64,000 nucleotides of DNA from Thermococcus sp. MV5 (lineage in GTDB: Archaea; Methanobacteriota_B; Thermococci; Thermococcales; Thermococcaceae). The stretch covers positions 186,001 to 250,000 of the forward strand of contig NZ_SNUE01000005.1 of the NCBI RefSeq assembly GCF_012027425.1. Reading direction: 5' to 3'. The first letter of the stretch is position 1, and each line of letters begins with the position of its first letter. This document shows, piece after piece, positions 1 to 64,000 of the stretch. The position numbers and the translations under genes are program-made. A model generated the notes under the pieces. That model saw nothing but the letters and a program-made list of their open reading frames with translations, searched no databases and had not been told where the DNA came from.

Positions 1-391
1 TTACGTACTCTTCGGCGCTTTTTTCTTTATTGTGTTGTCTCTCTAAGACATGCCCCCAGCATGCTCCCAAACCTAATGCCGTGGCCGCTAGTTGTATATG
101 TTCTGCCGCAATACTTGCATCGAAAACCCATGCCGAACTTATGGTTTCATCCCCGCAAACAACTATTGCTAAAGGTGCTGTTTCAAGAAACTTAAGGGCA
201 CTCCTAGTCTGGGAGAGTTTTATTATAAGATCTCTATCGTCCACAACAATGAAGTGCCATGGCCTTTTATTTCGTGAGCTTGGGGAGTAAAAGGCTGCTT
301 CAAGGATCTTTGTGATCTCTGCTTTTGATACCTTTTTGTCTTGATACTCTCTTATACTTCTCCGTTTTTTGACTGTTTCAAAAAACTCCAT
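1..391 (-). CDS. nitroreductase family protein (C-terminus outside window)
   Basis: The first 130 residues of an FMN-dependent nitroreductase-fold oxidoreductase, which transfers electrons from NAD(P)H to nitro compounds, quinones or flavin-like acceptors. The N-terminus has the family signature: a KKRRSIREY start, then an AAFYSPSSRNKRPWHF segment that contacts FMN phosphate. Further on, AAEHIQLAATALGLGACW is the typical dimer/FMN helix. The ATG at 391 follows a GGTGGT ribosome site. The gene runs off the left edge, so length and C-terminal residues cannot be judged. The substrate is not predictable from this part. Confidence 0.85.
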   Translation of the reverse strand, partial: MEFFETVKKRRSIREYQDKKVSKAEITKILEAAFYSPSSRNKRPWHFIVVDDRDLIIKLSQTRSALKFLETAPLAIVVCGDETISSAWVFDASIAAEHIQLAATALGLGACWGHVLERQHNKEKSAEEYV

Positions 392-631
392 GGTACCACC
401 AGTAAGGAAATCCTCTTCGGTTATTTAAAACATGTCCTTAAGTATTTCTACAGTAGGAATGAGGTTTCCAAGGGGTGACATTCCTCTCGCATTGGAGGGT
501 GAGTTTCTCTTAAGCGCCATAGTCTGTTTTTTGGGCCTTATTAGATTTAAAATATTTAATAGTCCGCTACTTACGAGGTGGTGATTTGATATTGCTTTAT
601 CTTCACCCTAAAGAACAAAAAGAAAAATGAA

Positions 632-3493
632 TTATGTGAAGAGTTCAACTGGAGTGAAACCTCCTCTTGCCTTTTTGACCTTCAGCTTCATGTTGAAACT
701 ATTGATAATTGTTCCATCTTTTTCTGCCCATAGACCGGCCGGTATGACCAAGGTCTCACCATTAAGATCTTCTCTTGGTTTTCCTATAACTACATAAGCA
801 CTACTTTTGGGAATGCCTTTAACCCCGGCCTTTAGGAGGCCAACCTCATTGACGCCTTCGTGTAGAATAAGTGTTGGAACGGTAAGTGGCTCAGCGGGTG
901 CTTCAAGTATTGCGACTTCATAGTTCTCCTCCACAAGTTCCTTATCTTTTAGGAGTATCTTGAGGACAGGGAACTTTTTGATGTCTGCCTTTAGAAGCAC
1001 CTTTTTGGCCTTTATGATGTCTTCAAGTGTTGCTGTTGAAATGCCCTCTTTAACAAATGCCCCAAGTTCGATGTTTCTCTTCTCTGCAAACTGCTTAAAG
1101 AACGTAATCTCCTCGTTTGTAACTTCGGGGGTGAGGATTAGAGCAAAATTATTCTCATCTATGAACTTTTTAGCTTCTTCCCAGCTCACTGGCTTGCCGT
1201 TGAGGAGTGGTTGAGTTAGCCCTTCGGCCCAAGGCTTCTCAAATCGGCAGATGTCACACAAATGTCCATTGTTCCATGAGGGGAGTTTTGATGATGCCCT
1301 CACGAGCATGTCCTCATACACTTCAATGTTCATCTCACAAGCTAAGCCACAGCCGTTGCACACCGTTGCCACCGGCGTGGTTTTCCATGGACCGGGCTTA
1401 ACAAATGGAAGCTTTTCGCTGATAGCTCCAGTCGGACAAACATCTATCATGTCACCAATAAATTGACCATCCATGTCCGAAAGCTTCATGCCCACCGGAG
1501 GTGAAATCATGGTCTTAAAGCCTCTAAAAGTATAGTCCAGAATGCCTTCGCCAACCACTTCTTGGGTTAAATTAACGCATCTCCCGCACAAAACACACTT
1601 GTTGTTGTCCAAGACAACGCTTGGATGGGTTTCATCGAGCTCAAAGCGGTTCTGTTCGCCAATGAATGCATATTGCTTGGCATCATAGAGCGTTGCATAC
1701 TCCCTGAGCTTACACCTAAAGACCTCCATACATCCACAGGACATGCATCTCTGAGCCTCTTTAAGCACTTCCTCTTCGCTCAGTATGAGTTCAACTTCCT
1801 CAAAGTTCTTAACTCTCTCTTTAGCATCTTTAAGCTTGGCCTTAACCCTTGGAATCCGCTCCACGTGTGCGTAATCCTCTTCACTAACATCTTTCCAGTG
1901 GTTGTATGGTTTTAAGTCGAAGAGTACTCTGTACAAGTCCTCATCGCCCACAATCTCCATTATGTGCTTTGATGGCTCCAAAAGAGCTTCTCTGGCCTTT
2001 TCGAGCTTACCTTTGAGGTAGAGGTCTATCATTATTGCCGCTCTTCTTCCAGTGGCTATGGATTCTATCACTGTTGAAGGGCCCAAAACGAGATCGCCAC
2101 CCGCAAAGACACCTTCAATGCTTGTTTGAAGCGTTACATCGTCCACCAAAGCTTTGCCTCTCTTTGCCTCAATTCCCAAACTCTTCAAGAACTCCTCATC
2201 GCAGTACTGTCCGATGGCTAAAATCACATTGTCCGCCTCAACCGTAAAGTTTGAGCCTTCTATTGGTATAGGTCTTCTCCTTCCGCTTGCATCAGGTTCT
2301 CCAAGCTCCATTTTAATTAGCTCTACCTTCTCGACTTTTCTTTCCCCCAGTATCCTGACTGGATTTGTGAGGAACATGAATCTAACGCCCTCTTCCTCGG
2401 CCTCTTCCACCTCGCGCTCGTTGGCGGGCATCTCTTCCCTTGAACGCCTGTAAACGATAGTAACTTCGGCACCAAGTCTTAGAGCTGTTCTTGCCACGTC
2501 CATGGCAGTATTTCCGCCACCTACGACTATAACCCTCTTTCCGAGCTCAACCTTCTCGCCCTTGTTGACCTTTCTAAGGAACTCTATGCCGTGCATGACT
2601 CCCTCCAAATCTTCGCCTTCAATGCCCATCTTTCTGCTCTTCCAAGCTCCAACACCCAAAAAGACCGCATCATATTTTTCTCTAAGCTCCTCCAATGTGA
2701 CGTCTTTACCAAGGGCACAGCTGGTCTTGACCTCTATGCCAGTGCCTATTACCGTGGCTATGTCTTTATCCAAAACATCTCTTGGAAGCCTGTAAGGAGG
2801 AATTCCATAGCGCATCATTCCTCCAAGCTTAGGCATAGCCTCAAAGATAGTCACATCATGTCCCATTGTCCTCAAATAGTAGGCACAGGCTAATCCGGCT
2901 GGTCCTCCCCCAACAACAGCCACTTTCTTACCCGTTGAAGGCGGGATTTCTGGCATCCACGGCCCGTGCTCCAAGTCATAATCTGCTGCATACCTCTTTA
3001 GCTGCCTTATCGCGAGGGGTTCTTCAACCAGATTGCGCCTGCACTCATCCTCACAAAAAGCGGGACAAACCCTTCCAAGGACTGCGGGGAGGATATACTT
3101 TTCTTTCATGAGCTTCACAGCTTCATGGTACTTACCCATAGCTATCAAAGCTAAATAACCTTGAACATCACTGTGGGCAGGACATCCCTTCTGGCAGGGT
3201 CCGATACAATCGCCATAGTGGTCGGAGAGCATAAGTTCAAGAGCGGTTCTCCGCATCTCGACGATTGTGTCGTTAAGTGTTTCAATGGCGAGACCTTCCA
3301 TAGGCTTAAGAGTACATGAAGTTGTCAAACCTCTGGGTGTTTCGACAAGGCAGAGGCGGCAAGAGCCATAGGGTTCTATTTCATCGTCGTAACACATACC
3401 CGGAATGTGCTCGCCTTTTTCCCTAAGAATCTTAAGGAGGGTTTTATCATCAGGAACTTCCATCTCCTTGCCGTTAATTATAACTTTCACCAT
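632..3493 (-). CDS. NuoG-like iron-sulfur protein fused to a GltD-type NAD(P)H:acceptor flavoprotein
   Basis: A 953-residue multidomain redox protein. In order: a plant-type [2Fe-2S] ferredoxin domain (residues 1-90, cysteines in GMCYDDE, GSCRLC and TSC); a GltD-like module (about 95-550) with its own Fe-S cysteines, an FAD site VVGGGPAGLACAYYL and an NADPH site VVGGGNTAMDVA; further cysteine clusters (CMSCGC, CVLCGRC, CPTGA); then a C-terminal stub of the molybdopterin-oxidoreductase Fe4S4 domain (CNGCGLAC ... CDIC) with no catalytic molybdenum domain. The ATG at 3493 was chosen over the GTG at 3502 because GGGTGA lies five bases upstream and the gene then begins one base after nuoF stops. 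It is the last gene of a nuoE-nuoF-nuoG-like operon. It probably channels electrons between NAD(P)H and ferredoxin. The physiological partner is not visible. Confidence 0.88.
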   Translation of the reverse strand: MVKVIINGKEMEVPDDKTLLKILREKGEHIPGMCYDDEIEPYGSCRLCLVETPRGLTTSCTLKPMEGLAIETLNDTIVEMRRTALELMLSDHYGDCIGPCQKGCPAHSDVQGYLALIAMGKYHEAVKLMKEKYILPAVLGRVCPAFCEDECRRNLVEEPLAIRQLKRYAADYDLEHGPWMPEIPPSTGKKVAVVGGGPAGLACAYYLRTMGHDVTIFEAMPKLGGMMRYGIPPYRLPRDVLDKDIATVIGTGIEVKTSCALGKDVTLEELREKYDAVFLGVGAWKSRKMGIEGEDLEGVMHGIEFLRKVNKGEKVELGKRVIVVGGGNTAMDVARTALRLGAEVTIVYRRSREEMPANEREVEEAEEEGVRFMFLTNPVRILGERKVEKVELIKMELGEPDASGRRRPIPIEGSNFTVEADNVILAIGQYCDEEFLKSLGIEAKRGKALVDDVTLQTSIEGVFAGGDLVLGPSTVIESIATGRRAAIMIDLYLKGKLEKAREALLEPSKHIMEIVGDEDLYRVLFDLKPYNHWKDVSEEDYAHVERIPRVKAKLKDAKERVKNFEEVELILSEEEVLKEAQRCMSCGCMEVFRCKLREYATLYDAKQYAFIGEQNRFELDETHPSVVLDNNKCVLCGRCVNLTQEVVGEGILDYTFRGFKTMISPPVGMKLSDMDGQFIGDMIDVCPTGAISEKLPFVKPGPWKTTPVATVCNGCGLACEMNIEVYEDMLVRASSKLPSWNNGHLCDICRFEKPWAEGLTQPLLNGKPVSWEEAKKFIDENNFALILTPEVTNEEITFFKQFAEKRNIELGAFVKEGISTATLEDIIKAKKVLLKADIKKFPVLKILLKDKELVEENYEVAILEAPAEPLTVPTLILHEGVNEVGLLKAGVKGIPKSSAYVVIGKPREDLNGETLVIPAGLWAEKDGTIINSFNMKLKVKKARGGFTPVELFT

Positions 3494-3494
3494 T

Positions 3495-5297
3495 TTAATC
3501 ACCCTTATGAGCGTCCATTATTTTTATGGCGTTGAATCTACAAACATCATAGCAAGTTCCGCATTTTATGCACTCTGCCTGATTTATCACGTGAGGCTTC
3601 CCTCTTTCGCCGCTTATGGCTTTAGTTGGACACATTATTGCACATGCTGTACATCCCGTACAGTTTTCCGCGATTATGACGTACTTTATAAGAGGCTTAC
3701 AGACTTTGGCAGGACACATCTTTTTCTCAACATGGGCTAAGTATTCATCTTTGAAGTATCTAAGAGTTGTTAAAACCGGATTTGGAGCGGTTTGTCCAAG
3801 ACCACAGAGGGAGCCAGTCTTCACCTGAGGTGCGAGCTTTTCGAGCACTTCTATATCCTCAAGGGTCCCTTCTCCATTGGTTATCTTGTCCAGAATTTCC
3901 CACATTCTCTTAGTCCCTAAGCGGCAGAAAGTACACTTTCCGCACGATTCCTTGACGGTGAAGTCTAGGAAAAACTTGGCGACATCGACCATACAGGTAT
4001 CTTCGTCCATAACGACCATTCCACCGCTCCCCATGATAGCACCTGTGGCGTTGACGGACTCGTAATCAACGGGCGTGTCAAATAGATATTCTGGAATACA
4101 ACCCCCAGAAGGACCTCCTAATTGAACTGCCTTAATCTTTTTGCCAGTTTTAGTTCCACCACCAATCTCATAGAGTATTTCCCTCAAAGTCATTCCCATT
4201 GGAACCTCGACGTTTCCACCCCTAGCTATTTTTCCGGCCAAAGCGAAGACCTTAGTACCCTTACTCTTTTCGGTTCCAAGCTTTGCATACTCTTCCCAGC
4301 CGTGCTTTATTATCCACGGAACGTTTGCCCACGTCTCAACGTTATTTATGTTTGTGGGCTTGCCCCAAAGACCTTTTTGAGCTGGATAAGGCGGCCTTGG
4401 CCTAGGCATTCCTCTCTTACCTTCAATGGAAGCTATCAAAGCCGTCTCTTCTCCACAAACGAAAGCTCCAGCACCTTCCTTAATCTTTATATCAAAGGAG
4501 AAGCCGCTTCCTAGTATATTTTCCCCTAAAAAGCCTCTCTCCTTTGCCTGCTTTAGGGCTATCTTAAGCCTTCTTATTGCAAGGGGATACTCAGCTCTCA
4601 CATAGATGAAGCCTTTGGTAGCCCCTATAGCATAGGCTCCAATTAACATTCCCTCTATGACACGATGGGGATCGCCTTCGAGGACGTTCCTATCCATGAA
4701 TGCTCCGGGGTCTCCTTCATCAGCATTACAAATTATGTATTTTTCATCCCCTTTTGCCTGCCTTGCAAACTTCCATTTAAGCCCCGTTGGGAAGCCAGCT
4801 CCTCCTCTTCCTCTAAGGCCAGACTTCGTGATTACATCGATTATCTCCTCGGGCTTCATTTGGAGAGCCTTTTTGAGGGCCTCATAGCCCCCAGCTTGAA
4901 TGTACTCATCAATGTTCTCAGGGTCTATATAACCACTGTTTTCTAGAACTATCTTTTTCTGCTTTGCGAAGTAGCCATCGATATCCCATGTTTTTCTTAT
5001 GCCGTTTTCATACCAGTCCTTCTTCACTATCCATTCTTCGATAGGTTTCCCATTAATAACGTGTTCATCAATAATTTTCAACACTTTTTTGGGGGTAACG
5101 TGGCCGTAGGTGATGATTTCATTCTCGGTTATTATATCTACGAGTGGCTCTCTATAACACATTCCAACGCAGCCAACGACTTTTAATGGGATATCAATGC
5201 CTCTCTCTTTCAGCTCCTTCTTAATGGCCTCATAAGTTTCTTTAGCACCCGCTGCTATTCCACAGGAGTTCATTCCAACAGCTATGGCTTTAATCAT
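3495..5297 (-). CDS. NuoF-like NADH-binding flavoprotein subunit with C-terminal ferredoxin domain
   Basis: A 600-residue homologue of complex I 51-kDa/NuoF and of HydB of bifurcating hydrogenases. Residues 1-100 form a thioredoxin-like ferredoxin domain (CGIAAG, CVGMCYRE). The core has the FMN/NADH signature GRGGAGFPTGLKW and the GEETALIASIEG segment. The [4Fe-4S] motif CGKCTFC plus a downstream CGLG completes the NuoF fold. The last 60 residues add a two-cluster ferredoxin (CTGCTACAIMCP, CIKCGTCYDVC), as in soluble hydrogenase and formate dehydrogenase partners. The ATG at 5297 follows GGTGAGCTAG and overlaps the end of the NuoE gene by eight bases, so translation is coupled. It would oxidise or reduce NAD(H) at FMN. 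Confidence 0.93.
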   Translation of the reverse strand: MIKAIAVGMNSCGIAAGAKETYEAIKKELKERGIDIPLKVVGCVGMCYREPLVDIITENEIITYGHVTPKKVLKIIDEHVINGKPIEEWIVKKDWYENGIRKTWDIDGYFAKQKKIVLENSGYIDPENIDEYIQAGGYEALKKALQMKPEEIIDVITKSGLRGRGGAGFPTGLKWKFARQAKGDEKYIICNADEGDPGAFMDRNVLEGDPHRVIEGMLIGAYAIGATKGFIYVRAEYPLAIRRLKIALKQAKERGFLGENILGSGFSFDIKIKEGAGAFVCGEETALIASIEGKRGMPRPRPPYPAQKGLWGKPTNINNVETWANVPWIIKHGWEEYAKLGTEKSKGTKVFALAGKIARGGNVEVPMGMTLREILYEIGGGTKTGKKIKAVQLGGPSGGCIPEYLFDTPVDYESVNATGAIMGSGGMVVMDEDTCMVDVAKFFLDFTVKESCGKCTFCRLGTKRMWEILDKITNGEGTLEDIEVLEKLAPQVKTGSLCGLGQTAPNPVLTTLRYFKDEYLAHVEKKMCPAKVCKPLIKYVIIAENCTGCTACAIMCPTKAISGERGKPHVINQAECIKCGTCYDVCRFNAIKIMDAHKGD

Positions 5298-5754
5298 CTA
5301 GCTCACCTTTTTTGAGCTTTTTCATAAGCTTCCTAACTTTATCTGGTGTAAGCTTTCCGTAAACTTTCTCATTTATCATTATAACCGGTGCTAGGCTACA
5401 GCAGCCGAGACAGGCAACCCTTTCAAGTGTAACCAGACCGTCCTCTGTTGTTTGGCCTTCTTCAATGCCAAACTCTTCTTTAATGGCTTGAGAAATGTTC
5501 ACAGCACCGTTTACGTGACACGCAGTCCCATGGCATATTTTTATGACATACTTTCCAAGAGGCTCAAAGCGGAACTGCGCGTAGAAAGTGGCTACACCGT
5601 AAACCCTGCTTAAAGGAACACCAAGATGGATAGAAATCTCTTTAAGGGCTTCTTTCGGCAGATAACCAAATTTTTCTTGGGTTTTCTGTAGCAGTGGGAT
5701 CAAAGAACTTGGGCTTTTTTCATGTTCATAGATATAACCAAAAGGGGCTTCCAT
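5290..5754 (-). CDS. NuoE-like [2Fe-2S] thioredoxin-fold subunit
   Basis: A 154-residue homologue of complex I 24-kDa/NuoE and HydC. Four cluster ligands are visible, in CHGTACHV and in CLGCCSLAP, with the conserved YGVATFYAQF helix before them. It would carry a [2Fe-2S] cluster next to the NuoF flavin. The ATG at 5754 is preferred to the ATG at 5766 because GGTGATTAAA sits at proper distance, the same arrangement seen before the NuoG-like gene. It is the first gene of the three-gene minus-strand operon and is divergent from the sulfhydrogenase genes. A TATA-like element lies at 5805-5815. Confidence 0.93.
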   Translation of the reverse strand: MEAPFGYIYEHEKSPSSLIPLLQKTQEKFGYLPKEALKEISIHLGVPLSRVYGVATFYAQFRFEPLGKYVIKICHGTACHVNGAVNISQAIKEEFGIEEGQTTEDGLVTLERVACLGCCSLAPVIMINEKVYGKLTPDKVRKLMKKLKKGELDD

Positions 5755-5804
5755 TTTAATCACCATTCATAATGTTCATTTGTCATAACTTTCTTATCAT
5801 GGAT

Positions 5805-5870
5805 GTTTATAAAAATACACTAAAGTACATGTTTTTAACCTGAAGTTGGACACTCATTGTTTAAAAAATC
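5805..5870. promoter_or_regulatory. divergent promoter region between the Nuo-like and sulfhydrogenase operons
   Basis: On the minus strand TTTTTATAAAC (5805-5815) is a TATA candidate about 50 bases before the NuoE start. On the plus strand TTTAAAAAATC (5860-5870) is a TATA candidate about 55 bases before shyB. The SurR-like site at 5831-5847 lies upstream of both, which suits activation in both directions. TATA calls are by eye. Confidence 0.6.
5831..5847 (+). promoter_or_regulatory. SurR-type operator GTTn3AACn5GTT
   Basis: The sequence GTTTTTAAC, five bases, then GTT matches the full extended SurR consensus known from Pyrococcus furiosus. There SurR, a sulfur-responsive redox switch, activates hydrogenase operons when sulfur is absent. 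The site lies about 13 bases upstream of the plus-strand TATA candidate and about 16 bases upstream of the minus-strand one. Function is inferred from the match and the location. Confidence 0.75.
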
Positions 5871-5924
5871 CTTAAATCGGTTCTTTACAAACATAAAATT
5901 GAATAATATATTTGGGTGGTTATC

Positions 5925-6929
5925 TTGCGGTATGTAAAGTTACCTCAGGAAAATTTTGAGGAATTCTTCAATTCGCTGAAGAAATGGGGCATCGTCTATG
6001 CTCCAGTAAAAAAAGAAAATATCTACTCATTCCAAAAAGTTCAAGATGTTTCGGAAATAGCCTTGGATTACACAAGGACAATGCTTCCACCGAAAAAGTT
6101 CTTCGTAAGGCCAAAAGATGAGATGCTTAAGCTTAAAGAGGGCCATTGGGAAGAGGCTAATGGCACAGAGCCTATAGTTCTCTTTGGGGTTCATTCTTGC
6201 GATATACACGGGCTAGAAATTTTGGACAAAGTTTATTTGGGTGATCCAGTGGACCCGTACTACAAAAAAAGACGGGAGAATTCAATAATAATAGGTATAA
6301 GCTGTATGCCAGATGAATACTGTTTTTGCAAAAGCTTAGGCACAAACTTTGCCATGCACGGGTTCGATTTGTTTTTACATGAACTTCCCGATGGCTGGCT
6401 TGTCAGAGTTGGGAGTGTAAAGGGACATGAGATTGCATGGGGAAATGAAGAGCTCTTTGAGGAACTAACTGAAGAAGACATGAAGAATTTTAGAGAATTT
6501 GAGGAAAAAAGAGCTAATTCGTTCCAGAAACACCTTAACAAAGAGGGACTTGAAGACATGCTTGACCTAGCGTACAACAGCCCTGTGTGGAAGAGATACG
6601 AGAGAATTTGTCTTGGCTGTGGGAACTGTAACATGGTTTGTCCGACATGCAGGTGTTACGAAGTCTGTGACCTCTGGATGAATGCATATGAAGCAGTAAG
6701 AGTTAGACGTTACGATTCCTGTTTCATGGAGAGTCATGGTTTAGTGGCAGGAGGGCATAATTTCAGACCAACTCGCTTAGATCGCTTTAGACATCGTTAC
6801 TACTGTAAGAGTTACTTTGATCCATCTGCGGGCTTTAATTGCGTTGGTTGTGGACGATGTGATGAATTCTGCCCAGCAAAGATAGAACACGTTAAAGTTC
6901 TTGATGAAGTAAGGGAGGGATTGCAATGA
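5925..6929 (+). CDS. shyB: sulfhydrogenase beta subunit (iron-sulfur electron transfer)
   Basis: This subunit passes electrons from the NAD(P)H-flavin gamma subunit toward the hydrogenase dimer in group 3b [NiFe] sulfhydrogenases, which act in the cytoplasm. Two [4Fe-4S] motifs are near the C-terminus (CLGCGNCNMVCPTC, CVGCGRCDEFCP), with extra cysteines in CRCYEVC and SCMPDEYCFC. The start is taken as TTG 5925 because GGTGG stands at the right distance and the protein then begins MRYVKLP, as in known homologues; GTG 5916 is the alternative. At about 335 residues it resembles the shorter SH II-type subunit rather than SH I. It is first in the shyBCDA order, and its stop overlaps shyC by four bases. 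Confidence 0.93.
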   Translation: MRYVKLPQENFEEFFNSLKKWGIVYAPVKKENIYSFQKVQDVSEIALDYTRTMLPPKKFFVRPKDEMLKLKEGHWEEANGTEPIVLFGVHSCDIHGLEILDKVYLGDPVDPYYKKRRENSIIIGISCMPDEYCFCKSLGTNFAMHGFDLFLHELPDGWLVRVGSVKGHEIAWGNEELFEELTEEDMKNFREFEEKRANSFQKHLNKEGLEDMLDLAYNSPVWKRYERICLGCGNCNMVCPTCRCYEVCDLWMNAYEAVRVRRYDSCFMESHGLVAGGHNFRPTRLDRFRHRYYCKSYFDPSAGFNCVGCGRCDEFCPAKIEHVKVLDEVREGLQ

Positions 6930-7792
6930 CCTTCCAAACACATGATGCAAGGATTTTAGAGGTAAAAGAACTAACTTCAAGAGAGAAACTCTTCACCCTC
7001 CGTTTTGTTGATCCTGAGATTAACAGGAAGTTCAAATATAAGCCGGGTCAATTTGTAGTGGTTGACATCAGAGGATTTGGAGAGTTCCCAATAAGTCTTT
7101 GTTCAACTCCCACAAGAGAAGGCTATTTCCAGCTTTGTGTTAGACGAGTAGGGAGAATGACCAAATACATGCACAATTTGAAAGAGGGAGATATAGTTGG
7201 AATAAGAGGTCCATATGGTAACGGGTTCCCAATGGAGAAAATGGAAGGAAGCACGTTAATCTTAGTAGCAGGCGGTCTAGGAATGGCACCACTAAGGTCA
7301 GTACTTTGGTATGCCCTTGATAGTGGAAAATATGAAAAGATATATCTGTTCTATGGTACTAAGGCCTACGAGGATATTCTCTTTAGAGACGAGGTAATTC
7401 ATCTGCTGAAACATGGGGAGGACATGAACTGTCACGTGAAACTTGCCTATGAAGTGGAAAGTCCCTCATGTATATATCTAGAGAAGGGCTACTCACCAAG
7501 AGTTTGTAAGGGAGTTGTCACGGATCTCTTTAGAGGAGAAAACTTTGATGTAGAAAACACATATGCCTTGATATGTGGTCCTCCAGTGATGTATAAGTTC
7601 GTTATCAAGGAGCTCTTAGACAGAAAGCTATCTCCAGGGAGAATTTACATGACCCTTGAAAGAAGAATGCGGTGTGGAGTTGGAAAATGCGGGCACTGCA
7701 TCGTTGGAACAAGCACCTCAATTAAGTACGTGTGCAAAGATGGTCCTGTATTCACGTATTGGGATGCACTTTCAACAAGGGGGCTGATATGA
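6926..7792 (+). CDS. shyC: sulfhydrogenase gamma subunit (FAD/NAD(P)H reductase)
   Basis: A ferredoxin-NADP reductase-fold protein of 288 residues that connects NAD(P)H with the Fe-S chain of the sulfhydrogenase. It has the FAD-binding FPISLCST, the pyrophosphate loop GPYGNGFP and the nucleotide-binding LVAGGLGMAPLRS. A C-terminal [2Fe-2S] site is visible (CGVGKCGHC, then a fourth Cys about a dozen residues on in KYVCKDG). The ATG at 6926 overlaps the shyB stop and ends within the shyD start, so the four genes are translationally coupled. Confidence 0.94.
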   Translation: MTFQTHDARILEVKELTSREKLFTLRFVDPEINRKFKYKPGQFVVVDIRGFGEFPISLCSTPTREGYFQLCVRRVGRMTKYMHNLKEGDIVGIRGPYGNGFPMEKMEGSTLILVAGGLGMAPLRSVLWYALDSGKYEKIYLFYGTKAYEDILFRDEVIHLLKHGEDMNCHVKLAYEVESPSCIYLEKGYSPRVCKGVVTDLFRGENFDVENTYALICGPPVMYKFVIKELLDRKLSPGRIYMTLERRMRCGVGKCGHCIVGTSTSIKYVCKDGPVFTYWDALSTRGLI

Positions 7793-8529
7793 TGCTCAAA
7801 TTGGGTGTTTTTGAGCTGACTGATTGTGGTGGATGTGCATTGAATCTCCTCTTCCTCTATGAAAGACTCTTTGACCTGCTTGAGTTCTATGAAATAAAAG
7901 AGTTCCACATGGCATCGAGCTTTAAAGAGCATGACACTTTGGATGTTGCCTTGGTTACGGGAACCGTCTCTACTCAGAGAGATTTAAACCTCCTCCATTA
8001 TGCAAGGAACCATTCTAAATACCTCATTGCATTAGGAACATGTGCTACCCATGGAGATGTTCAGGCTAGTGTTGAAGGAAAAATAAGAGAGAAACTTGAG
8101 AAAGTTTATGGGACTAAAGCAAACCCGATGAGAGCCTTAGACTCAACTCCAATTGTTCAGCATGTTGCGGTAGATTATGCACTACCAGGTTGTCCTTATG
8201 ATAAGGATGAGATTTACCAAATTCTCATGAATCTGGCTAAGGGCGTTGAGCCACCAACAAAGGATTATCCTGTATGTATAGAGTGTAAACTGAATGAATA
8301 CGAATGTGTCCTTATAAAAAGAGGTATTCCTTGTCTGGGGCCCATAACTCTCGGAGGTTGCAATGCGGTGTGCATAAAGTCCAAAGTGGGTTGCATTGGT
8401 TGTAGAGGACCACTACCCAAAGAAGCAAATCCAGCAAGTGAATTTGAGATTCTAAAGGAGCTCGGTTATGATGAAGAATACATTCGCAGAAAGTTTAAGA
8501 CTTTTGCAAGGGGTGAGCTCAGATGGTAA
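7789..8529 (+). CDS. shyD: sulfhydrogenase delta subunit ([NiFe] hydrogenase small subunit)
   Basis: Small subunit of the [NiFe] hydrogenase, housing the proximal and further [4Fe-4S] clusters. Cluster ligands are in TDCGGCALN at the N-terminus, GTCATHGD, LPGCPYDKDEI, and the C-terminal CIECKLNEYEC and CLGPITLGGCNAVC ... CIGCRG. A longer reading to 7732 exists but would lie inside shyC. The paired ATGs at 7789/7792 overlap the shyC stop, and the protein then begins LKLGVFELTDCGG as expected. No twin-arginine signal is present, consistent with a cytoplasmic enzyme. Confidence 0.93.
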   Translation: MMLKLGVFELTDCGGCALNLLFLYERLFDLLEFYEIKEFHMASSFKEHDTLDVALVTGTVSTQRDLNLLHYARNHSKYLIALGTCATHGDVQASVEGKIREKLEKVYGTKANPMRALDSTPIVQHVAVDYALPGCPYDKDEIYQILMNLAKGVEPPTKDYPVCIECKLNEYECVLIKRGIPCLGPITLGGCNAVCIKSKVGCIGCRGPLPKEANPASEFEILKELGYDEEYIRRKFKTFARGELRW

Positions 8530-9773
8530 GCATTGAAATAGATGCATTCACAAGGGTTGAAGGGAACGGAGGAGCAGAAGTCATCATTGAAAATGGGGAA
8601 GTAAAAGACGTCAAAGTTAAAATATTTGAGGGGCCGAGGTTCTTTGAACTTCTTACCCTAGGAAGATACTACTGGGATGTGCCAGATTTGGAAGCAAGAA
8701 TATGTGCGATTTGTTATCTTTCACATTCCGTTGCTTCAGTGCTTGGCATAGAGAGGGCTTTTGGCGTCAAGGTTTCAAAAGAGATAGAACTTTTGAGGGA
8801 ACTTGGACTTCTTGGGGAGCTTTTGGAGAGTAATGCCCTGCATCTATACTTACTAGTAGCTCCTGATCTTTTTGGATATCCTGATGCAATACGAATGGCA
8901 AGTAAACATGGAGAAATTGTCAAAGAAGGGCTGGCAATTAAGGCCTTTGGTAATTATATCCGGGAAATCATTGGTGGAAGAGAGATACATGGCATTAACA
9001 TCAAGCCAGGGGGATTTGGAAGATATCCTACTGTAGAGGAATTAGAAAGAATGGAAAGGCAAAGTGAGGCCTTATTAAGGCTTGCAAGAAGAGGAGTGGG
9101 AATATTCGCTGGTCAAGAAACACTCGGGGCTAAACCCGTGCATTATGTTGTAGTCAATGGGTATCTGTATGGAGATAAGCTCATAGCATCAGATAAAGAC
9201 ACCTTTGATTACTTTGAACGCATTGAGGAAGAGGCCTTGTCGTATAGTTTTGCAAAGCAGAGTAGGTACAAAGGCGAAATTTTCATGGTGGGTGCACTCC
9301 CAAGAGTCCTACTAAAGTCAGAAATGTTGACTCCAACGGCAAAACACCTCTATGAAGAGTATAAAGAGAAACTTGCTCAGGGTTATGTAAGCTTAAATAA
9401 CCTGGCTCAGGCAATTGAACTTGTTTATGCACTGGAAAGAACCAAGGAGATAACTAGAGAACTCTTGGACAAAGGTATCAATGGGGAAAACGTACCCATT
9501 GAGCCTCAAGAAGGAGAGGGGATTGGCTACGTTGAAGCACCTAGGGGGGTTCTGATACACCATTATAAAATTAATGAAGATGGAAACATTGCATATTCAA
9601 ATATTATTACTCCTACGGCATTTAACCACGCTATAATGGAGCTCAGCCTCTATGAAGAAGCCAAAAGAAGGTATGGAACTTCAGATGAAAGTGCATTTTT
9701 GCAGAAATTGGAGGAAACAGTAAGAGCTTTTGACCCATGTATTTCCTGTTCTGTGCACGTTGTTAGACTTTAG
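8523..9773 (+). CDS. shyA: sulfhydrogenase alpha subunit ([NiFe] hydrogenase large subunit)
   Basis: Catalytic large subunit with the [NiFe] centre. The N-terminal motif RICAICYLSH and the C-terminal motif DPCISCSVH supply the four cysteine ligands. After the last His only VVRL remains, so there is at most a very short tail for maturation proteolysis, as in Pyrococcus group 3b enzymes. Its 416 residues fit SH II better than SH I; this is a length-based inference. It overlaps shyD by seven bases and ends the operon. No maturation (hyp) genes are in the window. The enzyme evolves or consumes H2 with NAD(P)(H) and may reduce polysulfide. Confidence 0.95.
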   Translation: MVSIEIDAFTRVEGNGGAEVIIENGEVKDVKVKIFEGPRFFELLTLGRYYWDVPDLEARICAICYLSHSVASVLGIERAFGVKVSKEIELLRELGLLGELLESNALHLYLLVAPDLFGYPDAIRMASKHGEIVKEGLAIKAFGNYIREIIGGREIHGINIKPGGFGRYPTVEELERMERQSEALLRLARRGVGIFAGQETLGAKPVHYVVVNGYLYGDKLIASDKDTFDYFERIEEEALSYSFAKQSRYKGEIFMVGALPRVLLKSEMLTPTAKHLYEEYKEKLAQGYVSLNNLAQAIELVYALERTKEITRELLDKGINGENVPIEPQEGEGIGYVEAPRGVLIHHYKINEDGNIAYSNIITPTAFNHAIMELSLYEEAKRRYGTSDESAFLQKLEETVRAFDPCISCSVHVVRL

Positions 9774-9835
9774 TACTTTTTTCTTTACAAAAACTTTATA
9801 TTTTTTCAGTTCTGAAATTTGTAATAGGTGATATT

Positions 9836-10507
9836 TTGGAGTCCCTAAAGGACATCTTTAAACTTATTGATGAAGTGAAATTCGGGGAGAATGTACTTAT
9901 TGAGTATTATCGCTCTTTCATTCCGGAACTAACTACCCTTGGTCTTTTATATTATGCAAGAGAAAAGGGACTGCCTGTTGTCATTGATGATAATTTTGAT
10001 GCCCTTCATGTTATTCAAAAGCATCTCGAATTTGTGGGCATTAAAGAGGACTTTAAAGATGTATTTGTTATAAAAACTGGTGGAAAGAGGGAAGTGGGGA
10101 ATGTCGTTACGAGGATTAAATTCGTAAGTGAACCCGCCATCTATATAAAGAACTATGAAGACACGGGAAGAGCTATTTTTTCAAAGCTTGAAAGATCAAT
10201 AAACATTGTTCTTGGTCTTGAAAGATTGTTTGCGTTTGTTAGTTCTGTTTCAGAGTTTTATGCGTTGCTCTTATCAATACAGTCCTTCTTAGGCAATAAA
10301 CGAAGGAAATCTTTCTACCTAATTAACAAAGACGTAGCATCTTCAAGTGAGTTCAATCCTCTTCCAGAATTAGAGCGCGTGGCAACCACAGTGATTGAAG
10401 CAACGCCAACACCTACAAGTGGATTCTTCACTTTTAGAAAATCTACAAATTTAGAGCTACTAGGAAAGAGTATTGAGGTTCCTGTAGGGGTGATAGGATG
10501 GAGATAA
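9836..10507 (+). CDS. DUF257 family protein, copy 1
   Basis: A 223-residue protein of the Thermococcales-restricted DUF257 family, function unknown. It is clearly paralogous to the next gene: both share KHLEF, DVFVIKTGGK or DVLVIKTGGK, EP..Y...YE, and INIVLGLERLFAF. Start TTG at 9836 follows AGGTGA. There are no obvious membrane segments. The repeated buried strands (VLIEYY, PVVIDD, DVFVIKTG, INIVLGLERL) suggest an alpha/beta, perhaps RecA-like, fold; that is inference. The ten-base overlap with the second copy points to a tandem duplication kept as an operon. Confidence 0.8.
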   Translation: MESLKDIFKLIDEVKFGENVLIEYYRSFIPELTTLGLLYYAREKGLPVVIDDNFDALHVIQKHLEFVGIKEDFKDVFVIKTGGKREVGNVVTRIKFVSEPAIYIKNYEDTGRAIFSKLERSINIVLGLERLFAFVSSVSEFYALLLSIQSFLGNKRRKSFYLINKDVASSSEFNPLPELERVATTVIEATPTPTSGFFTFRKSTNLELLGKSIEVPVGVIGWR

Positions 10508-11169
10508 CAAAGGATCTAGTCTTTAACATGTTGGATAGGACATCATTTGGTGACTTAGTTCTAATAGAAGATGAAACTTCTTATGGGTGCACTTTGGCTA
10601 CATATTTTTTCGTAAACTATGCACGTGAAAGAGGTCTAAAAATCCTTATTGATGATGTTCTGGATTCTCTCTTCTTAGTAAAAAAACATCTAGAGTTTTT
10701 ACAGTTGCAGGAAGATTTCTCAGATGTGCTTGTGATCAAGACTGGTGGGAAGAAGAATATCGGAAAAATCGTTGCGAGGATTCCTCTTGAGAGCGAGCCC
10801 GTAGTGTATCTCAGTCGTTATGAAAATGCAGCTAGGAGTGTTTATTCCGAAGGAAAATACATAAACATTGTTCTTGGTCTCGAAAGATTGTTTGCATTCA
10901 TGCAGAGTCCCTTTGAGTTTTATACAGTTATAGATTCCATTCAGGGGTTTTTGGGGAACCAAAGTAGAAAGGCCTTTTATATAATAGACAAGAATGTAGC
11001 CTCAACATTAAAATTCAATCCCATTCCTGATTTAGAGGAGATAGCAACAACCATTCTTTATATACAGGGAAAGTACGGAAAGGGAAAAATACGCTTTATA
11101 AAGAGTCCCTTTGTTGAATGGTTGAATGAGGACTTTGAAATTGTGTTAGATAAAGTTCTAAAGTGGTGA
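10498..11169 (+). CDS. DUF257 family protein, copy 2
   Basis: Second member of the tandem DUF257 pair, also 223 residues and collinear with copy 1. The shared blocks include IDDVLDSLFLVKKHLEF, VLVIKTGGKKNIG, INIVLGLERLFAF, SIQGFLGN and DKNVAS...FNP.PDLE. The N-terminus is preceded by GGGGTGATAGG. It leads into the small translation-factor-like gene, so the three are probably cotranscribed. No function can be assigned. Confidence 0.8.
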   Translation: MEITKDLVFNMLDRTSFGDLVLIEDETSYGCTLATYFFVNYARERGLKILIDDVLDSLFLVKKHLEFLQLQEDFSDVLVIKTGGKKNIGKIVARIPLESEPVVYLSRYENAARSVYSEGKYINIVLGLERLFAFMQSPFEFYTVIDSIQGFLGNQSRKAFYIIDKNVASTLKFNPIPDLEEIATTILYIQGKYGKGKIRFIKSPFVEWLNEDFEIVLDKVLKW

Positions 11170-11171
11170 GG

Positions 11172-11477
11172 ATGGGAATTTTTGATAGGTTCTTTAGGAA
11201 GGAAAGAGTTGAGGTAGTCTCTAAAAAGCCGGTGGGGAAATTCAAAGTAGAGGGAGTTCTCAACATATTAGGGAAGCAAGTTATCATTGGAGAAGTTCTT
11301 GAAGGAGTTATATATTCTGGATATAAGCTCAAGGGGAGGGGAGTCGCTTTAATAAGAGAAATCCAAAAAGATAGGAAGAAAGTAGATTTTGCTCTTGAGT
11401 ATGATCGTGTTGGGCTCGTTTTAGAAGGTACACTTAGTGTTGAGGAGGGAGACATTCTAGAGGTTTACCAAGCCTAA
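11172..11477 (+). CDS. small EF-Tu domain-2-like protein
   Basis: About 101 residues forming one beta-barrel of the translation-factor domain 2 type. Blocks such as GKFKVEGVLNILGKQVIIGEV, LEGVIYSGYKLKG and DFALEYDRVGLVLEG follow the pattern of EF-1A/IF2 domain 2, with no GTPase domain. Similar stand-alone proteins occur in Thermococcales, and their role is unknown. ATG 11172 lies just after GGTGAGG; GTG 11163 is an alternative. It follows the DUF257 pair closely. Confidence 0.7.
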   Translation: MGIFDRFFRKERVEVVSKKPVGKFKVEGVLNILGKQVIIGEVLEGVIYSGYKLKGRGVALIREIQKDRKKVDFALEYDRVGLVLEGTLSVEEGDILEVYQA

Positions 11478-11519
11478 GGGCTTTTAAACCCTTTTTAGAA
11501 ACTCCTTTTGGTGATGGTG

Positions 11520-12365
11520 ATGATAATATTTGACAATCATTTTCACGTTGATCCGTTTAAGGGATTGTTTTTAGAGGCAGTTAAACAGTTTCATAGGGCT
11601 GGTGGGACACATTTGAATGTTGTATATAAGACGGCCCATGATTATGAGTTTGCAGGAGGTAAAGCGGAAGATTTTATAAAAGCCATGGATTTTCACTTGG
11701 AATTAGTAGAGAAAATCAACAAAGAAACTTCTGTGAGGGCTTTTGCTGTGGTTGGTGTCCATCCAGCAGAATTTGCATATCTTGCTGAAAAGAAAGGCCT
11801 TGAATATGCTAAAAATGAGGTTATGAAAGCCCTCGAATATGCTCAAAAACTGTGTTTTGAGAGAAAGGCCATAGCGATTGGAGAAATAGGAAGGCCACAT
11901 TATGAAGTCAGCGAGGAAATATGGAATGAAAGCATAGAACTCATGAAATATGGGATGGAATTAGCAAAAGAAGCTGACTGTGCTGTTCAGCTCCATACAG
12001 AGAGCTTTAATGAGGAAAAGTTTAGAGAACTTGGGAGAATTGTCAGAGAAGTTGGAATAAAGCCATATAAAGTCGTGAAGCACTATTCACCACCGCTCAT
12101 CAAGGTTGCTGAGGAAGAAGGGATTTTCCCTTCTATATTATCGAGTAAAAAAACGCTAATGGAAGCTCTTATGCAGGGAAGCAGGTTCTTAATGGAAACA
12201 GATTATATAGATGATAAGAGGAGGCCAGGAGCAGTTCTTGGGCCCAAAACTGTGCCAAAAAGGACTTTAGCATTTATTCAGCAAGGGTTAATGGATGAGG
12301 AAACGGCATACAGGATCCACATGGAAAATCCAAAAAAGGTATACGGCATAGATCTTGAGGAGTAA
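11520..12365 (+). CDS. TatD-family metal-dependent hydrolase
   Basis: A TIM-barrel amidohydrolase of the TatD type, about 281 residues. The N-terminal metal motif is DNHFHVD. Further metal-binding positions lie in GVHPAEF, AIGEIGRPHY, VQLHTE and HYSPP, and near the C-terminus MDTDYI-like METDYIDD. Family members are DNases or phosphodiesterases; the substrate here is unknown. Several in-frame starts exist (TTG 11508, ATG 11514). ATG 11520 has GGTG at normal distance and gives a start directly before the first strand. No operon partner is obvious. Confidence 0.85.
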   Translation: MIIFDNHFHVDPFKGLFLEAVKQFHRAGGTHLNVVYKTAHDYEFAGGKAEDFIKAMDFHLELVEKINKETSVRAFAVVGVHPAEFAYLAEKKGLEYAKNEVMKALEYAQKLCFERKAIAIGEIGRPHYEVSEEIWNESIELMKYGMELAKEADCAVQLHTESFNEEKFRELGRIVREVGIKPYKVVKHYSPPLIKVAEEEGIFPSILSSKKTLMEALMQGSRFLMETDYIDDKRRPGAVLGPKTVPKRTLAFIQQGLMDEETAYRIHMENPKKVYGIDLEE

Positions 12366-12447
12366 TCCTCTAACCTTCAGCTTTCATTTCTGTTTATTTC
12401 GCTTTTCTGATTCGTCTGCTGTATATTAACCCTTCGGGAGAAGGGAA

Positions 12448-12861
12448 ATGGAGCTTCGGGACTATTTGACACCTGGGGAATACATACTAGCAGTTTCTAA
12501 AAGTAACTTAGAATATGCCGGGATGAAATACAACAACCTCGTTTTAACTAATCAGAGGCTTATCCTAGTCAAAATCACAACTTCAAAACTTGGGTTTTTC
12601 AAGAGGAATCAGAAAGAGGATGTTATCTCCCTAACAACATGGAACCTAGCAGATATTTCTGAAGTAGTGTATAAGCAGCAGCTATTCAAGGGGAATCGCT
12701 ATTTTGAAATAAGAAACAAAAAAGCAGGCACTTCATGGATTTATATCAAAGATTCTAAAAACTGGTGTGGAGAAGTTCGAAATGCATTGAGGGACTTGGC
12801 TAGGAGATATAAGAAGAAATTTAACGAACGTGGATGGGATCTTGAAATATATAAATTTTAA
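12448..12861 (+). CDS. hypothetical protein with PH-like domain
   Basis: A 137-residue protein that I do not recognise as a named gene. The pattern LTPGEYILAVSKSN ... NNLVLTNQRLILVK ... WNLADISEV ... RYFEIRNKKAG is that of the bacterial/archaeal pleckstrin-homology-like domain: seven strands, with a TNQRLILV strand typical of the group, then one amphipathic C-terminal helix. There is no signal peptide or membrane helix. The gene stands alone with a short leader (GGGAGAAGGG before ATG) and is convergent with rtcA. Confidence 0.65.
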   Translation: MELRDYLTPGEYILAVSKSNLEYAGMKYNNLVLTNQRLILVKITTSKLGFFKRNQKEDVISLTTWNLADISEVVYKQQLFKGNRYFEIRNKKAGTSWIYIKDSKNWCGEVRNALRDLARRYKKKFNERGWDLEIYKF

Positions 12862-12952
12862 TTCATGCAGAAATCTCGTATCTATCATGGCTCCTTACTG
12901 TGGGCTTTCGAATATCTTATGGTTGCACTTGGGGCATATTGACTTTCTTTCT

Positions 12953-15205
<2,253 letters not shown>

Positions 15206-15209
<4 letters not shown>

Positions 15210-15718
15210 AGGCTCATAAATCCTAGGGGCTCACCACTGTCAAGATCTATTATTTTTATCTCCCTCTTTCGCGTGTCTAAAAACGCCACGCTCTTTACTC
15301 CACTTACATAGCCGCATACTTCGCCTGGATTGAGAACTATGCTTCTACCAGTTTCTCTAATTTCATATTTGTGAGTATGTCCTCTAATGACTACATCGTA
15401 AAGCTGGCTCTTGACGAATGCTTCTACGATTTTTTCATCTGTACCATGGAGAACAATAATTCTAAGACCATCCGCGTCTATTTCTAGAAGCTCGTCTTTT
15501 ACACCAATTGTGTTTTTTAGCCCTTCTCTTTCACCATCATTGTTACCAAAAACGCCTTTTAATGGCGCATTAAGTTTAGAAAACTCTTTTTTAACGAATG
15601 GAGCAATGTAATCACCTGCATGCAGCACTAAATCCACACCTGCATTGTTAAAAACTTCAATAGCTTTTGAAATTGCCGGGAGGTTGTCATGAGTGTCACT
15701 CATTATGCCTATCAACAT
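15206..15718 (-). CDS. YfcE/MJ0936-type metallophosphoesterase
   Basis: A calcineurin-like phosphodiesterase of 170 residues. Metal ligands are in MSDTHDN, HAGDY, FGNNDGE, LHGTDE and RGHTHKYE, the complete set for the dinuclear centre. Family members cleave phosphodiesters, some 2',3'-cyclic nucleotides, though a natural substrate is rarely known. ATG 15718 follows GGTGATAAC. It heads the operon that continues into the unknown gene and rtcA, so the combination could relate to RNA 2',3'-phosphate chemistry; that is inference. Confidence 0.9.
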
Positions 15719-15872
15719 GTTATCACCTCTTATATACTCAAAAACTATGGGTTTATATTTTTATCCTGGTTTAAAAACTCTTTCCACCTTTTGGGGAGAT
15801 TGTTTCTCCATAGGCTAAAGCTTAAGAACATCACAGTATCAACATTTTATTGCACGATGTGGGTGAGAAGGG

Positions 15873-16367
15873 ATGTTAATAGGGAAAGCCCTTATTCCAG
15901 TTAAGGTACTAAGATCATTTGGGACATGGAAAAGTGGAGACACTATCCTGATAGAAGACTGGAAAGCGAAGGAACTCTGGGAAAGTGGAATAGTGGAGAT
16001 TATTGATGAAAGTGAAAAAATAATTCGTGAGCTTGATCAGGTAATTGCTGAAGAGAAAGCCAATGAACCAATAATGCCTATTCCGGAAGGCCTCTATTCA
16101 AGGGCTGAATTTTATATATATTACTTGGAAAACTATGTTAAGAATAGAGTGGAAATAGATATAGATGTCATTAATGCAAAGGTGACAAAACTTTCCAATC
16201 TCAAGAAGAAGTATCAACACCTGAAAAAACTCCGATTTAAAAAAATATTAACAGCCATAATGTTTCGCCCTGCGAGTTTGGAGATTTTGAGTAGACTTTC
16301 ACCTGAAGAAAGAAAAATATATCTTCAAATTTCTCAAATACGAAATGAGTGGTTGGGTGAGAGCTAA
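15873..16367 (+). CDS. gins23: GINS complex subunit Gins23
   Basis: GINS joins MCM (and Cdc45/GAN) in the archaeal replicative helicase. The 164-residue protein has the Gins23 order: an N-terminal beta-rich B-domain (LIPVKVLRSFGTWKSGD) followed by the helical A-domain with RAEFYIYYLENYVKNRVEIDI. ATG 15873 follows GGGTGAGAAGG. Its stop overlaps the mcm start (TAATG), the same gins23-mcm pairing found in Pyrococcus. Nothing abnormal is seen. Confidence 0.88.
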   Translation: MLIGKALIPVKVLRSFGTWKSGDTILIEDWKAKELWESGIVEIIDESEKIIRELDQVIAEEKANEPIMPIPEGLYSRAEFYIYYLENYVKNRVEIDIDVINAKVTKLSNLKKKYQHLKKLRFKKILTAIMFRPASLEILSRLSPEERKIYLQISQIRNEWLGES

Positions 16368-19300
16368 TGGACAGGCAGGATATGATTGAGAGATTTGTAA
16401 AATTCCTAAAGGAATATGCAGATGACGAGGGTAATCAAATATATTTGAACAAAATTAGAGATATTCTTACAGTTATTCCTAGGAGATCTATAGGGATCAG
16501 CTGGGAACATTTAAACGCGTTTGATCCAGAACTTGCTGAGGAACTTCTTGAGTCTCCAGAAGAGGTTATTTTGGCCGCTGAAGATGCAATCCAAATAATT
16601 CTTCAAGAGGAATTCTTTAGGAAAGAACCGTTTACGATCCATGCCCGCTTTTTTGAGTTACCAAAGACTTATCTCGTGAAAGAACTTGGGAGCGAACACA
16701 TAAATAAACTTATCCAAGTAGAGGGTATAATAACGAGGATAACTGAGGTTAAGCCCTTTGTTTCTAGAGCGGTCTATGTATGCAAAGACTGTGGGCAGGA
16801 AATGGTCAGATTGCAAAAACCTTTTGCCACGCTCATAAAACCAAACAAATGTGAGGCGTGCGGAAGTAGAAATCTTGAACTTGATGTGGATAAAAGCACT
16901 TTTCTGAACTTCCAAAGTTTTAGGCTTCAGGACAGACCAGAAAGCCTTAAAGGGGGCCAAATGCCACGTTTTGTTGATGTTATTCTTTTGGATGATCTTG
17001 TTGATATTGCCCTTCCGGGTGATAGAGTTATAATCACAGGTGTTATGAGGGTTGTTCTTGAACAGAAGGATAAAAGGCCTATATTTAGAAAGATAATTGA
17101 GGCAAATTATATAGAACAGCTCAGCAAAGAAATAGAAGAACTTGAGATAACTCCAGAGGATGAACAAAAGATTAAGGAACTTGCAAAGAGAAAAGACGTT
17201 GTGGATGTTATAGTTGATTCTATTGCACCTGCAATATATGGAATGAAAAAAGAAAAGTTGGGTATAGCGCTTGCTTTATTTGGTGGAACAACGAGACAGC
17301 TTCCTGATGGGACAAGATTGAGAGGAGAAAGCCATGTTTTGCTCGTGGGAGATCCTGGAGTGGCTAAGTGTGTCGATTATCATACCCAAGTTGTTCTTGG
17401 AGATGGAAAGATAAAGAAGATTGGGGAGATTGTAGAAGAAGCAATAAAGAACGCCGAAGAAAAAGGAAAGTTGGGCAGGGTTAATGATGGTGTCTATGCC
17501 TCAATAAACTTGGAACTTTATGCACTCAATTCTAAGACGCTCAAAGTGGAGAAAGTTAAAGCAGATGTGGCATGGAAAAGGAATGCTCCTGAAAGGATGT
17601 TTAAAATCAAAACAGCAACTGGGAGAGAGATAAAGGTTACTCCAACTCATCCATTTTTTGTGTTTGGAGATGGCAATTTTAAGACTAAAAAAGCAAAAGA
17701 ACTTAGGCCTGGCGATTTTATTGCAACTCCACGCATGTTGGCTATTGAAGGTACTAAAATTAGACTTTGGGACATTGATATGGAAAAACCAAAAACCGGT
17801 AAGAAAAGATTGATGCTCCCTGAATTCGCTGATGAGAAATTTTGGTATGTTATGGGGCTACTTACAGGGGAGGGATACGCACAAAAAAAGAACGGTAGTG
17901 CAACTATTTTCTTTACAAACAATGACGAAGAGCTGATAAACATTGTCTACACCTATTTTAAAGAAATCGGGTTAAATCCAACGGTTAAAATACCTCACAC
18001 TGGAAAGAGATCTAAAGAAGTCTATGTGAGTAGTGTGGAGCTATATAGGTTGTTTGAGCATTTTGAGATTGCAGGAGACTCCTCAACGAAGAAAGTACCG
18101 CCCCAATTATTTAGTGCTAGACTTTTGGATATAAGATCATTTCTTAGAGGATACTTTGATGCAAAGGCAACTATAGATGAAAATAAAGCAAGGATCACTG
18201 TAATTTCAGCTTCAAACGAGCTTTTAAGGGGTGTTCAATCTCTCTTGTTAAGATTTGGGATTATCTCTCAGCTTCACGAAACAAAAGACATTGCCACAAA
18301 TGGAAAGATGCAAGAGGCTAAAAAGTATTACCGGCTGTTTATAACAGGTAAGGATGTTTTAAAATTTAGAACGAATATTGGATTCACCGTTAAAAGAAAG
18401 TTAGAACTCCTTGAGAAGGTTACTTCTAAAAAGAACTTTAATCCTAATATTGATGTTGTCCCAGGTGTTTCAAAATTGCTAGAAGATCTCAGAATCTCTG
18501 CAGGTTTGACGCAAGAGGAGATGGGAATTAATCGCTCGACATATCTTCATTACGAAAGAGGAGACAGGTCACCAAGCAGAGAAAAACTCAAACGCATAGT
18601 AGAAGCCTTAGAAGAGAGGTTACCAGCTGAAAGTGAGACGGTTAGATTACTTAAACTCCTTGCTGATTCGGACATATTCTGGGACAGAGTTGTAGAGATA
18701 GAAGAATACACACCGAATCATCCATGGGTTTATGATTTACAAGTTCCTGAACACCATAACTTTATTGCGAATAATATTTTTGTACATAATAGCCAGCTTC
18801 TCCGTTATGTGTCTAATTTAGCGCCAAGGGCCATTTATACAAGTGGAAAGAGTTCAAGTGCAGCCGGTTTGTGTGTTGGACCAGACTCTTTGATAGTAAC
18901 TAGCAGTGGCATTCAGAGAATAGGTAACTTAACGGAGAGGTGGATGAAAAGTGTTGGGAGTATTGAGTACTCGGAGGACGCTGAGTATGCTCCATATCTC
19001 GATGAAAGCATCTCTCTTGAGGAAGGGAAACTCAAAGATTCTCCTATGAGCAAAATATGGAAACTCAAAGCTCCAAAAGAGCTTGTGAAATTGAGAACGA
19101 TAACTGGAAAAACCCTAGAACTAACTCCTGAGACAAAATTGATGACAATTGAAGACGGTCAGATAACATGGAAAGAGGCTGAACAGCTCAAGATTGGAGA
19201 GTATGTGGCAGTGGTTAGAACTCTTAAGGTAAGTGAAAAAGAGATATACACTCTAGAGCTCCTCACAGACTTGGACGACTTGGTTATTTACGGAATTAAG

Positions 19301-22300
19301 GAAACTGTTAAACGTCTCATAGAAAGAGCGATCTCTAAGAGGGGGATCACTAAGAGAGAGCTTGCTAGAGAACTTGGAACCAACGAAGACACGTTATATT
19401 ACAATTGGGTAAATCCCAATGCAAGAGGCAATATAAAAATGAAACACTTAAAGAAACTGGTAGAATTAGCTGAAGCTAGCTGGAAAGAGATTATCCCCTC
19501 AGAAGTCTCACTCCAAAGAGGGACGAAAATAAAACTCCCGCACAAACTAGATGAGAAGCTAGCATATTTCATCGGATTGGTTGCTGGTGATGTTTCAAAA
19601 GCAGGACGGGGTGTCTCAATAATATTTTCCACTCGCAATAGGCACATGAGGCATAGATTCATAGAACTCACAAAGGAGTTATTTGGCATTGAAGCAGTTG
19701 AACATCTTCAAGAAGAGAAGGTGCCTGCCGTTAGGTTCCATTCCAAGATAGTTGCTCACCTCCTTGAAAAGCTTGGAGTGCCCCTTTCACCCAAATCCTC
19801 AAATCTAGATCTTCCCAACGAATTCTTCAGAGCACCTAAGAATGTTCTGGCGGCTTATATTAGGGGGTTGTTTGACTGTGATGGTGCAATTGTGATACGA
19901 CAAAAGGGCTCATCTTATCTGCAATTTGACACAACAAGCGAGAAACTTGCTAGAAAGCTCCAGCTAGTCCTGTTGCGGTTTGGAATAATCTCCCACCTAA
20001 GAAAGAGAGAAAAGGCAGGCATGACAACAACGGTAAAGGGGCATAGAGTAACTTCAAGAGATGATCGCTGGGAACTTAGGGTATATGGTGAAAACATCAT
20101 TAGATTTGCCGCTGAAATAGGCTCTGAACACCCAGAAAAGGCGGAAAAGCTCAGTATCCTAGTGGACAAAATGAAGTTTACAAGGACAGACACAAACGTG
20201 GATGTTATACCAAACATAGGGAAGCTCATTAAAATGGTCAGGAAGTTTTATAGGCTTAGCATAAAAAAGACGTATGGTTCAGGCTTTGGAGGGCTTGTTG
20301 AAAAAGAAAAGAGGCATTTATCAAGAAGACTTCTCCAGAGAGTTGTTAAAAACCTGAAAGAGGCATCTCTCGGTGATATCTCAGTTGAGCTTCCAGAAGA
20401 TATCAGGAAGAAGATTGGAATCACAATAAGTCCAGAGGATTTAGGACTTGGAAAGAGAGAATTCTATGAACTTTTCAGGAGGAATCGACCAAAACGAGTG
20501 TCATATAACCTTTTGATTAAAGTTGCTATGATTCTTGAGGGACGAAATAAGGAATTGTATCATGAACTTGTTTGGTTCTTGAGTGAATTGTATGAAGAAG
20601 AGTTGGGGATCAGGGAGATTCTAAAATTCCTTGAGGAACTCTCAAACTCCGATCTTCTTTGGGAAAAGATCATAAGTGTTGAAAAGTTTGAGTCACCCTA
20701 CAGATATGTTTACGACCTTACTGTCGAAGGTTCTCACAGCTTCATCGCCAATGGGTTTGTTGTTCATAATACTGCAGCAGCTGTCAGAGATGAGTTAACG
20801 GGTTCTTGGGTTCTAGAGGCTGGTGTTTTAGTCTTAGCTGATATGGGAATTGCCCTAATTGATGAAATAGACAAGATGAGCGATAGGGATAGAAGTGCGA
20901 TACATGAAGCCCTTGAGCAACAAAGCTATCATAAAGATTTTGAAATTTTCTTGGGTAATGGTCAGAAGGTTAAAATAGGCCAATTCGTCGATAAATTAAT
21001 TGAAGAGAATCGGGATAGGGTCGTCATTGGTAAAGATACTGAAATACTCCCCGTTAATGACGTTTATCTTTTAGCCTATGATCTTGAGAAAAAGGAAGTA
21101 ATAAAAGTTAAAGCCGATCGCGTAAGCAGACATAAAGCTCCAAAGGAGTTTATAAAGCTTCGTTTTTCAAATGGAAGAGAGATAACAGTAACTCCTGAGC
21201 ATCCAATAATGGTATGGGAAGATGGGGGGATAAAGGAAAAACCAGCAGAGAATATAGAGAGAGATGACATTGTTGTAGGTGTGGTGGGCTATACATTTGA
21301 GGGTTCTTCAGAAGGTGGCAAGGACCTGGCATTGTCACTTTTCAGTGAGAAGAATCCATTTAGATTTAAAAAAGATATACAAATACCGGAAAGAGTATTC
21401 ACACTAAAAGAAGAGGAATTAGAAGAGTTCGTTAGGGTGATATGGGAACGTAGGAAATGTAAACTCAATGGACGGGAATGTATGAGGATACCCACGCGAA
21501 AAATGGCCGAAGATCTTCAAGATATATTGTATATCCTTGGAGTGCCTACTAAATTGAGGGAAATAAGGCCTGCTTATTCTTTAATTCCATGCACAACCAG
21601 GGGTATTAGACGGTTATCCGAAATACTTGGAGAGGAGGTTGTAAGTGATGAAACCGAGTATTTCCCAGGAGATATAATAAGGGAACTTATAAAATCTGCA
21701 AGGCTAATTGGAGTAAGGGTATCAATTAATGAGAGGAATAAACTCATAAGGAACATAACAAAAAGAGAGCATGTTGAAAGTCTTTTGAAAAGAGTTGAGG
21801 AAAAGATAGAGGATCTTCAAAAGTTATTGAAAACTAACCCTGTGGAGACATTAGAGGTTCTTCCTCAGTCATACGTGTATTGGAGATATAGGATAAGTAA
21901 GAATAAATTGAGACGGCTTGTAATAAAAAATGACTCATGGGCATTGAGAATACTAAGTAGTGAGATAGAAAAGAGAGTAGAGGAAGTTAGGAACATCGTA
22001 ATGAAAGTTAAGGAACTCATGGAAAGAAATATTCTCTTCCTTAAGGTTATTAAAGTGGAAAGAGTTCCAAACACTGACTCAGAATGGGTATATGACGTTA
22101 CTGTTGAACCATACCATCTTTTTGTTTCTCATGGGTTGGTGCTTCACAATACAGTTAGTATCTCAAAAGCAGGGATCACGGCGACTCTAAATGCAAGAAC
22201 GACTGTTATAGCAGCCGCAAATCCAAAATATGGAAGATTTAATAGGATGAAGTCTCTTCCAGAACAGCTTGATCTTCCTCCTACGTTGCTAAGTAGATTT

Positions 22301-22960
22301 GACCTTATTTTCGTACTCCTAGATGAACCGGATGAGAAATTTGATTCTGAGATAGCAGAGCATATTCTTAAGGTTAGGAAGGGAGAAGCAGAATTAGTTG
22401 CTCCCAAAGTCCCTTATGATCTTTTGAAGAAATATATTGCATATGCGAGGAAAAATGTTCAGCCGATTCTTAGCAAAGAAGCTATGGAGGAAATAAAACG
22501 CTACTATGTAAAAATGAGAAGAACGATAGGTAGGGGATCTGAGAGCGAGGGTATTAAGCCTATACCCATTACGGCCAGACAACTTGAGGCCCTTATAAGA
22601 CTTAGTGAAGCGCATGCTCGCATGAGATTGAGTGAAGTGGTTACAAAAGAAGATGCAAAAGCAGCTATAGAGCTTGTGGAGTATACTCTGAGGAGAACTG
22701 CAATGGATGAGGAGGGCAACATTGATGTTAGCATTCTAGAAGTTGGGAAGTCTTCAAGAAAGATTAACAAAATGGATAGGGTACTAAGCATAATAAAAGA
22801 GCTCCAAGACTTTGAAGATTATGGTGCACCAAGAGATGAAGTGATAAAAGAAGCTAGCAGGCAGGGGATAAGTAGAACGGAGACTGAGAAAATAATAGAG
22901 GAACTTAAGGCAAATTCAATGATATATGAACCAAGATCCGGGTATTACAAGGTTTTGTGA
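16367..22960 (+). CDS. mcm: MCM replicative helicase with three in-frame inteins
   Basis: The precursor is 2197 residues. Removing inteins at residues 335-808, 836-1468 and 1520-1928 leaves a 681-residue MCM, normal for archaea. The extein has the N-terminal domain with a zinc site (CxxC at 139-142 and 162-165), Walker A GDPGVAK/SQLL split by intein 1, Walker B LIDEIDKM, sensor 1 AAANPKYG, the arginine finger LLSRFDLIF and a C-terminal winged helix. All three insertions lie in the AAA+ core. It is cotranscribed with gins23 upstream, and aIF2-beta follows after 47 bases. Without splicing no helicase could form, so at least the splicing functions should be kept. Confidence 0.97.
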   Translation: MDRQDMIERFVKFLKEYADDEGNQIYLNKIRDILTVIPRRSIGISWEHLNAFDPELAEELLESPEEVILAAEDAIQIILQEEFFRKEPFTIHARFFELPKTYLVKELGSEHINKLIQVEGIITRITEVKPFVSRAVYVCKDCGQEMVRLQKPFATLIKPNKCEACGSRNLELDVDKSTFLNFQSFRLQDRPESLKGGQMPRFVDVILLDDLVDIALPGDRVIITGVMRVVLEQKDKRPIFRKIIEANYIEQLSKEIEELEITPEDEQKIKELAKRKDVVDVIVDSIAPAIYGMKKEKLGIALALFGGTTRQLPDGTRLRGESHVLLVGDPGVAKCVDYHTQVVLGDGKIKKIGEIVEEAIKNAEEKGKLGRVNDGVYASINLELYALNSKTLKVEKVKADVAWKRNAPERMFKIKTATGREIKVTPTHPFFVFGDGNFKTKKAKELRPGDFIATPRMLAIEGTKIRLWDIDMEKPKTGKKRLMLPEFADEKFWYVMGLLTGEGYAQKKNGSATIFFTNNDEELINIVYTYFKEIGLNPTVKIPHTGKRSKEVYVSSVELYRLFEHFEIAGDSSTKKVPPQLFSARLLDIRSFLRGYFDAKATIDENKARITVISASNELLRGVQSLLLRFGIISQLHETKDIATNGKMQEAKKYYRLFITGKDVLKFRTNIGFTVKRKLELLEKVTSKKNFNPNIDVVPGVSKLLEDLRISAGLTQEEMGINRSTYLHYERGDRSPSREKLKRIVEALEERLPAESETVRLLKLLADSDIFWDRVVEIEEYTPNHPWVYDLQVPEHHNFIANNIFVHNSQLLRYVSNLAPRAIYTSGKSSSAAGLCVGPDSLIVTSSGIQRIGNLTERWMKSVGSIEYSEDAEYAPYLDESISLEEGKLKDSPMSKIWKLKAPKELVKLRTITGKTLELTPETKLMTIEDGQITWKEAEQLKIGEYVAVVRTLKVSEKEIYTLELLTDLDDLVIYGIKETVKRLIERAISKRGITKRELARELGTNEDTLYYNWVNPNARGNIKMKHLKKLVELAEASWKEIIPSEVSLQRGTKIKLPHKLDEKLAYFIGLVAGDVSKAGRGVSIIFSTRNRHMRHRFIELTKELFGIEAVEHLQEEKVPAVRFHSKIVAHLLEKLGVPLSPKSSNLDLPNEFFRAPKNVLAAYIRGLFDCDGAIVIRQKGSSYLQFDTTSEKLARKLQLVLLRFGIISHLRKREKAGMTTTVKGHRVTSRDDRWELRVYGENIIRFAAEIGSEHPEKAEKLSILVDKMKFTRTDTNVDVIPNIGKLIKMVRKFYRLSIKKTYGSGFGGLVEKEKRHLSRRLLQRVVKNLKEASLGDISVELPEDIRKKIGITISPEDLGLGKREFYELFRRNRPKRVSYNLLIKVAMILEGRNKELYHELVWFLSELYEEELGIREILKFLEELSNSDLLWEKIISVEKFESPYRYVYDLTVEGSHSFIANGFVVHNTAAAVRDELTGSWVLEAGVLVLADMGIALIDEIDKMSDRDRSAIHEALEQQSYHKDFEIFLGNGQKVKIGQFVDKLIEENRDRVVIGKDTEILPVNDVYLLAYDLEKKEVIKVKADRVSRHKAPKEFIKLRFSNGREITVTPEHPIMVWEDGGIKEKPAENIERDDIVVGVVGYTFEGSSEGGKDLALSLFSEKNPFRFKKDIQIPERVFTLKEEELEEFVRVIWERRKCKLNGRECMRIPTRKMAEDLQDILYILGVPTKLREIRPAYSLIPCTTRGIRRLSEILGEEVVSDETEYFPGDIIRELIKSARLIGVRVSINERNKLIRNITKREHVESLLKRVEEKIEDLQKLLKTNPVETLEVLPQSYVYWRYRISKNKLRRLVIKNDSWALRILSSEIEKRVEEVRNIVMKVKELMERNILFLKVIKVERVPNTDSEWVYDVTVEPYHLFVSHGLVLHNTVSISKAGITATLNARTTVIAAANPKYGRFNRMKSLPEQLDLPPTLLSRFDLIFVLLDEPDEKFDSEIAEHILKVRKGEAELVAPKVPYDLLKKYIAYARKNVQPILSKEAMEEIKRYYVKMRRTIGRGSESEGIKPIPITARQLEALIRLSEAHARMRLSEVVTKEDAKAAIELVEYTLRRTAMDEEGNIDVSILEVGKSSRKINKMDRVLSIIKELQDFEDYGAPRDEVIKEASRQGISRTETEKIIEELKANSMIYEPRSGYYKVL
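17369..18790 (+). mobile_element. MCM intein 1 (Walker A site, LAGLIDADG type with HTH)
   Basis: A 474-residue intein. It begins with Cys (CVDYHTQVV) and ends FVHN, before extein Ser. Block B is TPTHP with the usual His. Endonuclease motifs are LLTGEGY and LRGYFDAKA, so a two-motif LAGLIDADG enzyme that may be active. After the endonuclease lies an XRE-like helix-turn-helix (LRISAGLTQEEMGINRSTYLHYE). It sits exactly after the P-loop lysine (GDPGVAK), a common intein niche. Confidence 0.95.
18872..20770 (+). mobile_element. MCM intein 2 (SSAAGL/T site) lacking the block B histidine
   Basis: A 633-residue intein, the largest of the three. It begins with Cys (CVGPDSLIV) and ends VVHN, before extein Thr. 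Block B reads LTPETKL: the usual TxxH histidine is Thr. Endonuclease motifs are GLVAGDVS and RGLFDCDG. An HTH-like segment (ITKRELARELGTNEDTLYYNW) precedes them, and extra helical sequence of about 150 residues follows. A missing block B His has been studied in the Thermococcus kodakarensis CDC21-1 intein, which splices by compensation. Confidence 0.95.
20924..22150 (+). mobile_element. MCM intein 3 (EALEQQ/T site), Ser-1 intein with decayed endonuclease
   Basis: A 409-residue intein. It starts with Ser rather than Cys (SYHKDFEIFLGNG) and ends VLHN, before extein Thr. Block B TPEHP is intact. No good LAGLIDADG motif can be found: the position expected for the second motif reads FVRVIWERRKCKLNG and lacks the acidic residue, and no first motif is seen. 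It interrupts the helicase between Walker B and sensor 1. It should still splice but probably cannot home. Confidence 0.92.
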
Positions 22961-23007
22961 AAAAGTTAATAAAGCAAGTTCAGAAAGTATAGCAGGGTGA
23001 GGAAAAA

Positions 23008-23430
23008 ATGGAACATGATTATCACGATTATGAAAAACTATTGGAGAAGGCGTATGAGGAACTTCCTGAGAACGTGAAACATCATGAATCTAGATTTGAA
23101 GTTCCTGCTGCAGTTGTCACTATAGAGGGTAACAAAACTCTGATAGAAAACTTTAGAGACATTGCTGAGGCCATGAACAGAGACCCAAACCACTTACTTA
23201 AATTTGTCTTGAGAGAAGTTGCTACTGCTGGAGTTTTGGAGGGAAGAAGAGCAGTACTTCAAGGCCGTTTTACTCCTTACATGATAGCCAACAAGCTGAA
23301 GAAGTATCTTAAAGACTATGTTATCTGCCCCGTTTGTGGCTCACCTGATACAAAGATCACCAAAAGGGATCGCTATCACTTCTTGAAGTGTGAAGCTTGT
23401 GGTGCGGAAACTCCAATAGCACATCTCTAA
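23008..23430 (+). CDS. aif2b: translation initiation factor 2, beta subunit
   Basis: aIF2-beta is part of the heterotrimer that brings initiator Met-tRNA to the small ribosomal subunit. The 140 residues match the family: an N-terminal helix ([19 protein letters not shown]), a central alpha/beta domain ([34 protein letters not shown]) and a C-terminal zinc ribbon ([11 protein letters not shown] ... CEACGAE). ATG follows GGGTGAGGAAAAA. It is downstream of mcm and probably on the same transcript. Confidence 0.97.
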
Positions 23431-23511
23431 ATTTTGTTTTATCTTTTCTTTGATCACATGTATTCTTTTGGACATTTTATGGCTATGAAAACCCTTTTAA
23501 AGGGCTTTACA

Positions 23512-23526
23512 AACTACAAAGTAGTT
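23512..23526. promoter_or_regulatory. perfect palindrome at the decarboxylase operon promoter
   Basis: AACTAC-AAA-GTAGTT is a perfect inverted repeat with a 3-base spacer. A TATA candidate (CCCTTTTAAAGGG, itself palindromic) lies about 20 bases upstream, so the repeat would overlap the transcription start, a usual repressor position. No regulator can be named. Confidence 0.45.
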
Positions 23527-23551
23527 AACCAATGGTTATGGGGGCAGTCTT

Positions 23552-25120
23552 ATGAGCATGGAAGAGAAGGTTAATGAGTTACATAAAAAGAAGGAGAAGA
23601 TTCTGGAAATGGGTGGAGAAGCTAGAGTTCAAAAGCAACATGAGAAAGGCAAACTCACGGCAAGAGAGAGAATTGAGAAGCTTCTTGATCCAGGGAGTTT
23701 TGTTGAAATTGGCATGTTTGTGAAACACAGAAACACGGAATTTGGTCTTGATAAGATGGAGCTTCCAGCTGATGGTGTTATAACAGGTTATGGTACAATT
23801 GATGGAAGATTAGTGTTCGTTTTTGCTCAAGATTTTACAGTAATGGGCGGTAGTTTGGGGGAGATGCATGCTGCTAAGATAAAGCGTGTCATGGAATTGG
23901 CTTTAGAAGCCGGTGCCCCAATAATAGGCCTCAACGATTCCGGGGGAGCAAGGATCCAAGAGGGAGTGGACGCCCTTAAAGGATATGGTGAGATCTTCAA
24001 GATGAATACAATTTTAAGTGGTGTCGTTCCCCAAATAACTGCTATTATGGGTCCATGTGCTGGTGGAGCAGTTTATAGCCCAGCGATTGGCGATTTTATC
24101 CTCATGGTTGACAATCCCTCGAGTTTCATGTTTATCACAGGTCCACAAGTAGTTAAAGCAGTCACTGGAGTGGAAGTATCTCCAACTCAACTTGGTGGGG
24201 GTATGATCCATGCTCAAAAGAGCGGCCAAGCCCATCTAGTTGCCAAAAGCGATGAAGAAGTGCTCATGCTAATTAGAAGGCTTGTAAGTTATCTTCCTTC
24301 AAACAATATAGAGAAGCCACCGAGATTCCCAACCAATGATCCACCATTTAGAAAGAGTGGAAAACTTTACGAAATTGTTCCTGATGACCCAAATAAGGGT
24401 TATGATGTGAGGCAAGTTATTTATGAGATTGTAGATAGAGATGCAAATGGAAATCCTGATTTTCTCGAAATCTTGCCCTACTTTGCTCCAAATGCTGTTG
24501 TTGGCTTTGGAAGGATGAATGGTCAAACAGTGGGAATTGTTGCTAACAACCCAATTCACTTGGCTGGTGTTCTTGATATCGACAGTTCAGATAAGATTGC
24601 AAGGTTTGTAAGAACCTGTGATGCATTTAACATTCCAATAGTTACCCTTGTGGATGTTCCGGGGTATCTTCCAGGAGTGCAACAGGAGTATGGAGGAATC
24701 ATTAGACATGGTGCTAAGGTTTTATACGCTTACTCAGAGGCAACGGTTCCCATGGTCACTATTATCTTAAGAAAGGCTTATGGTGGGGCTTATCTTGCAA
24801 TGGGAAGCAAGCACCTTGGAGCGGACTTTGTTTTTGCCTGGCCAACAGCAGAGATAGCAGTTATGGGCCCGGAGGGAGCGGCAAATATCATCTTCAGGAA
24901 AGAGATTGCTAAAGCCGAAAATCCAGATGAAGTTAGGCAACAGAAAATCCAAGATTACAGAGAGAGATTTGCCAATCCATACGTTGCTGCGAGCAGGGGT
25001 TATATTGATGATGTCATTGACCCCGCAGAAACTAGAGGTAAGATCATAATGGCCCTCGAGGCCTTAGAGAGTAAGAGGGTTAAACTCCCACCAAAGAAGC
25101 ATGGTAATATTCCATTGTGA
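23552..25120 (+). CDS. mmdA: acyl-CoA carboxyltransferase (methylmalonyl-CoA decarboxylase alpha-type)
   Basis: The 522-residue carboxyltransferase subunit of a biotin-dependent decarboxylase/carboxylase. The N-terminal half has the acyl-CoA site (GGARIQEGVDALKGYGEIF, GPCAGGAVYSPAIGDF) and the C-terminal half the biotin site (LVDVPGYLPGVQQEYGGIIRHGAK, RKAYGGAYLAMGSK). It transfers the carboxyl of (S)-methylmalonyl-CoA to biotin; propionyl-CoA carboxylase use in reverse is the alternative. The three following genes supply the membrane, biotin-carrier and linker subunits, which favours a sodium-pumping decarboxylase. The start is ATG 23552, or ATG 23558 six bases on. Confidence 0.92.
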   Translation: MSMEEKVNELHKKKEKILEMGGEARVQKQHEKGKLTARERIEKLLDPGSFVEIGMFVKHRNTEFGLDKMELPADGVITGYGTIDGRLVFVFAQDFTVMGGSLGEMHAAKIKRVMELALEAGAPIIGLNDSGGARIQEGVDALKGYGEIFKMNTILSGVVPQITAIMGPCAGGAVYSPAIGDFILMVDNPSSFMFITGPQVVKAVTGVEVSPTQLGGGMIHAQKSGQAHLVAKSDEEVLMLIRRLVSYLPSNNIEKPPRFPTNDPPFRKSGKLYEIVPDDPNKGYDVRQVIYEIVDRDANGNPDFLEILPYFAPNAVVGFGRMNGQTVGIVANNPIHLAGVLDIDSSDKIARFVRTCDAFNIPIVTLVDVPGYLPGVQQEYGGIIRHGAKVLYAYSEATVPMVTIILRKAYGGAYLAMGSKHLGADFVFAWPTAEIAVMGPEGAANIIFRKEIAKAENPDEVRQQKIQDYRERFANPYVAASRGYIDDVIDPAETRGKIIMALEALESKRVKLPPKKHGNIPL

Positions 25121-25130
25121 GGTGCAAAAA

Positions 25131-25520
25131 ATGGTTACTTGGGAATTCTTCCTTGAGGGCCTTTACATTACTATTTTAGGAGTAACGGTAGTCTTCCTAG
25201 TGTTGAGCATTCTAGCCGTGGCAATGTATGGAATTGGGTACTTGGAGAGGGTTTTGATTGAGAGAGAAAAACCCGCCGTTGAAGCTGTGCCTAAACCAAA
25301 AGAAGAGAAGGTAGAAGCAAAAGTTGAAGAGGAGCCTTTAATTGAACCCAAAAAGCTTGCGGTGATTACTGCTGCAATTTTGGCCTATGTAGCTGAGAAG
25401 AACGCTCAACTCAGGCCGTTACCATTTAAGAAAAAACCTTCAGATGCTTGGCGTTTGTATGGTGTCCAATCCCAAATTGAGGAAGTTGAAAACTTTAATT
25501 ATGAAATGGGGGCATGGTGA
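25131..25520 (+). CDS. OadG-type gamma/delta small membrane subunit of the decarboxylase
   Basis: A 129-residue protein with one N-terminal transmembrane helix (LYITILGVTVVFLVLSILAV) followed by a charged, proline-rich linker (residues about 45-75) and a short C-terminal domain. This is the layout of the gamma subunit that holds the sodium-pump decarboxylase together. ATG 25131 follows GAGGTGC, ten bases after mmdA stops; a longer frame back to 25101 lies inside mmdA and is rejected. Its stop overlaps or abuts the biotin carrier gene. Confidence 0.85.
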   Translation: MVTWEFFLEGLYITILGVTVVFLVLSILAVAMYGIGYLERVLIEREKPAVEAVPKPKEEKVEAKVEEEPLIEPKKLAVITAAILAYVAEKNAQLRPLPFKKKPSDAWRLYGVQSQIEEVENFNYEMGAW

Positions 25521-25522
25521 GG

Positions 25523-25996
25523 ATGAAAGGTAAAGTCAAGGTCATTGTTGATGGGGTTCTTTATGAAGTTGAAGTTGAAGAACTTGGAGGAGGAAGATTC
25601 AAAGTCAACTTTGAGGGAGAAAGCTATGATGTAGAAGCTAAAGATCTTGGAATTCCGATGGGGGTATTTCAAGCACCTGCTCAAAGTGTAAGTGTACCCT
25701 CTGCACCTGTGTCACTTCCTTCGGCTCCAACTCCCGCGGCTCCACTTGAAGTGCCTAGTGCCCCTGCACCCTCTGTTGGCGGGGAAGGTGTAGTTACTGC
25801 TCCAATGCCTGGTAAGATCTTGAAGATTCTCGTTAGGGAAGGAGAGCAAGTCAAATTAGGCCAAGGACTTCTTATTTTGGAAGCCATGAAAATGGAAAAT
25901 GAGATTCCTTCCCCTAGTGAGGGAGTTGTAAAGAGAATTCTTGTTAAGGAAGGAGACACAGTTGACACAGGACAAGCATTGATAGAACTTGGGTGA
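25523..25996 (+). CDS. mmdC: biotin carboxyl carrier protein of the decarboxylase
   Basis: A biotinyl protein of 157 residues. The N-terminal 50 residues form a small beta domain, then comes an Ala/Pro/Ser-rich swinging linker (about 55-95), then a biotinyl domain with the attachment motif EAMKMENEI. Flanking glycine turns (GKILKILVREGEQVKLGQ, VKEGDTVDTGQALIELG) are intact. The start is ambiguous: ATG 25523 gives MKGKVKVIVDG directly after GGTGAGG, and ATG 25514 overlaps the upstream stop. Confidence 0.93.
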   Translation: MKGKVKVIVDGVLYEVEVEELGGGRFKVNFEGESYDVEAKDLGIPMGVFQAPAQSVSVPSAPVSLPSAPTPAAPLEVPSAPAPSVGGEGVVTAPMPGKILKILVREGEQVKLGQGLLILEAMKMENEIPSPSEGVVKRILVKEGDTVDTGQALIELG

Positions 25997-26002
25997 TGGA
26001 GA

Positions 26003-27136
26003 ATGGGGTTGGAGCAGGCAATAGTTGACTTTTTTACTAATATTGGTCTTTTTCATCTAACAATAGGAAATGTAGTAATGATCTTAGTTGGGTTTACCTT
26101 AATGTATCTGGCTATAAGGTATGAAATGGAGCCCTTGTTATTGCTCCCAATTGGAATTAGCGCTGTATTGGTAAACCTTCCCTTAACGGGAATTTTGAGC
26201 GCTGATCCACATCATCCAGGGTTGTTTTATCTTATCAAACACTACCTCATCGATACGGAAATAGTGCCATTGTTGATATTCTTTGGATTGGGAGCAATGA
26301 CAGATTTCGGTCCAATGATTGCTGACCCAAAAACGGCTTTACTTGGGGCAGCGGCCCAAATTGGAGTTTTCATTGCATTGCTTACGGCAGTTGCTTTGGG
26401 TTTTAACCTACAAGAAGCAGCTTCCATTGGAATTATTGGTGGAGCTGATGGTCCGACCACGATTTACCTTACAACAAAGCTTGCTCCCCATTTACTTGGA
26501 GCTACTGCTGTTGCAGCTTACTCTTATATGAGCCTTGTTCCAATAATCCAGCCACCGGTGATTAAGGCCCTAACGACACCAGAAGAAAGAAAAATTAGAA
26601 TGGAGCAATTAAGGCCAGTCTCAAAGAGGGAAAAAGTTATCTTCCCAATTGCTTCAATGATAATTATCGGTCTTTTAGTGCCTTCAGCTGCTCCTTTAGT
26701 GGGAATGCTAATGATAGGAAATCTCTTTAGAGAAAGTGGTGTTGTTGAAAGACTCAGTAAAGCTGCTAGGGAAGAACTCATGAACATTGTCACAATCTTC
26801 CTTGGTTTGGGTGTTGGTTCCACAATGCAGGCGGAAAGCTTTTTGACCTTAAGTACTATAAAGATCCTCCTTCTTGGCGTTATCGCTTTTGCTAGTGCTA
26901 CTGCGGGAGGAGTTCTCTTAGGAAAGCTCATGATGAAACTCAGTGGTGGAAGAATAAATCCAATGATTGGTGCAGCTGGAGTATCAGCAGTCCCGATGAG
27001 TGCTAGGGTTGTCCAAAAGCTAGCTACAAAGGAGGATCCTGGGAATTTCATATTAATGCATGCTATGGGCCCAAACGTTGCGGGAGTTATTGGAACAGCA
27101 GTAGCTGCTGGTGTGCTATTGTCAGTTTTAGGGTGA
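26003..27136 (+). CDS. mmdB: sodium-translocating decarboxylase beta subunit (OadB/MmdB type)
   Basis: A 377-residue polytopic membrane protein that decarboxylates carboxybiotin and exports Na+. Family features include [11 protein letters not shown], the intramembrane [10 protein letters not shown] segment with the essential Asp, [11 protein letters not shown] and [16 protein letters not shown]. About nine to eleven membrane segments are expected. ATG 26003 is preceded by GGTGATGGAGA and lies six bases after the biotin carrier. With the three upstream genes it forms a complete primary sodium pump, which a Thermococcus could couple to its Na+-dependent energetics. Confidence 0.94.
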
Positions 27137-27246
27137 TTTTTCTTTTTTCACTATAATTTTCACCAATTGCTCCGTGAATCCGTTTTTAGGGTCAATAAGG
27201 TCCTTTTAAAGTTTTAAAAAGAAGAATTGAAAGTAAAGAAGAGAAA

Positions 27247-28893
27247 TCACATCATACCGGGCATTCCGCCCATTCCGCCACCCATTTCGCCGCCTTTACC
27301 TTCGCCTTTTGAGAGTTTTGCTGCTATGACATCGTCGATTCTGAGGATCATTATTGCAACTTCACTTGCACTCTTTATTGCTTGTCTCTTTACTCTTGCT
27401 GGCTCAATTACTCCTCTTTCGACCATATCTGCTGGCTCGCCACCGAAAACATCGACACCTATCGCTTTTCCTTTGTTCTTGTGCTCGCTTATTGCTTTGA
27501 CGAGAACGTCGATTGTATCAAGTCCAGCGTTCTCTGCAAGGGTCTTTGGAATAATCTTCAATGCCTCTGCAAATGATTCAATGGCAAGTTGTTCCTTTCC
27601 ACCAACTTGTTTGGCAAATTCATCTATCTTAATGCTGAGCTCAAGCTCAGTGGCTCCTCCACCGGGTAAGATTGCACCGTCTTCCATAACATCCTTGACG
27701 ACCTTTATTGCGTCTTCGAGGGCTCTCTCTACTTCGTCAACGACGTGTTCTGTTCCTCCCCTGATGAGGATTGTAACTGCTTTTGGATTCTTGCATCCTT
27801 CAACAAAGACCATGTTTTCTCCAGCAACTTTTCTCTCTTCAACAAGTTCAGCATAACCAAGGTCTTCACTTGTTAAGTCTTTAACGTTTGTGACGATCTT
27901 TGCACCAGTTGCCTTGGCAAGCTTCTCCATATCACTCTTCTTAACCCTTCTAACGGCTAATATACCGGCCTTAGCGAGGTAGTGCTGGGCCAAATCATCA
28001 ATACCCTTTTGGCAGAAGAGAACGTTTGCACCAGTGGCAGCTATCTGCTCTACCATTTCTTGGAGCATCTTTTCCTCTTGCTCAAGGAAAGCATAAAGCT
28101 GATCTGGGCTTGTGATGTTTATTTTTGCATCTGTTTCTGTCTTTTTAACCTCAAAGGCATCGTTTATAAGGGCAATCTTAGCACTTTCTACCTTCTTTGG
28201 CATTCTTGGGTGAACTCTCTCTTTGTCAATAACTACACCTCTGATGAGTTGGGTGTCCTTGACACTTCCACCCTCTTTCTTCTCAAGCTTGATGTTGTCG
28301 ATATCAACAACATATTTGCTGTTAAGTTTTTCAGCAACTTGCTTAACGGCATTAACTGCGAGTTTTGCCAAAAGCTCTTTGTGGCTCTCGGCATTTTTAC
28401 CTGTTACTGATGTTGAAGCTATTTTCGTGAGAGTCTCCTCATTGTCGGGTTCAACACTGATGGCTATTTTGTCAATTATTTCTTGGGCTTTCTCAGCCGC
28501 GAGTGTGTAACCCTTAATGATTATGCTTGGGTGAATATTCTGATCTAAAAGTTCCTCTGCTTTTGCAAGGAGCTCACCGGCAATAACAACAGCTGAAGTT
28601 GTCCCATCTCCAGCTTCCTTGTCTTGAGTCTTTGCAATCTCGATAATCATCTTAGCTGCTGGGTGTTGAACGTCAATCTGCTCCAAAATTGTTGCACCAT
28701 CGTTTGTGATTACTATATCTCCAAGGCTGTCAACAAGCATTTTATCCATACCCTTTGGACCCAAGGTTGTCCTCACGGTTTCTGCTATTACTCTGGCAGC
28801 CAAAATGTTTAATCTCTGGGCATCTCTACCCACATATCTTTGAGTACCCTCTGGAAGAATAACAACGGGTTGTCCTCCTTGTCCTACCATCAT
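27247..28893 (-). CDS. thsB: thermosome (group II chaperonin) subunit
   Basis: An ATP-dependent protein-folding subunit of 548 residues that assembles into double eight-membered rings. The ATPase motif [15 protein letters not shown], the [14 protein letters not shown] block and NDGATIL are intact. The C-terminus ends in the [10 protein letters not shown] tail typical of thermosomes. The start ATG has GGAGGTAATTGAG upstream; a second ATG follows at once. It is monocistronic with its own strong promoter. The choice of alpha or beta name is by tail and resemblance only. Confidence 0.97.
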
Positions 28894-28950
28894 CTCAATT
28901 ACCTCCTTTGTTAAACAAGGGCCTTTCGTTAGGGCTCTATAAAAAGATTT

Positions 28951-28963
28951 CTATTTAAAAGTC
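28951..28963 (-). promoter_or_regulatory. TATA/BRE element of the thermosome gene
   Basis: On the minus strand GACTTTTAAATAG lies about 60 bases upstream of the thermosome ATG, a good archaeal BRE/TATA match that places the transcription start near 28930. A heat-shock operator could overlap, but I do not see a convincing one. Confidence 0.6.
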
Positions 28964-29075
28964 AAGTATTAAATTGATTTGTAGTATATGTGATAAGGAT
29001 TTTAAGTTGTTTTGGACAAAATACAGGAAAAAGGTCCCAAAAGATTCTTAAGTTTAGCTTGTCTTAGCCTCCCTT

Positions 29076-29630
29076 ATGGAGAGTTATAAAACGATCAAAG
29101 GTTTTGGAAAAGTCGAAAAAACCTATATAGACTCCCTTTTTATAGGTTACGCAGTACCGGCAAAAAGCCAAAAAAGAGGCTAAAGAATTCGTTGCAAAGG
29201 TTAAAGAAGCTCATGCTGATGCCACTCATAATGTTTCTGCTTATCGAGTTAGGGAAAGGAATACTCTTATTATTCACTATGATGATGACGGTGAACCAAG
29301 AGGAAGTGCGGGAAGGCCCGTTCTGAAGGTTCTTGAATATAAGGGCTTAGAAAATGTTGTGGTTGTTGTTACAAGGTATTTTGGAGGTACAAAGCTAGGG
29401 TATGGTGGGTTGATAAAGGCCTACAGTGAGACAGCAAGTGAGGCTTTAGAAGAGGCAGGTGTAAGCGAGATCATGAAAAAAGAGCCTATAGAGATTATTT
29501 TTCCCTATAATTTGTATAGTGCAGTTGAAAAAGCAGTTGAGAAGTTTGAAGGAGAAGTTGTTGAGAAAGATTTTGGGTTGATGTGATGTTTGTTGTGGTA
29601 TTCTACCCGAGCGAAAAGAAGGGTTCCTGA
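29076..29630 (+). pseudogene. degenerate IMPACT/YigZ (UPF0029) family gene
   Basis: Translation from ATG 29076 gives MESYKTIKGFGKVEKTYIDS and then hits TAA at 29181, straight after a run of six A (29170-29175). In the next frame the protein continues KEFVAKVKEAHADATHNVSA, DDDGEPRGSAGRPVL and VVVTRYFGGTKLGYGGLIKAY, the hallmark of the IMPACT family. That frame ends at 29584-29586. Restoring one G in the run before TTGATG continues it as DFGVDVMFVVVFYPSEKKGS and then a stop exactly where an IS605-like terminal hairpin begins. There are thus two compensating homopolymer indels plus truncation. The intact protein would be about 200 residues; this one is almost certainly non-functional unless the indels are sequencing errors. 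Confidence 0.85.
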
Positions 29631-29662
29631 CCTCCTCCCCGTCGTGAAGGCGAGGCTTTCAA
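29624..29662 (-). repeat. solo IS200/IS605-type terminal hairpin, copy A
   Basis: Read on the minus strand this is AAAGCCTCGCC..., a short loop, then GACGGGGAGGAGGTCAG. The GCCTCGCC/GGGGAGG arms match two other copies in the window (52121-52154, 63304-63336). This type of GC-rich hairpin is known at the right end of archaeal IS605/TnpB elements. No tnpA or tnpB is adjacent, so it is a remnant or MITE-like end. It closes the truncated IMPACT gene. Confidence 0.65.
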
Positions 29663-29756
29663 AAGAAAGAGGTGATTATAGTGTTTAAAGCTTTGGCATG
29701 AGAATTCAAGGAAACTTTAATACAGCTAAAAACAGAACTCATATGGGGACCTGAAA

Positions 29757-30128
29757 ATGGAAGGCCTTTGGGTTTATCCTATCAAGGATATCGACAAACT
29801 TAAAGAAGTTATAGGAAACGTTTTGGATTATGGGTTATTGGATGTGGAGATTGAGAACAGAGCATCACTTCTTGATGATATGCTTAATCGCAAAGATGAA
29901 AAGCTTAAATATGCTATGAAAAAACTTGGAGAAAATGGTATTGATGAAGCTAGACTAGTACTCAAAGAAGGAAAAGCCATATTAGTGCTAAAAATAGAGA
30001 ATGTCATTTCCATTAGGTTTGTGTTAGAGGATGTTCAGAATATTATTAAAGCGCTTGAGATAAGTGGTGAGGTGCATGAGGCTAATAAAGCAAGGAGCAG
30101 AGGCAAAAATATATCTTGCAAACTTTGA
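29757..30128 (+). CDS. conserved protein with Pcc1-like fold, upstream of bud32
   Basis: A 123-residue protein without a sure family. Its predicted order is strand (LLDVEIEN), helix (ASLLDDMLNRKDEKLKYAMKKL), two strands (EARLVL, KAILVLKIEN) and helix (IRFVLEDVQNIIKALEI). This matches the Pcc1 fold, and the end resembles the Pcc1 C-terminal helix. It overlaps bud32 by 53 bases, an unusually long overlap, so the last 17 residues may be a read-through of an original earlier stop. KEOPS makes t6A37 in tRNA; a Pcc1/Pcc2-like role is inference. The start has GGGGACCTGAAA before ATG. Confidence 0.6.
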   Translation: MEGLWVYPIKDIDKLKEVIGNVLDYGLLDVEIENRASLLDDMLNRKDEKLKYAMKKLGENGIDEARLVLKEGKAILVLKIENVISIRFVLEDVQNIIKALEISGEVHEANKARSRGKNISCKL

Positions 30129-30741
30129 GGAACTTTACTTCCCTTTTGATGAAGAAAAGATTATTATAAAGCACCGTATTCCAAAGCGCTATCGTATAAG
30201 AGAGATAGACGAAAAATTGAGAAAGGAAAGGACAGTTAGAGAAGCTAGGATTCTGCATAGGGCTAAACAGTTTGGAGTTAATGTTCCTTACGTTTATGAG
30301 GTGGATTTGAAGGAAATGAAAATAGTTATGGAGTACATTGAAGGCGAGAGGTTAAAGGAGCTTTTGGAGAAAATTCACATGGAAGAGCGTCTGAAGCTGT
30401 GCAGAGAAATTGGGAGGCAAGTTGGAAAACTTCATGAGGCTGGAATAGTGCATGGAGACCTCACGACTTCCAACATGATCCTCAGAGGTGGTAGGATTTA
30501 CTTCATAGACTTTGGTCTGGCTGAATTTGAGATAAGCCTTGAGGCTCAAGGAGTTGATCTGCATCTTTTAAAGAGAGCGATGGAGAGCACTCATTATAAA
30601 TGGTTTGAGATAGGCTTTAAAAAGGTTTTAAAGGGTTATGAAGAAATTAGAGGCGAGAAAAAGAGGAAAGAAGTTGAAGAGAAGCTCAAAGAGATAGAAA
30701 GTCGTGGAAGATATAGAGAAAGAAGCTGGGTTAATACCTAA
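30076..30741 (+). CDS. bud32: KEOPS kinase/ATPase Bud32
   Basis: A small atypical Ser/Thr kinase (221 residues) of the KEOPS complex that supports t6A37 tRNA modification by Kae1. It has a GAEAKIYL glycine loop, IIKHRIPKRYR with the ATP-contacting Lys, the catalytic VHGDLTTSNM and the metal motif FIDFGLAEF. The C-terminal basic tail RYRERSWV is the usual Bud32 ending. ATG 30076 has GGTGA at the correct distance. No kae1 is fused or adjacent, though many euryarchaea have a fusion. It overlaps the Pcc1-like gene. Confidence 0.96.
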   Translation: MRLIKQGAEAKIYLANFEELYFPFDEEKIIIKHRIPKRYRIREIDEKLRKERTVREARILHRAKQFGVNVPYVYEVDLKEMKIVMEYIEGERLKELLEKIHMEERLKLCREIGRQVGKLHEAGIVHGDLTTSNMILRGGRIYFIDFGLAEFEISLEAQGVDLHLLKRAMESTHYKWFEIGFKKVLKGYEEIRGEKKRKEVEEKLKEIESRGRYRERSWVNT

Positions 30742-30780
30742 ATACAGATAATTTTTAAATTCTCTTTCCTATCTTTAATC

Positions 30781-31413
30781 ATGAAGGAAGAGTATTTTAC
30801 TGAAGACTTCATTTTGAAAGTTAGGGAGAGATATTTTAGGCCAAGAAAGTGGGAGAAGGTTAAATTATTTAAAAAAGTCGCTGTTCTTGCTATTGATCTC
30901 CAAAAGTACTTTTTAGTTCCTAAGAGTCCTGCATATCTTCCTTCTTCACAAGCTTTAATATCTCGATTAGAAGGATTTTACAGAAAGATTAATGCCCTTG
31001 AAGTTCCCATAATTTTTACTCGTCATTTGCATAAAGAGGGGACAATGGTTTGGTGGTGGGGCAATGAGATGCATAGGGAAGATCCATTCAACGAAATTCT
31101 CGAGAATTTCAAACCGTTTGCTGAAATTGTTATTGAAAAAAACACGTATAATGCCTTTTATAAGACGAAACTTGAAGAGCTCTTGAGAAAACTTGGTATT
31201 GAGACTGTGATAATTACCGGTGTCATGACACATCTCTGTTGTGAAACTACTGCCCGAGAGGCTTTTGTGAGGGGTTTTAATGTTATTTTTCCAGTAAATG
31301 GGACAATCACCCAGAATAGGTTTTTCCATGAGGCTACTTTAAGGAACCTTTCCCATGGGTTTGCAGTAACTCCGCTCCTTGAGGAGGTGCTTGGATGGCT
31401 CTCGTTGGAATAA
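30781..31413 (+). CDS. isochorismatase-fold hydrolase (nicotinamidase-like)
   Basis: A cysteine hydrolase of 210 residues. The catalytic Asp is in AVLAIDLQKYF, a Lys is in EKNTYNAFY, and the nucleophile Cys is in GVMTHLCCETTAREAF. Family members include nicotinamidase and isochorismatase; the metal-binding His pattern of nicotinamidase is not clear, so the substrate is unknown. A 35-residue N-terminal extension precedes the first strand. It overlaps the next gene by 19 bases and so belongs to an operon with an FAD protein and a radical-SAM protein. Confidence 0.85.
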   Translation: MKEEYFTEDFILKVRERYFRPRKWEKVKLFKKVAVLAIDLQKYFLVPKSPAYLPSSQALISRLEGFYRKINALEVPIIFTRHLHKEGTMVWWWGNEMHREDPFNEILENFKPFAEIVIEKNTYNAFYKTKLEELLRKLGIETVIITGVMTHLCCETTAREAFVRGFNVIFPVNGTITQNRFFHEATLRNLSHGFAVTPLLEEVLGWLSLE

Positions 31414-32210
31414 TAGGTGCTGGGATTGGAGGAATAGCAACTGCCGTGCAACTGGCCCGTTATAACATTGAAAGCGTAATCTTTGAGCGCAATAGTGTTG
31501 GGGGCCTTATCAGGAACGCTTACTCTGTGGAGAATACCATGTTTTTCCCTGAGGGTATCCGAGGTGAGGAAGTAGTTGAAATTCTAAAGAGGTATGTGAG
31601 GAAATATGGTCTGAAGATTATTTATGAAGAAGTTAAGTATATAGAGAAAGTTGACGGTGTTTTTAGGGTTCAAACCAACACTGGGGACTACAAGTTCAAA
31701 TATCTAGTTGTGGCAACGGGAACAAAGCCAAAAAAACTTCCGTTTGATAGTGTAATATATCACGTGGCGGAAGTTCCGAAAGAGCATTATGAAAGGGTTC
31801 TTATTATAGGTGGAGGAGATGTGGCTTTTGATTATGCTTTAAGCATGAGTGAAGTGGCTGATGAAGTAATAATACTTATGAGGAGCGAACCTAAAGCCCT
31901 ACCCTATCTTCAAAATCTTGTTGCAAAACGAGGGAATATTAAAACCTTCATAGCCCAAGTATTGGAGATCCGAAGGGAAGAAAAACTTTTAGCTAAAACC
32001 AACGTTGGTGATTTTAAAGTGGATTTGGTCTTAGGCGCTATCGGCAGGGTTCCTAATGTTGAACTCATTGAGGGGCTTAATGATGACAATCTATTCCTAG
32101 TTGGTGATGTAAAGAATGGGATTTATCGCCAGAGTGCACTTGCGATTGCTGATGGAATAAAGACTGCTATGATGATTTGGAGGAGGGAGAAATATGGAAG
32201 TATTGAGTGA
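31395..32210 (+). CDS. FAD-dependent NAD(P) oxidoreductase, thioredoxin-reductase-like
   Basis: A two-dinucleotide-domain flavoprotein of 271 residues: FAD site GIIGAGIGGIATAVQ at the N-terminus, NAD(P) site LIIGGGDVAFDYAL near residue 137, an ATG-like switch VVATGTKPKK, and a C-terminal FAD contact LFLVGDVKNG. The redox CxxC of thioredoxin reductase is absent, so the electron acceptor must be something else. ATG 31395 follows GGAGGTGCTTGG. It overlaps both neighbours and may supply electrons to the radical-SAM enzyme downstream; that is inference. Confidence 0.85.
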   Translation: MALVGIIGAGIGGIATAVQLARYNIESVIFERNSVGGLIRNAYSVENTMFFPEGIRGEEVVEILKRYVRKYGLKIIYEEVKYIEKVDGVFRVQTNTGDYKFKYLVVATGTKPKKLPFDSVIYHVAEVPKEHYERVLIIGGGDVAFDYALSMSEVADEVIILMRSEPKALPYLQNLVAKRGNIKTFIAQVLEIRREEKLLAKTNVGDFKVDLVLGAIGRVPNVELIEGLNDDNLFLVGDVKNGIYRQSALAIADGIKTAMMIWRREKYGSIE

Positions 32211-33144
32211 AATTGGAGATCCTAATGTTGCCGTTGTTTACGTTGGGAAGACTTCAAAGGGAAATATAGTGGAATTTGTTGAATCAGTTCCAACTTCCAA
32301 CCCTGCTGAAAAGTGGGTGCTTATAGTCTCATCCCTTAATGGATGTCCAGTTGGTTGCAAGATGTGTGATGCGGGGTTCTTTTATAAGGGTAAGCTTGAT
32401 CTTGATGAGCTCCTTGAGCAAATAGATTATCCAATAGAGAAGCGCTGGGGTGGGAAACCGAAAACGAGAAGATTCAAGGTGCAATTTGCGCGGATGGGTG
32501 AACCAAGCTTTAACATGGCTGTTATTGAGGCATTAAGGTATTTAGGTGAGCATTATGAAAACTTTTATCCATCTATTTCTACTGTGGCTCCAATAGGTAC
32601 AGACAAATTTTTTGACGCTCTACTAGAGCTTAAAAAAGAGCTTTTTAGGAATAACTTCCAGCTACAGTTCTCAATACATTCCACTAACCCAGAGCAGAGG
32701 GATAAAATAATCCCAGTGAGAAAATGGGAGTTTGAAAAGATAGCTGAGTACGGAAAGGCGTTTTATGATGAAGGAGGTAAGAAGATAACACTAAACTTTG
32801 CACTCGCAAGAGAGAATGAGGTAGATGCTGAAATAATTGCAGAATATTTTCCGAAGGAGTATTTCCTCATTAAGATAACACCGCTCAATCCAACAGTCAG
32901 CGTGATAAAAAACTCTCTCACTAATGACGTTGATCTAGAAACTGGTCTTCCGATAAAGCACAAGGAATTCGTAGAAAACATCAGAAAGTTGGGATATGAT
33001 ATCATAATTTCAGTAGGTGATACAAGAGAGAACTTGATAGGCTCGAATTGTGGCCAGTATATTTTGCGCTTCCTCAAAGAAAGACCTGAACTTAAGGAGG
33101 CTTATACTTTTCTAAAAACCTCTAGCTTCAACATTATTCTTTGA
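32194..33144 (+). CDS. radical SAM enzyme, RlmN/Cfr-like
   Basis: A 316-residue radical S-adenosylmethionine protein. The cluster motif is CPVGCKMC (C-x3-C-x2-C). RMGEPSFN corresponds to the GMGEP SAM-binding loop, and near the C-terminus SNCGQY matches the cysteine that becomes methylated in RlmN. The N-terminal RNA-binding domain of bacterial RlmN is reduced. It is thus an archaeal relative of the rRNA/tRNA adenosine C2 methyltransferases, though the target is unknown. It overlaps the FAD gene by 17 bases. Its end overlaps the convergent MutS-like gene by 11 bases. Confidence 0.85.
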   Translation: MEVLSEIGDPNVAVVYVGKTSKGNIVEFVESVPTSNPAEKWVLIVSSLNGCPVGCKMCDAGFFYKGKLDLDELLEQIDYPIEKRWGGKPKTRRFKVQFARMGEPSFNMAVIEALRYLGEHYENFYPSISTVAPIGTDKFFDALLELKKELFRNNFQLQFSIHSTNPEQRDKIIPVRKWEFEKIAEYGKAFYDEGGKKITLNFALARENEVDAEIIAEYFPKEYFLIKITPLNPTVSVIKNSLTNDVDLETGLPIKHKEFVENIRKLGYDIIISVGDTRENLIGSNCGQYILRFLKERPELKEAYTFLKTSSFNIIL

Positions 33145-34831
33145 AAGCTTTTAAAATTCTCCTAAAGATTTCTTTTTCCGATCCTCTTTTAGTATGGTAT
33201 AGTTTTTCCACAATTAATTCTGGCGTGCTCTTTCCTAGGATTCCAAACTTTGGCTGTCTATCTACTATTAAGTTGAGATTTTCATCGAGGCCTTTTGCCT
33301 CTATGCCATCAACACGGGCAAAGGGAAGCATAGATTTCAGATCCTCACCTAGATGGGACACAATCACGATATAAAAACTCTTTTCGTGGCCTATCTTTAA
33401 AAGTTCTCCAATTATTTTTACTGCTGCTCCAGGTTCGGTTATAGCCTCAAATTCATCGATGAGAATAAGTTTTTTACCTTCCCTTATAAGAGAGCGTGCA
33501 AAACTTTTCAAAACTGTTTCAAATGTTCCGGCTCCATATGAGGAACGCTTTCTTCTGAAGAAGAACAGTTCATCTAGTACCTCTATCCAGGCCTTTTCAG
33601 CATTTACAGGAAGGCCCATATGGGTGAGAATAGTCACCTGGGTGATCAGCTCAAGGAGTGAAGTCTTTCCACCACTGTTTGCTCCAGTTAAAATTATAAC
33701 CCTCTCCCCATTAGTGCCATCTAGCTCAATGACGTCTCCAATGATATAGCTTACAGGTTGAGGGTTTTTGATAAACAGATGCTTTCCGTTTATGAATCCA
33801 ATACCCCCTTCGGCTATCGTTGGAAAAGTGAACCCCTGAGTAAACTCTTTAACAGCCCTTAAAAATTCAAGTTCATATGCCTTTTTTAGTTCTTCTCTTA
33901 ATTTTGGTATCAACGGTCTTATTCTCTTCAGAATTTCACGACTTTTGAGATATATTTCAAGCTTTATTTCCTTTTCAAGTTCATGTCTTAGGAGTTCAAT
34001 GGCATCACTAGGAACTTCAACAGGATATAGAGTTTCCCTTGAAAACAGTTCAACATCGATTCCCAGTAACTTATTTAGCTTCTCTTCACTTTTTCTTATT
34101 TCTCTGAGAATATCATCTTCTATCTGGGAAAAGTGGGAGAAGATAGTTTCATAGTTGCCCTCTTTTAACCTTTTCAGGAATTCCAACAACTCTTTTCCGC
34201 TGAGGGTTAGGCTAAATTCTTTTAAACGTTCTTCAATCCGTGTGTTGAGACTATTCTCTTCTTCTCTTATTATCTCATCTAAGTTTATCAAGAGTTCTTT
34301 CTTTTTCATAGTGGGTGTTAATTCTTTTAGTTTTATCAAAATCTCATTTGCAACGCTTTTTTCTCCTAGAAGTGCTTTTATATTAGATAATGCATTTAAA
34401 GTTTCTATGTTTTCCCATAAGGGCAAAATGTAAAGTTCAGGGGCGATTTCACTTATTGAAATCCCAACATCAATTCCATACCCCACAGTACTTAATATCA
34501 AGTCGTAACCACCCTCGGGTTCTAAGGCAACATCACAAATTTCTAAGTTTTTCGCTTTTTCAAATTCTGTTTCATCCACAATTAGAAGTCTATCGTGAAG
34601 ATAATCTTTTTTAAACCGAATAGGCTTTATTCGAGCGAGGAGTTCCTTAAGCTCTGGTTGGATCTTTGAGAGGCTTTCCTTTAAGTAATTTTGGCGCTTT
34701 AAGATTTCTTCTTTGTCATTAGTTGGTGTAAAATCGTCAAGATATGCTAAGCTCTCCTTTAGCTGGATTCTTTTCTTTATCTCCTCTCTAATACTCTTGT
34801 ATATTGATTTGGCTTCGCTGTTAAGTTTCAT
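33134..34831 (-). CDS. MutS-family ATPase (MutS2/MutS5-like)
   Basis: A 565-residue protein with a long helical clamp region (about 180-320) and a C-terminal MutS ATPase. Walker A is TGANSGGKTSLLE, Walker B LILIDEFEA, and a signature GAGTFETVLKSFA with VIVSHL follows. It lacks the mismatch-reading domain I of MutS1 and the Smr nuclease domain of MutS2, so it belongs with the short archaeal MutS5-like proteins for which D-loop/branched DNA binding has been reported in Pyrococcus. It is a single gene, convergent with the radical-SAM gene. Confidence 0.88.
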   Translation of the reverse strand: MKLNSEAKSIYKSIREEIKKRIQLKESLAYLDDFTPTNDKEEILKRQNYLKESLSKIQPELKELLARIKPIRFKKDYLHDRLLIVDETEFEKAKNLEICDVALEPEGGYDLILSTVGYGIDVGISISEIAPELYILPLWENIETLNALSNIKALLGEKSVANEILIKLKELTPTMKKKELLINLDEIIREEENSLNTRIEERLKEFSLTLSGKELLEFLKRLKEGNYETIFSHFSQIEDDILREIRKSEEKLNKLLGIDVELFSRETLYPVEVPSDAIELLRHELEKEIKLEIYLKSREILKRIRPLIPKLREELKKAYELEFLRAVKEFTQGFTFPTIAEGGIGFINGKHLFIKNPQPVSYIIGDVIELDGTNGERVIILTGANSGGKTSLLELITQVTILTHMGLPVNAEKAWIEVLDELFFFRRKRSSYGAGTFETVLKSFARSLIREGKKLILIDEFEAITEPGAAVKIIGELLKIGHEKSFYIVIVSHLGEDLKSMLPFARVDGIEAKGLDENLNLIVDRQPKFGILGKSTPELIVEKLYHTKRGSEKEIFRRILKAFKE

Positions 34832-34897
34832 AGTGTTACAACCCTCTTAGCGGTATAAATACAAAAACCTCTTTCAAACACTCTCTTTGTGTTTGGA

Positions 34898-35359
34898 TCA
34901 TTTCTTGACTTTTTCAATAACTTTAATATTCTCGATTTTTGTGAATGGGTACTGGCCTTTATCATCTTTTTCTACGGCCTTGACCATGTCCCATACAGTA
35001 AGTAAGGCAACGCTAACTCCGGTTAAAGCTTCCATTTCAACACCTGTCTTATAATAGGCCCTCACTTCGCAGGTAGCTTCTATGTAATCCTCTCCGAGCT
35101 CAAAGTTTATGTCAACCCCAGTTAGTGGTATTGGGTGGCATAGTGGTATTAGTTCCCATGTTCTTTTTACAGCCAAGATTCCTGCAATTTGGGCACTTGC
35201 TATAACATTGCCTTTTTTGGTCTTCCCTTCTCGAATAAGTTTTATTGTTTCTGGTTTGAGTTTTATCCTACCTTTGGCAATGGCTTTTCTAAAAACAACA
35301 TCTTTGTGTCCAACTTCTACCATTTTAACACCAGCTTCATCCACGTGAGTGAGTTCCAT
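34898..35359 (-). CDS. moaC: cyclic pyranopterin monophosphate synthase MoaC
   Basis: MoaC forms cPMP in molybdenum/tungsten cofactor synthesis, needed for tungsten aldehyde oxidoreductases of this group. 153 residues with family motifs [37 protein letters not shown] and the catalytic lysines in the last motif region. ATG 35359 follows GGTGGGAAA. It is monocistronic; other moa genes are not in the window. Confidence 0.97.
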
Positions 35360-35448
35360 TTTCCCACCATATTTCTAATGTTCAAGAAAAGTATTTAAGC
35401 TTTGAAGAGAAATATTACTTCGAACTTCGAGGTATGGGGTGATGCCGT

Positions 35449-35778
35449 GTGAATGAAATGATAATTGCTACAACTGAAGAAGTCCCTGGGTATAGGGTTG
35501 TCAAAGTTTTAGGAATTGCTAGAGGGGCAACTGTCAAGGCAAAACACATTGGAAAAGATATTTTGGCAGGATTGAGGAATATTGCTGGTGGAGAAGTAAA
35601 AGAGTACACCGAAATGCTTGCAGAGGCTAGGGAAGTAGCACTTCAAAGAATGATACAACATGCAAAGGAAATGGGTGCAAACGGTATCATTGGAGTGAGG
35701 TTCATGACATCAGCGGTTGCTTCTGGGGCTGCTGAGATATTTGCCTATGGTACTGCTGTTGTCCTTGAAAAAGAGTGA
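35449..35778 (+). CDS. UPF0145/YbjQ family protein
   Basis: A 109-residue homooligomeric family, sometimes called heavy-metal-binding, with no proven function. The family segments are VKVLGIARGATV, EYTEMLAEAREVALQRMIQHAKEMGANGIIGVRF and the C-terminal AEIFAYGTAVVLE. GTG 35449 is six bases after GGTGA; ATG 35458 is an alternative. It stands alone and is convergent with the DUF95 gene, only two bases apart. Confidence 0.9.
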   Translation: MNEMIIATTEEVPGYRVVKVLGIARGATVKAKHIGKDILAGLRNIAGGEVKEYTEMLAEAREVALQRMIQHAKEMGANGIIGVRFMTSAVASGAAEIFAYGTAVVLEKE

Positions 35779-35780
35779 GA

Positions 35781-36353
35781 TCAAATCCTTTCAGCAATTT
35801 TAATTGTTATTGTGCTTTCGATTAGAGCAGCAATGAATATTAAGAGTATTGAGATGCCAACAAGCTTAAAGAATTCTTTGGCGTCCTCTTTACTAATTGT
35901 TTCTTCTTTTTTACCTAAAGCAAAGCGTAGAAGTTCGTAGGGGATTTTAAAGCCAGCAGTTCCAGCGATAATTAAACCAGGGATTTCGAAAATACCGTGG
36001 GGGAGAATTAGAAGCAAGAATGTTCTAAAGCTTCCTAGATATAAATAGGCATGAGCCATGACACCTAAAATTATTCCATTGAAAACTATATTCAGGATAG
36101 TGAGACCTCCCAATGTTAGAACACCTCCAAAAGATAGAAGTATGATCACCTTAACATTATTGATGAAGATAGTATGAGGGGAAATCACTGGAAACACGCT
36201 TTTGAACTCATATTTTGAGGGAAGTCGATAATTTGTGTTCATTTGAAGGGTATTGTAATGTTCCAAGAAATTAAAGTTTAATCCAATAATAATGCCTAAA
36301 CAGAATAATAAAAACGAAAAGATTGTAAGCCATCGTAGTGATTTGTTTATCAA
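35781..36353 (-). CDS. DUF95/SpoIIM membrane protein of a circular-bacteriocin-like cluster
   Basis: A polytopic membrane protein with about five helices (residues about 8-27, 70-115, 120-150, 165-185). The family signature LPHGIFEIPGLIIAGTAGFKI is present. DUF95 proteins are regular members of circular bacteriocin clusters, where they are needed for secretion or immunity, though they also occur elsewhere. I start at TTG 36353 because GGGAGG stands eight bases upstream; the longer GTG 36410 reading would overlap the upstream gene and has no ribosome site. It is third in a minus-strand operon behind a two-helix protein and a small hydrophobic peptide. Confidence 0.82.
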   Translation of the reverse strand: MINKSLRWLTIFSFLLFCLGIIIGLNFNFLEHYNTLQMNTNYRLPSKYEFKSVFPVISPHTIFINNVKVIILLSFGGVLTLGGLTILNIVFNGIILGVMAHAYLYLGSFRTFLLLILPHGIFEIPGLIIAGTAGFKIPYELLRFALGKKEETISKEDAKEFFKLVGISILLIFIAALIESTITIKIAERI

Positions 36354-36381
36354 TTTGGTTTCCTCCCAGGAACTATAAGGC

Positions 36382-36555
36382 TTATTTGCTAGTTTGAATA
36401 AAAAGTACACTGAGAATGATGATCATCCCTCCAATGACAACCCACGGGGTTATGTCCCAATTAGGGCTCTTTAAAATAGATAACCCTGCAAATAACCATA
36501 TGAGTCCCCCCACGATGCTCATTACCGACGTCCTAATTTTTTGATTAGAGTTCAT
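36382..36555 (-). CDS. 57-residue two-helix membrane protein, candidate immunity protein
   Basis: Short basic N-terminus (MNSNQKIRTS), then two transmembrane helices (about 11-30 and 36-52) joined by a short polar turn (KSPNWDIT). ATG 36555 follows an excellent GGAGGTGGATTA site; the longer 36582 reading does not. Immunity proteins of circular bacteriocins are of this kind: 50-60 residues, two helices, basic. The gene sits between the peptide gene (48 bases) and the DUF95 gene (28 bases). The assignment rests on size, topology and context only. Confidence 0.7.
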   Translation of the reverse strand: MNSNQKIRTSVMSIVGGLIWLFAGLSILKSPNWDITPWVVIGGMIIILSVLFIQTSK

Positions 36556-36603
36556 TAATCCACCTCCTTTAAATAAAATCAAAAAACAAGTGATATCTTG
36601 ATC

Positions 36604-36858
36604 TTATGCAATTATGCCTACAGCTATCAATATATATCCTAATGTTTTCCCTGAAATTATCCCTGCCTCTTTTGCCCCAGTGGCTGCGGTACTCACCCCT
36701 GTAAGAATTGTAGCACCTGTAGTTATTGCTTTTGTTCCAATCCAACCAAGTCCATATGCTGCACCTAAGACTACTTGGGAGGGCATAATTACTGCTCCAC
36801 CAACTATCATTCCAAGAGTTACTAACACCAACCCTATCACCAGTGCCTTCCTCCACAC
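36604..36858 (-). CDS. candidate circular bacteriocin precursor peptide
   Basis: An 84-residue hydrophobic peptide. Residues about 1-28 look like a leader (MWRKALVIGLVLVTLGMIVGG...). The rest (about 55 residues) is Gly/Ala/Thr/Ile rich with only two Lys-type basic patches (GTKAITTGA, ATGAKEAG, SGKTLG) and no Cys, and it ends in hydrophobic YILIAVGIIA. This composition and length match cores of circular bacteriocins (58-70 residues, helical, head-to-tail joined). GTG 36858 has GGAGGTG six bases upstream; ATG 36873 (five residues longer) and GTG 36882 are alternatives. The leader cleavage site cannot be fixed from sequence. Confidence 0.68.
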   Translation of the reverse strand: MWRKALVIGLVLVTLGMIVGGAVIMPSQVVLGAAYGLGWIGTKAITTGATILTGVSTAATGAKEAGIISGKTLGYILIAVGIIA

Positions 36859-36903
36859 ATGGAGCACCTCCATGTTTTTCACTTACCCTTTGTTGCTCAT
36901 ATA

Positions 36904-36914
36904 CTATTTAAAAT
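36904..36914 (-). promoter_or_regulatory. TATA element of the peptide operon
   Basis: On the minus strand ATTTTAAATAG predicts transcription starting near 36880, giving a leader of roughly 20 bases that contains the GGAGGTG site for GTG 36858. This promoter is back-to-back with that of the exporter operon beginning at 37008. Confidence 0.6.
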
Positions 36915-37007
36915 TTTTGTTATATTTTATCATATTGAGTCATAATATACAACTATAAAGAGTAATATTTTTAAGCAAACGGATCACCCTCTAGTGAGGT
37001 GATGAGT

Positions 37008-37979
37008 ATGAAAGCCATCAATATAGCAATGAAGGATTTCGAAATAAGTATCAGAACAAAGAGGTTTCAAATAATAGGGTTGCTTTTTGTGATAGTGTCT
37101 TTAGGGATGATCTATAGCTCTAAGAGGCTTGGTATAAGTGTGAATTTATATAAAACACCTTTTCAAATGCTTTTCTTATCAAGCTTCTCAAATGCTTTCA
37201 ACTACTTAATATCATTATCAGGAATTCTTATTGGGGCAACAGCAATAAACGCAGAATTAGAAAGGGGCACTCTAAAGTTGATAGTCTCAAAGCCTGTGTA
37301 TAGGGATAGAGTGATCTTGGGTAAACTTTTGGGAGGGTTGTTAACTCTTAGCGTAATTCTATCATTGTTTTATGCTTTAACAGTGGCCTTTGCACTGCTC
37401 TTAGGAGTCCCAATAACTGTAAGTGACCTAGTGAGATTTTTAGTAACATTGCCCTTTAGCCTACTCTATGGATTAGTTTTTCTAAGCCTTGGATTACTTA
37501 TTTCATCATTTATTAGGAAGTCCAAAAACGCTATTATCCTTGCAATATTTACATTCCTCTTTTTCGGCTTTTTGCTTTCAATAATCGGTGGAGTAATAGG
37601 GTTTGTAGTGGCTGGTCTGCCTCCTCTTCCTAATATTCCAGAAAATGCTACAAATCTAAGTGAAGAGCAACTACAAGAATTGTTCCTCAAAGACCCAGCA
37701 TATCAAGTATGGCTGACTAAAATGACAACAACAGCTGAAAAAATCCTTTATGTCTCCCCTAACTATCACTATCAGGAAGTTATCAGAATACTCTTCGGGG
37801 GGAAGTCCCAAATTAGTGAAGTAGTTTCTGCTTTAGCTTATGAGGAGAGTGTTGTAGAGGATAGATCCATTAGTGAAAGTTTGAGTTTGGTCTGGCAAAA
37901 CATCTTGGTGTTGATAGTAATGTTTCTCTTGCCTTTTACGCCAGCTTATGCAAAATTCATGAAAGCTGATTTGGGGTGA
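37008..37979 (+). CDS. ABC-2 type permease 1
   Basis: A 323-residue membrane protein with an N-terminal cytoplasmic segment (AINIAMKDFEISIRTKRFQ) then six or more helices. The layout of ABC-2/NosY permeases is clear: RGTLKLIVSKPVYRDRVILGKLLG is the coupling-helix region after helix 2. A soluble extracellular insert of about 80 residues lies before the last helix. ATG 37008 has GGTGA five bases before it. It is the first gene of a four-gene plus-strand operon, divergent from the bacteriocin-like peptide. It is paralogous to the permease at 41077-42060. Confidence 0.88.
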   Translation: MKAINIAMKDFEISIRTKRFQIIGLLFVIVSLGMIYSSKRLGISVNLYKTPFQMLFLSSFSNAFNYLISLSGILIGATAINAELERGTLKLIVSKPVYRDRVILGKLLGGLLTLSVILSLFYALTVAFALLLGVPITVSDLVRFLVTLPFSLLYGLVFLSLGLLISSFIRKSKNAIILAIFTFLFFGFLLSIIGGVIGFVVAGLPPLPNIPENATNLSEEQLQELFLKDPAYQVWLTKMTTTAEKILYVSPNYHYQEVIRILFGGKSQISEVVSALAYEESVVEDRSISESLSLVWQNILVLIVMFLLPFTPAYAKFMKADLG

Positions 37980-37984
37980 TTTTT

Positions 37985-38902
37985 ATGTATGCTATTGAAA
38001 TTGAGGGTCTGATCAAGAAGTATAAAGAATTGGTAGCGGTTGATAATTTGACATTGAACATTGAAAAAGGGAGCATTTTTGGATTTTTGGGTCCTAACGG
38101 TGCAGGAAAGACTACTACAATATTGAGCATGTTGGGGTTGATAATCCCAGACAGTGGGAGCATAAGGATACTTGGAAGTGACATTTTTAAGGAACCAATT
38201 AAAGTCAAAGAAAAAGTTGGTTATCTTCCTGAGAACGCAACAGTCTATGGTGAACTTACCGCATGGCGCAATCTAGAGTTTTTTGCCAATTTCTACAACA
38301 TGAGCAGAGTCGAGAAGGAAAAACGTATAGAAGAGCTGCTCAAGTTAGTTGGTCTTTGGAATGTTCGTTACAGAAAGGCAAAAACGTTCTCAAAGGGCAT
38401 GAAACAGCGTTTGCTTTTGGCTCAGGCCCTAATAAATGACCCCGAAGTTTTAATACTCGATGAGCCAACGAGTGGCCTTGATCCCGAAGGGGCTCATCTC
38501 GTCAAAAGTATAGTGAAAGAGGAAGCGAAAAAGGGAAAGACTGTATTCTTCTCCTCTCACATACTTAGCGAAGTTGAAGAGCTAAGTAATAATGTTGGAA
38601 TCCTCGTAAGCGGGAAGCTTAGAGCAATGGGGACACTGGATGAAATAAAGAAACAGTTCATGGAACTCGAGGGCTATGAGATAAAAATAGAAGCCAAACA
38701 GGAGTTGCCTGAACTTGATCTTGACAGCATAGTGAGGATGGAAAAGATAAACGACAAGAAAGTGATAGTATTTGCCAGAGATGATATTAGAGATCAGATC
38801 TCGGATTATCTATCGAAGAGAGGGATAACCCTGATAAATCTTGAGATTGAGGAGCCAAGCTTGGAGGATGTTTTTCTCAAAACGATTTACAAGAAGGAGT
38901 GA
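37985..38902 (+). CDS. ABC transporter ATP-binding protein
   Basis: The 305-residue ATPase of the exporter. Walker A GPNGAGKTTT, the signature FSKGMKQRLLLAQ, Walker B VLILDEPTSGLDPEG and the switch His (FFSSHILSE) are complete. The 75-residue C-terminal domain is of the CcmA/NatA type that pairs with ABC-2 permeases. ATG 37985 has GGGGTGAT upstream; the frame is open back to 37976. It lies between permease 1 and the surface protein and energises export, plausibly of the peptide encoded divergently. Confidence 0.95.
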   Translation: MYAIEIEGLIKKYKELVAVDNLTLNIEKGSIFGFLGPNGAGKTTTILSMLGLIIPDSGSIRILGSDIFKEPIKVKEKVGYLPENATVYGELTAWRNLEFFANFYNMSRVEKEKRIEELLKLVGLWNVRYRKAKTFSKGMKQRLLLAQALINDPEVLILDEPTSGLDPEGAHLVKSIVKEEAKKGKTVFFSSHILSEVEELSNNVGILVSGKLRAMGTLDEIKKQFMELEGYEIKIEAKQELPELDLDSIVRMEKINDKKVIVFARDDIRDQISDYLSKRGITLINLEIEEPSLEDVFLKTIYKKE

Positions 38903-38907
38903 TGAAA

Positions 38908-41070
38908 ATGAAAAAGCTTACTTTTGTTTTGATATTATTTCTCTTGACCTTTATTCTTCCAGCAGCAGCTTCCTTGCCATGGATAACGGTGTTTGAGGGG
39001 AGACTACAAATTGGGGAAAGTTTAATTGTGGGAGATTATCAGATTAAGATAACTCAAGAGAAGTACACTCTAAAACCTTATGCAATAATTTATAGGAAGG
39101 GTAAGATTAGGAGTGTAGTAGAGCTTAATCGAACTTTTGAAATCGATAACATAAGGATAATGAGAGGTAGTTTTGATGAAAGGGGTATTTTTATAGTTCT
39201 TCAGTACAGGCCAAGCTTTCTTAAGGAAATAGGACCTCAAGAAGGCAATATTTTTAATATCGATGGGTACTCGATTTTGATAATTAACTCTACTGAAGAC
39301 GTACTTTCTCTAAAAATAAATGGAGCAGAAGTTACCATAAAGAAAAATTCTTCGAGAGTGTTTGATAAACTTGTCCTTGTATACAATAATGGAGTTCTAG
39401 ATATTTACTCTGCTAACATTCAAGTAAGGCATGAAAAAAGAGATAACTATGAGATTTATTATCCATTCAGGAGTTTGAAGGTAGACGCAGGAAGTAGAGT
39501 TGAGCTTTCTATTAACATTGTCAATGAGAATACTGACACTTCAGAGCTTAGTTTAAGGATACTCTCAAAGCCAGCAGACTGGGAAGTTGATTTCTTTGAT
39601 GAGACTAGCAATTACAGGATCAATGACCTTATTCTTAATCCTGGAGGCTCTATCACGGTTAATCTCCTAATAAATATCCCAGAGACAGCAAAAGGGACCC
39701 ATAGTATTATTTTTGCTGTAGGAGATAAAGTAGGGAGGATAGATTTAAATGTAACTGAAGAGCCGAATGGGAGAATAGGCCTTAAGGTGCCGCTTTTATC
39801 AATAGAGGCTGAGGCTGGCGAGAAAATAATCTTTCCAATACAGTTTACACCATATGTTAATGAAAAGGTAATTGAGCTTCAAATAAAAGAGGTGCCCCCG
39901 GAATGGAATGCGTACTTCTCCCTAAATGGTCAAAGGATTAGATCATTTCTCTTGGATAGGAGTGAGGTTGTTAATCTTGTTGTGGAGAGTCCAAGAAATG
40001 CCGAATTGGGTGAGCATAAAATAAAGTTTTCCGTTAATGAAATGGAGAAAAGTGTGAGCGTCTTCATCTACAAAACACATAAGGAAGAACCTGCAAAGTT
40101 GATTTTGAGCATAAATGACGAAGAAGGAAGGCCTGTACCAAAAGCCAAAGTACAAATTGGAAATAAGACTTACATCGCAGATATAAATGGGGTTTTAGAG
40201 GTGCAACTTCCAAAGGGAGATTATACAATAATCGTAAGCAAAGAGGGTTATGAAACCAAAGAGGAAAGGATAATGCTTGGAGATGGAGAGGAAAAAGATG
40301 AGAGAATTACCCTGAAGAGGCTTCTATACTACTTCGCTGTAGATATGGAGAGCAATCATTTAACAACAGGCTTTGACTTTCAACCTGTTTATGAGATTAG
40401 AATTGAGAATCTAGGTAAGGAGAATGATGAGTATACTTTAAGCATTGATGGACTTCCCTCTGGTTGGGCTGTGGGCTTTCTCAGGGATGTACAGAGCAAT
40501 TTTGAAATTAAAAGTATAGAAGTTGATAGTGAGGAAGCTAAGAGTGTCTATTTAAGAATAATCCCTTCGTTTAATGCACAGCCAGGGGTTTACAATGTTA
40601 CATTGAAGATAAGAAGCACCTCTGGAAACGAAATAGAGAAGAAAATTGAGGTGGAAGTTATAGGAAGATATGAACTTCATGTTGAAGCTGCAAACTACCT
40701 CGTATCCCTAAAACCTGACGAAGAGAAGACTATTCCCATAACCCTCAGAAACTTCGGAAACACCGTGACTAACGTTAACATTGAGGTGAATGCTCCACAA
40801 GGGTGGGAGGTTAAAGTAGAACCTCAAAAGTTGGCTAAGATAGAGGGAAAAGGTGTTGAGACAATAACCATTCGTATAAAACCATCAAAAGCAACACCTG
40901 CTGGGGAATATCGGATAAATATAGATGTAAAATCTGACCAAACAGAATCACGAATCCAGCTTACTGCTAGAGTGAGGCAAAGCTCAAGTTTGGCTTACCT
41001 TGGAGTGATAATCTTAGTGGTGGCATTTGCAACAGTTATACTAATGATGCGCCGTGTAGGAAGGAGGTAA
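38908..41070 (+). CDS. large surface-anchored protein with NEW3/Ig-like repeats
   Basis: A 720-residue exported protein. It has a signal peptide (1-20), then alternating beta-sandwich domains of the NPCBM-associated NEW3 (COG1470) type, seen as repeated NPGGSITVNLLINIPETAKGTHSI-like and PPEWN/PSGWAV/PQGWEV phrases. A carboxypeptidase-regulatory-like domain lies around 405-460 (VPKAKVQIGNKTY ... LPKGDYTIIVSKEGYE). A single C-terminal helix (LGVIILVVAFATVILMM) with RRVGRR anchors it. It overlaps no gene but sits between ATPase and permease 2. It may hold the exporter partner outside the cell; its role is unproven. Confidence 0.85.
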   Translation: MKKLTFVLILFLLTFILPAAASLPWITVFEGRLQIGESLIVGDYQIKITQEKYTLKPYAIIYRKGKIRSVVELNRTFEIDNIRIMRGSFDERGIFIVLQYRPSFLKEIGPQEGNIFNIDGYSILIINSTEDVLSLKINGAEVTIKKNSSRVFDKLVLVYNNGVLDIYSANIQVRHEKRDNYEIYYPFRSLKVDAGSRVELSINIVNENTDTSELSLRILSKPADWEVDFFDETSNYRINDLILNPGGSITVNLLINIPETAKGTHSIIFAVGDKVGRIDLNVTEEPNGRIGLKVPLLSIEAEAGEKIIFPIQFTPYVNEKVIELQIKEVPPEWNAYFSLNGQRIRSFLLDRSEVVNLVVESPRNAELGEHKIKFSVNEMEKSVSVFIYKTHKEEPAKLILSINDEEGRPVPKAKVQIGNKTYIADINGVLEVQLPKGDYTIIVSKEGYETKEERIMLGDGEEKDERITLKRLLYYFAVDMESNHLTTGFDFQPVYEIRIENLGKENDEYTLSIDGLPSGWAVGFLRDVQSNFEIKSIEVDSEEAKSVYLRIIPSFNAQPGVYNVTLKIRSTSGNEIEKKIEVEVIGRYELHVEAANYLVSLKPDEEKTIPITLRNFGNTVTNVNIEVNAPQGWEVKVEPQKLAKIEGKGVETITIRIKPSKATPAGEYRINIDVKSDQTESRIQLTARVRQSSSLAYLGVIILVVAFATVILMMRRVGRR

Positions 41071-41076
41071 CGATAA

Positions 41077-42060
41077 ATGAAGGAATTCAACATAGCATTC
41101 AAGGAGTTCTCCTCATCTATAAGGAGTAAGAGATTCATAAGCTTGCTCGCTTTCTATCTCTTCATAATGCTCTTCTTCAATTATGCTATTAAAGATGAAC
41201 TCGTAAATAGAGCGGGGCAGATAGGCGTAAGTTACACTTCCTTTCCTTTATCTGGGGTAGAGGGCATCATAATGGCGACCCCCTTATCAATTTCCATAAC
41301 TGGGAATTTAATGATACTCCTCATTTTCGGGGCGATAATAGGAATAGTCCTTGGAGCTGACACAATAAACAAGGAAATTGAAGAGGGGACGGTTAAAGTG
41401 TTAATGAGCCATCCAATTTACAGGGATCAAGTTATAAATGGAAAATTCATTGGAAACAGCATGGCATTGTTCTCAATAGTCATGATAGGGCATGTCTTTT
41501 CAATAGCTTACCTCCTGTTACTTGGAATACCTCTCGATATCACCTCAATTCTAAGGGCTCTAATAGCGGCTATTTTCACTCTAATGTACATGATGACATT
41601 TCTAAGCATCGGTATTATGTTATCAACGCTCTTGAAAAAGCCTGAAACTGCAATGCTATTGGCAATAGCCCTTGCAATATTTCTGACTTTAATATATCCC
41701 TTCATAGTTGATATTGCACTCGATAAAATTGTGGGAGAAGAGCCTTATTGTCCTTCCCCAATTTATATGGTGGAAAAAGAACGGCATATTCATGAAAATC
41801 CTCTCAATCTATGCCCCGCAATAGCGGAATGGATGGACAAGAGGAAGTTGTGGAAAAATAGATTGTTTCTTTTGAATCCAACCCATCACTATGGACAGCT
41901 TATAATAAGTGCCTTTGCTGGGGATGAAGCTACTCAAGACTATCTTCCGTTGGGAGAATCCCTTTCAATAGGCTTCAACAATTTTGCAATGCTTTTAGTG
42001 GAGCATCTTTTGCCTTTTACAGTTGCGTATGTGCGATTTATGACCAGTGATCTCAGGTGA
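41077..42060 (+). CDS. ABC-2 type permease 2
   Basis: A 327-residue permease resembling the one at 37008 (same EFNIAFKEFSSSIRSKRF opening, EEGTVKVLMSHPIYRDQVINGKFIG coupling segment and a closing LLPFTVAYVRFMTSDL, against LLPFTPAYAKFMKADL in permease 1). The two probably form a heterodimer with the shared ATPase. ATG 41077 follows GGAGGTAACGATAA. An extracellular insert contains two cysteines (EEPYCPSP, LNLCPAI). It ends the exporter operon and is convergent with rtcB. Confidence 0.88.
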   Translation: MKEFNIAFKEFSSSIRSKRFISLLAFYLFIMLFFNYAIKDELVNRAGQIGVSYTSFPLSGVEGIIMATPLSISITGNLMILLIFGAIIGIVLGADTINKEIEEGTVKVLMSHPIYRDQVINGKFIGNSMALFSIVMIGHVFSIAYLLLLGIPLDITSILRALIAAIFTLMYMMTFLSIGIMLSTLLKKPETAMLLAIALAIFLTLIYPFIVDIALDKIVGEEPYCPSPIYMVEKERHIHENPLNLCPAIAEWMDKRKLWKNRLFLLNPTHHYGQLIISAFAGDEATQDYLPLGESLSIGFNNFAMLLVEHLLPFTVAYVRFMTSDLR

Positions 42061-42093
42061 CTTTTTAATTTTTAAAATTGAAAATGGAAGGGT

Positions 42094-44988
42094 TCAGCCT
42101 TTGGCAACTCCAATGGGTCTCATCCTTGCAACAAGATTGGCTATTCCTGCTTCGTGTACAACTCTAACGACGTTATCAACATTCTTGTAAGCTCCTGGTG
42201 CCTCCTCGGCTACAACCCTCATGCTGGCTGCCCTAATGTATATTCCCTTCTGCATGAGCTCATTTTTGAGTCTATCTCCTCTAAACTGTCTCGTTGCAGC
42301 ATGTCTGCTCAAAACTCTCCCCGCACCGTGGCATGTACTTCCAAATGTTTCTCTCATTGCGCCCTCAGCACCTGCCAATACATAGCTTGCTGTACCCATG
42401 GAGCCGGGAATTAATACTGGTTGTCCAACATCACGATATGTTTTGGGAATTGCTTCATGTCCAGCGGGGAATGCTCTTGTGGCACCCTTTCTGTGGACTA
42501 CGACTCTAATCTTCCTTCCATTAACTTCGTGCTCTTCCACCTTCGCTATATTGTGGGCTACATCGTAGACTATGTGCATTCCCAAATCTTCTGCCTTTTG
42601 TTTAAAGACCTCTTCAAAGCTCTCTCTTACCCAGTGAGTAATCATTTGTCTATTTGCCCAAGCAAAGTTTGCTGCTGCCTTCATAGCACTAAAGTACCTT
42701 TGTCCTTCTTCGGTTTGGAATGGAACACTAACAAGTTCTCTATCGGGCCATGGGACGTTATACTTTCTGTTTGCTTTTTCCATAATTCTCAGGTAGTCGC
42801 TGGCCACCTGATGCCCAAGACCTCTTGATCCTGTATGTACCATTACTACGATTTGGCCCTCAAAAAGCCCATATGTTTTGGCGATTTTTTCATTAAAGAC
42901 CTTGTCGACAACTTGGATTTCTAAAAAGTGATTTCCACTTCCGAGTGATCCTAATTGGGGAGCTCCCCGTTGTTTTGCTTTTTGACTAACAGCGTTTGGA
43001 TTCGCTCCTTCCATTCTTCCTCCTTCTTCTAAGTGCTCTAGGTCATCTTTCCATCCATAACCATTATCTACAGCCCATTTTGCTCCGTCAGCTAGTACAT
43101 CATCCAATTGAGTCCAGTGAAGTCTGATCCTTCCCTTGCTTCCAAGCCCACTTGGGACGTTTTTGAATAGAGTATCAATGAGCTGTTTAATCTTTGGTCT
43201 CACTTCTTTCTCCCTTAAATTGGTTCTAATAAGTCTGACGCCGCAGTTGTGAACTACGACTCCATTTGCTATGAAGTTATGGGCCTCATGGTAGACACCG
43301 ATGTCGTAGAACTTTGTATAATTGGGCTTCACGTTCTCGACTTTTACAACCTTCTCCGCTACAAAACCACCTGTGTAGCCTCTCTCTTTCATGAACTCAT
43401 CGAAGGTTGGGAAGTCTTTTGGAACCCTTGGTTCTCTCTTTTGGTTGGTCTTATTGTAGATTGTCCTCTCTACAAAACGTTTGTTTACAAGGTCTTTAAC
43501 GGCTTCATGGGTAAATTTAACACTTCCAGTTTCTTTGTATATTCTTTTTATAGTCTCCATGACCATTTTACGTTCTTTTTTAATTCTTTCCTTGAGCTGG
43601 AGATAGGCATAGGCAATTAATCCCTTTGCTTTCTTTTCGAGATCATATTCATAGTTTATCTTTCCAAGGAATTTTCTGATATTTTCCTCTCCAACTATTG
43701 ACAATCTGTAGGCAACACTATCCTTAGACCTGATTTCATATAGCGTCGTTTTTATCCCAAATTCTGCAAGAAGTTTTGCAACGTCCCCAAGGAAGTCAAT
43801 GAGATTTTCTTCAAGTTCCTGAACTTTGGCTTGAGTAAAGTTTATTGGAAGTGGTGTGTTTCCTTTGAATCCTACTATACTACCATCCGCCGCAAAGAGT
43901 CCTGCCAAGAAATTCCTTTTTATCCAGAGAGGAGCTTCCATTATCCATTTAGGTATACGGTATGGTGTTTTAGCTTTCTTTCCTCTGGGCATTCCCAACT
44001 TTTCCATGAGACATGCAAAGCTTCTCGAAGTGACTCTCAGTTCTGTTGATATGCTCTTGCCCTGATAGGTGCCGTTTATAGTTTCAATGTGATAACCTCT
44101 CTCGCGAACATAAATATTGGAGTTTACACCAAGCTTTTCCAGATCCCTCTGGAGCTCTTTGAGTGTTTCTTCCTTTCCATAGAATGATAGAGTAATTCTT
44201 CCGCCCTGTTTCCCTAGGTGACCATCACCGAATGCGAAGCCTAAAATTCTGGCTATAGTGCCGACTTTTGGATCATTCCAGTAGAGAGGAATTAGTCCCC
44301 TTTCGCGAAGATATGAAATTACCTGTGGATCTTCTCCATCAAATGCTTCCTCTCCAAGGATAGTCCCTTTCTTTTCTTCGAACTCTACTCCCTCAAAGGG
44401 ATAAACAATGACAAAATCATTCTTCTTAATGTTTTTGAGATAAACATAGCCTTCGGGAGTAAGAACAGGGTGGTCTATGCTGCCTTCGATTATTCTCCCG
44501 CTCTCAGTGGTTATTCTCACTGCCATCTCGCCTTCCTCAATCTCTCTCTCTGCGATAAAGGATACTTGTGATGAGTCATTGTGACCTTCGTCAATATTGT
44601 AGACTTTAATCCCTTGGAGCTTAAACTTTGCGGGCATTTCTTCAATATTGAGCCAATAACCATGTTCAGTTAGAACTTTTGAGCCTGGAGCGAGGCAATT
44701 CACATCATATCCAACGCCTCCAGGGCTTATCACACCCTCTTTTACATCAAAAGCAGCTACACCGCCTATTGGAAAACCATATCCTTGGTGGCCATCGGGC
44801 ATTACGATGGAATATTTATAGATTCCGGGAAGCATGGCCACATTCGTGGCCTGTTCTAAAGTCTTGTCTTGACGCATTTTTTGAAGTAAAGTATCGTCAG
44901 CATAAACTCTTCCAGGAACTCTCATTCTTCTATCAAACTTGGGTATTTCCCACCTTATCTTATCCAATCTCTTCAGGGGTATCTCCAT
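42094..44988 (-). CDS. rtcB: RNA-splicing ligase RtcB containing an intein
   Basis: RtcB joins tRNA halves and other RNAs with 2',3'-cyclic phosphate and 5'-OH ends, using GTP and Mn2+. The precursor is 964 residues. Removing the 484-residue intein gives 480 residues, normal for Pyrococcus-type RtcB. The extein has the metal Cys ([14 protein letters not shown]), [17 protein letters not shown] with the metal His, and the GMP-accepting His in CHGAGR with the GTP-contact [12 protein letters not shown] 44988 is preceded by GAGGTGAGGAG; the GTG at 44997 is rejected. Archease, which activates RtcB, is encoded 1.4 kb upstream. Confidence 0.97.
43246..44697 (-). mobile_element. RtcB intein immediately before the metal-binding cysteine
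   Basis: A 484-residue LAGLIDADG intein. It begins CLAPGSKVL and ends GVVVHN, before extein Cys. Block B is SIDHPV with the His present. Endonuclease motifs are GFAFGDGHL and [10 protein letters not shown], so homing may be active. The +1 residue is the catalytic Mn-binding Cys of RtcB, so the ligase cannot work before splicing. Pyrococcus horikoshii RtcB has an intein at the same kind of site. Confidence 0.95.
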
Positions 44989-45036
44989 TCTCCTCACCTC
45001 ACTATTAAATAACTCTCAAAACTTTAAAAGATTGTG

Positions 45037-45441
45037 CTATTCGAGATTAATTCTCCGCTCTTTGGGCACATAATTTTTTATAATCCCCTCTTTAGCTTTT
45101 CCACATCCGAGGTAGTACTGGCCCCATTTTAGTATTACCCATCCATTTATCTCTTCATTGGTTTTTAGATCTTTTCCAGCCAACCACAGCTTAGCTTTTT
45201 CTTCATCGACTTCAACTATGTTTTTTTGACCCTTTGAACCAACTAGGAATGCTCCCTCTATGGTTAGTCTTATTCCATCACTCTCAATTTTTCCGAAATA
45301 AATGCCTTTTTCAGTGTGTACCTTAGGATTAAATGGGCAAGGTTTGTAAGCATAAATTCTTCTATTCGGCTTAACTTCAAAAATTAGATCTGGTGCATAT
45401 CCATACTGTTCTGTGAGCATCTCTTTTACTTTTTTATTCAT
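45037..45441 (-). CDS. PUA-like RNA-binding protein next to an m5C methyltransferase
   Basis: A 134-residue protein resembling the PUA-like domain that some NOL1/NOP2/Sun methyltransferases carry at their C-terminus (features EKGIYFGKIESDGIRLTIEGA, GWVILKWGQYYLGCGKAKEGIIKNYVPKERRI). Here it is a separate gene. ATG 45441 overlaps the methyltransferase stop (ATGA); a GTG at 45507 lies inside that gene and is rejected. It probably helps the methyltransferase bind RNA, which is inference from the order. Confidence 0.8.
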   Translation of the reverse strand: MNKKVKEMLTEQYGYAPDLIFEVKPNRRIYAYKPCPFNPKVHTEKGIYFGKIESDGIRLTIEGAFLVGSKGQKNIVEVDEEKAKLWLAGKDLKTNEEINGWVILKWGQYYLGCGKAKEGIIKNYVPKERRINLE

Positions 45442-46352
45442 GGCTTTCTTATCTTTGCCACAAAGAATGCCTCTGTGTTGTTGTCCTCTGGATGTAGTCT
45501 TAGACACTTTTTCACCTCCTCAGAGTATTTCTTTCCTTCGAATTCCAAAACTGGTGGGGTGGATTTCAGGGGGAGATTTATTTTTTCGAGCTTTGCATCG
45601 GTTTTACGAAGGAGGTAGTCTACAATTTCCTCATTCTCAAAAGGATCTATTGTACATGTGGAGTACACAAGTATTCCACCTGGTTTTAAAGCTTTGTACG
45701 CAGCCAGTATAAGCTTTTTTTGGATGTTGGAATACATAATTACCTTTTTCATGCTCCAGTTATTTAGGAACTTGAAGCTTTTTCGTACCATTCCCACACT
45801 TGAACAGGGAGCGTCTAAAAGCACTTTATCAAAAGTATTCTCAAACCGACTAAAATATGCCCCATCTTTGACAGTAACCCTTGTATTTAATACTCCAAAA
45901 CGATTTAAATTAGCTATTAATACATTGACACGCCATTTTTTCATATCATTGGCTATTATGCACCCTTCATTCCCCATGAGTTGTGCTAATTGGGTTGTTT
46001 TTGCACCAGGAGCAGCTGCCATATCAAGTACGAGTTCCCCAGGTTTGGGGTCTAAGACAACAGGAGGTATCATGGAAGAGGCTTCTTGAGGAAAAACGAG
46101 GCCTAGTGAATATTCTATCATCTTTCCAAACTCGTGAGTATTTATGAAAAATCCTTCCTTTACCCATGGAATTGGTTCGAGTTTGTATTTTTCTTCTAAT
46201 CTTGACTTAACGTAATCTAATGGTGCTTTTAAGGTGTTTATTCGTATGCTTTGTCTTAAAGGAGTAAGTAAGAGATTCCAGAATTCTTTGCTCTCATCAA
46301 GTTGAGAGTATCTCTCGTAGAATGATCTATTTATTTTCAATACTTCTTCCAT
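45438..46352 (-). CDS. tRNA/rRNA cytosine-C5 methyltransferase (NOL1/NOP2/Sun, Trm4-like)
   Basis: An S-adenosylmethionine-dependent RNA m5C methyltransferase of 304 residues. It has the SAM site VLDMAAAPGAKTTQLA, motif IV DAPCSS and motif VI YSTCTI with the two catalytic cysteines. The N-terminal region LLTPLRQSIRINTLK is typical. In Pyrococcus abyssi the methyltransferase beside archease is the tRNA m5C enzyme Trm4, whose specificity archease improves; the same order here supports that function. ATG 46352 follows GAGGTGATTAA and lies nine bases after archease. Confidence 0.92.
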   Translation of the reverse strand: MEEVLKINRSFYERYSQLDESKEFWNLLLTPLRQSIRINTLKAPLDYVKSRLEEKYKLEPIPWVKEGFFINTHEFGKMIEYSLGLVFPQEASSMIPPVVLDPKPGELVLDMAAAPGAKTTQLAQLMGNEGCIIANDMKKWRVNVLIANLNRFGVLNTRVTVKDGAYFSRFENTFDKVLLDAPCSSVGMVRKSFKFLNNWSMKKVIMYSNIQKKLILAAYKALKPGGILVYSTCTIDPFENEEIVDYLLRKTDAKLEKINLPLKSTPPVLEFEGKKYSEEVKKCLRLHPEDNNTEAFFVAKIRKP

Positions 46353-46361
46353 TTAATCACC

Positions 46362-46787
46362 TCATATATCTGGGACAAGCTGAGCCATCCATTTACCTTC
46401 TTCAAGCCGTTTTATTTCCATTTCATGATAAGTTATTGCTTTAACTTCTTCCTTTGGTTCATGTTTCTCACTTAAATGCTCTCCATAGGCCACTGCTTCT
46501 AACTTATATCCTTTTTTACTCTTTTTGATTTTTACATCGAAGTCTCTAAAAACCAGACCTTCCACATCGTGGAGGATTAGAAGTCTTTCAAGGAAGTCAT
46601 ATAAGAGTGACTGTAAATCTTCCCCCTCAGCTTCAATGAGTCTCGCTTCTTTTTTCTCAACTTTTCTCACATTTACCATAACGTCAAAGAGTGCTATGGC
46701 AACTGCTTCAAAGGCTTCTTCTAGAGTATCCCCATAACCTCTTATTCCAATGTCTGCGGTATGTTCATAATGTTCCCACTTTTTCAT
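46362..46787 (-). CDS. archease
   Basis: A small chaperone-like protein (141 residues) that activates RtcB and, in Pyrococcus, sharpens an adjacent tRNA m5C methyltransferase. Family features: [26 protein letters not shown] at the start, with the metal Asp of the motif, the [20 protein letters not shown] core and the TYHEMEI-carrying end. ATG 46787 has GGGTGAGAGAG upstream. It heads the operon archease-methyltransferase-PUA-like, with rtcB just downstream of that operon. Confidence 0.96.
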
Positions 46788-46846
46788 CTCTCTCACCCGA
46801 TAGGTTAATATTTCCCTAAGTTTATTAGGGTTTAGGGGAGAGTATC

Positions 46847-47722
46847 ATGAGAGAAGTAACAGTGAAGAAGATTATAGAAATGAAAGGGAAAGAGAAGATA
46901 GTAATGGTTACAGCGTACGACTATCCCTCTGCACTCATAGCGGATAAAGCTGGAATTGACATTATTTTTGTAGGGGATTCTCTTGGAATGGTGGTTTATG
47001 GAGATGAAAATACTTTAAGTGTCACTATGGATCAGATGCTTTATCACACTAGGGCTGTAGCCAAAGCTGTTAAACGGGGTTTGGTTCTGGCTGATATGCC
47101 ATTTATGAGTTATGAAGTGAGTATTGAAGAAGGTATGAAAAATGCGGCCCGGTTGATTCAAGCAGGAGCAGATGCAGTGAAAATTGAAGGAGGCTACGAT
47201 CATAGAAAACTCGTTAAGAGACTTGTTAGAGCGGGGATACCTGTTATGGGCCATACTGGACTTACACCACAGAGATACCTCCGTTTAGGAGGGTACCATA
47301 TAACTGGGGAGACGGAAGAAGAAATTGAAGAAATTATTAAAGATGCGAAGGCTTTGGAAAAAGCTGGAGCGTTTGCAGTTGTTTTGGAGTTTGTGCTCTC
47401 TGATGTGGCTAAACTTGTTACAGAGGAGATTAATATACCAACTATTGGAATAGGGTCTGGTCCCCATTGTGATGGCCAAGTTTTGGTTTGGCATGATTTA
47501 CTAGGGGTCTATGAGCATGCACCTCCGTTTGTTAAGAGATATGCTGATTTAAGGAGCATAGTCCAATTAGCATTGGAAAATTATAGAGAAGAAGTAAAAG
47601 AAGGGAGATTTCCGAGTGGAAAGTATTACTGGGAGTTCTTGGATAAAGAGGATTTCGAAAAGAAGAAGCGGAGGGTAATGGAAAGGTTGCTGGAGGATGA
47701 ATTGGAAGAGGGATCAGTGTGA
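46847..47722 (+). CDS. panB: ketopantoate hydroxymethyltransferase
   Basis: PanB makes ketopantoate from 2-oxoisovalerate and methylene donor in the archaeal coenzyme A pathway. The 291 residues hold [27 protein letters not shown], the catalytic [25 protein letters not shown] and [24 protein letters not shown] 46847 follows GGGGAGAGTATC. Its stop overlaps the next gene. The extra C-terminal [18 protein letters not shown] tail is modest. Confidence 0.97.
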
Positions 47723-48783
47723 AGTGGAGAGATAAGATCCGGAGGGAACTTTTTGATATTGAAACTCCAGGGGGTTATGCTGATAAACTCCTACATAAGG
47801 ATGGTATACTTGACTGTTCCCTTGGGACAAATCCATTTGGGACTCCAGAAAGAGTAAAAAGAAAGCTAAAGACTATTGAGATAAATATTTCTAAGTACCC
47901 TGATGTTAAGTATACTGAACTTAGAAATGCTCTATCTGAGTATTGGGGTATTGAAAAAGAAAGTATTTTCTTTGGATACGGTTCCATGGGGTGTTTTGAA
48001 AAAGTAAACAAGTTCGTAATAAGAAAGGGATCTAAAGTTCTTGGAGTTTCTCCTCAATATACTAGATATGTCAGCGATGTAGTCGCCATGGGGGGAGTTT
48101 ATACTTCGGTGGTCTTGAAAAAGGAAAATAATTTTAGAATTGATTTAGATGAGCTTATTCACTCAATAACTGAGGATCATGTTCTGATGTATCTCGATAA
48201 TCCGCACAATCCTACTGGCCAAGTGTTAAAACTCAAAGAAGTGGAGGAGATCGTGGAGGAAGCTGGTCGAAAGGGTGTCTTGGTGTTGATAGATGAGGCC
48301 TATGGGGATTTTGTTGAAAAGAAAGAATCAGCCATAAACTTAAGCTTGGATAATCTAATTGTCTTGCGTTCGTTTTCCAAAGGCTTTGGATTGGCTTCAA
48401 TGAGAGTAGGATATGCGGTTATAAAGAACAAAGAGCTTGGGAAGCTTTATGAAAAGGTAGATCTTCCGTTTCCAATAAGTACAATTGGTGAGGCATTAGC
48501 AGTTGAAGCACTTAAAGATCATAATTTCTTGGAAAACAGTAGAAAGCAAATAGCAACTATAAAACAGAGGATAATTCACGCCCTCAAGAAGGTGTTTCAA
48601 ATAGCTGAAACCCATCCACAAACTCCAATAATGCTTGTTAGTGGAGAAGGAGATATCTACCGTTATTTTTTGGAAAGAGGAGTATTGACAGTACCAGGGT
48701 CAGCATTCAAACCTTTGGATAACTCATATGTTAGATTAAGGGTTCCGAAAAATGAGGAGGACCTTTTAAGCAGGCTCTTTTAA
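47719..48783 (+). CDS. PLP-dependent aminotransferase class I/II (HisC-like)
   Basis: A 354-residue fold-type I enzyme. [24 protein letters not shown] and the PLP lysine in [17 protein letters not shown] are complete; YVRLRVPK at the end holds the carboxylate-binding Arg. It resembles histidinol-phosphate aminotransferase but no his genes are near, so the substrate is open. GTG 47719 overlaps the panB stop by four bases, so it is translationally coupled; a role in supplying keto acids for pantothenate would fit the neighbour but is not shown. Confidence 0.85.
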
Positions 48784-49614
48784 TTCACTTTTTATTCTAC
48801 TTACCATGAGAGTTCCTATAGTTATCAGAATGAAACCAATCATATGATAGCCTGTAAACTTTTCTCCTAGGAGTAGAGCTAGTCCAATTGCCACGGCGGG
48901 GGCGGGAGTAATTATGGCGGTGGCTTTTGAGAGGTTTATACGTTTTATTGATAGATACCATATGACCTGGCCAAGGGAAAGTATGATGGCTTCGGCCATT
49001 GCAAATTTTGAGAATTCGAGGCCTTGGGGAAGGGCGAGTATAAAAAGTAAAATTCCTCCAAAGGTGTTTCGAAAAGCTGCTATGAGAAATGGATTGTAGG
49101 GAAGTTTTTTTGCTATTATATGTCCACTCTGCCAAAATAGCGGGACTAATAGAAGGAGTAAATCTCCTTTTTTAGGAACAACGGGTTTACCTTGAGTTAT
49201 CACTAAGACGAGTCCTAAAAGAATCAAAACCGACCAAAGGACCTGTTCCCTTGTTATTCTCTCTCGTAATAGGATATAAGCGAGTACAAAGGAAAAAAGG
49301 ACTTCAGCTCTTGTTATTAATGAGGCATTTATTGCCGTACTAAGCTGGGCTCCGTAGGAATATGCTATGTATGCTAGGGCGGTTCCAAATATTCCCACAA
49401 GGACGGCTTTGGGTATGTATTGTGGATTTTCTTTAACATCTTTCCAGCTTGAGGTTGAAAAAACAATTGGCCAAAGAATAAAAGAAGCAATAATGGCAGA
49501 AAACGCTGCAAAACTCATAGGATTTGCTGGATTTGCTTTTATAACTACAGGTTCTATTCCATATAGAAACAGTCCTATAAAAGCTAAAAGAGTGCCTTCA
49601 GTCTCTTTGTTCAT
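48766..49614 (-). CDS. EamA/DMT family transporter
   Basis: A ten-helix drug/metabolite transporter of 283 residues with two EamA repeats. The second EamA phrase is NPFLIAAFRNTFGG ... IKRINLSKATAIITPAPAVAIGLALLLGEKFT. ATG 49614 follows GGGTGGATGGA. It overlaps the PqqD-like gene by 17 bases at its start and the aminotransferase gene by 18 bases at its end (convergent). The substrate is unknown. Confidence 0.88.
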   Translation of the reverse strand: MNKETEGTLLAFIGLFLYGIEPVVIKANPANPMSFAAFSAIIASFILWPIVFSTSSWKDVKENPQYIPKAVLVGIFGTALAYIAYSYGAQLSTAINASLITRAEVLFSFVLAYILLRERITREQVLWSVLILLGLVLVITQGKPVVPKKGDLLLLLVPLFWQSGHIIAKKLPYNPFLIAAFRNTFGGILLFILALPQGLEFSKFAMAEAIILSLGQVIWYLSIKRINLSKATAIITPAPAVAIGLALLLGEKFTGYHMIGFILITIGTLMVSRIKSELKEPA

Positions 49615-49936
49615 TCCATCCACCCAGAAGAATAAGGTTTCTCTTGTACAATTCAAGGATGAATGTTACAAGGCGCTCATACAATGGTTCGGCTTCTTCT
49701 CCAAACCTTTCTTTGACTTTCTTTCCAATTTGTTCTATTGTTCTTGTTCCATCACATAGTTCCCATACAAAGGCTCCTACTTCATCAAGTTCGAGTCGTC
49801 TGTATTCCCCATGAAGCTTTCTTGCGAGAAAATCTAATCGGGAAGTCATAGGGATTAAAAGGTAATATTTATTATCGATTTTTCTCAGCTCAATTTTATC
49901 TAGTTTCTTTGGAATAAGCTTGAGGTAGTCTTCCAT
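49598..49936 (-). CDS. PqqD-like protein
   Basis: A 112-residue protein with the PqqD/RRE fold: strands in YYLLIPMTS, then the RRLELDEVGAFVWELCDGTRTIEQIGKKVKERF helix-turn-helix pattern. PqqD-type domains normally bind leader peptides of radical-SAM-modified peptides, but no peptide maturase is adjacent here. It is cotranscribed with an EamA transporter. A metabolic link is not visible. Confidence 0.75.
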   Translation of the reverse strand: MEDYLKLIPKKLDKIELRKIDNKYYLLIPMTSRLDFLARKLHGEYRRLELDEVGAFVWELCDGTRTIEQIGKKVKERFGEEAEPLYERLVTFILELYKRNLILLGGWNEQRD

Positions 49937-49981
49937 GACACTTCACCAAGGTAGATGAGAAAAGAGGACTTATAAGAGTGT

Positions 49982-50069
49982 TGGCGCCGGGGCAGGGATT
50001 TGAACCCTGGCGGGCTTAACGCCCACGGACTCTCCAGGCCCGCGCCTTCCCTGGCTAGGCTACCCCGGC
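49982..50069 (-). tRNA. tRNA-Ser (anticodon GGA), CCA encoded
   Basis: On the minus strand the acceptor pairs GCCGGGG with CCCCGGC, the discriminator is G, and CCA is encoded in the genome (49982-49984). The anticodon arm is CGGGC, loop CTGGAGA, GTCCG, giving GGA. A long variable arm (GGGC/GCCC) follows, and the T arm is CAGGG/TTCAAAT/CCCTG. There is no intron. It lies just downstream of the S10 gene and is probably cotranscribed with EF-1A and S10. Confidence 0.96.
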
Positions 50070-50086
50070 GCTAAAAATAATGAGAA

Positions 50087-50395
50087 TCATGAGACGAGCT
50101 CAATTTCAATAGTGACATCCTCAGGAACGCGAATTCTCATAATTTGCCTCATAGCTCTCTCGTCAGCTTCAATGTCAATGAGTCTCTTGTGGACTCTAAG
50201 CTCAAACCTATCAAAAGTTGCACTTCCTTCGCCATCTGGGCTCTTTCTTGTTGTGATCCTTATTCTCTTGGTTGGCAATGGTATTGGCCCGCTCATTCTA
50301 ACACCAGTTCTCTCTGCAATTTGCTTGATTTGATCTGTAACCTCATTAAGAGCACTTATGTTTGTGCTCGCCAGTTTAATTCTTGCCTTTTGCAT
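50087..50395 (-). CDS. rps10: 30S ribosomal protein S10
   Basis: A 102-residue archaeal S10 with [30 protein letters not shown], the conserved loop region and [23 protein letters not shown] 50395 has GAGGTGGCAAAA upstream; the GTG 50404 is part of that site. It follows EF-1A by 66 bases, the arrangement tuf-rps10 conserved in archaea, and precedes tRNA-Ser by 17 bases. Confidence 0.97.
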
Positions 50396-50461
50396 TTTTG
50401 CCACCTCTATAAGCTCTAATGATAAATTAATAATGTTAAAGGAAAAGGCTAGAGAAGGGCT

Positions 50462-51748
50462 TCACTCGCCCTTTTGGATGGATATAACCATACCAGCTGC
50501 AACTGTTTGACCCATATCTCTGATAGCGAATCTACCGAGTTGTGGTAACTCCTTAACTGGCTCAATGACCATTGGTTTGGTTGGTCTGAGAAGAACGATA
50601 GCTGAGTCACCGGTCTTGATGAATTGTGGGTTCTCTTCTACGATGTTACCTGTTCTTGGGTCGAGCTTAGCAAGGAGTTGCTCGAATCTAACTGCAACCT
50701 GTGTTGTGTGGGCGTGGAGAACTGGGGTGTAACCGATTGTAATTGCTGTTGGGTGGTTGAGAACGATAATTTGGGCCTTGAATGTGTCCTTTGGTCTGAC
50801 AACTGTCGGTGGGTTGGTTGAGTGACCTGCTACGTCACCTCTCTTGATATCATTCTTACCGACACCTCTGACGTTGAAACCAATGTTGTCACCTGGAAGG
50901 GCCTCGGGCATTGATTCGTGGTGCATCTCAATGCTCTTAACTTCACCTTGTATTGCCTTGTGGAATATTGTTGAGGCTGGCTCGAAGATAACAACGTCAC
51001 CGACCTTAAGTTTTCCAGTCTCAACTCTACCAACTGGGACTGTACCAACACCCTTAATTGAGTAAACGTCTTGGATTGGGATTCTGAGTGGTTTGTCAAT
51101 GGGCTTCTCTGGTTCTGGAACTTGGTCAAGAGCTTCTATTAGTGTTGGTCCCTTGTACCATGGTGTGTTCTCGCTCTTCTTAACGACGTTGTCACCCTCC
51201 CAAGCGCTGATTGGGATGATTGGGAAGTTCTTGTAACCGAGCATCATGAGGAGTTTCTTAACTTGCTCGGAAACCTCTTTGAACTTTTTCTCATCGTATT
51301 TGACCATATCCATCTTGTTTATTGCAACAATGATGTTGCCTATGCCAAGTGTTCTTGCAAGGAAAGCATGCTCCTTGGTTTGTGGCATGACACCATCAGT
51401 AGCAGCAACAACAAGGATTGCGGTGTCAGCTTGGCTTGCACCAGTGATCATGTTCTTAACGAAGTCTCTGTGACCTGGAGCGTCGATAATGGTGATGTAT
51501 CTGTGTGGAGTCTCGAACTTGGTGTGAGCAACGTCTATTGTGATACCTCTTTCTCTCTCTTCTTTGAGTCTGTCCATTACCCAAGCGAACTTGAATGACT
51601 TACCTTTTTCACCCATCTCTTCGAACTTCTTGATGATGTTCTCTGGTATGTTAGCTGTGTCAAAGAGCAATCTTCCGATTGTTGTACTCTTTCCGTGGTC
51701 TACGTGTCCGATAAACACTACATTAACGTGTGGCTTCTCCTTTGCCAT
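50462..51748 (-). CDS. tuf: translation elongation factor 1-alpha (aEF1A)
   Basis: The GTPase that delivers aminoacyl-tRNA to the ribosome; also a partner of archaeal release and quality-control factors. 428 residues with G1 GHVDHGKST, the Thr switch region in RERGITID, G3 DAPGHRDF, G4 NKMD and G5 PISAWEG, then two beta barrels. ATG follows GGAGGTGTGTTAAG. It is the first gene of the tuf-rps10-tRNA-Ser unit with its own TATA element. Confidence 0.98.
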
Positions 51749-51794
51749 CTTAACACACCTCCAAAGTTATACCTAAGTCTATTCATTAGGGTGG

Positions 51795-51806
51795 GTTTTT
51801 AAAGGT
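51795..51806 (-). promoter_or_regulatory. TATA element of the EF-1A operon
   Basis: On the minus strand AAACCTTTAAAAAC lies about 50 bases before the EF-1A start; transcription would begin near 51775. It follows the palindromic hairpin at 51822-51857. Confidence 0.55.
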
Positions 51807-51821
51807 TTCTCTAAACCTCAG

Positions 51822-51857
51822 CTCTCTCACGCGGGAAACCCGCATTCTTTGAGAGAG
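51822..51857. repeat. two-part inverted repeat upstream of EF-1A
   Basis: CTCTCTCA (51822-51829) pairs with TGAGAGAG (51850-51857), and inside, GCGGG (51831-51835) pairs with CCCGC (51839-51843) around AAA. It lies about 20 bases upstream of the EF-1A TATA element and beyond the end of the minus-strand pseudogene. It may be a regulator site or an end-of-transcript structure. Confidence 0.5.
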
Positions 51858-51977
51858 CCTCATGAGCTCATGTGGGAATAAAGGAGAGGGTTTAAAAAAT
51901 TAACTAATTGTATTTCTCAGTTAGGATTTCGTCTAATAGTGTAGCAAGGCTATGGATTATTAATCTCAAACCAGTCT

Positions 51978-52575
51978 TCAGGTTTTAACGTTCTCTCCTT
52001 CCAATATGGGGGTTATCTTTGAGTATTCTAAATTTGGATTGGATATAACTACAACTCTATATCTGCCCTCCCACTGGAAATACCAGTCTTTTATCTCTCC
52101 CTGTCTGGGTTTTACACTTGAAAGCCTCACCCTTTAGGGTGGGGAGGAGGTCAGTAGATTTTTAGTGTAAACGCATAGCCCTCTTTTTTCATCTCCAGGG
52201 GGATTCACAAAGGAATAAACCACTGCAACATATTTTGTTCCTACTCCGATGTCAATGAGCATCCTTAAGTTTTCTCCTTTCCAAGGTTTTGTGGCTCTAA
52301 TACCTTTTTTAAGTTTGCAATCTTCTAGTTAAGTAAACGTATCCTTCACTAGTTGCAACATAGCTCGAATCACCACTATCCTTGACATCGGTTATTAAAC
52401 CAGTTTTTGGGCAAAAGTATCTGAAACTCTCGGTTTTTGCTTCAATTCAATAGACACAGCTGTCTGCAAGTATTATTTTTCCTTCTTGGTATGACTCAAA
52501 CCACACTGGCCTTGCAAGGTATCTTTCCCATTTTTTATTGGAGGAATAGTCAAGAAGGAGCTTTTGTACATCCAT
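51978..52575 (-). pseudogene. hypothetical protein pseudogene with stop, frameshift and IS605-like end
   Basis: From ATG 52575 (good GGAGGGAC site) the frame reads MDVQKLLLDYSSNKKWERY, RPVWFESYQEG and then TGA at 52447-52449. It continues in frame as IEAKTESFRYFCPKTG and YVATSEGYVYLTRRL, ends at TAA beside a six-A run, and resumes in another frame as KGIRATKPWKGENLRMLIDIG. After a solo IS605-type hairpin (52121-52154) a further piece reads GEIKDWYFQWEGRYRVVVISN and ends at 51978. I do not recognise the protein family; the repeated Tyr/Trp pattern suggests a beta-rich fold. It is clearly dead. The span 51749-52655 contains no other gene. Confidence 0.7.
52121..52154 (+). repeat. solo IS200/IS605-type terminal hairpin, copy B
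   Basis: AAAGCCTCACCCTTTAGGG followed by TGGGGAGGAGGTCAG: the arms CCTCACCCT and AGGGTGGGG pair around TT, and the GAGGAGGTCAG tail matches copy A. It lies inside the pseudogene at 51978-52575. No transposase is near. Confidence 0.68.
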
Positions 52576-52655
52576 TTTAGTCCCTCCATGTGTGAAACTG
52601 GTACCACCGTATAGTTAATAACATCAAAAATCAAATATCTTTCGGTGACAGAGGG

Positions 52656-53249
52656 ATGGGAGTCTACATCTTTACCCCCGAAGATCTTTTGAGGTACGGA
52701 ACAATAAGCAAGCATCAATTGGAAGTAATTGAAGAGACAATATTGAAAAAAGAAGACATATTGGTTGTTGGAACAAGTAGAGCAGGTAAGACTAAACTTA
52801 TTGAGGCAATAATACATTTAATCCCTGATGAGTGGAAAATCGCAGTTGTCACAGCATATGGAGAGTTTAAGCCGTTTAAAAAGAATATTCATGTTATTGA
52901 CACTGAGTTCAATCAAAAGAGCACGAAACATAGGACTCAGGAAGTAATAGATAAAATCAGGAACCTTAACCCAGATTACGTTGTTATAGATACGCTCCAC
53001 ACGATTGACATTCCTTATCTCCTAGACAAAATTATAGATGATTACCCATTCATAATTTCATCACTTGTTATCTCTAGAGGGCTTTTGGAGGAGATAAAAC
53101 ACTGGCTCAAAATTGACGATAGGACCCTTGGAAGATTTGAACTTATTATTGAGCTTTATAGGGACATAAAAACTGGTCTCAGAAAGGTAAATGCGATATA
53201 CAAGGTAGTAAAAAAAGGTGAAAAAATAGAATTGGAGAAGATGATTTAA
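52656..53249 (+). CDS. VirB11/type IV secretion-like P-loop ATPase, small
   Basis: A 197-residue ATPase resembling the C-terminal half of VirB11/CpaF/PilT-type secretion ATPases. Walker A is VVGTSRAGKTKLIEA. The Walker B-type strand PDYVVIDTLHT comes after an SxxH-like NQKSTKHRTQEV, and VISRGLLEEIKHWL lies further on. The usual N-terminal domain is missing and no pilus or membrane partner is adjacent, so the role is open. ATG 52656 follows GGTGACAGAGGG. It is convergent with the aminotransferase gene by four bases. Confidence 0.75.
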   Translation: MGVYIFTPEDLLRYGTISKHQLEVIEETILKKEDILVVGTSRAGKTKLIEAIIHLIPDEWKIAVVTAYGEFKPFKKNIHVIDTEFNQKSTKHRTQEVIDKIRNLNPDYVVIDTLHTIDIPYLLDKIIDDYPFIISSLVISRGLLEEIKHWLKIDDRTLGRFELIIELYRDIKTGLRKVNAIYKVVKKGEKIELEKMI

Positions 53250-54391
53250 ACCTTCGTTTTTAGTTCTTCTATTACTTCTTTTAGGTTTTGGAGCATCTCC
53301 TGGATATCTTCAAAGGTCATGTAACCCATGTTGCCGATTCTAAAGGTCTTCTCTTTGATTCCTTCACCATACCCCTTGGCCAGCTCAAAGCCTCTCTCAC
53401 GCATTGCGTTGTAAACTTGATCTCCTTTGATGCCTTCTGGTGTAAGTACGGCGGTTATTGTGGGACTTTCATATCCTGGTTCTGCAAGAATCTCTAAACC
53501 AATGTCTTTTACTCCGTCCCTTATCATTTCGCTTCTCTTTTTGTACATATCAAGCCATTTTTCTTTCCCGCCCATTTTCTCGATTATTCTCAGGACAACA
53601 TTGAGTCCAAACTCTTGGGGCATTGCTGGTGTTGATGGGGGGCCCTGTTTTTCGTTTTGGACTTTTATATATCTTGGAATATCAAAGTACCAGCCCTTCT
53701 CCTCAGCTTTGTTTGCTATCTCTATGAAACGTTCACTGAATGCTCCGATTGCTAAACCTGGTGGGACTCCAAAAGCCTTTTGAGAGCTTCCAAAAACAAC
53801 ATCTATTCCCCACTTAGTGAATTTAATGTCTGCACCACCCATGGCACTTACAGCATCAACAAAAACAAGCTTATCGTGCTCTTTGGCGACTTTAGCAAGT
53901 TCTGGTAATGGGTTGAGAACACCAGTAGACGTTTCGTTGTAAGTTATAGTGACAGCTTCAACATTTGGATTTTTCTTAAGAATTTCATCGAGGTCTTCAG
54001 GCTTAACGGCCTTTCCAGGTTCGTATTCTAAAGTTATGGCTGTTCTTCCATTACTCTCAACAACCTGTTTGTATCTTTTTCCAAAAGCACCTATGATTGT
54101 GACGAGAACTTTTCCCTTTTTACTAATACCGTTTCTTATGCTTGCTTCCATAACTCCAGTTCCGGAGCTTGGGAATAAGAGAACTTCTCCTTTTTCAACT
54201 TCAAGGAATTTTTTAAGTCTTTCAACGGTATCTACATGCATTTGCTTATATTCTTTGGCCCTGTGGCTGAACATTTGGACTTTCATTATTTCAAGAACTT
54301 CTGGAAAACATGCGACTGGACCAGCAGTAAAAAGCTTGTACTTTGGTTTTACTATTTCATATACTTCCTTATAAGCGTCCTCAAATTGCAT
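53246..54391 (-). CDS. class V aminotransferase (serine/alanine-glyoxylate type)
   Basis: A PLP-dependent enzyme of 381 residues with KLFTAGPVACFPEV, LLFPSSGTGVMEASIRN, AVTITYNETSTGVLNP, VFVDAVSAMGGADI and the PLP lysine in FGSSQKAFGVPPGLAIG. These are typical of serine-pyruvate/alanine-glyoxylate aminotransferases; phosphoserine transaminase activity in archaea is an alternative. ATG 54391 is preceded by GGGTGGTATT; TTG 54403 is not needed. It has its own TATA region near 54425. Confidence 0.9.
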   Translation of the reverse strand: MQFEDAYKEVYEIVKPKYKLFTAGPVACFPEVLEIMKVQMFSHRAKEYKQMHVDTVERLKKFLEVEKGEVLLFPSSGTGVMEASIRNGISKKGKVLVTIIGAFGKRYKQVVESNGRTAITLEYEPGKAVKPEDLDEILKKNPNVEAVTITYNETSTGVLNPLPELAKVAKEHDKLVFVDAVSAMGGADIKFTKWGIDVVFGSSQKAFGVPPGLAIGAFSERFIEIANKAEEKGWYFDIPRYIKVQNEKQGPPSTPAMPQEFGLNVVLRIIEKMGGKEKWLDMYKKRSEMIRDGVKDIGLEILAEPGYESPTITAVLTPEGIKGDQVYNAMRERGFELAKGYGEGIKEKTFRIGNMGYMTFEDIQEMLQNLKEVIEELKTKV

Positions 54392-54537
54392 AATACCACC
54401 CAATTGTATGATACTTCACGAATATAAAAACCTTTATATAACAAGCACCAAAAAGCTTTCAAGTCAAGAATCCAAAACTTTTATAAGTTGAGGGAAGTGC
54501 TTACCTTTAGATTACGCTCATTTGGGAGGTGAGATAT

Positions 54538-55080
54538 ATGGCTTTGAGACCAGCTAAGATTGACAGATACGTTGATAAACCTGCTTACACAAGAAGGGAG
54601 TACATTAGAGGTGCCCCTGGTCCGAGAATTACCATATTCGACATGGGGAACCCTGCTGGGGATTTTGAATTTGAAGTTAGCCTTCATACAGCAGAACCAG
54701 TTCAGATTAGACAAAACGCCCTTGAAGCTGCAAGAACCCAACTTAATAGATTCCTTAGCAAAAACGTTGGTAGAAGCAACTTCCACTATAAGATTAGGGT
54801 TTACCCATTCCAAATACTCAGAGAGAACCCAATGGCAACTGGAAGAAAGGCCGACCGTTATGGAAATGGTATGAGAAGACCATTTGGGAAGCCAATTGGG
54901 CTTGCCGCAAGACTGAAAAAGGACCAAAAGATCCTTACAGTTAGAGTTAACAGACAACACCTCAAATTTGCCCTTGCTGCCATGAAAAGGGCAAGCATGA
55001 AATTCCCGTGCAAGTGCTACTACAGAATCTATGATAAGGAAGGGAATGATGTTACAACCAAAGTGCTCTCCACCCTCTGA
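54538..55080 (+). CDS. rpl10e: 50S ribosomal protein L10e
   Basis: Archaeal L10e (the uL16 homologue) of 181 residues near the A site of the large subunit. It starts [23 protein letters not shown] and has [32 protein letters not shown] and [15 protein letters not shown] 54538 follows GGGAGGTGAGATAT. A TATA-like CTTTTATAAG lies about 55 bases upstream. It precedes cbiZ by 39 bases but is probably an independent unit. Confidence 0.97.
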
Positions 55081-55119
55081 GGGTAAAACTTATTAACCTT
55101 AGAATTTTCTTTTTCTTTC

Positions 55120-55707
55120 ATGGAAGCGTTTGTATACTCCTTCAAATCTCAGATGATGTCTCTCAGTAATGCACCATACAACGGAGGAGTTTTTAGGGCT
55201 AATGGGTTCTTTTTTATGCAAGTTCATAAAAACTACAATGGTGATTATAAGAGAGACTGTTTTGAATTTGCGCAGGCAAACGGGTTGAAAAATTTTGTGG
55301 GTTTTATGACTGCAGCAAATATAAGAAAAGTTCTCTCTACTGCAGAGTTTGGAAACGTCAAAGCATATGTTACTGCTGGAATAACAAATCCTGCAATAGC
55401 TGGAAACAATCCTCCGCAATTTTTGGGCAAAACAATCAACATAGCTTTGGTTATTGAAGAAGGACTTACACTGGGGGCAATGGTGAATGCTATAATGACT
55501 GCAACAGAGGCAAAAACTTATGCCCTTTTGAATCTTGGGTATAATGCTACTGGCACAACAAGTGATGGGATTGGTGTGTTTGCCTTTAGAGGAGAGCAAG
55601 AATGGGCTGGAACTGCCACAGAGCTTGGAATGCATATAGCCAGAGCAGTTAGAAAAGCCATAAAAGAAAGCTTAAAAAAATGGGAGATGACTAAGAGCCC
55701 CTTGTGA
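55120..55707 (+). CDS. cbiZ: adenosylcobinamide amidohydrolase
   Basis: CbiZ removes the aminopropanol (or pseudo-linker) from adenosylcobinamide to give adenosylcobyric acid, opening the salvage route for scavenged corrinoids. The 195 residues have the family phrases [40 protein letters not shown] and GTTSDGIGV. It fits with CbiB (62408) and CbiP (57814), which re-install the aminopropanol side chain. It overlaps the convergent CobT-like gene by 17 bases. Confidence 0.93.
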
Positions 55708-56686
55708 GTTTCTCATAAAGCTCTTCTACTTTCCTCTCGATATCCTGTTCTGTGAATCCTATCTTCAATGCCAGCCATGCTGCTCCTCCGGCTCCAACTC
55801 CTTCTTTAACATAACCTTTTTCGTAGTCTCTAAGGCCCTTAAAACGACTCTTTGAAAAGTCTAAATGGATATATTGGTAGTCTATGCCAAGTTCCTTTGC
55901 TGTTTTCTTAAAAGTTGAGCTTTTATCCTTTATTACCCACTTTGTTGTGATAATGGTGTATCTTTCGAGATTTTCTCCAAAGGCATTTAGCAATGCTGTA
56001 ACTGCTAGCATTTGTGTTCCACCTGCCAAAAGTATTCTCCCCCTGAATCCCCTAGAAATCCCTATAACTGTGGCCATCATGGGGTCTCCAAATTCTTCCA
56101 GAGCTTTTAGAGGGTTATTCTTTAGATCTCCTATTTCTATGCCTACTCTATTGAATCCTTCTATTATTGTTGTTTCTTTTAAATGCAGTGGATTGCTTGG
56201 AGAGGCTGAGGAAGTCTTTGCTTTATAACCTAGAGCCCATAAGACAGCTTGGGCTGTTGTGGTTCCTCCTGGAGTTGACTCTCCAATTACAATTTCTTTT
56301 AAATTTAATTTGTTGAGCTCCTTGCCAAAATTCTCTGCCTTTTCTATTATTTCTCGACATCTTGGTAGTGCTTTTTCTCTTCTAAAGTCTTTTCCAATAG
56401 AGCTGCTTATATGCACATGAGGAACGAGAGGTGCCAAATAAGTTCCTCCCCTCACAATGAGGACTGGAAAGTTTGCAAGTTCTTTCGATGCTTTGGTTAT
56501 TATGGCTGGTGTGGGGTGGCCTTCTGGAGTTACGGGTATTGCATCGATAATTCTTGGCTTTTCGTAGAAGAGATATTCTGCATCTGCTGGAGGAGTTAGC
56601 TTTGTTAGCTCTGGGGTTGCTCCAGCAACGCTTATTCCGGGTATCATGGATATTTCAGTGTTCCCCAAAATCACGAGCATAATCAT
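55691..56686 (-). CDS. cobT: CobT-like nicotinate-nucleotide:base phosphoribosyltransferase (UPF0284)
   Basis: The archaeal CobT relative (331 residues), which activates the lower-ligand base as its alpha-ribotide for cobamide assembly. Family features: [70 protein letters not shown] and [17 protein letters not shown] 56686 has GGTGATTC upstream; a second ATG follows two codons later. It is divergent from the BtuF-like gene across the putative operators at 56697-56759. The base accepted is not deducible. Confidence 0.85.
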
Positions 56687-56696
56687 CGAATCACCT

Positions 56697-56711
56697 TGGA
56701 CAAATTATCCA
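56697..56711. promoter_or_regulatory. putative cobamide operator, upstream copy
   Basis: TGGACAAATTATCCA, an imperfect palindrome (TGGA-TCCA arms). An identical copy lies at 56745-56759 and a 12-of-15 match at 61660-61674. This copy is directly upstream of the TATA box TTTATATA (56717-56724) and close to the CobT-like start, so one regulator could act both ways. Confidence 0.7.
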
Positions 56712-56744
56712 ATAGGTTTATATACAATTCGCTCTTAGCTCTAA

Positions 56745-56759
56745 TGGACAAATTATCCA
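56745..56759. promoter_or_regulatory. putative cobamide operator, downstream copy
   Basis: Exact repeat of TGGACAAATTATCCA, 48 bases from the first copy. It lies at the expected transcription start of the BtuF-like gene (TATA 56717-56724 plus about 25), where repressor binding would block initiation. No cobalamin riboswitch is seen here. Confidence 0.7.
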
Positions 56760-56769
56760 GGTGAAGGGT

Positions 56770-57786
56770 ATGAAAAAGATAGGTGTTATGTTGGCACTAC
56801 TTATGCTTGGAGTTATAGTGGCGGGTTGTGTTGAACAGACTCAAACTACCACAACAGAGGGAATTGAAGAAACATCAGACACCTCTACTCCAATTGCGAC
56901 AAATACGACAAGTAGGACTCAAACGGTTGTCTCTCATTATCCTGTGGTTGTGATAGATTTTGCTGGAAAAGAGGTCACTGTAAACAAAGAACCTCAAAAG
57001 ATAGTTTCTTTGGCTCCAAGTATAACGGAGATCCTATATTTTATAGGCGCTCTTGACAAGGTTGTGGGAGTTACGAAATTTGATAATTATCCAGAAAATG
57101 TCCAGGAAGGAAGAACTGTTATTGGGGGGTTTTCCGATCCCAACATTGAAGTAATAGCCTCTTTGGAACCGGATCTTATAGTTGGCACATCGATGCACAT
57201 CAAGTACTTGGACCAACTCGAAAAGATAGCTCCAGTCATAATCATCGACCCCAAAAGTATAGAAGAGATATACGAGGCTGTTGAACTTTTGGGAAAAGTA
57301 ACAAACAAGGAAGAAAAAGCTAGCGAAGTCGTGAATTATATGGAAGAGATGATTGAGGAGACAAGATCAAAAGTAAAGGGCGCCCCGAGAGTAAAGGTGT
57401 TCTATATAGTTTGGAGTGATCCATTGATGAGTGTTGGCAATGGAACCTTTATTCACGATCTGATAACTATAGCTGGTGGCGAAAATATCTTTGGAGATGC
57501 TCAGGGATGGCCACAGGTTAGTGTAGAGGAAGTCTTATCGAGAAACCCCGAGGTAATAATACTCCCTCCACACGCTGGAATTAGTGCAGAAGATCTCTGT
57601 AACAGCACGCTTGCAAATACGGATGCTGTAAAAACAGGGAGAGTTTACACTCTGAGCAGTGATGATATTGTCTCAAGACCAAGTCCGAGAATAATTGAAG
57701 GACTAAAGGAGATTGCAGGGTTCCTACATCCGGAGATATTCAATTTCACATATCAGCCTCTTATATGTGAAGCCACAACAGGCTGA
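56770..57786 (+). CDS. btuF: corrinoid ABC transporter substrate-binding lipoprotein (BtuF-like)
   Basis: A 338-residue class III solute-binding protein that captures B12-type corrinoids outside the cell for an ABC importer. The signal peptide ends with the lipobox VIVAGC, followed by a Thr/Ser-rich linker (residues about 25-60) and two Rossmann lobes with IVSLAPSITEILYFIGA, LEPDLIVGTS and GRVYTLSSDDIVSRPSPRI. ATG 56770 follows GGTGAAGGGT; the GTG 56761 is part of that site. Permease and ATPase genes are not in the window. Iron-siderophore binding is the main alternative, but the cobamide context favours corrinoids. Confidence 0.86.
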   Translation: MKKIGVMLALLMLGVIVAGCVEQTQTTTTEGIEETSDTSTPIATNTTSRTQTVVSHYPVVVIDFAGKEVTVNKEPQKIVSLAPSITEILYFIGALDKVVGVTKFDNYPENVQEGRTVIGGFSDPNIEVIASLEPDLIVGTSMHIKYLDQLEKIAPVIIIDPKSIEEIYEAVELLGKVTNKEEKASEVVNYMEEMIEETRSKVKGAPRVKVFYIVWSDPLMSVGNGTFIHDLITIAGGENIFGDAQGWPQVSVEEVLSRNPEVIILPPHAGISAEDLCNSTLANTDAVKTGRVYTLSSDDIVSRPSPRIIEGLKEIAGFLHPEIFNFTYQPLICEATTG

Positions 57787-57813
57787 TTCTTTACTCTTTT
57801 TTTGGTGATATTT

Positions 57814-59262
57814 ATGGGTAAAGCCCTAATGATCCAAGGTACTTCCTCCGGGGCCGGGAAATCTCTCTTATCTCTAGCTCTATGTAGAATCCTTACCAAT
57901 AGGGGGTATGACGTAGTCCCGTTTAAAAGCCAAAACATGAGTCTTAATTCCGCTCCCAGTATTGAGGGTGGTGAAATAAGCAGGGCCCAGTATTTACAGG
58001 CATTGGCAAGTAGGAAAAAGCCTTCTGTAAGGTTTAATCCAATTCTTCTCAAACCAGAGGGGAACATGAGAAGTCAACTTGTATTTATGGGGAGGCCTAT
58101 GGGAAGTGTTTCAGCTAAGGAGTACATGCTTTCAACTAAGGAAGAACTTTTCAAAAAAGCAATGAAAGTCTTGGAGGGACTTATACGCAGTCATGATATT
58201 GTGGTAATTGAGGGTGCTGGCTCCCCTGTCGAAATAAACCTAAAGAACTACGATATCGCTAACATGAGAGTTGCCAAACACGTTAATGCTAAGGTTTTGT
58301 TAGTATCTGATATTGATAGAGGAGGAAGTTTTGCTCAAATTGTGGGCACAATGGAGTTGTTAGGCAAAAAAGAAAGAGACATGGTTATAGGGTTTATTTT
58401 TAACAAATTTCGAGGAGATAAATCTCTTTTAAAACCAGGTCTTGCATATCTGGAGGCCCGTTATGGGATACCGGTTTTGGGAGTTGTTCCATATGTGGAG
58501 CATCGCATTCCAGAAGAAGACTCTCTGGTAGATTTTCCAAAGGTAAAAGGTGAGCTTCACATTCAAATCGTTAAGCTTCCTCACATAAGTAACTTTACAG
58601 ATTTTGAACCCTTACACTGGGCCAATGGTGTTGATTATGTGTCAAAAGCTGAAGAGGTAGAGGGAGACTTGATAATTATTCCGGGCAGCAAAAATACTGT
58701 TGAAGATTTGCTTTGGATGAGAGATAATGGGATAGAAAATGCAATAATTGAGGCTTACCGGGAAGGTTCATTTGTTGTGGGGATATGTGGTGGGTTTCAA
58801 ATGCTTGGAGAGAAAATTTTTGATAAATTTGAGTCTAGAAAAGGTGAGATAGAAGGAGTTGGTTTGCTCCCCGCTAAAACCGTTTTCTCAAGGAGAAAAA
58901 GAACGAATCACTTGAATGCCAGAGTCTTGTGGGGACCATTCGCTGGAATAGAGATTGAAGGTTATGAAATAAGAATGGGAAGGAGTACTTCCAAAAAGCC
59001 CTTTTCCCTAATAACTGCCATAAATGGTAGGAAAGCACTCGAAGTTGAAGGAGCTGTAGGGGAGAGAACTTTTGGTACATATCTGCATGGGATATTCCAC
59101 AACCTCTCTTTTACAGAGGGATTCTTAAATATGTTGCGGAGAGAGCGTGGACTTGAACCAGTTTCCATTGGAGAGTGGAACATTGAAGAGGAGATTGAGA
59201 ATTTTGCAAAAGTTATTGAGAAAAATCTCAACATCGACTTTATTCTCGATAAATTAGAGTAG
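57814..59262 (+). CDS. cbiP: cobyric acid synthase
   Basis: CbiP/CobQ amidates adenosylcobyrinic a,c-diamide to adenosylcobyric acid using glutamine and ATP. 483 residues: N-terminal P-loop [12 protein letters not shown], the [11 protein letters not shown] and [13 protein letters not shown] segments, then a glutamine amidotransferase domain with the nucleophile Cys in [13 protein letters not shown] and a C-terminal GTYLHGIF His. ATG 57814 has GGTGATATTT upstream. It follows the BtuF-like gene by 27 bases, so it may be cotranscribed. Its end overlaps the convergent cobY gene by 23 bases. Confidence 0.95.
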
Positions 59263-59785
59263 CTATTTTCTCTGCCAGCTCCAAATCTTGGGGAGTATTC
59301 ACATTAAGAGCTAAAAGAGGGTTCCTTAGTTTGAGTAGGTATTCTCCAGTGTAAGAAACCCCATTAAGCCCAATTATCGCATACTGGTTATATACAAGGG
59401 GCTTCAGATCCTTTGGGACAAGTTTTAAGGGTAAAATGCCAGTTATACTTACTTTTTTATCCTCTAGTTCTTTCTTTATCTCGAGAATATCACACCCCTT
59501 AACAAAGGGTATATCTCCTGCTATGCTTACGAAGGGGCCAAACTCCTGAAGAAGTGAAAGGAGATCATTTACATATCCCTTCCCGCTTGTTTCAATGAAC
59601 GGTATTTTCTCTCTTAAGCATAGTTTTCTCGTTCTTGGTGTGTTTTTTGAGAGGGCTACAAAAGTTTCATCTACTTTCACTGCTTCATCGTAAACCCAGA
59701 GCAGCATCTCTTTGCCTGCTATTTTGAGGATTGGTTTTTCCTTTCCCATTCTGCTGGACTTGCCTCCTGCCATTATTATTATCAT
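59240..59785 (-). CDS. cobY: GTP:adenosylcobinamide-phosphate guanylyltransferase
   Basis: The non-orthologous archaeal replacement of bacterial CobU transferase activity, making adenosylcobinamide-GDP. 181 residues with the nucleotidyltransferase start [26 protein letters not shown] and a C-terminal [16 protein letters not shown] 59785 has GGGTGGAATCC upstream; the earlier GTG 59794 is rejected. It overlaps the cobS stop (ATGA), forming a cobS-cobY pair. Confidence 0.93.
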
Positions 59786-60477
59786 GGATTCCACCCTATA
59801 AAGGCCAATAGAAGAAGGGTACCAGCTCTGGTTGTCTCTCCTACTGCCCCTATACAGTCTCCATTCAAACCACCAAAATTGTTTAAGCTAATCTTTGTGA
59901 CGTATATACCAGTTAAAAGCCCTAAAACTGAGAGAATAGCCTTTGGTTCGTGGAATCCTACGATAAAAAGAAGAATTATGTAAAACAATGTGCCAGTGGC
60001 CAACTGTTTTTTGTCTATCTTTTCCATAAAATACGTCCCCAATCCAGATCCAAGCGATTTTTTCGTTGCTAAAGCCAGGAGCATTGCATACTTTGAGTTC
60101 AGCTCAGCCAGGAAGATTGCATAAAACGGGAGGTAGGTTAGGGAATATACTTGAACAAGGAATATCACGACAACCGCAAAAATTCCAGCTATGCCGGTGT
60201 TTAAATCTTTCATAGCTTTGATCTTCTTTTCTTGATTCCCCTTAACCATAATACCATCGGCCCAATCTGCTAGGCCATCAAGGTGAAGAAGGCCAATTGT
60301 AGTATATAAAGCGAGTATTGCCAGAATCTCTTTTAGGGGAAGATTGAAGTAGATAATCATCATGCTTAGAGAAGACGTTATTGGAGTTAGTAAAGGTAAA
60401 GCCCATAGCTCCTTTCGGGCTTTTTCGAAGTCTCCTTTTATCGGGATTCTTGTGAAAAAGGGAATAATATTTCTCAT
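59782..60477 (-). CDS. cobS: adenosylcobinamide-GDP ribazoletransferase
   Basis: CobS joins adenosylcobinamide-GDP with alpha-ribazole (phosphate) to finish the cobamide. A 231-residue polytopic membrane protein with [16 protein letters not shown] at the start, the catalytic [13 protein letters not shown] and [18 protein letters not shown] segments and about seven helices. ATG 60477 follows GGAGGTAGAAAA. It is cotranscribed with cobY and lies 63 bases after cobZ on the same strand. Confidence 0.95.
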
Positions 60478-60540
60478 TTTTCTACCTCCGTGGTGATTGA
60501 TCCAAGTGACTTACCTTAGAGGACATTCTTTGAGGCACCA

Positions 60541-60981
60541 CTATTTTTTCTTCATAATTTTTCTGGAATCTATGTCTAGATTTGAGGGCATAGGTTCCAA
60601 GAGTTTTGTCATACATCCTGCAATAAATCCACCAATGGCATCATCTAAGAATGGGGGGAGTTCCTTTAATATTCCCGGTTTTTTTGTGTCATAATAGAAA
60701 AAGTTGAATAATGCCATTTTGCCCCCTATATATTCGGCTATGTCAATACCTATTAATTCATCTGCCACAAGCTCTACCGGATCTTCTTTAATTATTAAGT
60801 TTTCCTCAAGTAGAAGGGCGGCTTTTATAAGCGCTTGAACATTGACGTCACCTAGGTACAGCAGCATGATATCCCTAAGACGTTTTCTGATGCTCTTTCT
60901 ATTATCTCCGATATAAAGTTCCATTGCCGTGTCAAGCATCTTTTCTAGTGTTATCCCCTTAGAATTGAGCTCATCAATCAT
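60541..60981 (-). CDS. cobZ: alpha-ribazole phosphatase CobZ-type
   Basis: An archaeal PgpA-like phosphatase (146 residues) that removes the phosphate from alpha-ribazole- or adenosylcobalamin-5'-phosphate. Family features are KGITLEKMLDTAMELYIG, DVNVQALIKAALLLEE, LVADELIGIDIAEYIGG and LPPFLDDAIGGFIAGCMTKL. In many euryarchaea the same domain is fused to CbiZ (CbiS); here the two are separate genes. ATG 60981 overlaps the stop of the preceding PP-loop gene. Confidence 0.87.
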   Translation of the reverse strand: MIDELNSKGITLEKMLDTAMELYIGDNRKSIRKRLRDIMLLYLGDVNVQALIKAALLLEENLIIKEDPVELVADELIGIDIAEYIGGKMALFNFFYYDTKKPGILKELPPFLDDAIGGFIAGCMTKLLEPMPSNLDIDSRKIMKKK

Positions 60982-61634
60982 CCTCTCACCAGCCTAAACT
61001 TCATCCACCAGTATTTCTCACTTTCTTTAATACTCAACTTCCTTAATTTGAGTCTTTCTTTGAAGAAAGGGCTTTTAAGGACTATTGTATGGAATTCTCC
61101 AAATTCTCCGATAGGGTCTATTTGAGGATTTGCTTGAAGAAAGTACTCCAAATCCTCAATGGAGCTAAATGTGTACCCAAGCCACTCTTTTGAAAGCTTT
61201 TCTTTGTGCGTGGCTATTATCGTGTATTCAAAGTCGCTTGTTAAAATCTCTCTTGCAAGTTCAAATGTATTTTTTCCCCAAAGGGGTTCTAGTGCTTTTA
61301 TTTTTGCCTTTTTAGCGATCCTTGTAATCCACTTAAAGTGATCCTCGAGAAAGACATCTCCGGCTATAAGATAATCAACATTCAAGGAGGAGATAAACTC
61401 TGCTAGAGCATGGTCTCCCATTCTCATGTCAAAAATGAGCAATTCCCTTTTCATAGCTCTTGTAATCTTTTCAAGTTCATTTACGTTTTCATAATGGGGA
61501 GATGTTCCAATAGTAGTTTTTAAAACTAAGAGATATGGGATTGTTATTCCCTGAGCTTCGGCCAGATATTGGGCATAGAGGCAATCCTTACCACCTGAGA
61601 ATAGTGCAATTCCACTTAAACTTCTTTCTTTCAT
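60978..61634 (-). CDS. PP-loop ATP pyrophosphatase (Dph6/MJ0570-like) in the cobamide cluster
   Basis: A 218-residue adenine-nucleotide alpha hydrolase with the PP-loop ALFSGGKDCLYAQYLA. It resembles the ATPase domain of diphthine-ammonia ligase (Dph6) but the family also has members of unknown function beside B12 genes. The substrate is not known here. ATG 61634 follows GGTGGTGAT. It is translationally coupled to cobZ (ATGA overlap) and starts opposite the UDG-like gene across an operator-like sequence. Confidence 0.8.
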   Translation of the reverse strand: MKERSLSGIALFSGGKDCLYAQYLAEAQGITIPYLLVLKTTIGTSPHYENVNELEKITRAMKRELLIFDMRMGDHALAEFISSLNVDYLIAGDVFLEDHFKWITRIAKKAKIKALEPLWGKNTFELAREILTSDFEYTIIATHKEKLSKEWLGYTFSSIEDLEYFLQANPQIDPIGEFGEFHTIVLKSPFFKERLKLRKLSIKESEKYWWMKFRLVRG

Positions 61635-61659
61635 ATCACCACCAAAATTATAAACCTGT

Positions 61660-61674
61660 TGGACATTTTATCCT
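61660..61674. promoter_or_regulatory. third operator-like sequence between divergent genes
   Basis: TGGACATTTTATCCT matches the 56697/56745 palindrome at 12 of 15 positions and again lies between divergent genes (PP-loop ATPase and UDG-like), just downstream of a TATA-like AAATTATAAAC (61645-61655). Weaker than the two perfect copies. Confidence 0.5.
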
Positions 61675-61676
61675 TT

Positions 61677-62420
61677 ATGCTGTTGAGGCTTGAAGTTCTT
61701 AAGAAAGTTGGTGAGTTATACCTAAACCCAAACAATTTCAGGGTAATGCCTTTAACATTGCAAAACTGGAGAGACTTTCTTTCTCTTAGCGAGAGAATTT
61801 ATGGTATCTATGCAAGGACGATTTATAACCCAAAAGAGCGATTTTTAGTAAAAACCAGAAAGGATGAAAAAATTGTAGATGAACTTACCCGTTTATACTG
61901 GACTTTTATGGAGATGCCATCGAGGTTTTGTCATGAAGAATACTATGAGCACCAGCTCAAAATTAAAGCTTTTGATGGTCTACCATTTGCAAATGGGTGG
62001 GTGGGTTCAGGAATTGTTCTTGTTGGAGAAGCACCAGGGAAAAGAGGGTGTGGGTTCACAGGAATATGTTTTTATAGGGATGCCTCAGGAATGCTTCTTC
62101 GAAAGACCCTTTTTTCCCTTGGAATAAATCCTGATTTTGTTTATCTAACCAATGTTGTAAAGTGTAACCCTGTCGGAAATAAGCTAAAAGGTTTTGAGGA
62201 GAGAGAACTCTCTATTTTGGCTAGGGAATTAGAGATAATAAAGCCAAAAAAGGTATTTGCGATTGGCAGAACTGCTTACAGGGCTTTAAATAAACTTGGA
62301 TTTGAGGGGATATATCTTAAGCATCCTGCATGGTATGTACGACGTGGAATAAGAGAACCAAATGAAAAAATACTCGAGGAGTATGCTCAAATTAAGGAGG
62401 TCTTTGAATGGATATCATAA
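61677..62420 (+). CDS. uracil-DNA glycosylase superfamily protein
   Basis: A 247-residue protein of the UDG fold. The active-site segment is [19 protein letters not shown] and the rear segment IYLKHPAW (HPxx type loop); [17 protein letters not shown] is the middle strand block. It lacks the paired cysteines of ordinary family 4 Fe-S enzymes, so the assigned activity is tentative. ATG 61677 would be nearly leaderless given the TATA at 61645-61655; TTG 61659 is an alternative. It overlaps cbiB by 13 bases, an odd partner in a cobamide operon. Confidence 0.75.
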
Positions 62421-63289
62421 TTCTCCTTTTAGCAGTTGTTTGGGATTTAGCATTGGGGGAGCCACCCAAAGTTTTCCATCCTACAGTATGGTTTGGCAAA
62501 ATAGCCGAAATTTTTGATAACCTCTATCAAAGGAGAACCCCACTAATGGATTTTTTGGCTGGTGTTGTGTCGATGCTCTCCGTTTGTGTCTTTGCCTTTT
62601 TCTTGGCTCAGTTTCCAACGTTTATTGCAAAATATTCAACTTTGCTTACTTTGCTGGTGTCTGTCTACCTTCTTAAGAGTTCCTTTGCCATCAAGAGCCT
62701 TGCAATACATGTGCGGGATACAATTAAGGAAGATATTGAGGAACAAAGGGTCTATGTAAGGCTTATTGTAAGTAGGGATGTAAAAAGCCTAAACAGGCCG
62801 CATCTGGTTTCTGCTAGTATAGAAAGCCTTGCTGAAAACATTGTGGATAGTGTGGTTGCTCCAATGTTTTACTTTCTTCTTTTTGGACTGGAGGGGGCAT
62901 TAGTCTATAGAGCGATAAATACGCTCGATGCAATGATTGGATATAGAAACGAACAATATGAATTTTTTGGAAAATTTACTGCTAGGATGGATGACATTGC
63001 AAACTTTCTCCCTGCTCGTTTAGTTATTCTTTTATTCCTTCCTTTTGCTCCTAGAAGAGTTTTGTCTTACTATAAAATGGCTAAATTCAAAATAAATGGA
63101 GATAAACCAATTGCGGCTATGAGTGCTGTTTTAGGGGTTTGGCTCGAGAAGAAAGGTGTTTACAGATTTGAAGGAAAAGAGCCTACATTAGAGGATATTA
63201 GAAGAGCGTTAACGCTCTATTGGCTTGTGGTTGGAGAATGGATAGCTTTTGTATGTGTGTTCGAAATCATTAAATTATTTTTTATGTGA
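62408..63289 (+). CDS. cbiB: adenosylcobinamide-phosphate synthase CbiB
   Basis: A 293-residue membrane enzyme that joins adenosylcobyric acid with aminopropanol phosphate. Family phrases: [76 protein letters not shown] and [11 protein letters not shown]. Five to six helices are present. ATG 62408 overlaps the UDG-like gene. It closes the salvage route begun by CbiZ. The next gene is a CobD-like aminotransferase that would supply aminopropanol phosphate. Confidence 0.96.
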
Positions 63290-63303
63290 GTTTTTCTTTC
63301 TCC

Positions 63304-63336
63304 AAGCCTCGCTCTTCAGGGCGGGGAGAAGGTTAG
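63304..63336 (+). repeat. solo IS200/IS605-type terminal hairpin, copy C
   Basis: AAGCCTCGCTCTTCAGG followed by GCGGGGAGAAGGTTAG: the same hairpin as copies A and B, with GCCTCGC/GCGGGG arms. It lies 14 bases downstream of cbiB. The stretch 63337-63562 contains only short reading pieces (for example LAEWVIIGDEITARWL) that look like relic coding sequence, no gene. Confidence 0.62.
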
Positions 63337-63562
63337 AACCACTCGGATGTGATAATAAAAGGGCATCCTCAGTGGAATCTTCGGGATTTGGTTAGCATAA
63401 CATTTTTTGAAAACTTTGTCTTTAGGAGGGGAGAAGTTGGCAGAGTGGGTTATTATAGGGGATGAAATAACGGCAAGGTGGTTATGAGCACAAAAACCTA
63501 AACTTTATCAATGATAATAAAGTGCTGTATTTATGAAGTTGAGAAATTTATGGGGTGTTTAA

Positions 63563-64000
63563 ATGCTCAGACCAGTTAAATTCAAAGCTTATCACGGCGG
63601 TGCAAGAAAAGAGGGTATGTTAGATTTTTCCGCTTCTTTAAATCCTTATCCTCCGGAATGGGTAAATGAGGTATTTGAACGTGCTAAGGCATTAAGCAAT
63701 CGCTATCTTTATTGGGATAAACTTGAAGAAGAGCTTTCAAACTTAATTGGCGAAAACGTAACAGTCACGGCAGGAATAACTGAGGCTCTGTACTTACTTG
63801 GAATCCTTGCGATAAAGGAAAGAAGGAAAGTAGTTATCCCAAAGCACACCTACGGAGAATACGAAAGAATTGCAAGAATGTTTAATGCCAATGTTATCAA
63901 AGGCCCAAATGAGCCAGAAACACTAGCAAAAATAGTTGATAAAGAGAGTATTGTTTTCTTCTGCAATCCAAACAATCCAGATGGAAAATTTTATACACCA
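63563..64000 (+). CDS. cobD: CobD-like aminotransferase/L-threonine-phosphate decarboxylase (C-terminus outside window)
   Basis: N-terminal 146 residues of a PLP enzyme of the HisC/CobD type: FKAYHGGARKEGMLDFSASLNPYPPEW, VTVTAGITEALYLLGILAI, and FFCNPNNPDGKFYTP where it leaves the window. The HGG...DFSASLNP opening is that of CobD, which makes aminopropanol phosphate from threonine phosphate for CbiB. A HisC function cannot be excluded from this part. ATG 63563 has GGGGTGTTTAA upstream. The PLP lysine is outside the window. Confidence 0.85.
   Translation, partial: MLRPVKFKAYHGGARKEGMLDFSASLNPYPPEWVNEVFERAKALSNRYLYWDKLEEELSNLIGENVTVTAGITEALYLLGILAIKERRKVVIPKHTYGEYERIARMFNANVIKGPNEPETLAKIVDKESIVFFCNPNNPDGKFYTP

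Follow-up and report, generated by a model that had tools for sequence, protein, structure and literature searches.

Does one regulatory site serve two divergent operons in Thermococcus sp. MV5? For the window, the 64-kb (64,000-nt) stretch of DNA analysed here, a preliminary description had proposed a full SurR consensus at 5831–5847 between a hydrogenase operon and a Nuo-like operon. We confirmed this site as an exact match: GTTTTTAACCTGAAGTT at 5831–5847 (+), reading GTTTTTAAC-CTGAA-GTT, is the long SurR motif GTTn3AACn5GTT and the single match to that pattern in the window. On its right lies shyBCDA, encoding sulfhydrogenase II (SHII), and on its left, in divergent orientation, lies bfuCBA, a three-gene Nfn-Bfu operon, with the following genes.

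632–3502 (−): bfuA, with 2Fe-2S, GltD/NfnL-like NADP-binding and NuoG-like ferredoxin domains (Pfam PF13510, PF14691, PF07992, PF22117)
3495–5297 (−): bfuB, NuoF-like with extra 4Fe-4S domains (Pfam PF01512, PF10589, Fer4)
5290–5754 (−): bfuC, NuoE-like, thioredoxin-like 2Fe-2S (Pfam PF01257, 1.4e-53)
5925–6929 (+): shyB, sulfhydrogenase II beta subunit (NCBIfam NF040829, 701.6 bits, cutoff 690; ORF from 5916)
6926–7792 (+): shyC, gamma subunit (NF040830, 614 bits, cutoff 600)
7783–8529 (+): shyD, delta subunit (NF040831, 473 bits, cutoff 460)
8523–9773 (+): shyA, alpha subunit, NiFe large subunit (NF040828, 775 bits, cutoff 700)

All four Shy subunits (A, B, C, and D) exceed their NCBIfam cut-offs, and SHI, whose models score far under theirs, was ruled out as the hydrogenase; the operon, previously described as a sulfhydrogenase, is thereby narrowed to sulfhydrogenase II. 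The likely start of shyB is TTG at 5925, after GGTGG at 5915–5919, and the likely start of bfuC is ATG at 5754, with a Shine-Dalgarno-like ggtgat. Beyond shyA, 9836–11169 holds a tandem pair of similar 223-aa ORFs, and similar-looking ORFs follow shyA of Palaeococcus pacificus.

For the divergent operon, Pfam domains give the composition of a Type 1 Bfu enzyme: a 2Fe-2S BfuC, a BfuB with an FMN domain, SLBB, the NuoF 4Fe-4S and extra Fe-S clusters, and a BfuA with an NfnL/GltD-like NADP-binding domain (PF14691, PF07992). The best solved-structure match of BfuB is chain 9n5u_B ('NfnB', 1249 bits), from an entry that we take to be the Nfn-Bfu enzyme of Thermococcus sibiricus. By its domains, the operon is a predicted homologue of this electron-bifurcating enzyme, and the domain set and closest solved chain rule out complex I or glutamate synthase as its identity; the Nuo/GltD-like domains first noted are thus present, with the complex that carries them redefined as Nfn-Bfu (BfuCBA), not complex I. 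Like the T. sibiricus enzyme (NfnABC; PMC9304861; 9n5u/9n5v), as far as that is described there, it has three genes with the same domains. Each Thermococcaceae organism is reported to have either Nfn-Bfu or NfnAB (PMC9304861), and the closest NfnS relative in this genome is 41% identical, with 26–31% for the other three matches, in line with that paper's account of this kind of enzyme.

The motif is more than chance by its place, not by its count. Whole-window shuffles contained a mean of 0.51 long-motif matches and at least one match in 40 of 100 cases, so the presence of a motif somewhere in 64 kb is unremarkable. Across the whole genome, of 1.98 Mb in 101 contigs, there were 26 long-motif matches versus 28 for a reversed control pattern; the pattern itself is therefore not enriched, and we dropped raw motif counts as evidence. 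Shuffling the bfuC–shyB intergenic region itself (170 bp, 26% GC), however, seldom produced the long motif, which arose in 93 of 20,000 shuffles by dinucleotide and 80 of 50,000 by mononucleotide. A mechanical ORF criterion placed 12 of the 26 genome matches between genes, in 10 regions, and the other 14 inside ORFs. Nine of these 10 regions adjoin hydrogen/sulfur-type genes, the motif-adjoining genes being surR/pdo, three MnhE-like genes, hypF, hypA, a CoA-disulfide-reductase-like gene, a SipA-like/FmdE pair (the SipA-like gene belongs to the FeMo-Co family), and shyB. SurR itself is encoded in this genome (L025), with a PF0095-like_C domain and CTEC as its CxxC, and matches structure 2qlz, 'Transcription Factor PF0095', at 314.8 bits. 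One of the ORF-internal matches (L004, 1486–1517) falls ~15 nt before the first ATG inside its ORF, which has 351 aa and a pyridine-nucleotide-binding start resembling, by eye, that of thioredoxin reductase; this motif may mark a further SurR target.

We searched 94 Thermococcaceae genomes for ShyB and BfuC and read the DNA upstream of shyB. ShyB matches at E ≤ 1.8e-174, among the matches listed, defined 63 SHII loci in 62 genomes (G052 twice), leaving out G091, where shyB is cut by the contig start, and G082, where shyB is split. One locus lay at a contig end; in the 62 with a nameable divergent neighbor, SHII always faced either Nfn-Bfu (39 loci, by BfuC) or the unrelated NfnI (23 loci, by NfnS). 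The long motif was present upstream of shyB in 38/39 Nfn-Bfu loci and 22/23 NfnI loci, or 61/63 with the contig-end locus, compared to 1/63 for the reversed control pattern, although kinship among the loci, which are not independent, inflates these counts. The count includes two misses, G012, which has an NfnI neighbor and lacks the long motif, and G077, where shyB is interrupted; G093 (NfnI) was scored as motif-bearing with its motif at another position. In G077 (L129), shyB breaks off after about a dozen codons, with a mobile element suspected, and the SurR site beside bfuC is intact; the site is also present in G082, which was checked separately.

BfuC was found in 45 of the 94 genomes: the 38 that hold the 39 loci, five genomes without intact SHII, G082, and G003, where the only relative is 45% identical and lacks the motif. 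For 42 NuoE relatives with no SHII on the stretch examined (L134, L136, and L140–L179; archaea and bacteria mostly outside Thermococcales, the last few being weak matches, with L138 dropped where the contig starts inside bfuC), none had the long motif in the 260 nt upstream. These include L134 and L136, with no motif upstream of a BfuC that is 84–86% identical to that of this genome. L134, L136, and L138 are MAG contigs labelled Thermoplasmata, Euryarchaeota, and DHVE2, which carry Nfn-Bfu with a BfuC 84–93% identical and no SHII on the stretch, reflecting either transfer to other archaea or misbinning.

That the motif matches by chance, or serves a regulator other than SurR, would be compatible with a genome-wide count no higher than that of the reversed control, but we hold this explanation to be highly improbable, as the motif is conserved at 61/63 loci against 1/63 for the control, its specified bases are conserved while its spacer bases vary, and the intergenic matches adjoin the targets expected of SurR. 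The conserved candidate element also extends beyond the 5831–5847 of the preliminary description, to 5861, as a tandem of two palindromes, the second of which has one mismatch and reads GTTGGACAC. The full tandem, as judged by the long motif on both strands, occurs in 31/39 Nfn-Bfu loci. The features of the intergenic region are as follows.

5805–5812 (−): TATA-like box of the bfu operon, TTATAAAC; 18 nt from the SurR core in 38/38 and 7/7 further loci
5816–5829 (−): conserved element TGTACTTTAGTGYA between the SurR core and the bfu TATA, found by column conservation
5831–5847 (+): long SurR motif GTTn3AACn5GTT, exact match; present between shyB and its divergent partner in 60/62 SHII loci
5831–5861 (+): extended tandem SurR element GTTn3AACn5GTTn3AACn5GTT, 14/15 specified bases
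5863–5877 (+): BRE/TATA-like core promoter of shyB, AAAAAATCCTTAAAT, a conserved block

The SurR motif is thus upstream of a sequence-predicted TATA-like box in each direction, at 5812–5805 (−) and 5870–5877 (+; CCTTAAAT), as the proposal of two divergent TATA candidates had it. The SurR core and the bfu TATA were 18 nt apart in 45/45 loci (38 regular loci, five genomes without intact SHII, G077, and G082), despite a range of 38 to 66 nt from the bfu TATA to the bfuC start among the 38 regular loci. On the other side, a TTAAAT-like box of shyB was 31 nt from the SurR core in 37/38 loci. The columns of TGTACTTTAGTGYA, which occupies the gap where an A-rich BRE would be expected, are mostly invariant or nearly so across 38 loci. 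Joined to the TATA, with three or fewer mismatches, this element was found only at the bfu promoter in 5/5 genomes searched; alone, with one mismatch, it had one further match each in G000 (this genome) and G002. We considered the palindrome-like TGTACTTTAGTGCA adjoining the bfu TATA as a second regulon operator, but its pattern TGNACTNNAGTNCA had 0 matches in this genome and the joined element is confined to the bfu promoter, so that a multi-target regulator is not supported. In the shyB leader of G064 (L043), an insertion of ~90 bp with inverted ends, ctgtcaagataa ... ttatcctgacag, sits between the shyB core promoter and start and resembles, by eye, a small mobile element.

Natural losses of either operon bear directly on whether the site belongs to both. 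Among the matches listed, five Nfn-Bfu genomes have no intact SHII (G018, G024, G027, G050, and G058). Decayed pieces of shy genes remain in G018 and G027, and there is no shy gene within 1.0–2.3 kb to the right in G024, G050, and G058 (none in 1.5 kb in G024). G050 and G058, in which a common junction joins the SurR site to a gene homologous to the one at 11163 in the window, were counted as one loss event, and the losses are undated. In all five genomes, 15/15 specified tandem bases are kept and the bfu TATA still stands 18 nt away, with 44 bp to the right that are only 23–50% identical to the nearest SHII-bearing promoter. Compared to that promoter (nearest relatives were chosen by promoter identity), 0/15 specified positions had changed in each genome, versus 5, 6, 11, 8, and 5 of 16 spacer positions in G027, G018, G024, G050, and G058, respectively; the best p value for this contrast was 6.8e-5 (G024), and two genomes were at 0.043. 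Conversely, in four genomes of the same genus without Nfn-Bfu (G075, G076, G080, and G081), NfnI starts ~130 nt from the SurR core, the SurR site and shyB core promoter are kept, and there is no bfu TATA. Sequence at the position of the bfu TATA and a GTGCAC element is only partly alike in these genomes, and we read it as a relic of the bfu promoter. Thus, the SurR site is retained with either operon alone.

These losses weigh on a reading in which SurR would control only shyBCDA from this site and Nfn-Bfu is merely adjacent and transcribed independently of sulfur. SurR motifs upstream of SHII are known in T. barophilus (PMC12162507) and T. piezophilus (PMC8595942), the four genomes without Nfn-Bfu keep the site, and shy remains persist in two of the five SHII-less genomes, where the loss may thus be recent. 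All five, however, keep the site and its fixed spacing to the bfu TATA, and in P. pacificus, Nfn-Bfu is reported to go slightly down with sulfur (PMC6981617), which together make an operator for shyBCDA alone quite unlikely.

The expression results come from Palaeococcus pacificus DY20341 (G002), whose BfuC is the closest found, at 95%. With sulfur, PAP_01490–01505 were reported down 2.66–3.20-fold and the 'complex I' genes PAP_01510–01525 slightly downregulated, in one study (PMC6981617). From gene order and the tag series, the former would correspond to shyADCB and the latter to bfuC, bfuB, bfuA, and a nitroreductase-like gene; 'SHI' and 'complex I', as named in that paper, appear by sequence similarity and gene order to be SHII and Nfn-Bfu. 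The same study reports HypF up 10.8-fold and MBH1 slightly up with sulfur, which is not what a simple SurR-activation model would predict: reduced SurR is described in a review as binding GTTn3AAC(n5GTT) and promoting mbh and sh genes without sulfur (PMC10025317), and SurR activates from sites upstream of BRE/TATA until sulfur oxidizes its CxxC and causes release (PMC8595942, PMC12401011, PMC10025317). NfnI, moreover, is reported up on sulfur in P. furiosus (PF1327–1328) and T. onnurineus (TON_0057; PMC6981617, PMC4463584), and an upstream SurR site therefore does not guarantee activation of the partner operon. Taken together, the responses of NfnI, HypF, and MBH1 mean that position does not by itself give away the sign of regulation.

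SurR might then act oppositely on the two sides, activating shyB and repressing Nfn-Bfu, so that the bifurcating enzyme would be sulfur-induced as reported for NfnI, which occupies the same position (PMC6981617, PMC4463584); a T. onnurineus SHII subunit seen with starch only is in keeping with such a scheme (PMC4463584, PMC6981617). We regard this as unlikely, because the site is 18 nt upstream of the bfu TATA without overlap in 45/45 loci, there is no GTTn3AAC between the bfu TATA and the bfuC start in the window (5754–5812), and P. pacificus Nfn-Bfu goes slightly down, not up (PMC6981617). Since a single site precedes both TATA boxes and the bfu TATA has none after it, the arrangement is read most simply as joint activation in the absence of sulfur. 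The earlier proposal that the Nuo/GltD-like operon belongs to the sulfur-responsive regulon of the hydrogenase is accordingly supported at the level of prediction, by the persistence of the site after loss of either operon, by the invariant spacing from SurR site to TATA, and by lower expression of both operons with sulfur in P. pacificus, the second only 'slightly'.

We therefore think it probable that 5831–5861 is a bidirectional SurR operator that activates shyBCDA and bfuCBA without sulfur, both falling with sulfur. Without elemental sulfur, reduced SurR would bind between the two core promoters and recruit the transcription machinery in both directions, turning both operons on, and the co-made enzymes would pass electrons among H2, NADPH, NADH, and ferredoxin; with sulfur, the SurR thiols would oxidize, SurR would leave, and both operons would fall. 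SurR binding at this site, activation as the sign of regulation, and the transcription starts are what we infer, and the direction of bfu regulation is less firm than the sharing of the site, given that NfnI partners are reported up on sulfur. Co-production would make sense, since SHII transfers electrons between H2 and NAD(P)H, as Nfn-Bfu does among NADPH, NADH, and ferredoxin; coupled NADPH/ferredoxin/NAD bifurcation has been reported for the T. sibiricus enzyme (PMC9304861). If this operator is correctly predicted, it brings a Bfu-type bifurcating enzyme of archaea into the sulfur regulon. The genomes read here also point to a simple physiological rule, with SHII paired to a single enzyme that brings NADPH, NADH, and ferredoxin into equilibrium. 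The natural losses on both sides make the claim of a shared operator testable in genetically tractable Thermococcales.

The SurR regulon was reportedly worked out in Pyrococcus furiosus and T. kodakarensis, by Lipscomb in 2009 and 2017 and Hidese in 2017. The predicted scheme here draws on the same consensus and redox switch, and accounts of that regulon have SurR activating genes from upstream sites and repressing them from overlapping ones. Tabulated sites of two species already place SurR motifs ahead of SHII and assign one to an adjacent NfnI (PMC12162507, PMC8595942): T. barophilus SHII has a long SurR motif at 67 bp (PMC12162507, Table 2), and in T. piezophilus the long motif is listed for SHII (69) and the adjacent NfnI (72), presumably as one shared site (PMC8595942, Table 2). 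The long motif at SHII is thus a point of likeness to both. The partner here, in contrast to T. piezophilus, is the unrelated Nfn-Bfu, not NfnI, and the site differs from the entries in both tables as a tandem two-palindrome element with one mismatch and an 18-nt spacing to the partner's TATA. A text search found SurR unnamed in the main text of PMC9304861, and no earlier link between Nfn-Bfu and SurR was found there or in a literature search that stopped short of the main SurR papers, which may list one. Less expected is that unrelated enzymes should be exchanged at a single operator.

Sequence comparison suggests how the present genome came by its operon and site. Its closest ShyB proteins are those of G080 and G076 (98%), whose divergent neighbor is NfnI, and collinearity with G076 starts at 5822. 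Identity to P. pacificus, by comparison, is about 90–98% over 1251–5750 and mostly about 70–80% in the shy genes. Trees of the two sides disagree: BfuC+BfuB groups this genome with P. pacificus (support 0.853), and ShyB groups it with G080/G076 (support 0.978). Informative sites were 33 donor-like and 9 host-like over 5754–5861 (n = 42), 0 and 12 over 5862–5924, and 2 and 13 over 5925–6000, which locates one more feature.

5858–5882 (no strand): putative recombination junction, by informative sites, P. pacificus-like to the left and host-like to the right

The last donor-like site before the switch is 5857 and the first host-like site after it is 5883, and the block between them, GTTTAAAAAATCCTTAAATC, which is common to all, corresponds to the shyB core promoter. 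Operon and site therefore look like an acquisition from a Palaeococcus-like source that was joined on within this core promoter; from the switch at 5857/5883, the SurR site and the Nfn-Bfu genes probably arrived together. Any relative of P. pacificus may have been the donor, and it is from the tree that the direction of transfer is read. We would give even odds to a broader reading, in which the promoter region that SHII shares with its neighbor is an exchange point: recombination in the shyB core promoter would bring the unrelated Nfn-Bfu or NfnI in, and take it out again, beside a SurR operator that stays in place, and in this genome the operator would have come with Nfn-Bfu from a Palaeococcus-like archaeon and taken over the resident hydrogenase. 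If that holds, regulon membership was inherited by promoter replacement, not evolved. At the other end of the operon, identity to P. pacificus is only 63–72% over the 3′ end of bfuA (632–1250), compared to about 90–98% elsewhere in the operon; bfuA thus has a mosaic look, and the transfer may have its left junction near 1250.

Follow-up and report, generated by a model that had tools for sequence, protein, structure and literature searches.

Circular bacteriocins are represented by the models TIGR03651/PF09221 (uberolysin, circularin A and AS-48-like peptides) and PF12173 (gassericin A-like peptides). Their published cores have 58–70 aa, GRAVY values of 0.54–1.06 and net charges of −2 to +6, and SpoIIM was present in all described clusters (PMC6131525; PMC8659200). 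The cassette analyzed here resembled these systems in its leader followed by a hydrophobic core (58–70 aa in circular bacteriocins), its small hydrophobic immunity-type protein, its SpoIIM/DUF95 protein and, in some cases, several precursors per cluster. It differed from them in lacking any sequence match and a dedicated ABC ATPase, in its constant leader and hypervariable core, and in being an archaeal three-gene cassette in which the two halves of SpoIIM evolve differently. The constant N-terminal export part, the variable C-terminal toxin-type part and the matching immunity-type gene of polymorphic toxin systems were also found in the cassette family, and orphan immunity genes and cassette exchange were further points of likeness. 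In contrast to those systems, which use large multidomain proteins, the cassette encodes a peptide of ~85–110 residues, carries no enzymatic toxin domain and has a SpoIIM partner. Archaeocins (halocins and sulfolobicins) are secreted archaeal antimicrobial peptides with a leader. To our knowledge, they have no link to SpoIIM, and the cassette differed from them in having no sequence family match. The VARTIG module of Thermococcales (PMC8416519) is a set of hypervariable, conflict-type loci in the same taxonomic order, with a constant N-terminal region and a variable rest, but it encodes a large Ig-domain surface protein, has no SpoIIM and comprises different genes.

The window, which is the whole stretch of 64,000 nucleotides analyzed from Thermococcus sp. 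MV5, contained a precursor peptide gene of 84 codons with a GTG start (36604..36858, −), recognized by ORF reading and by its homologues and translated as VWRKALVIGLVLVTLGMIVGGAVIMPSQVVLGAAYGLGWIGTKAITTGATILTGVSTAATGAKEAGIISGKTLGYILIAVGIIA. The Shine-Dalgarno sequence GGAGGTG (36865..36871, −) was read 6 nt before the GTG at 36858. A TATA-like element (36903..36916, −), a putative promoter element, was conserved in the alignment upstream of the first cassettes at other loci. Homologues carried an ATG at the codon of the window GTG, followed by W-R/K-K-A-L, and this confirmed GTG 36858 as the true start. The original prediction had described a good GGAGGTG site, a basic start with a hydrophobic leader, and a cysteine-free core rich in Gly and Ala. 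All of this was borne out: the translation has a basic start (RK) and continues into a hydrophobic leader, it contains no Cys, and Gly and Ala account for 34% of the core.

The window protein and then an alignment of 20 relatives served as queries for a search of 94 Thermococcaceae genomes. Strong leader matches (E<1e-8) occurred in 17 of these genomes, belonging to five genera, and nine leader columns were invariant (M1, W2, K4, A5, L6, G9, L12, G16, and G21). Thus, the ORF was not a chance reading frame. The precursor copies, intact or broken, numbered ~35. No leader relatives outside Thermococcaceae were found in a class-wide search, and none of the viral contigs searched contained a relative. 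Among the family homologues the leader was nearly invariant over 22 residues (MWRKALALGLVLMAIGVVVGGA), ending with VGGA (36793..36858, −, in the window). The mean aa identity was 78% over residues 1–22 vs. 30% over the hypervariable core (24% for shuffled cores), and the leader/core boundary was therefore conserved. The homologue alignment that had been suggested for locating this boundary placed it after VGGA. Because the leader ends at residue 22, the core in the window (36607..36792, −), with a net charge of +2 and a GRAVY of 1.11, has about 62 residues, and the earlier estimate of ~55 has to be corrected.

No clear homologue of the window core was found in the 94 genomes. Core lengths in the family ranged from 51 to 88 and hydrophobicity from −0.27 to 1.16. 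Among 27 peptides, the ten C-terminal positions contained one charged residue in total, and the final residue was Leu or Ala in 22 of the peptides. Weak matches to the leader profile came from larger secreted proteins of Thermococcus, at their N-termini (e.g., MWKKSVALLFGLMLIATGMAFSDVSA and WKRALAFALVVLFFGMTLGGASA), and for this reason the leader looks like a Thermococcus Sec signal peptide.

The precursor gene was followed by a gene for a basic membrane protein of 57 aa with two hydrophobic stretches (36382..36555, −; Shine-Dalgarno sequence AAAGGAGGTG), a putative immunity protein. Partners of this kind had 57–137 aa and hardly any extra domain, and partner-type genes were also found as orphans in arrays, near other cassettes. 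Core similarity and small-membrane-protein similarity were strongly correlated among 26 cassettes (23 in the first version of the set), with r = 0.85 for all pairs and r = 0.81 for cross-genus pairs only (0/5000 permutations in each case); this evidence comes from the family cassettes, the window core itself being without a clear homologue. Cassettes sharing one locus had mostly unrelated cores and partners. Across genera, KAEVGLVFAKDYL-type cores were paired with F13-type partners and SNLTYR-type cores with F28-type partners. Toxin-immunity pairs would be expected to co-vary in this way, and matched ligand-receptor pairs could do the same. Together with the small, hydrophobic and cationic sequence of the partner, the co-variation suggests a protective role. 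As a separate observation, the partner at one locus (L033, 9540–9740) repeated a 32-residue amphipathic segment of its precursor (9201–9524), the stretches beginning KYHHYMGLYRQAL and KYHEYMELYRQAL (0/2000 shuffles). This putative immunity protein looks as if it had arisen by duplication or mimicry of the precursor segment.

The third gene encoded a SpoIIM/DUF95 membrane protein (35781..36353, −; PF01944, E 7e-29), with a likely TTG start at 36353 after the Shine-Dalgarno sequence GGGAGGA. The gene order of precursor, small membrane protein(s) and SpoIIM was found again at other loci. Cassette-type SpoIIM (E<1e-26) was detected in 19 genomes, comprising all 17 genomes with the leader and two with broken pieces only; one further, more distant SpoIIM was present in nearly every one of the 94 Thermococcaceae genomes. 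On another contig (L029), the window's own genome carried an array of five cassettes. Several cassettes were broken by frameshifts or stops. No dedicated peptidase or ABC ATPase was found in the cassette. In several cassettes from the window's genus (L029, from 10487 and from 13311 onwards; also L036, L041, L044, and L045), SpoIIM was immediately followed by an F7-family ATPase of 423–429 aa, which is possibly a passenger or a helper of the cassette.

In the five-cassette array of the window's genome, the leader DNA was 79–97% identical, whereas the core DNA was 52–58% identical, which equaled the background. By correlation analysis, the N-terminal part of SpoIIM, before the motif PHGIFEI (36003..36353, −), tracked the core across the family (Mantel r = 0.42, 0/10000), while the part from PHGIFEI on (35784..36002, −) was nearly constant (mean similarity 0.85) and independent of the core (r = −0.02). 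With the leader and the C-terminal part of SpoIIM constant and the N-terminal part varying with the core, the cassette thus consists of a variable middle between two constant arms. Since the core tracked the N-terminal and not the C-terminal part, the core, the immunity gene and the N-terminal part of SpoIIM appear to be exchanged as one unit.

A divergent ABC-2 transporter operon (permease, ATPase, NEW3-domain protein, and permease; 36999..42060, +) adjoined the cassette at its insertion site. Its third gene occurred in 61 of the 94 genomes, mostly without cassettes, and the operon was therefore treated as a neighbor; it is probably not part of the cassette system, and its candidacy as an obligatory exporter was rejected on the same grounds. 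Different cassettes adjoined the same ABC operon at loci of other genera (L031, L034, and L037). In genome G080, a close relative ~92–95% identical on both flanks, all that remained was the promoter region, ~13 codons of the leader and a 40-bp fragment with a match to SpoIIM; in G076 the flanks aligned and the cassette did not. This indicated that the window site gains and loses cassettes and that the copy in G080 is a deleted remnant. Beyond the operon, the window encoded an RtcB-like protein of 967 aa (42094–44997) with a LAGLIDADG-like motif, compared with 479 aa at L031 and L037 and 937 aa at L034. An intein is probably inserted in the window protein, and in that of L034 too.

The ORF had originally been taken for a circular bacteriocin precursor. 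The leader/core boundary, the SpoIIM gene, the immunity-like partner, and the length and charge of the core agreed with that claim, but family homology, which the controls did show, was not found. Neither the window precursor nor any other core of the family matched TIGR03651, PF09221, or PF12173. True uberolysin-type members scored above the model cut-off, and one Geobacillus gassericin-like precursor remained below it, so the reach of these models is limited. Searches of Pfam, NCBIfam and PDB sequences with the window precursor and 20 relatives returned nothing meaningful, and when the cores were aligned locally to known circular precursors, scores were mostly no better than with shuffled sequence; in the best case for the window core (Priestia), 43–54 of 1000 shuffles scored as high. 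As to the bundle of four to five helices that had been proposed as a check, a fold that is saposin-like in circular bacteriocins, AlphaFold models were of low confidence (pLDDT 58 and 54; ~44–54 in the window core and 54 overall for an RWHKTGD-type core), and Foldseek found no PDB fold match for them (best E 3.5). Four annotated circular bacteriocin genes lay beside a bacterial SpoIIM that aligned to the cassette profile with 34% identity. In the SpoIIM tree, in which branches were long and several of the housekeeping rows were badly read, the cassette SpoIIM showed no specific affinity for the SpoIIMs of circular bacteriocins over the housekeeping ones. Filing the cassette as a member of the circular bacteriocins is thus not justified, and that it works like one is plausible.

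Two other loci were noted during these comparisons. Plasmid pMETHO01 of Methanomethylovorans hollandica (L125) encoded two near-identical hydrophobic peptides of 66 aa (2670–2870 and 3268–3468), which had no Pfam or NCBIfam match, with a SpoIIM downstream that was close to the cassette SpoIIM (3749–4318; 124 bits to the cassette profile) and with ABC permeases and a YIP1 protein in the vicinity; it is a candidate circular-bacteriocin-like cluster in a methanogen. Plasmid pLDW-3 of Geobacillus lituanicus (L128, 1242–1508 and 3896–4390) carried an unannotated gassericin-like precursor of 88 aa (PF12173 E 0.054, below the cut-off), accompanied by an HExxH-type (M48-like) peptidase and a protein resembling SpoIIM. 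A transposase interrupts what is probably a cluster for a circular bacteriocin.

Judging from comparative sequence evidence, the ORF probably specifies the precursor of a bacteriocin-like peptide, an archaeocin that is secreted and acts on membranes, encoded in a polymorphic three-gene cassette of Thermococcaceae with cognate immunity. A circular and a linear form of the peptide are sub-cases of this explanation, and the confidence given to them overlaps with that given to the whole. In the circular form, the leader would be removed, the 62-residue core would be joined from Ala84 to about Val23 as a bundle of four to five helices, and SpoIIM would act in export with an ABC ATPase. The presence of SpoIIM in the cassettes points this way, as do the length and net charge of the window core, which lie within the published ranges (its GRAVY is just above the maximum of 1.06), the uncharged C-termini with Leu or Ala last, and the existence of circular precursors with long hydrophobic leaders in Listeria. 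Besides the missing sequence match, it is opposed by core lengths and hydrophobicity in the family that spread more widely than those of circular bacteriocins, by a constant leader with a variable core, the reverse of the groups in PMC8659200, by a low-confidence structure prediction that lends it no support, and by the lack of an ABC ATPase and of a specific kinship of SpoIIM. We rate this form, and cyclization of the core with it, at somewhat below an even chance. Core lengths as variable as 51–88 would be easier to reconcile with a linear, Sec-secreted pore-forming peptide that has an ordinary signal peptide and an uncyclized core, with SpoIIM serving immunity or membrane insertion. The match of the leader profile to large secreted proteins is in line with this, and the A at −1 and G at −3 of the leader suit signal peptidase I. 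However, a linear peptide leaves unexplained the constant association of SpoIIM with the precursor and the co-variation of the SpoIIM N-terminal part with the core, and we hold it to be a tentative possibility.

Peptide-receptor systems also show matched pairs and rapid diversification, so the cassette could instead encode no weapon but a diversifying surface or signaling peptide, for self-recognition or quorum sensing, with the small membrane protein as its matched receptor. However, the partners are short and nearly free of additional domains, and like immunity genes they are also present as orphans; no kinase or regulator was linked to them, and SpoIIM is tied to bacteriocins. Such a role is unlikely. 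An ordinary small membrane protein without leader processing would agree with the hydrophobicity of the precursor throughout and with the two helices in its AlphaFold model (residues 3–22 and 65–83, the second at low confidence), but hardly with the abrupt change from constant to variable sequence at residue 22, seen in every member, or with the signal-peptide-like leader, and this we consider very improbable.

If the ORF encodes a bacteriocin-like precursor, the constant leader would direct it into a Sec-type export route and would be removed near the junction of VGGA and V. The Gly-rich hydrophobic core, perhaps ligated head to tail, may then enter and permeabilize the membranes of competing archaea, and the 57-aa membrane protein, judging from the co-variation in the family, would shield the producer from its own core. 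SpoIIM may act in export or maturation, its variable N-terminal part meeting the peptide and its constant C-terminal part contacting the common machinery. The sequence pattern of constant and variable regions was directly visible, and recombination between the promoter-leader arm and the SpoIIM C-terminal arm would explain how the core, the immunity gene and the N-terminal part of SpoIIM are swapped as a block. We speculate, with reservation, that these cassettes form a new class of archaeal circular bacteriocins, in which such blocks are interchangeable between constant arms and arranged in tandem arrays, and core and export specificity are swapped together. No earlier description of the cassette was found in the part of the literature that was searched, and an earlier report may exist.

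Few peptide weapons are known from hyperthermophilic archaea, and the cassette points to a little-known archaeal weapon system. Peptides made by hyperthermophiles would also be of interest for their stability. Through its two-part SpoIIM, the cassette gives access to the role of SpoIIM/DUF95 in the maturation and export of circular bacteriocins, as contact with the peptide is probably made by the half that co-varies with it. Given the candidate immunity genes and the natural presence or absence of cassettes between close relatives, producer-target tests would be possible in the genetically tractable Thermococcales.
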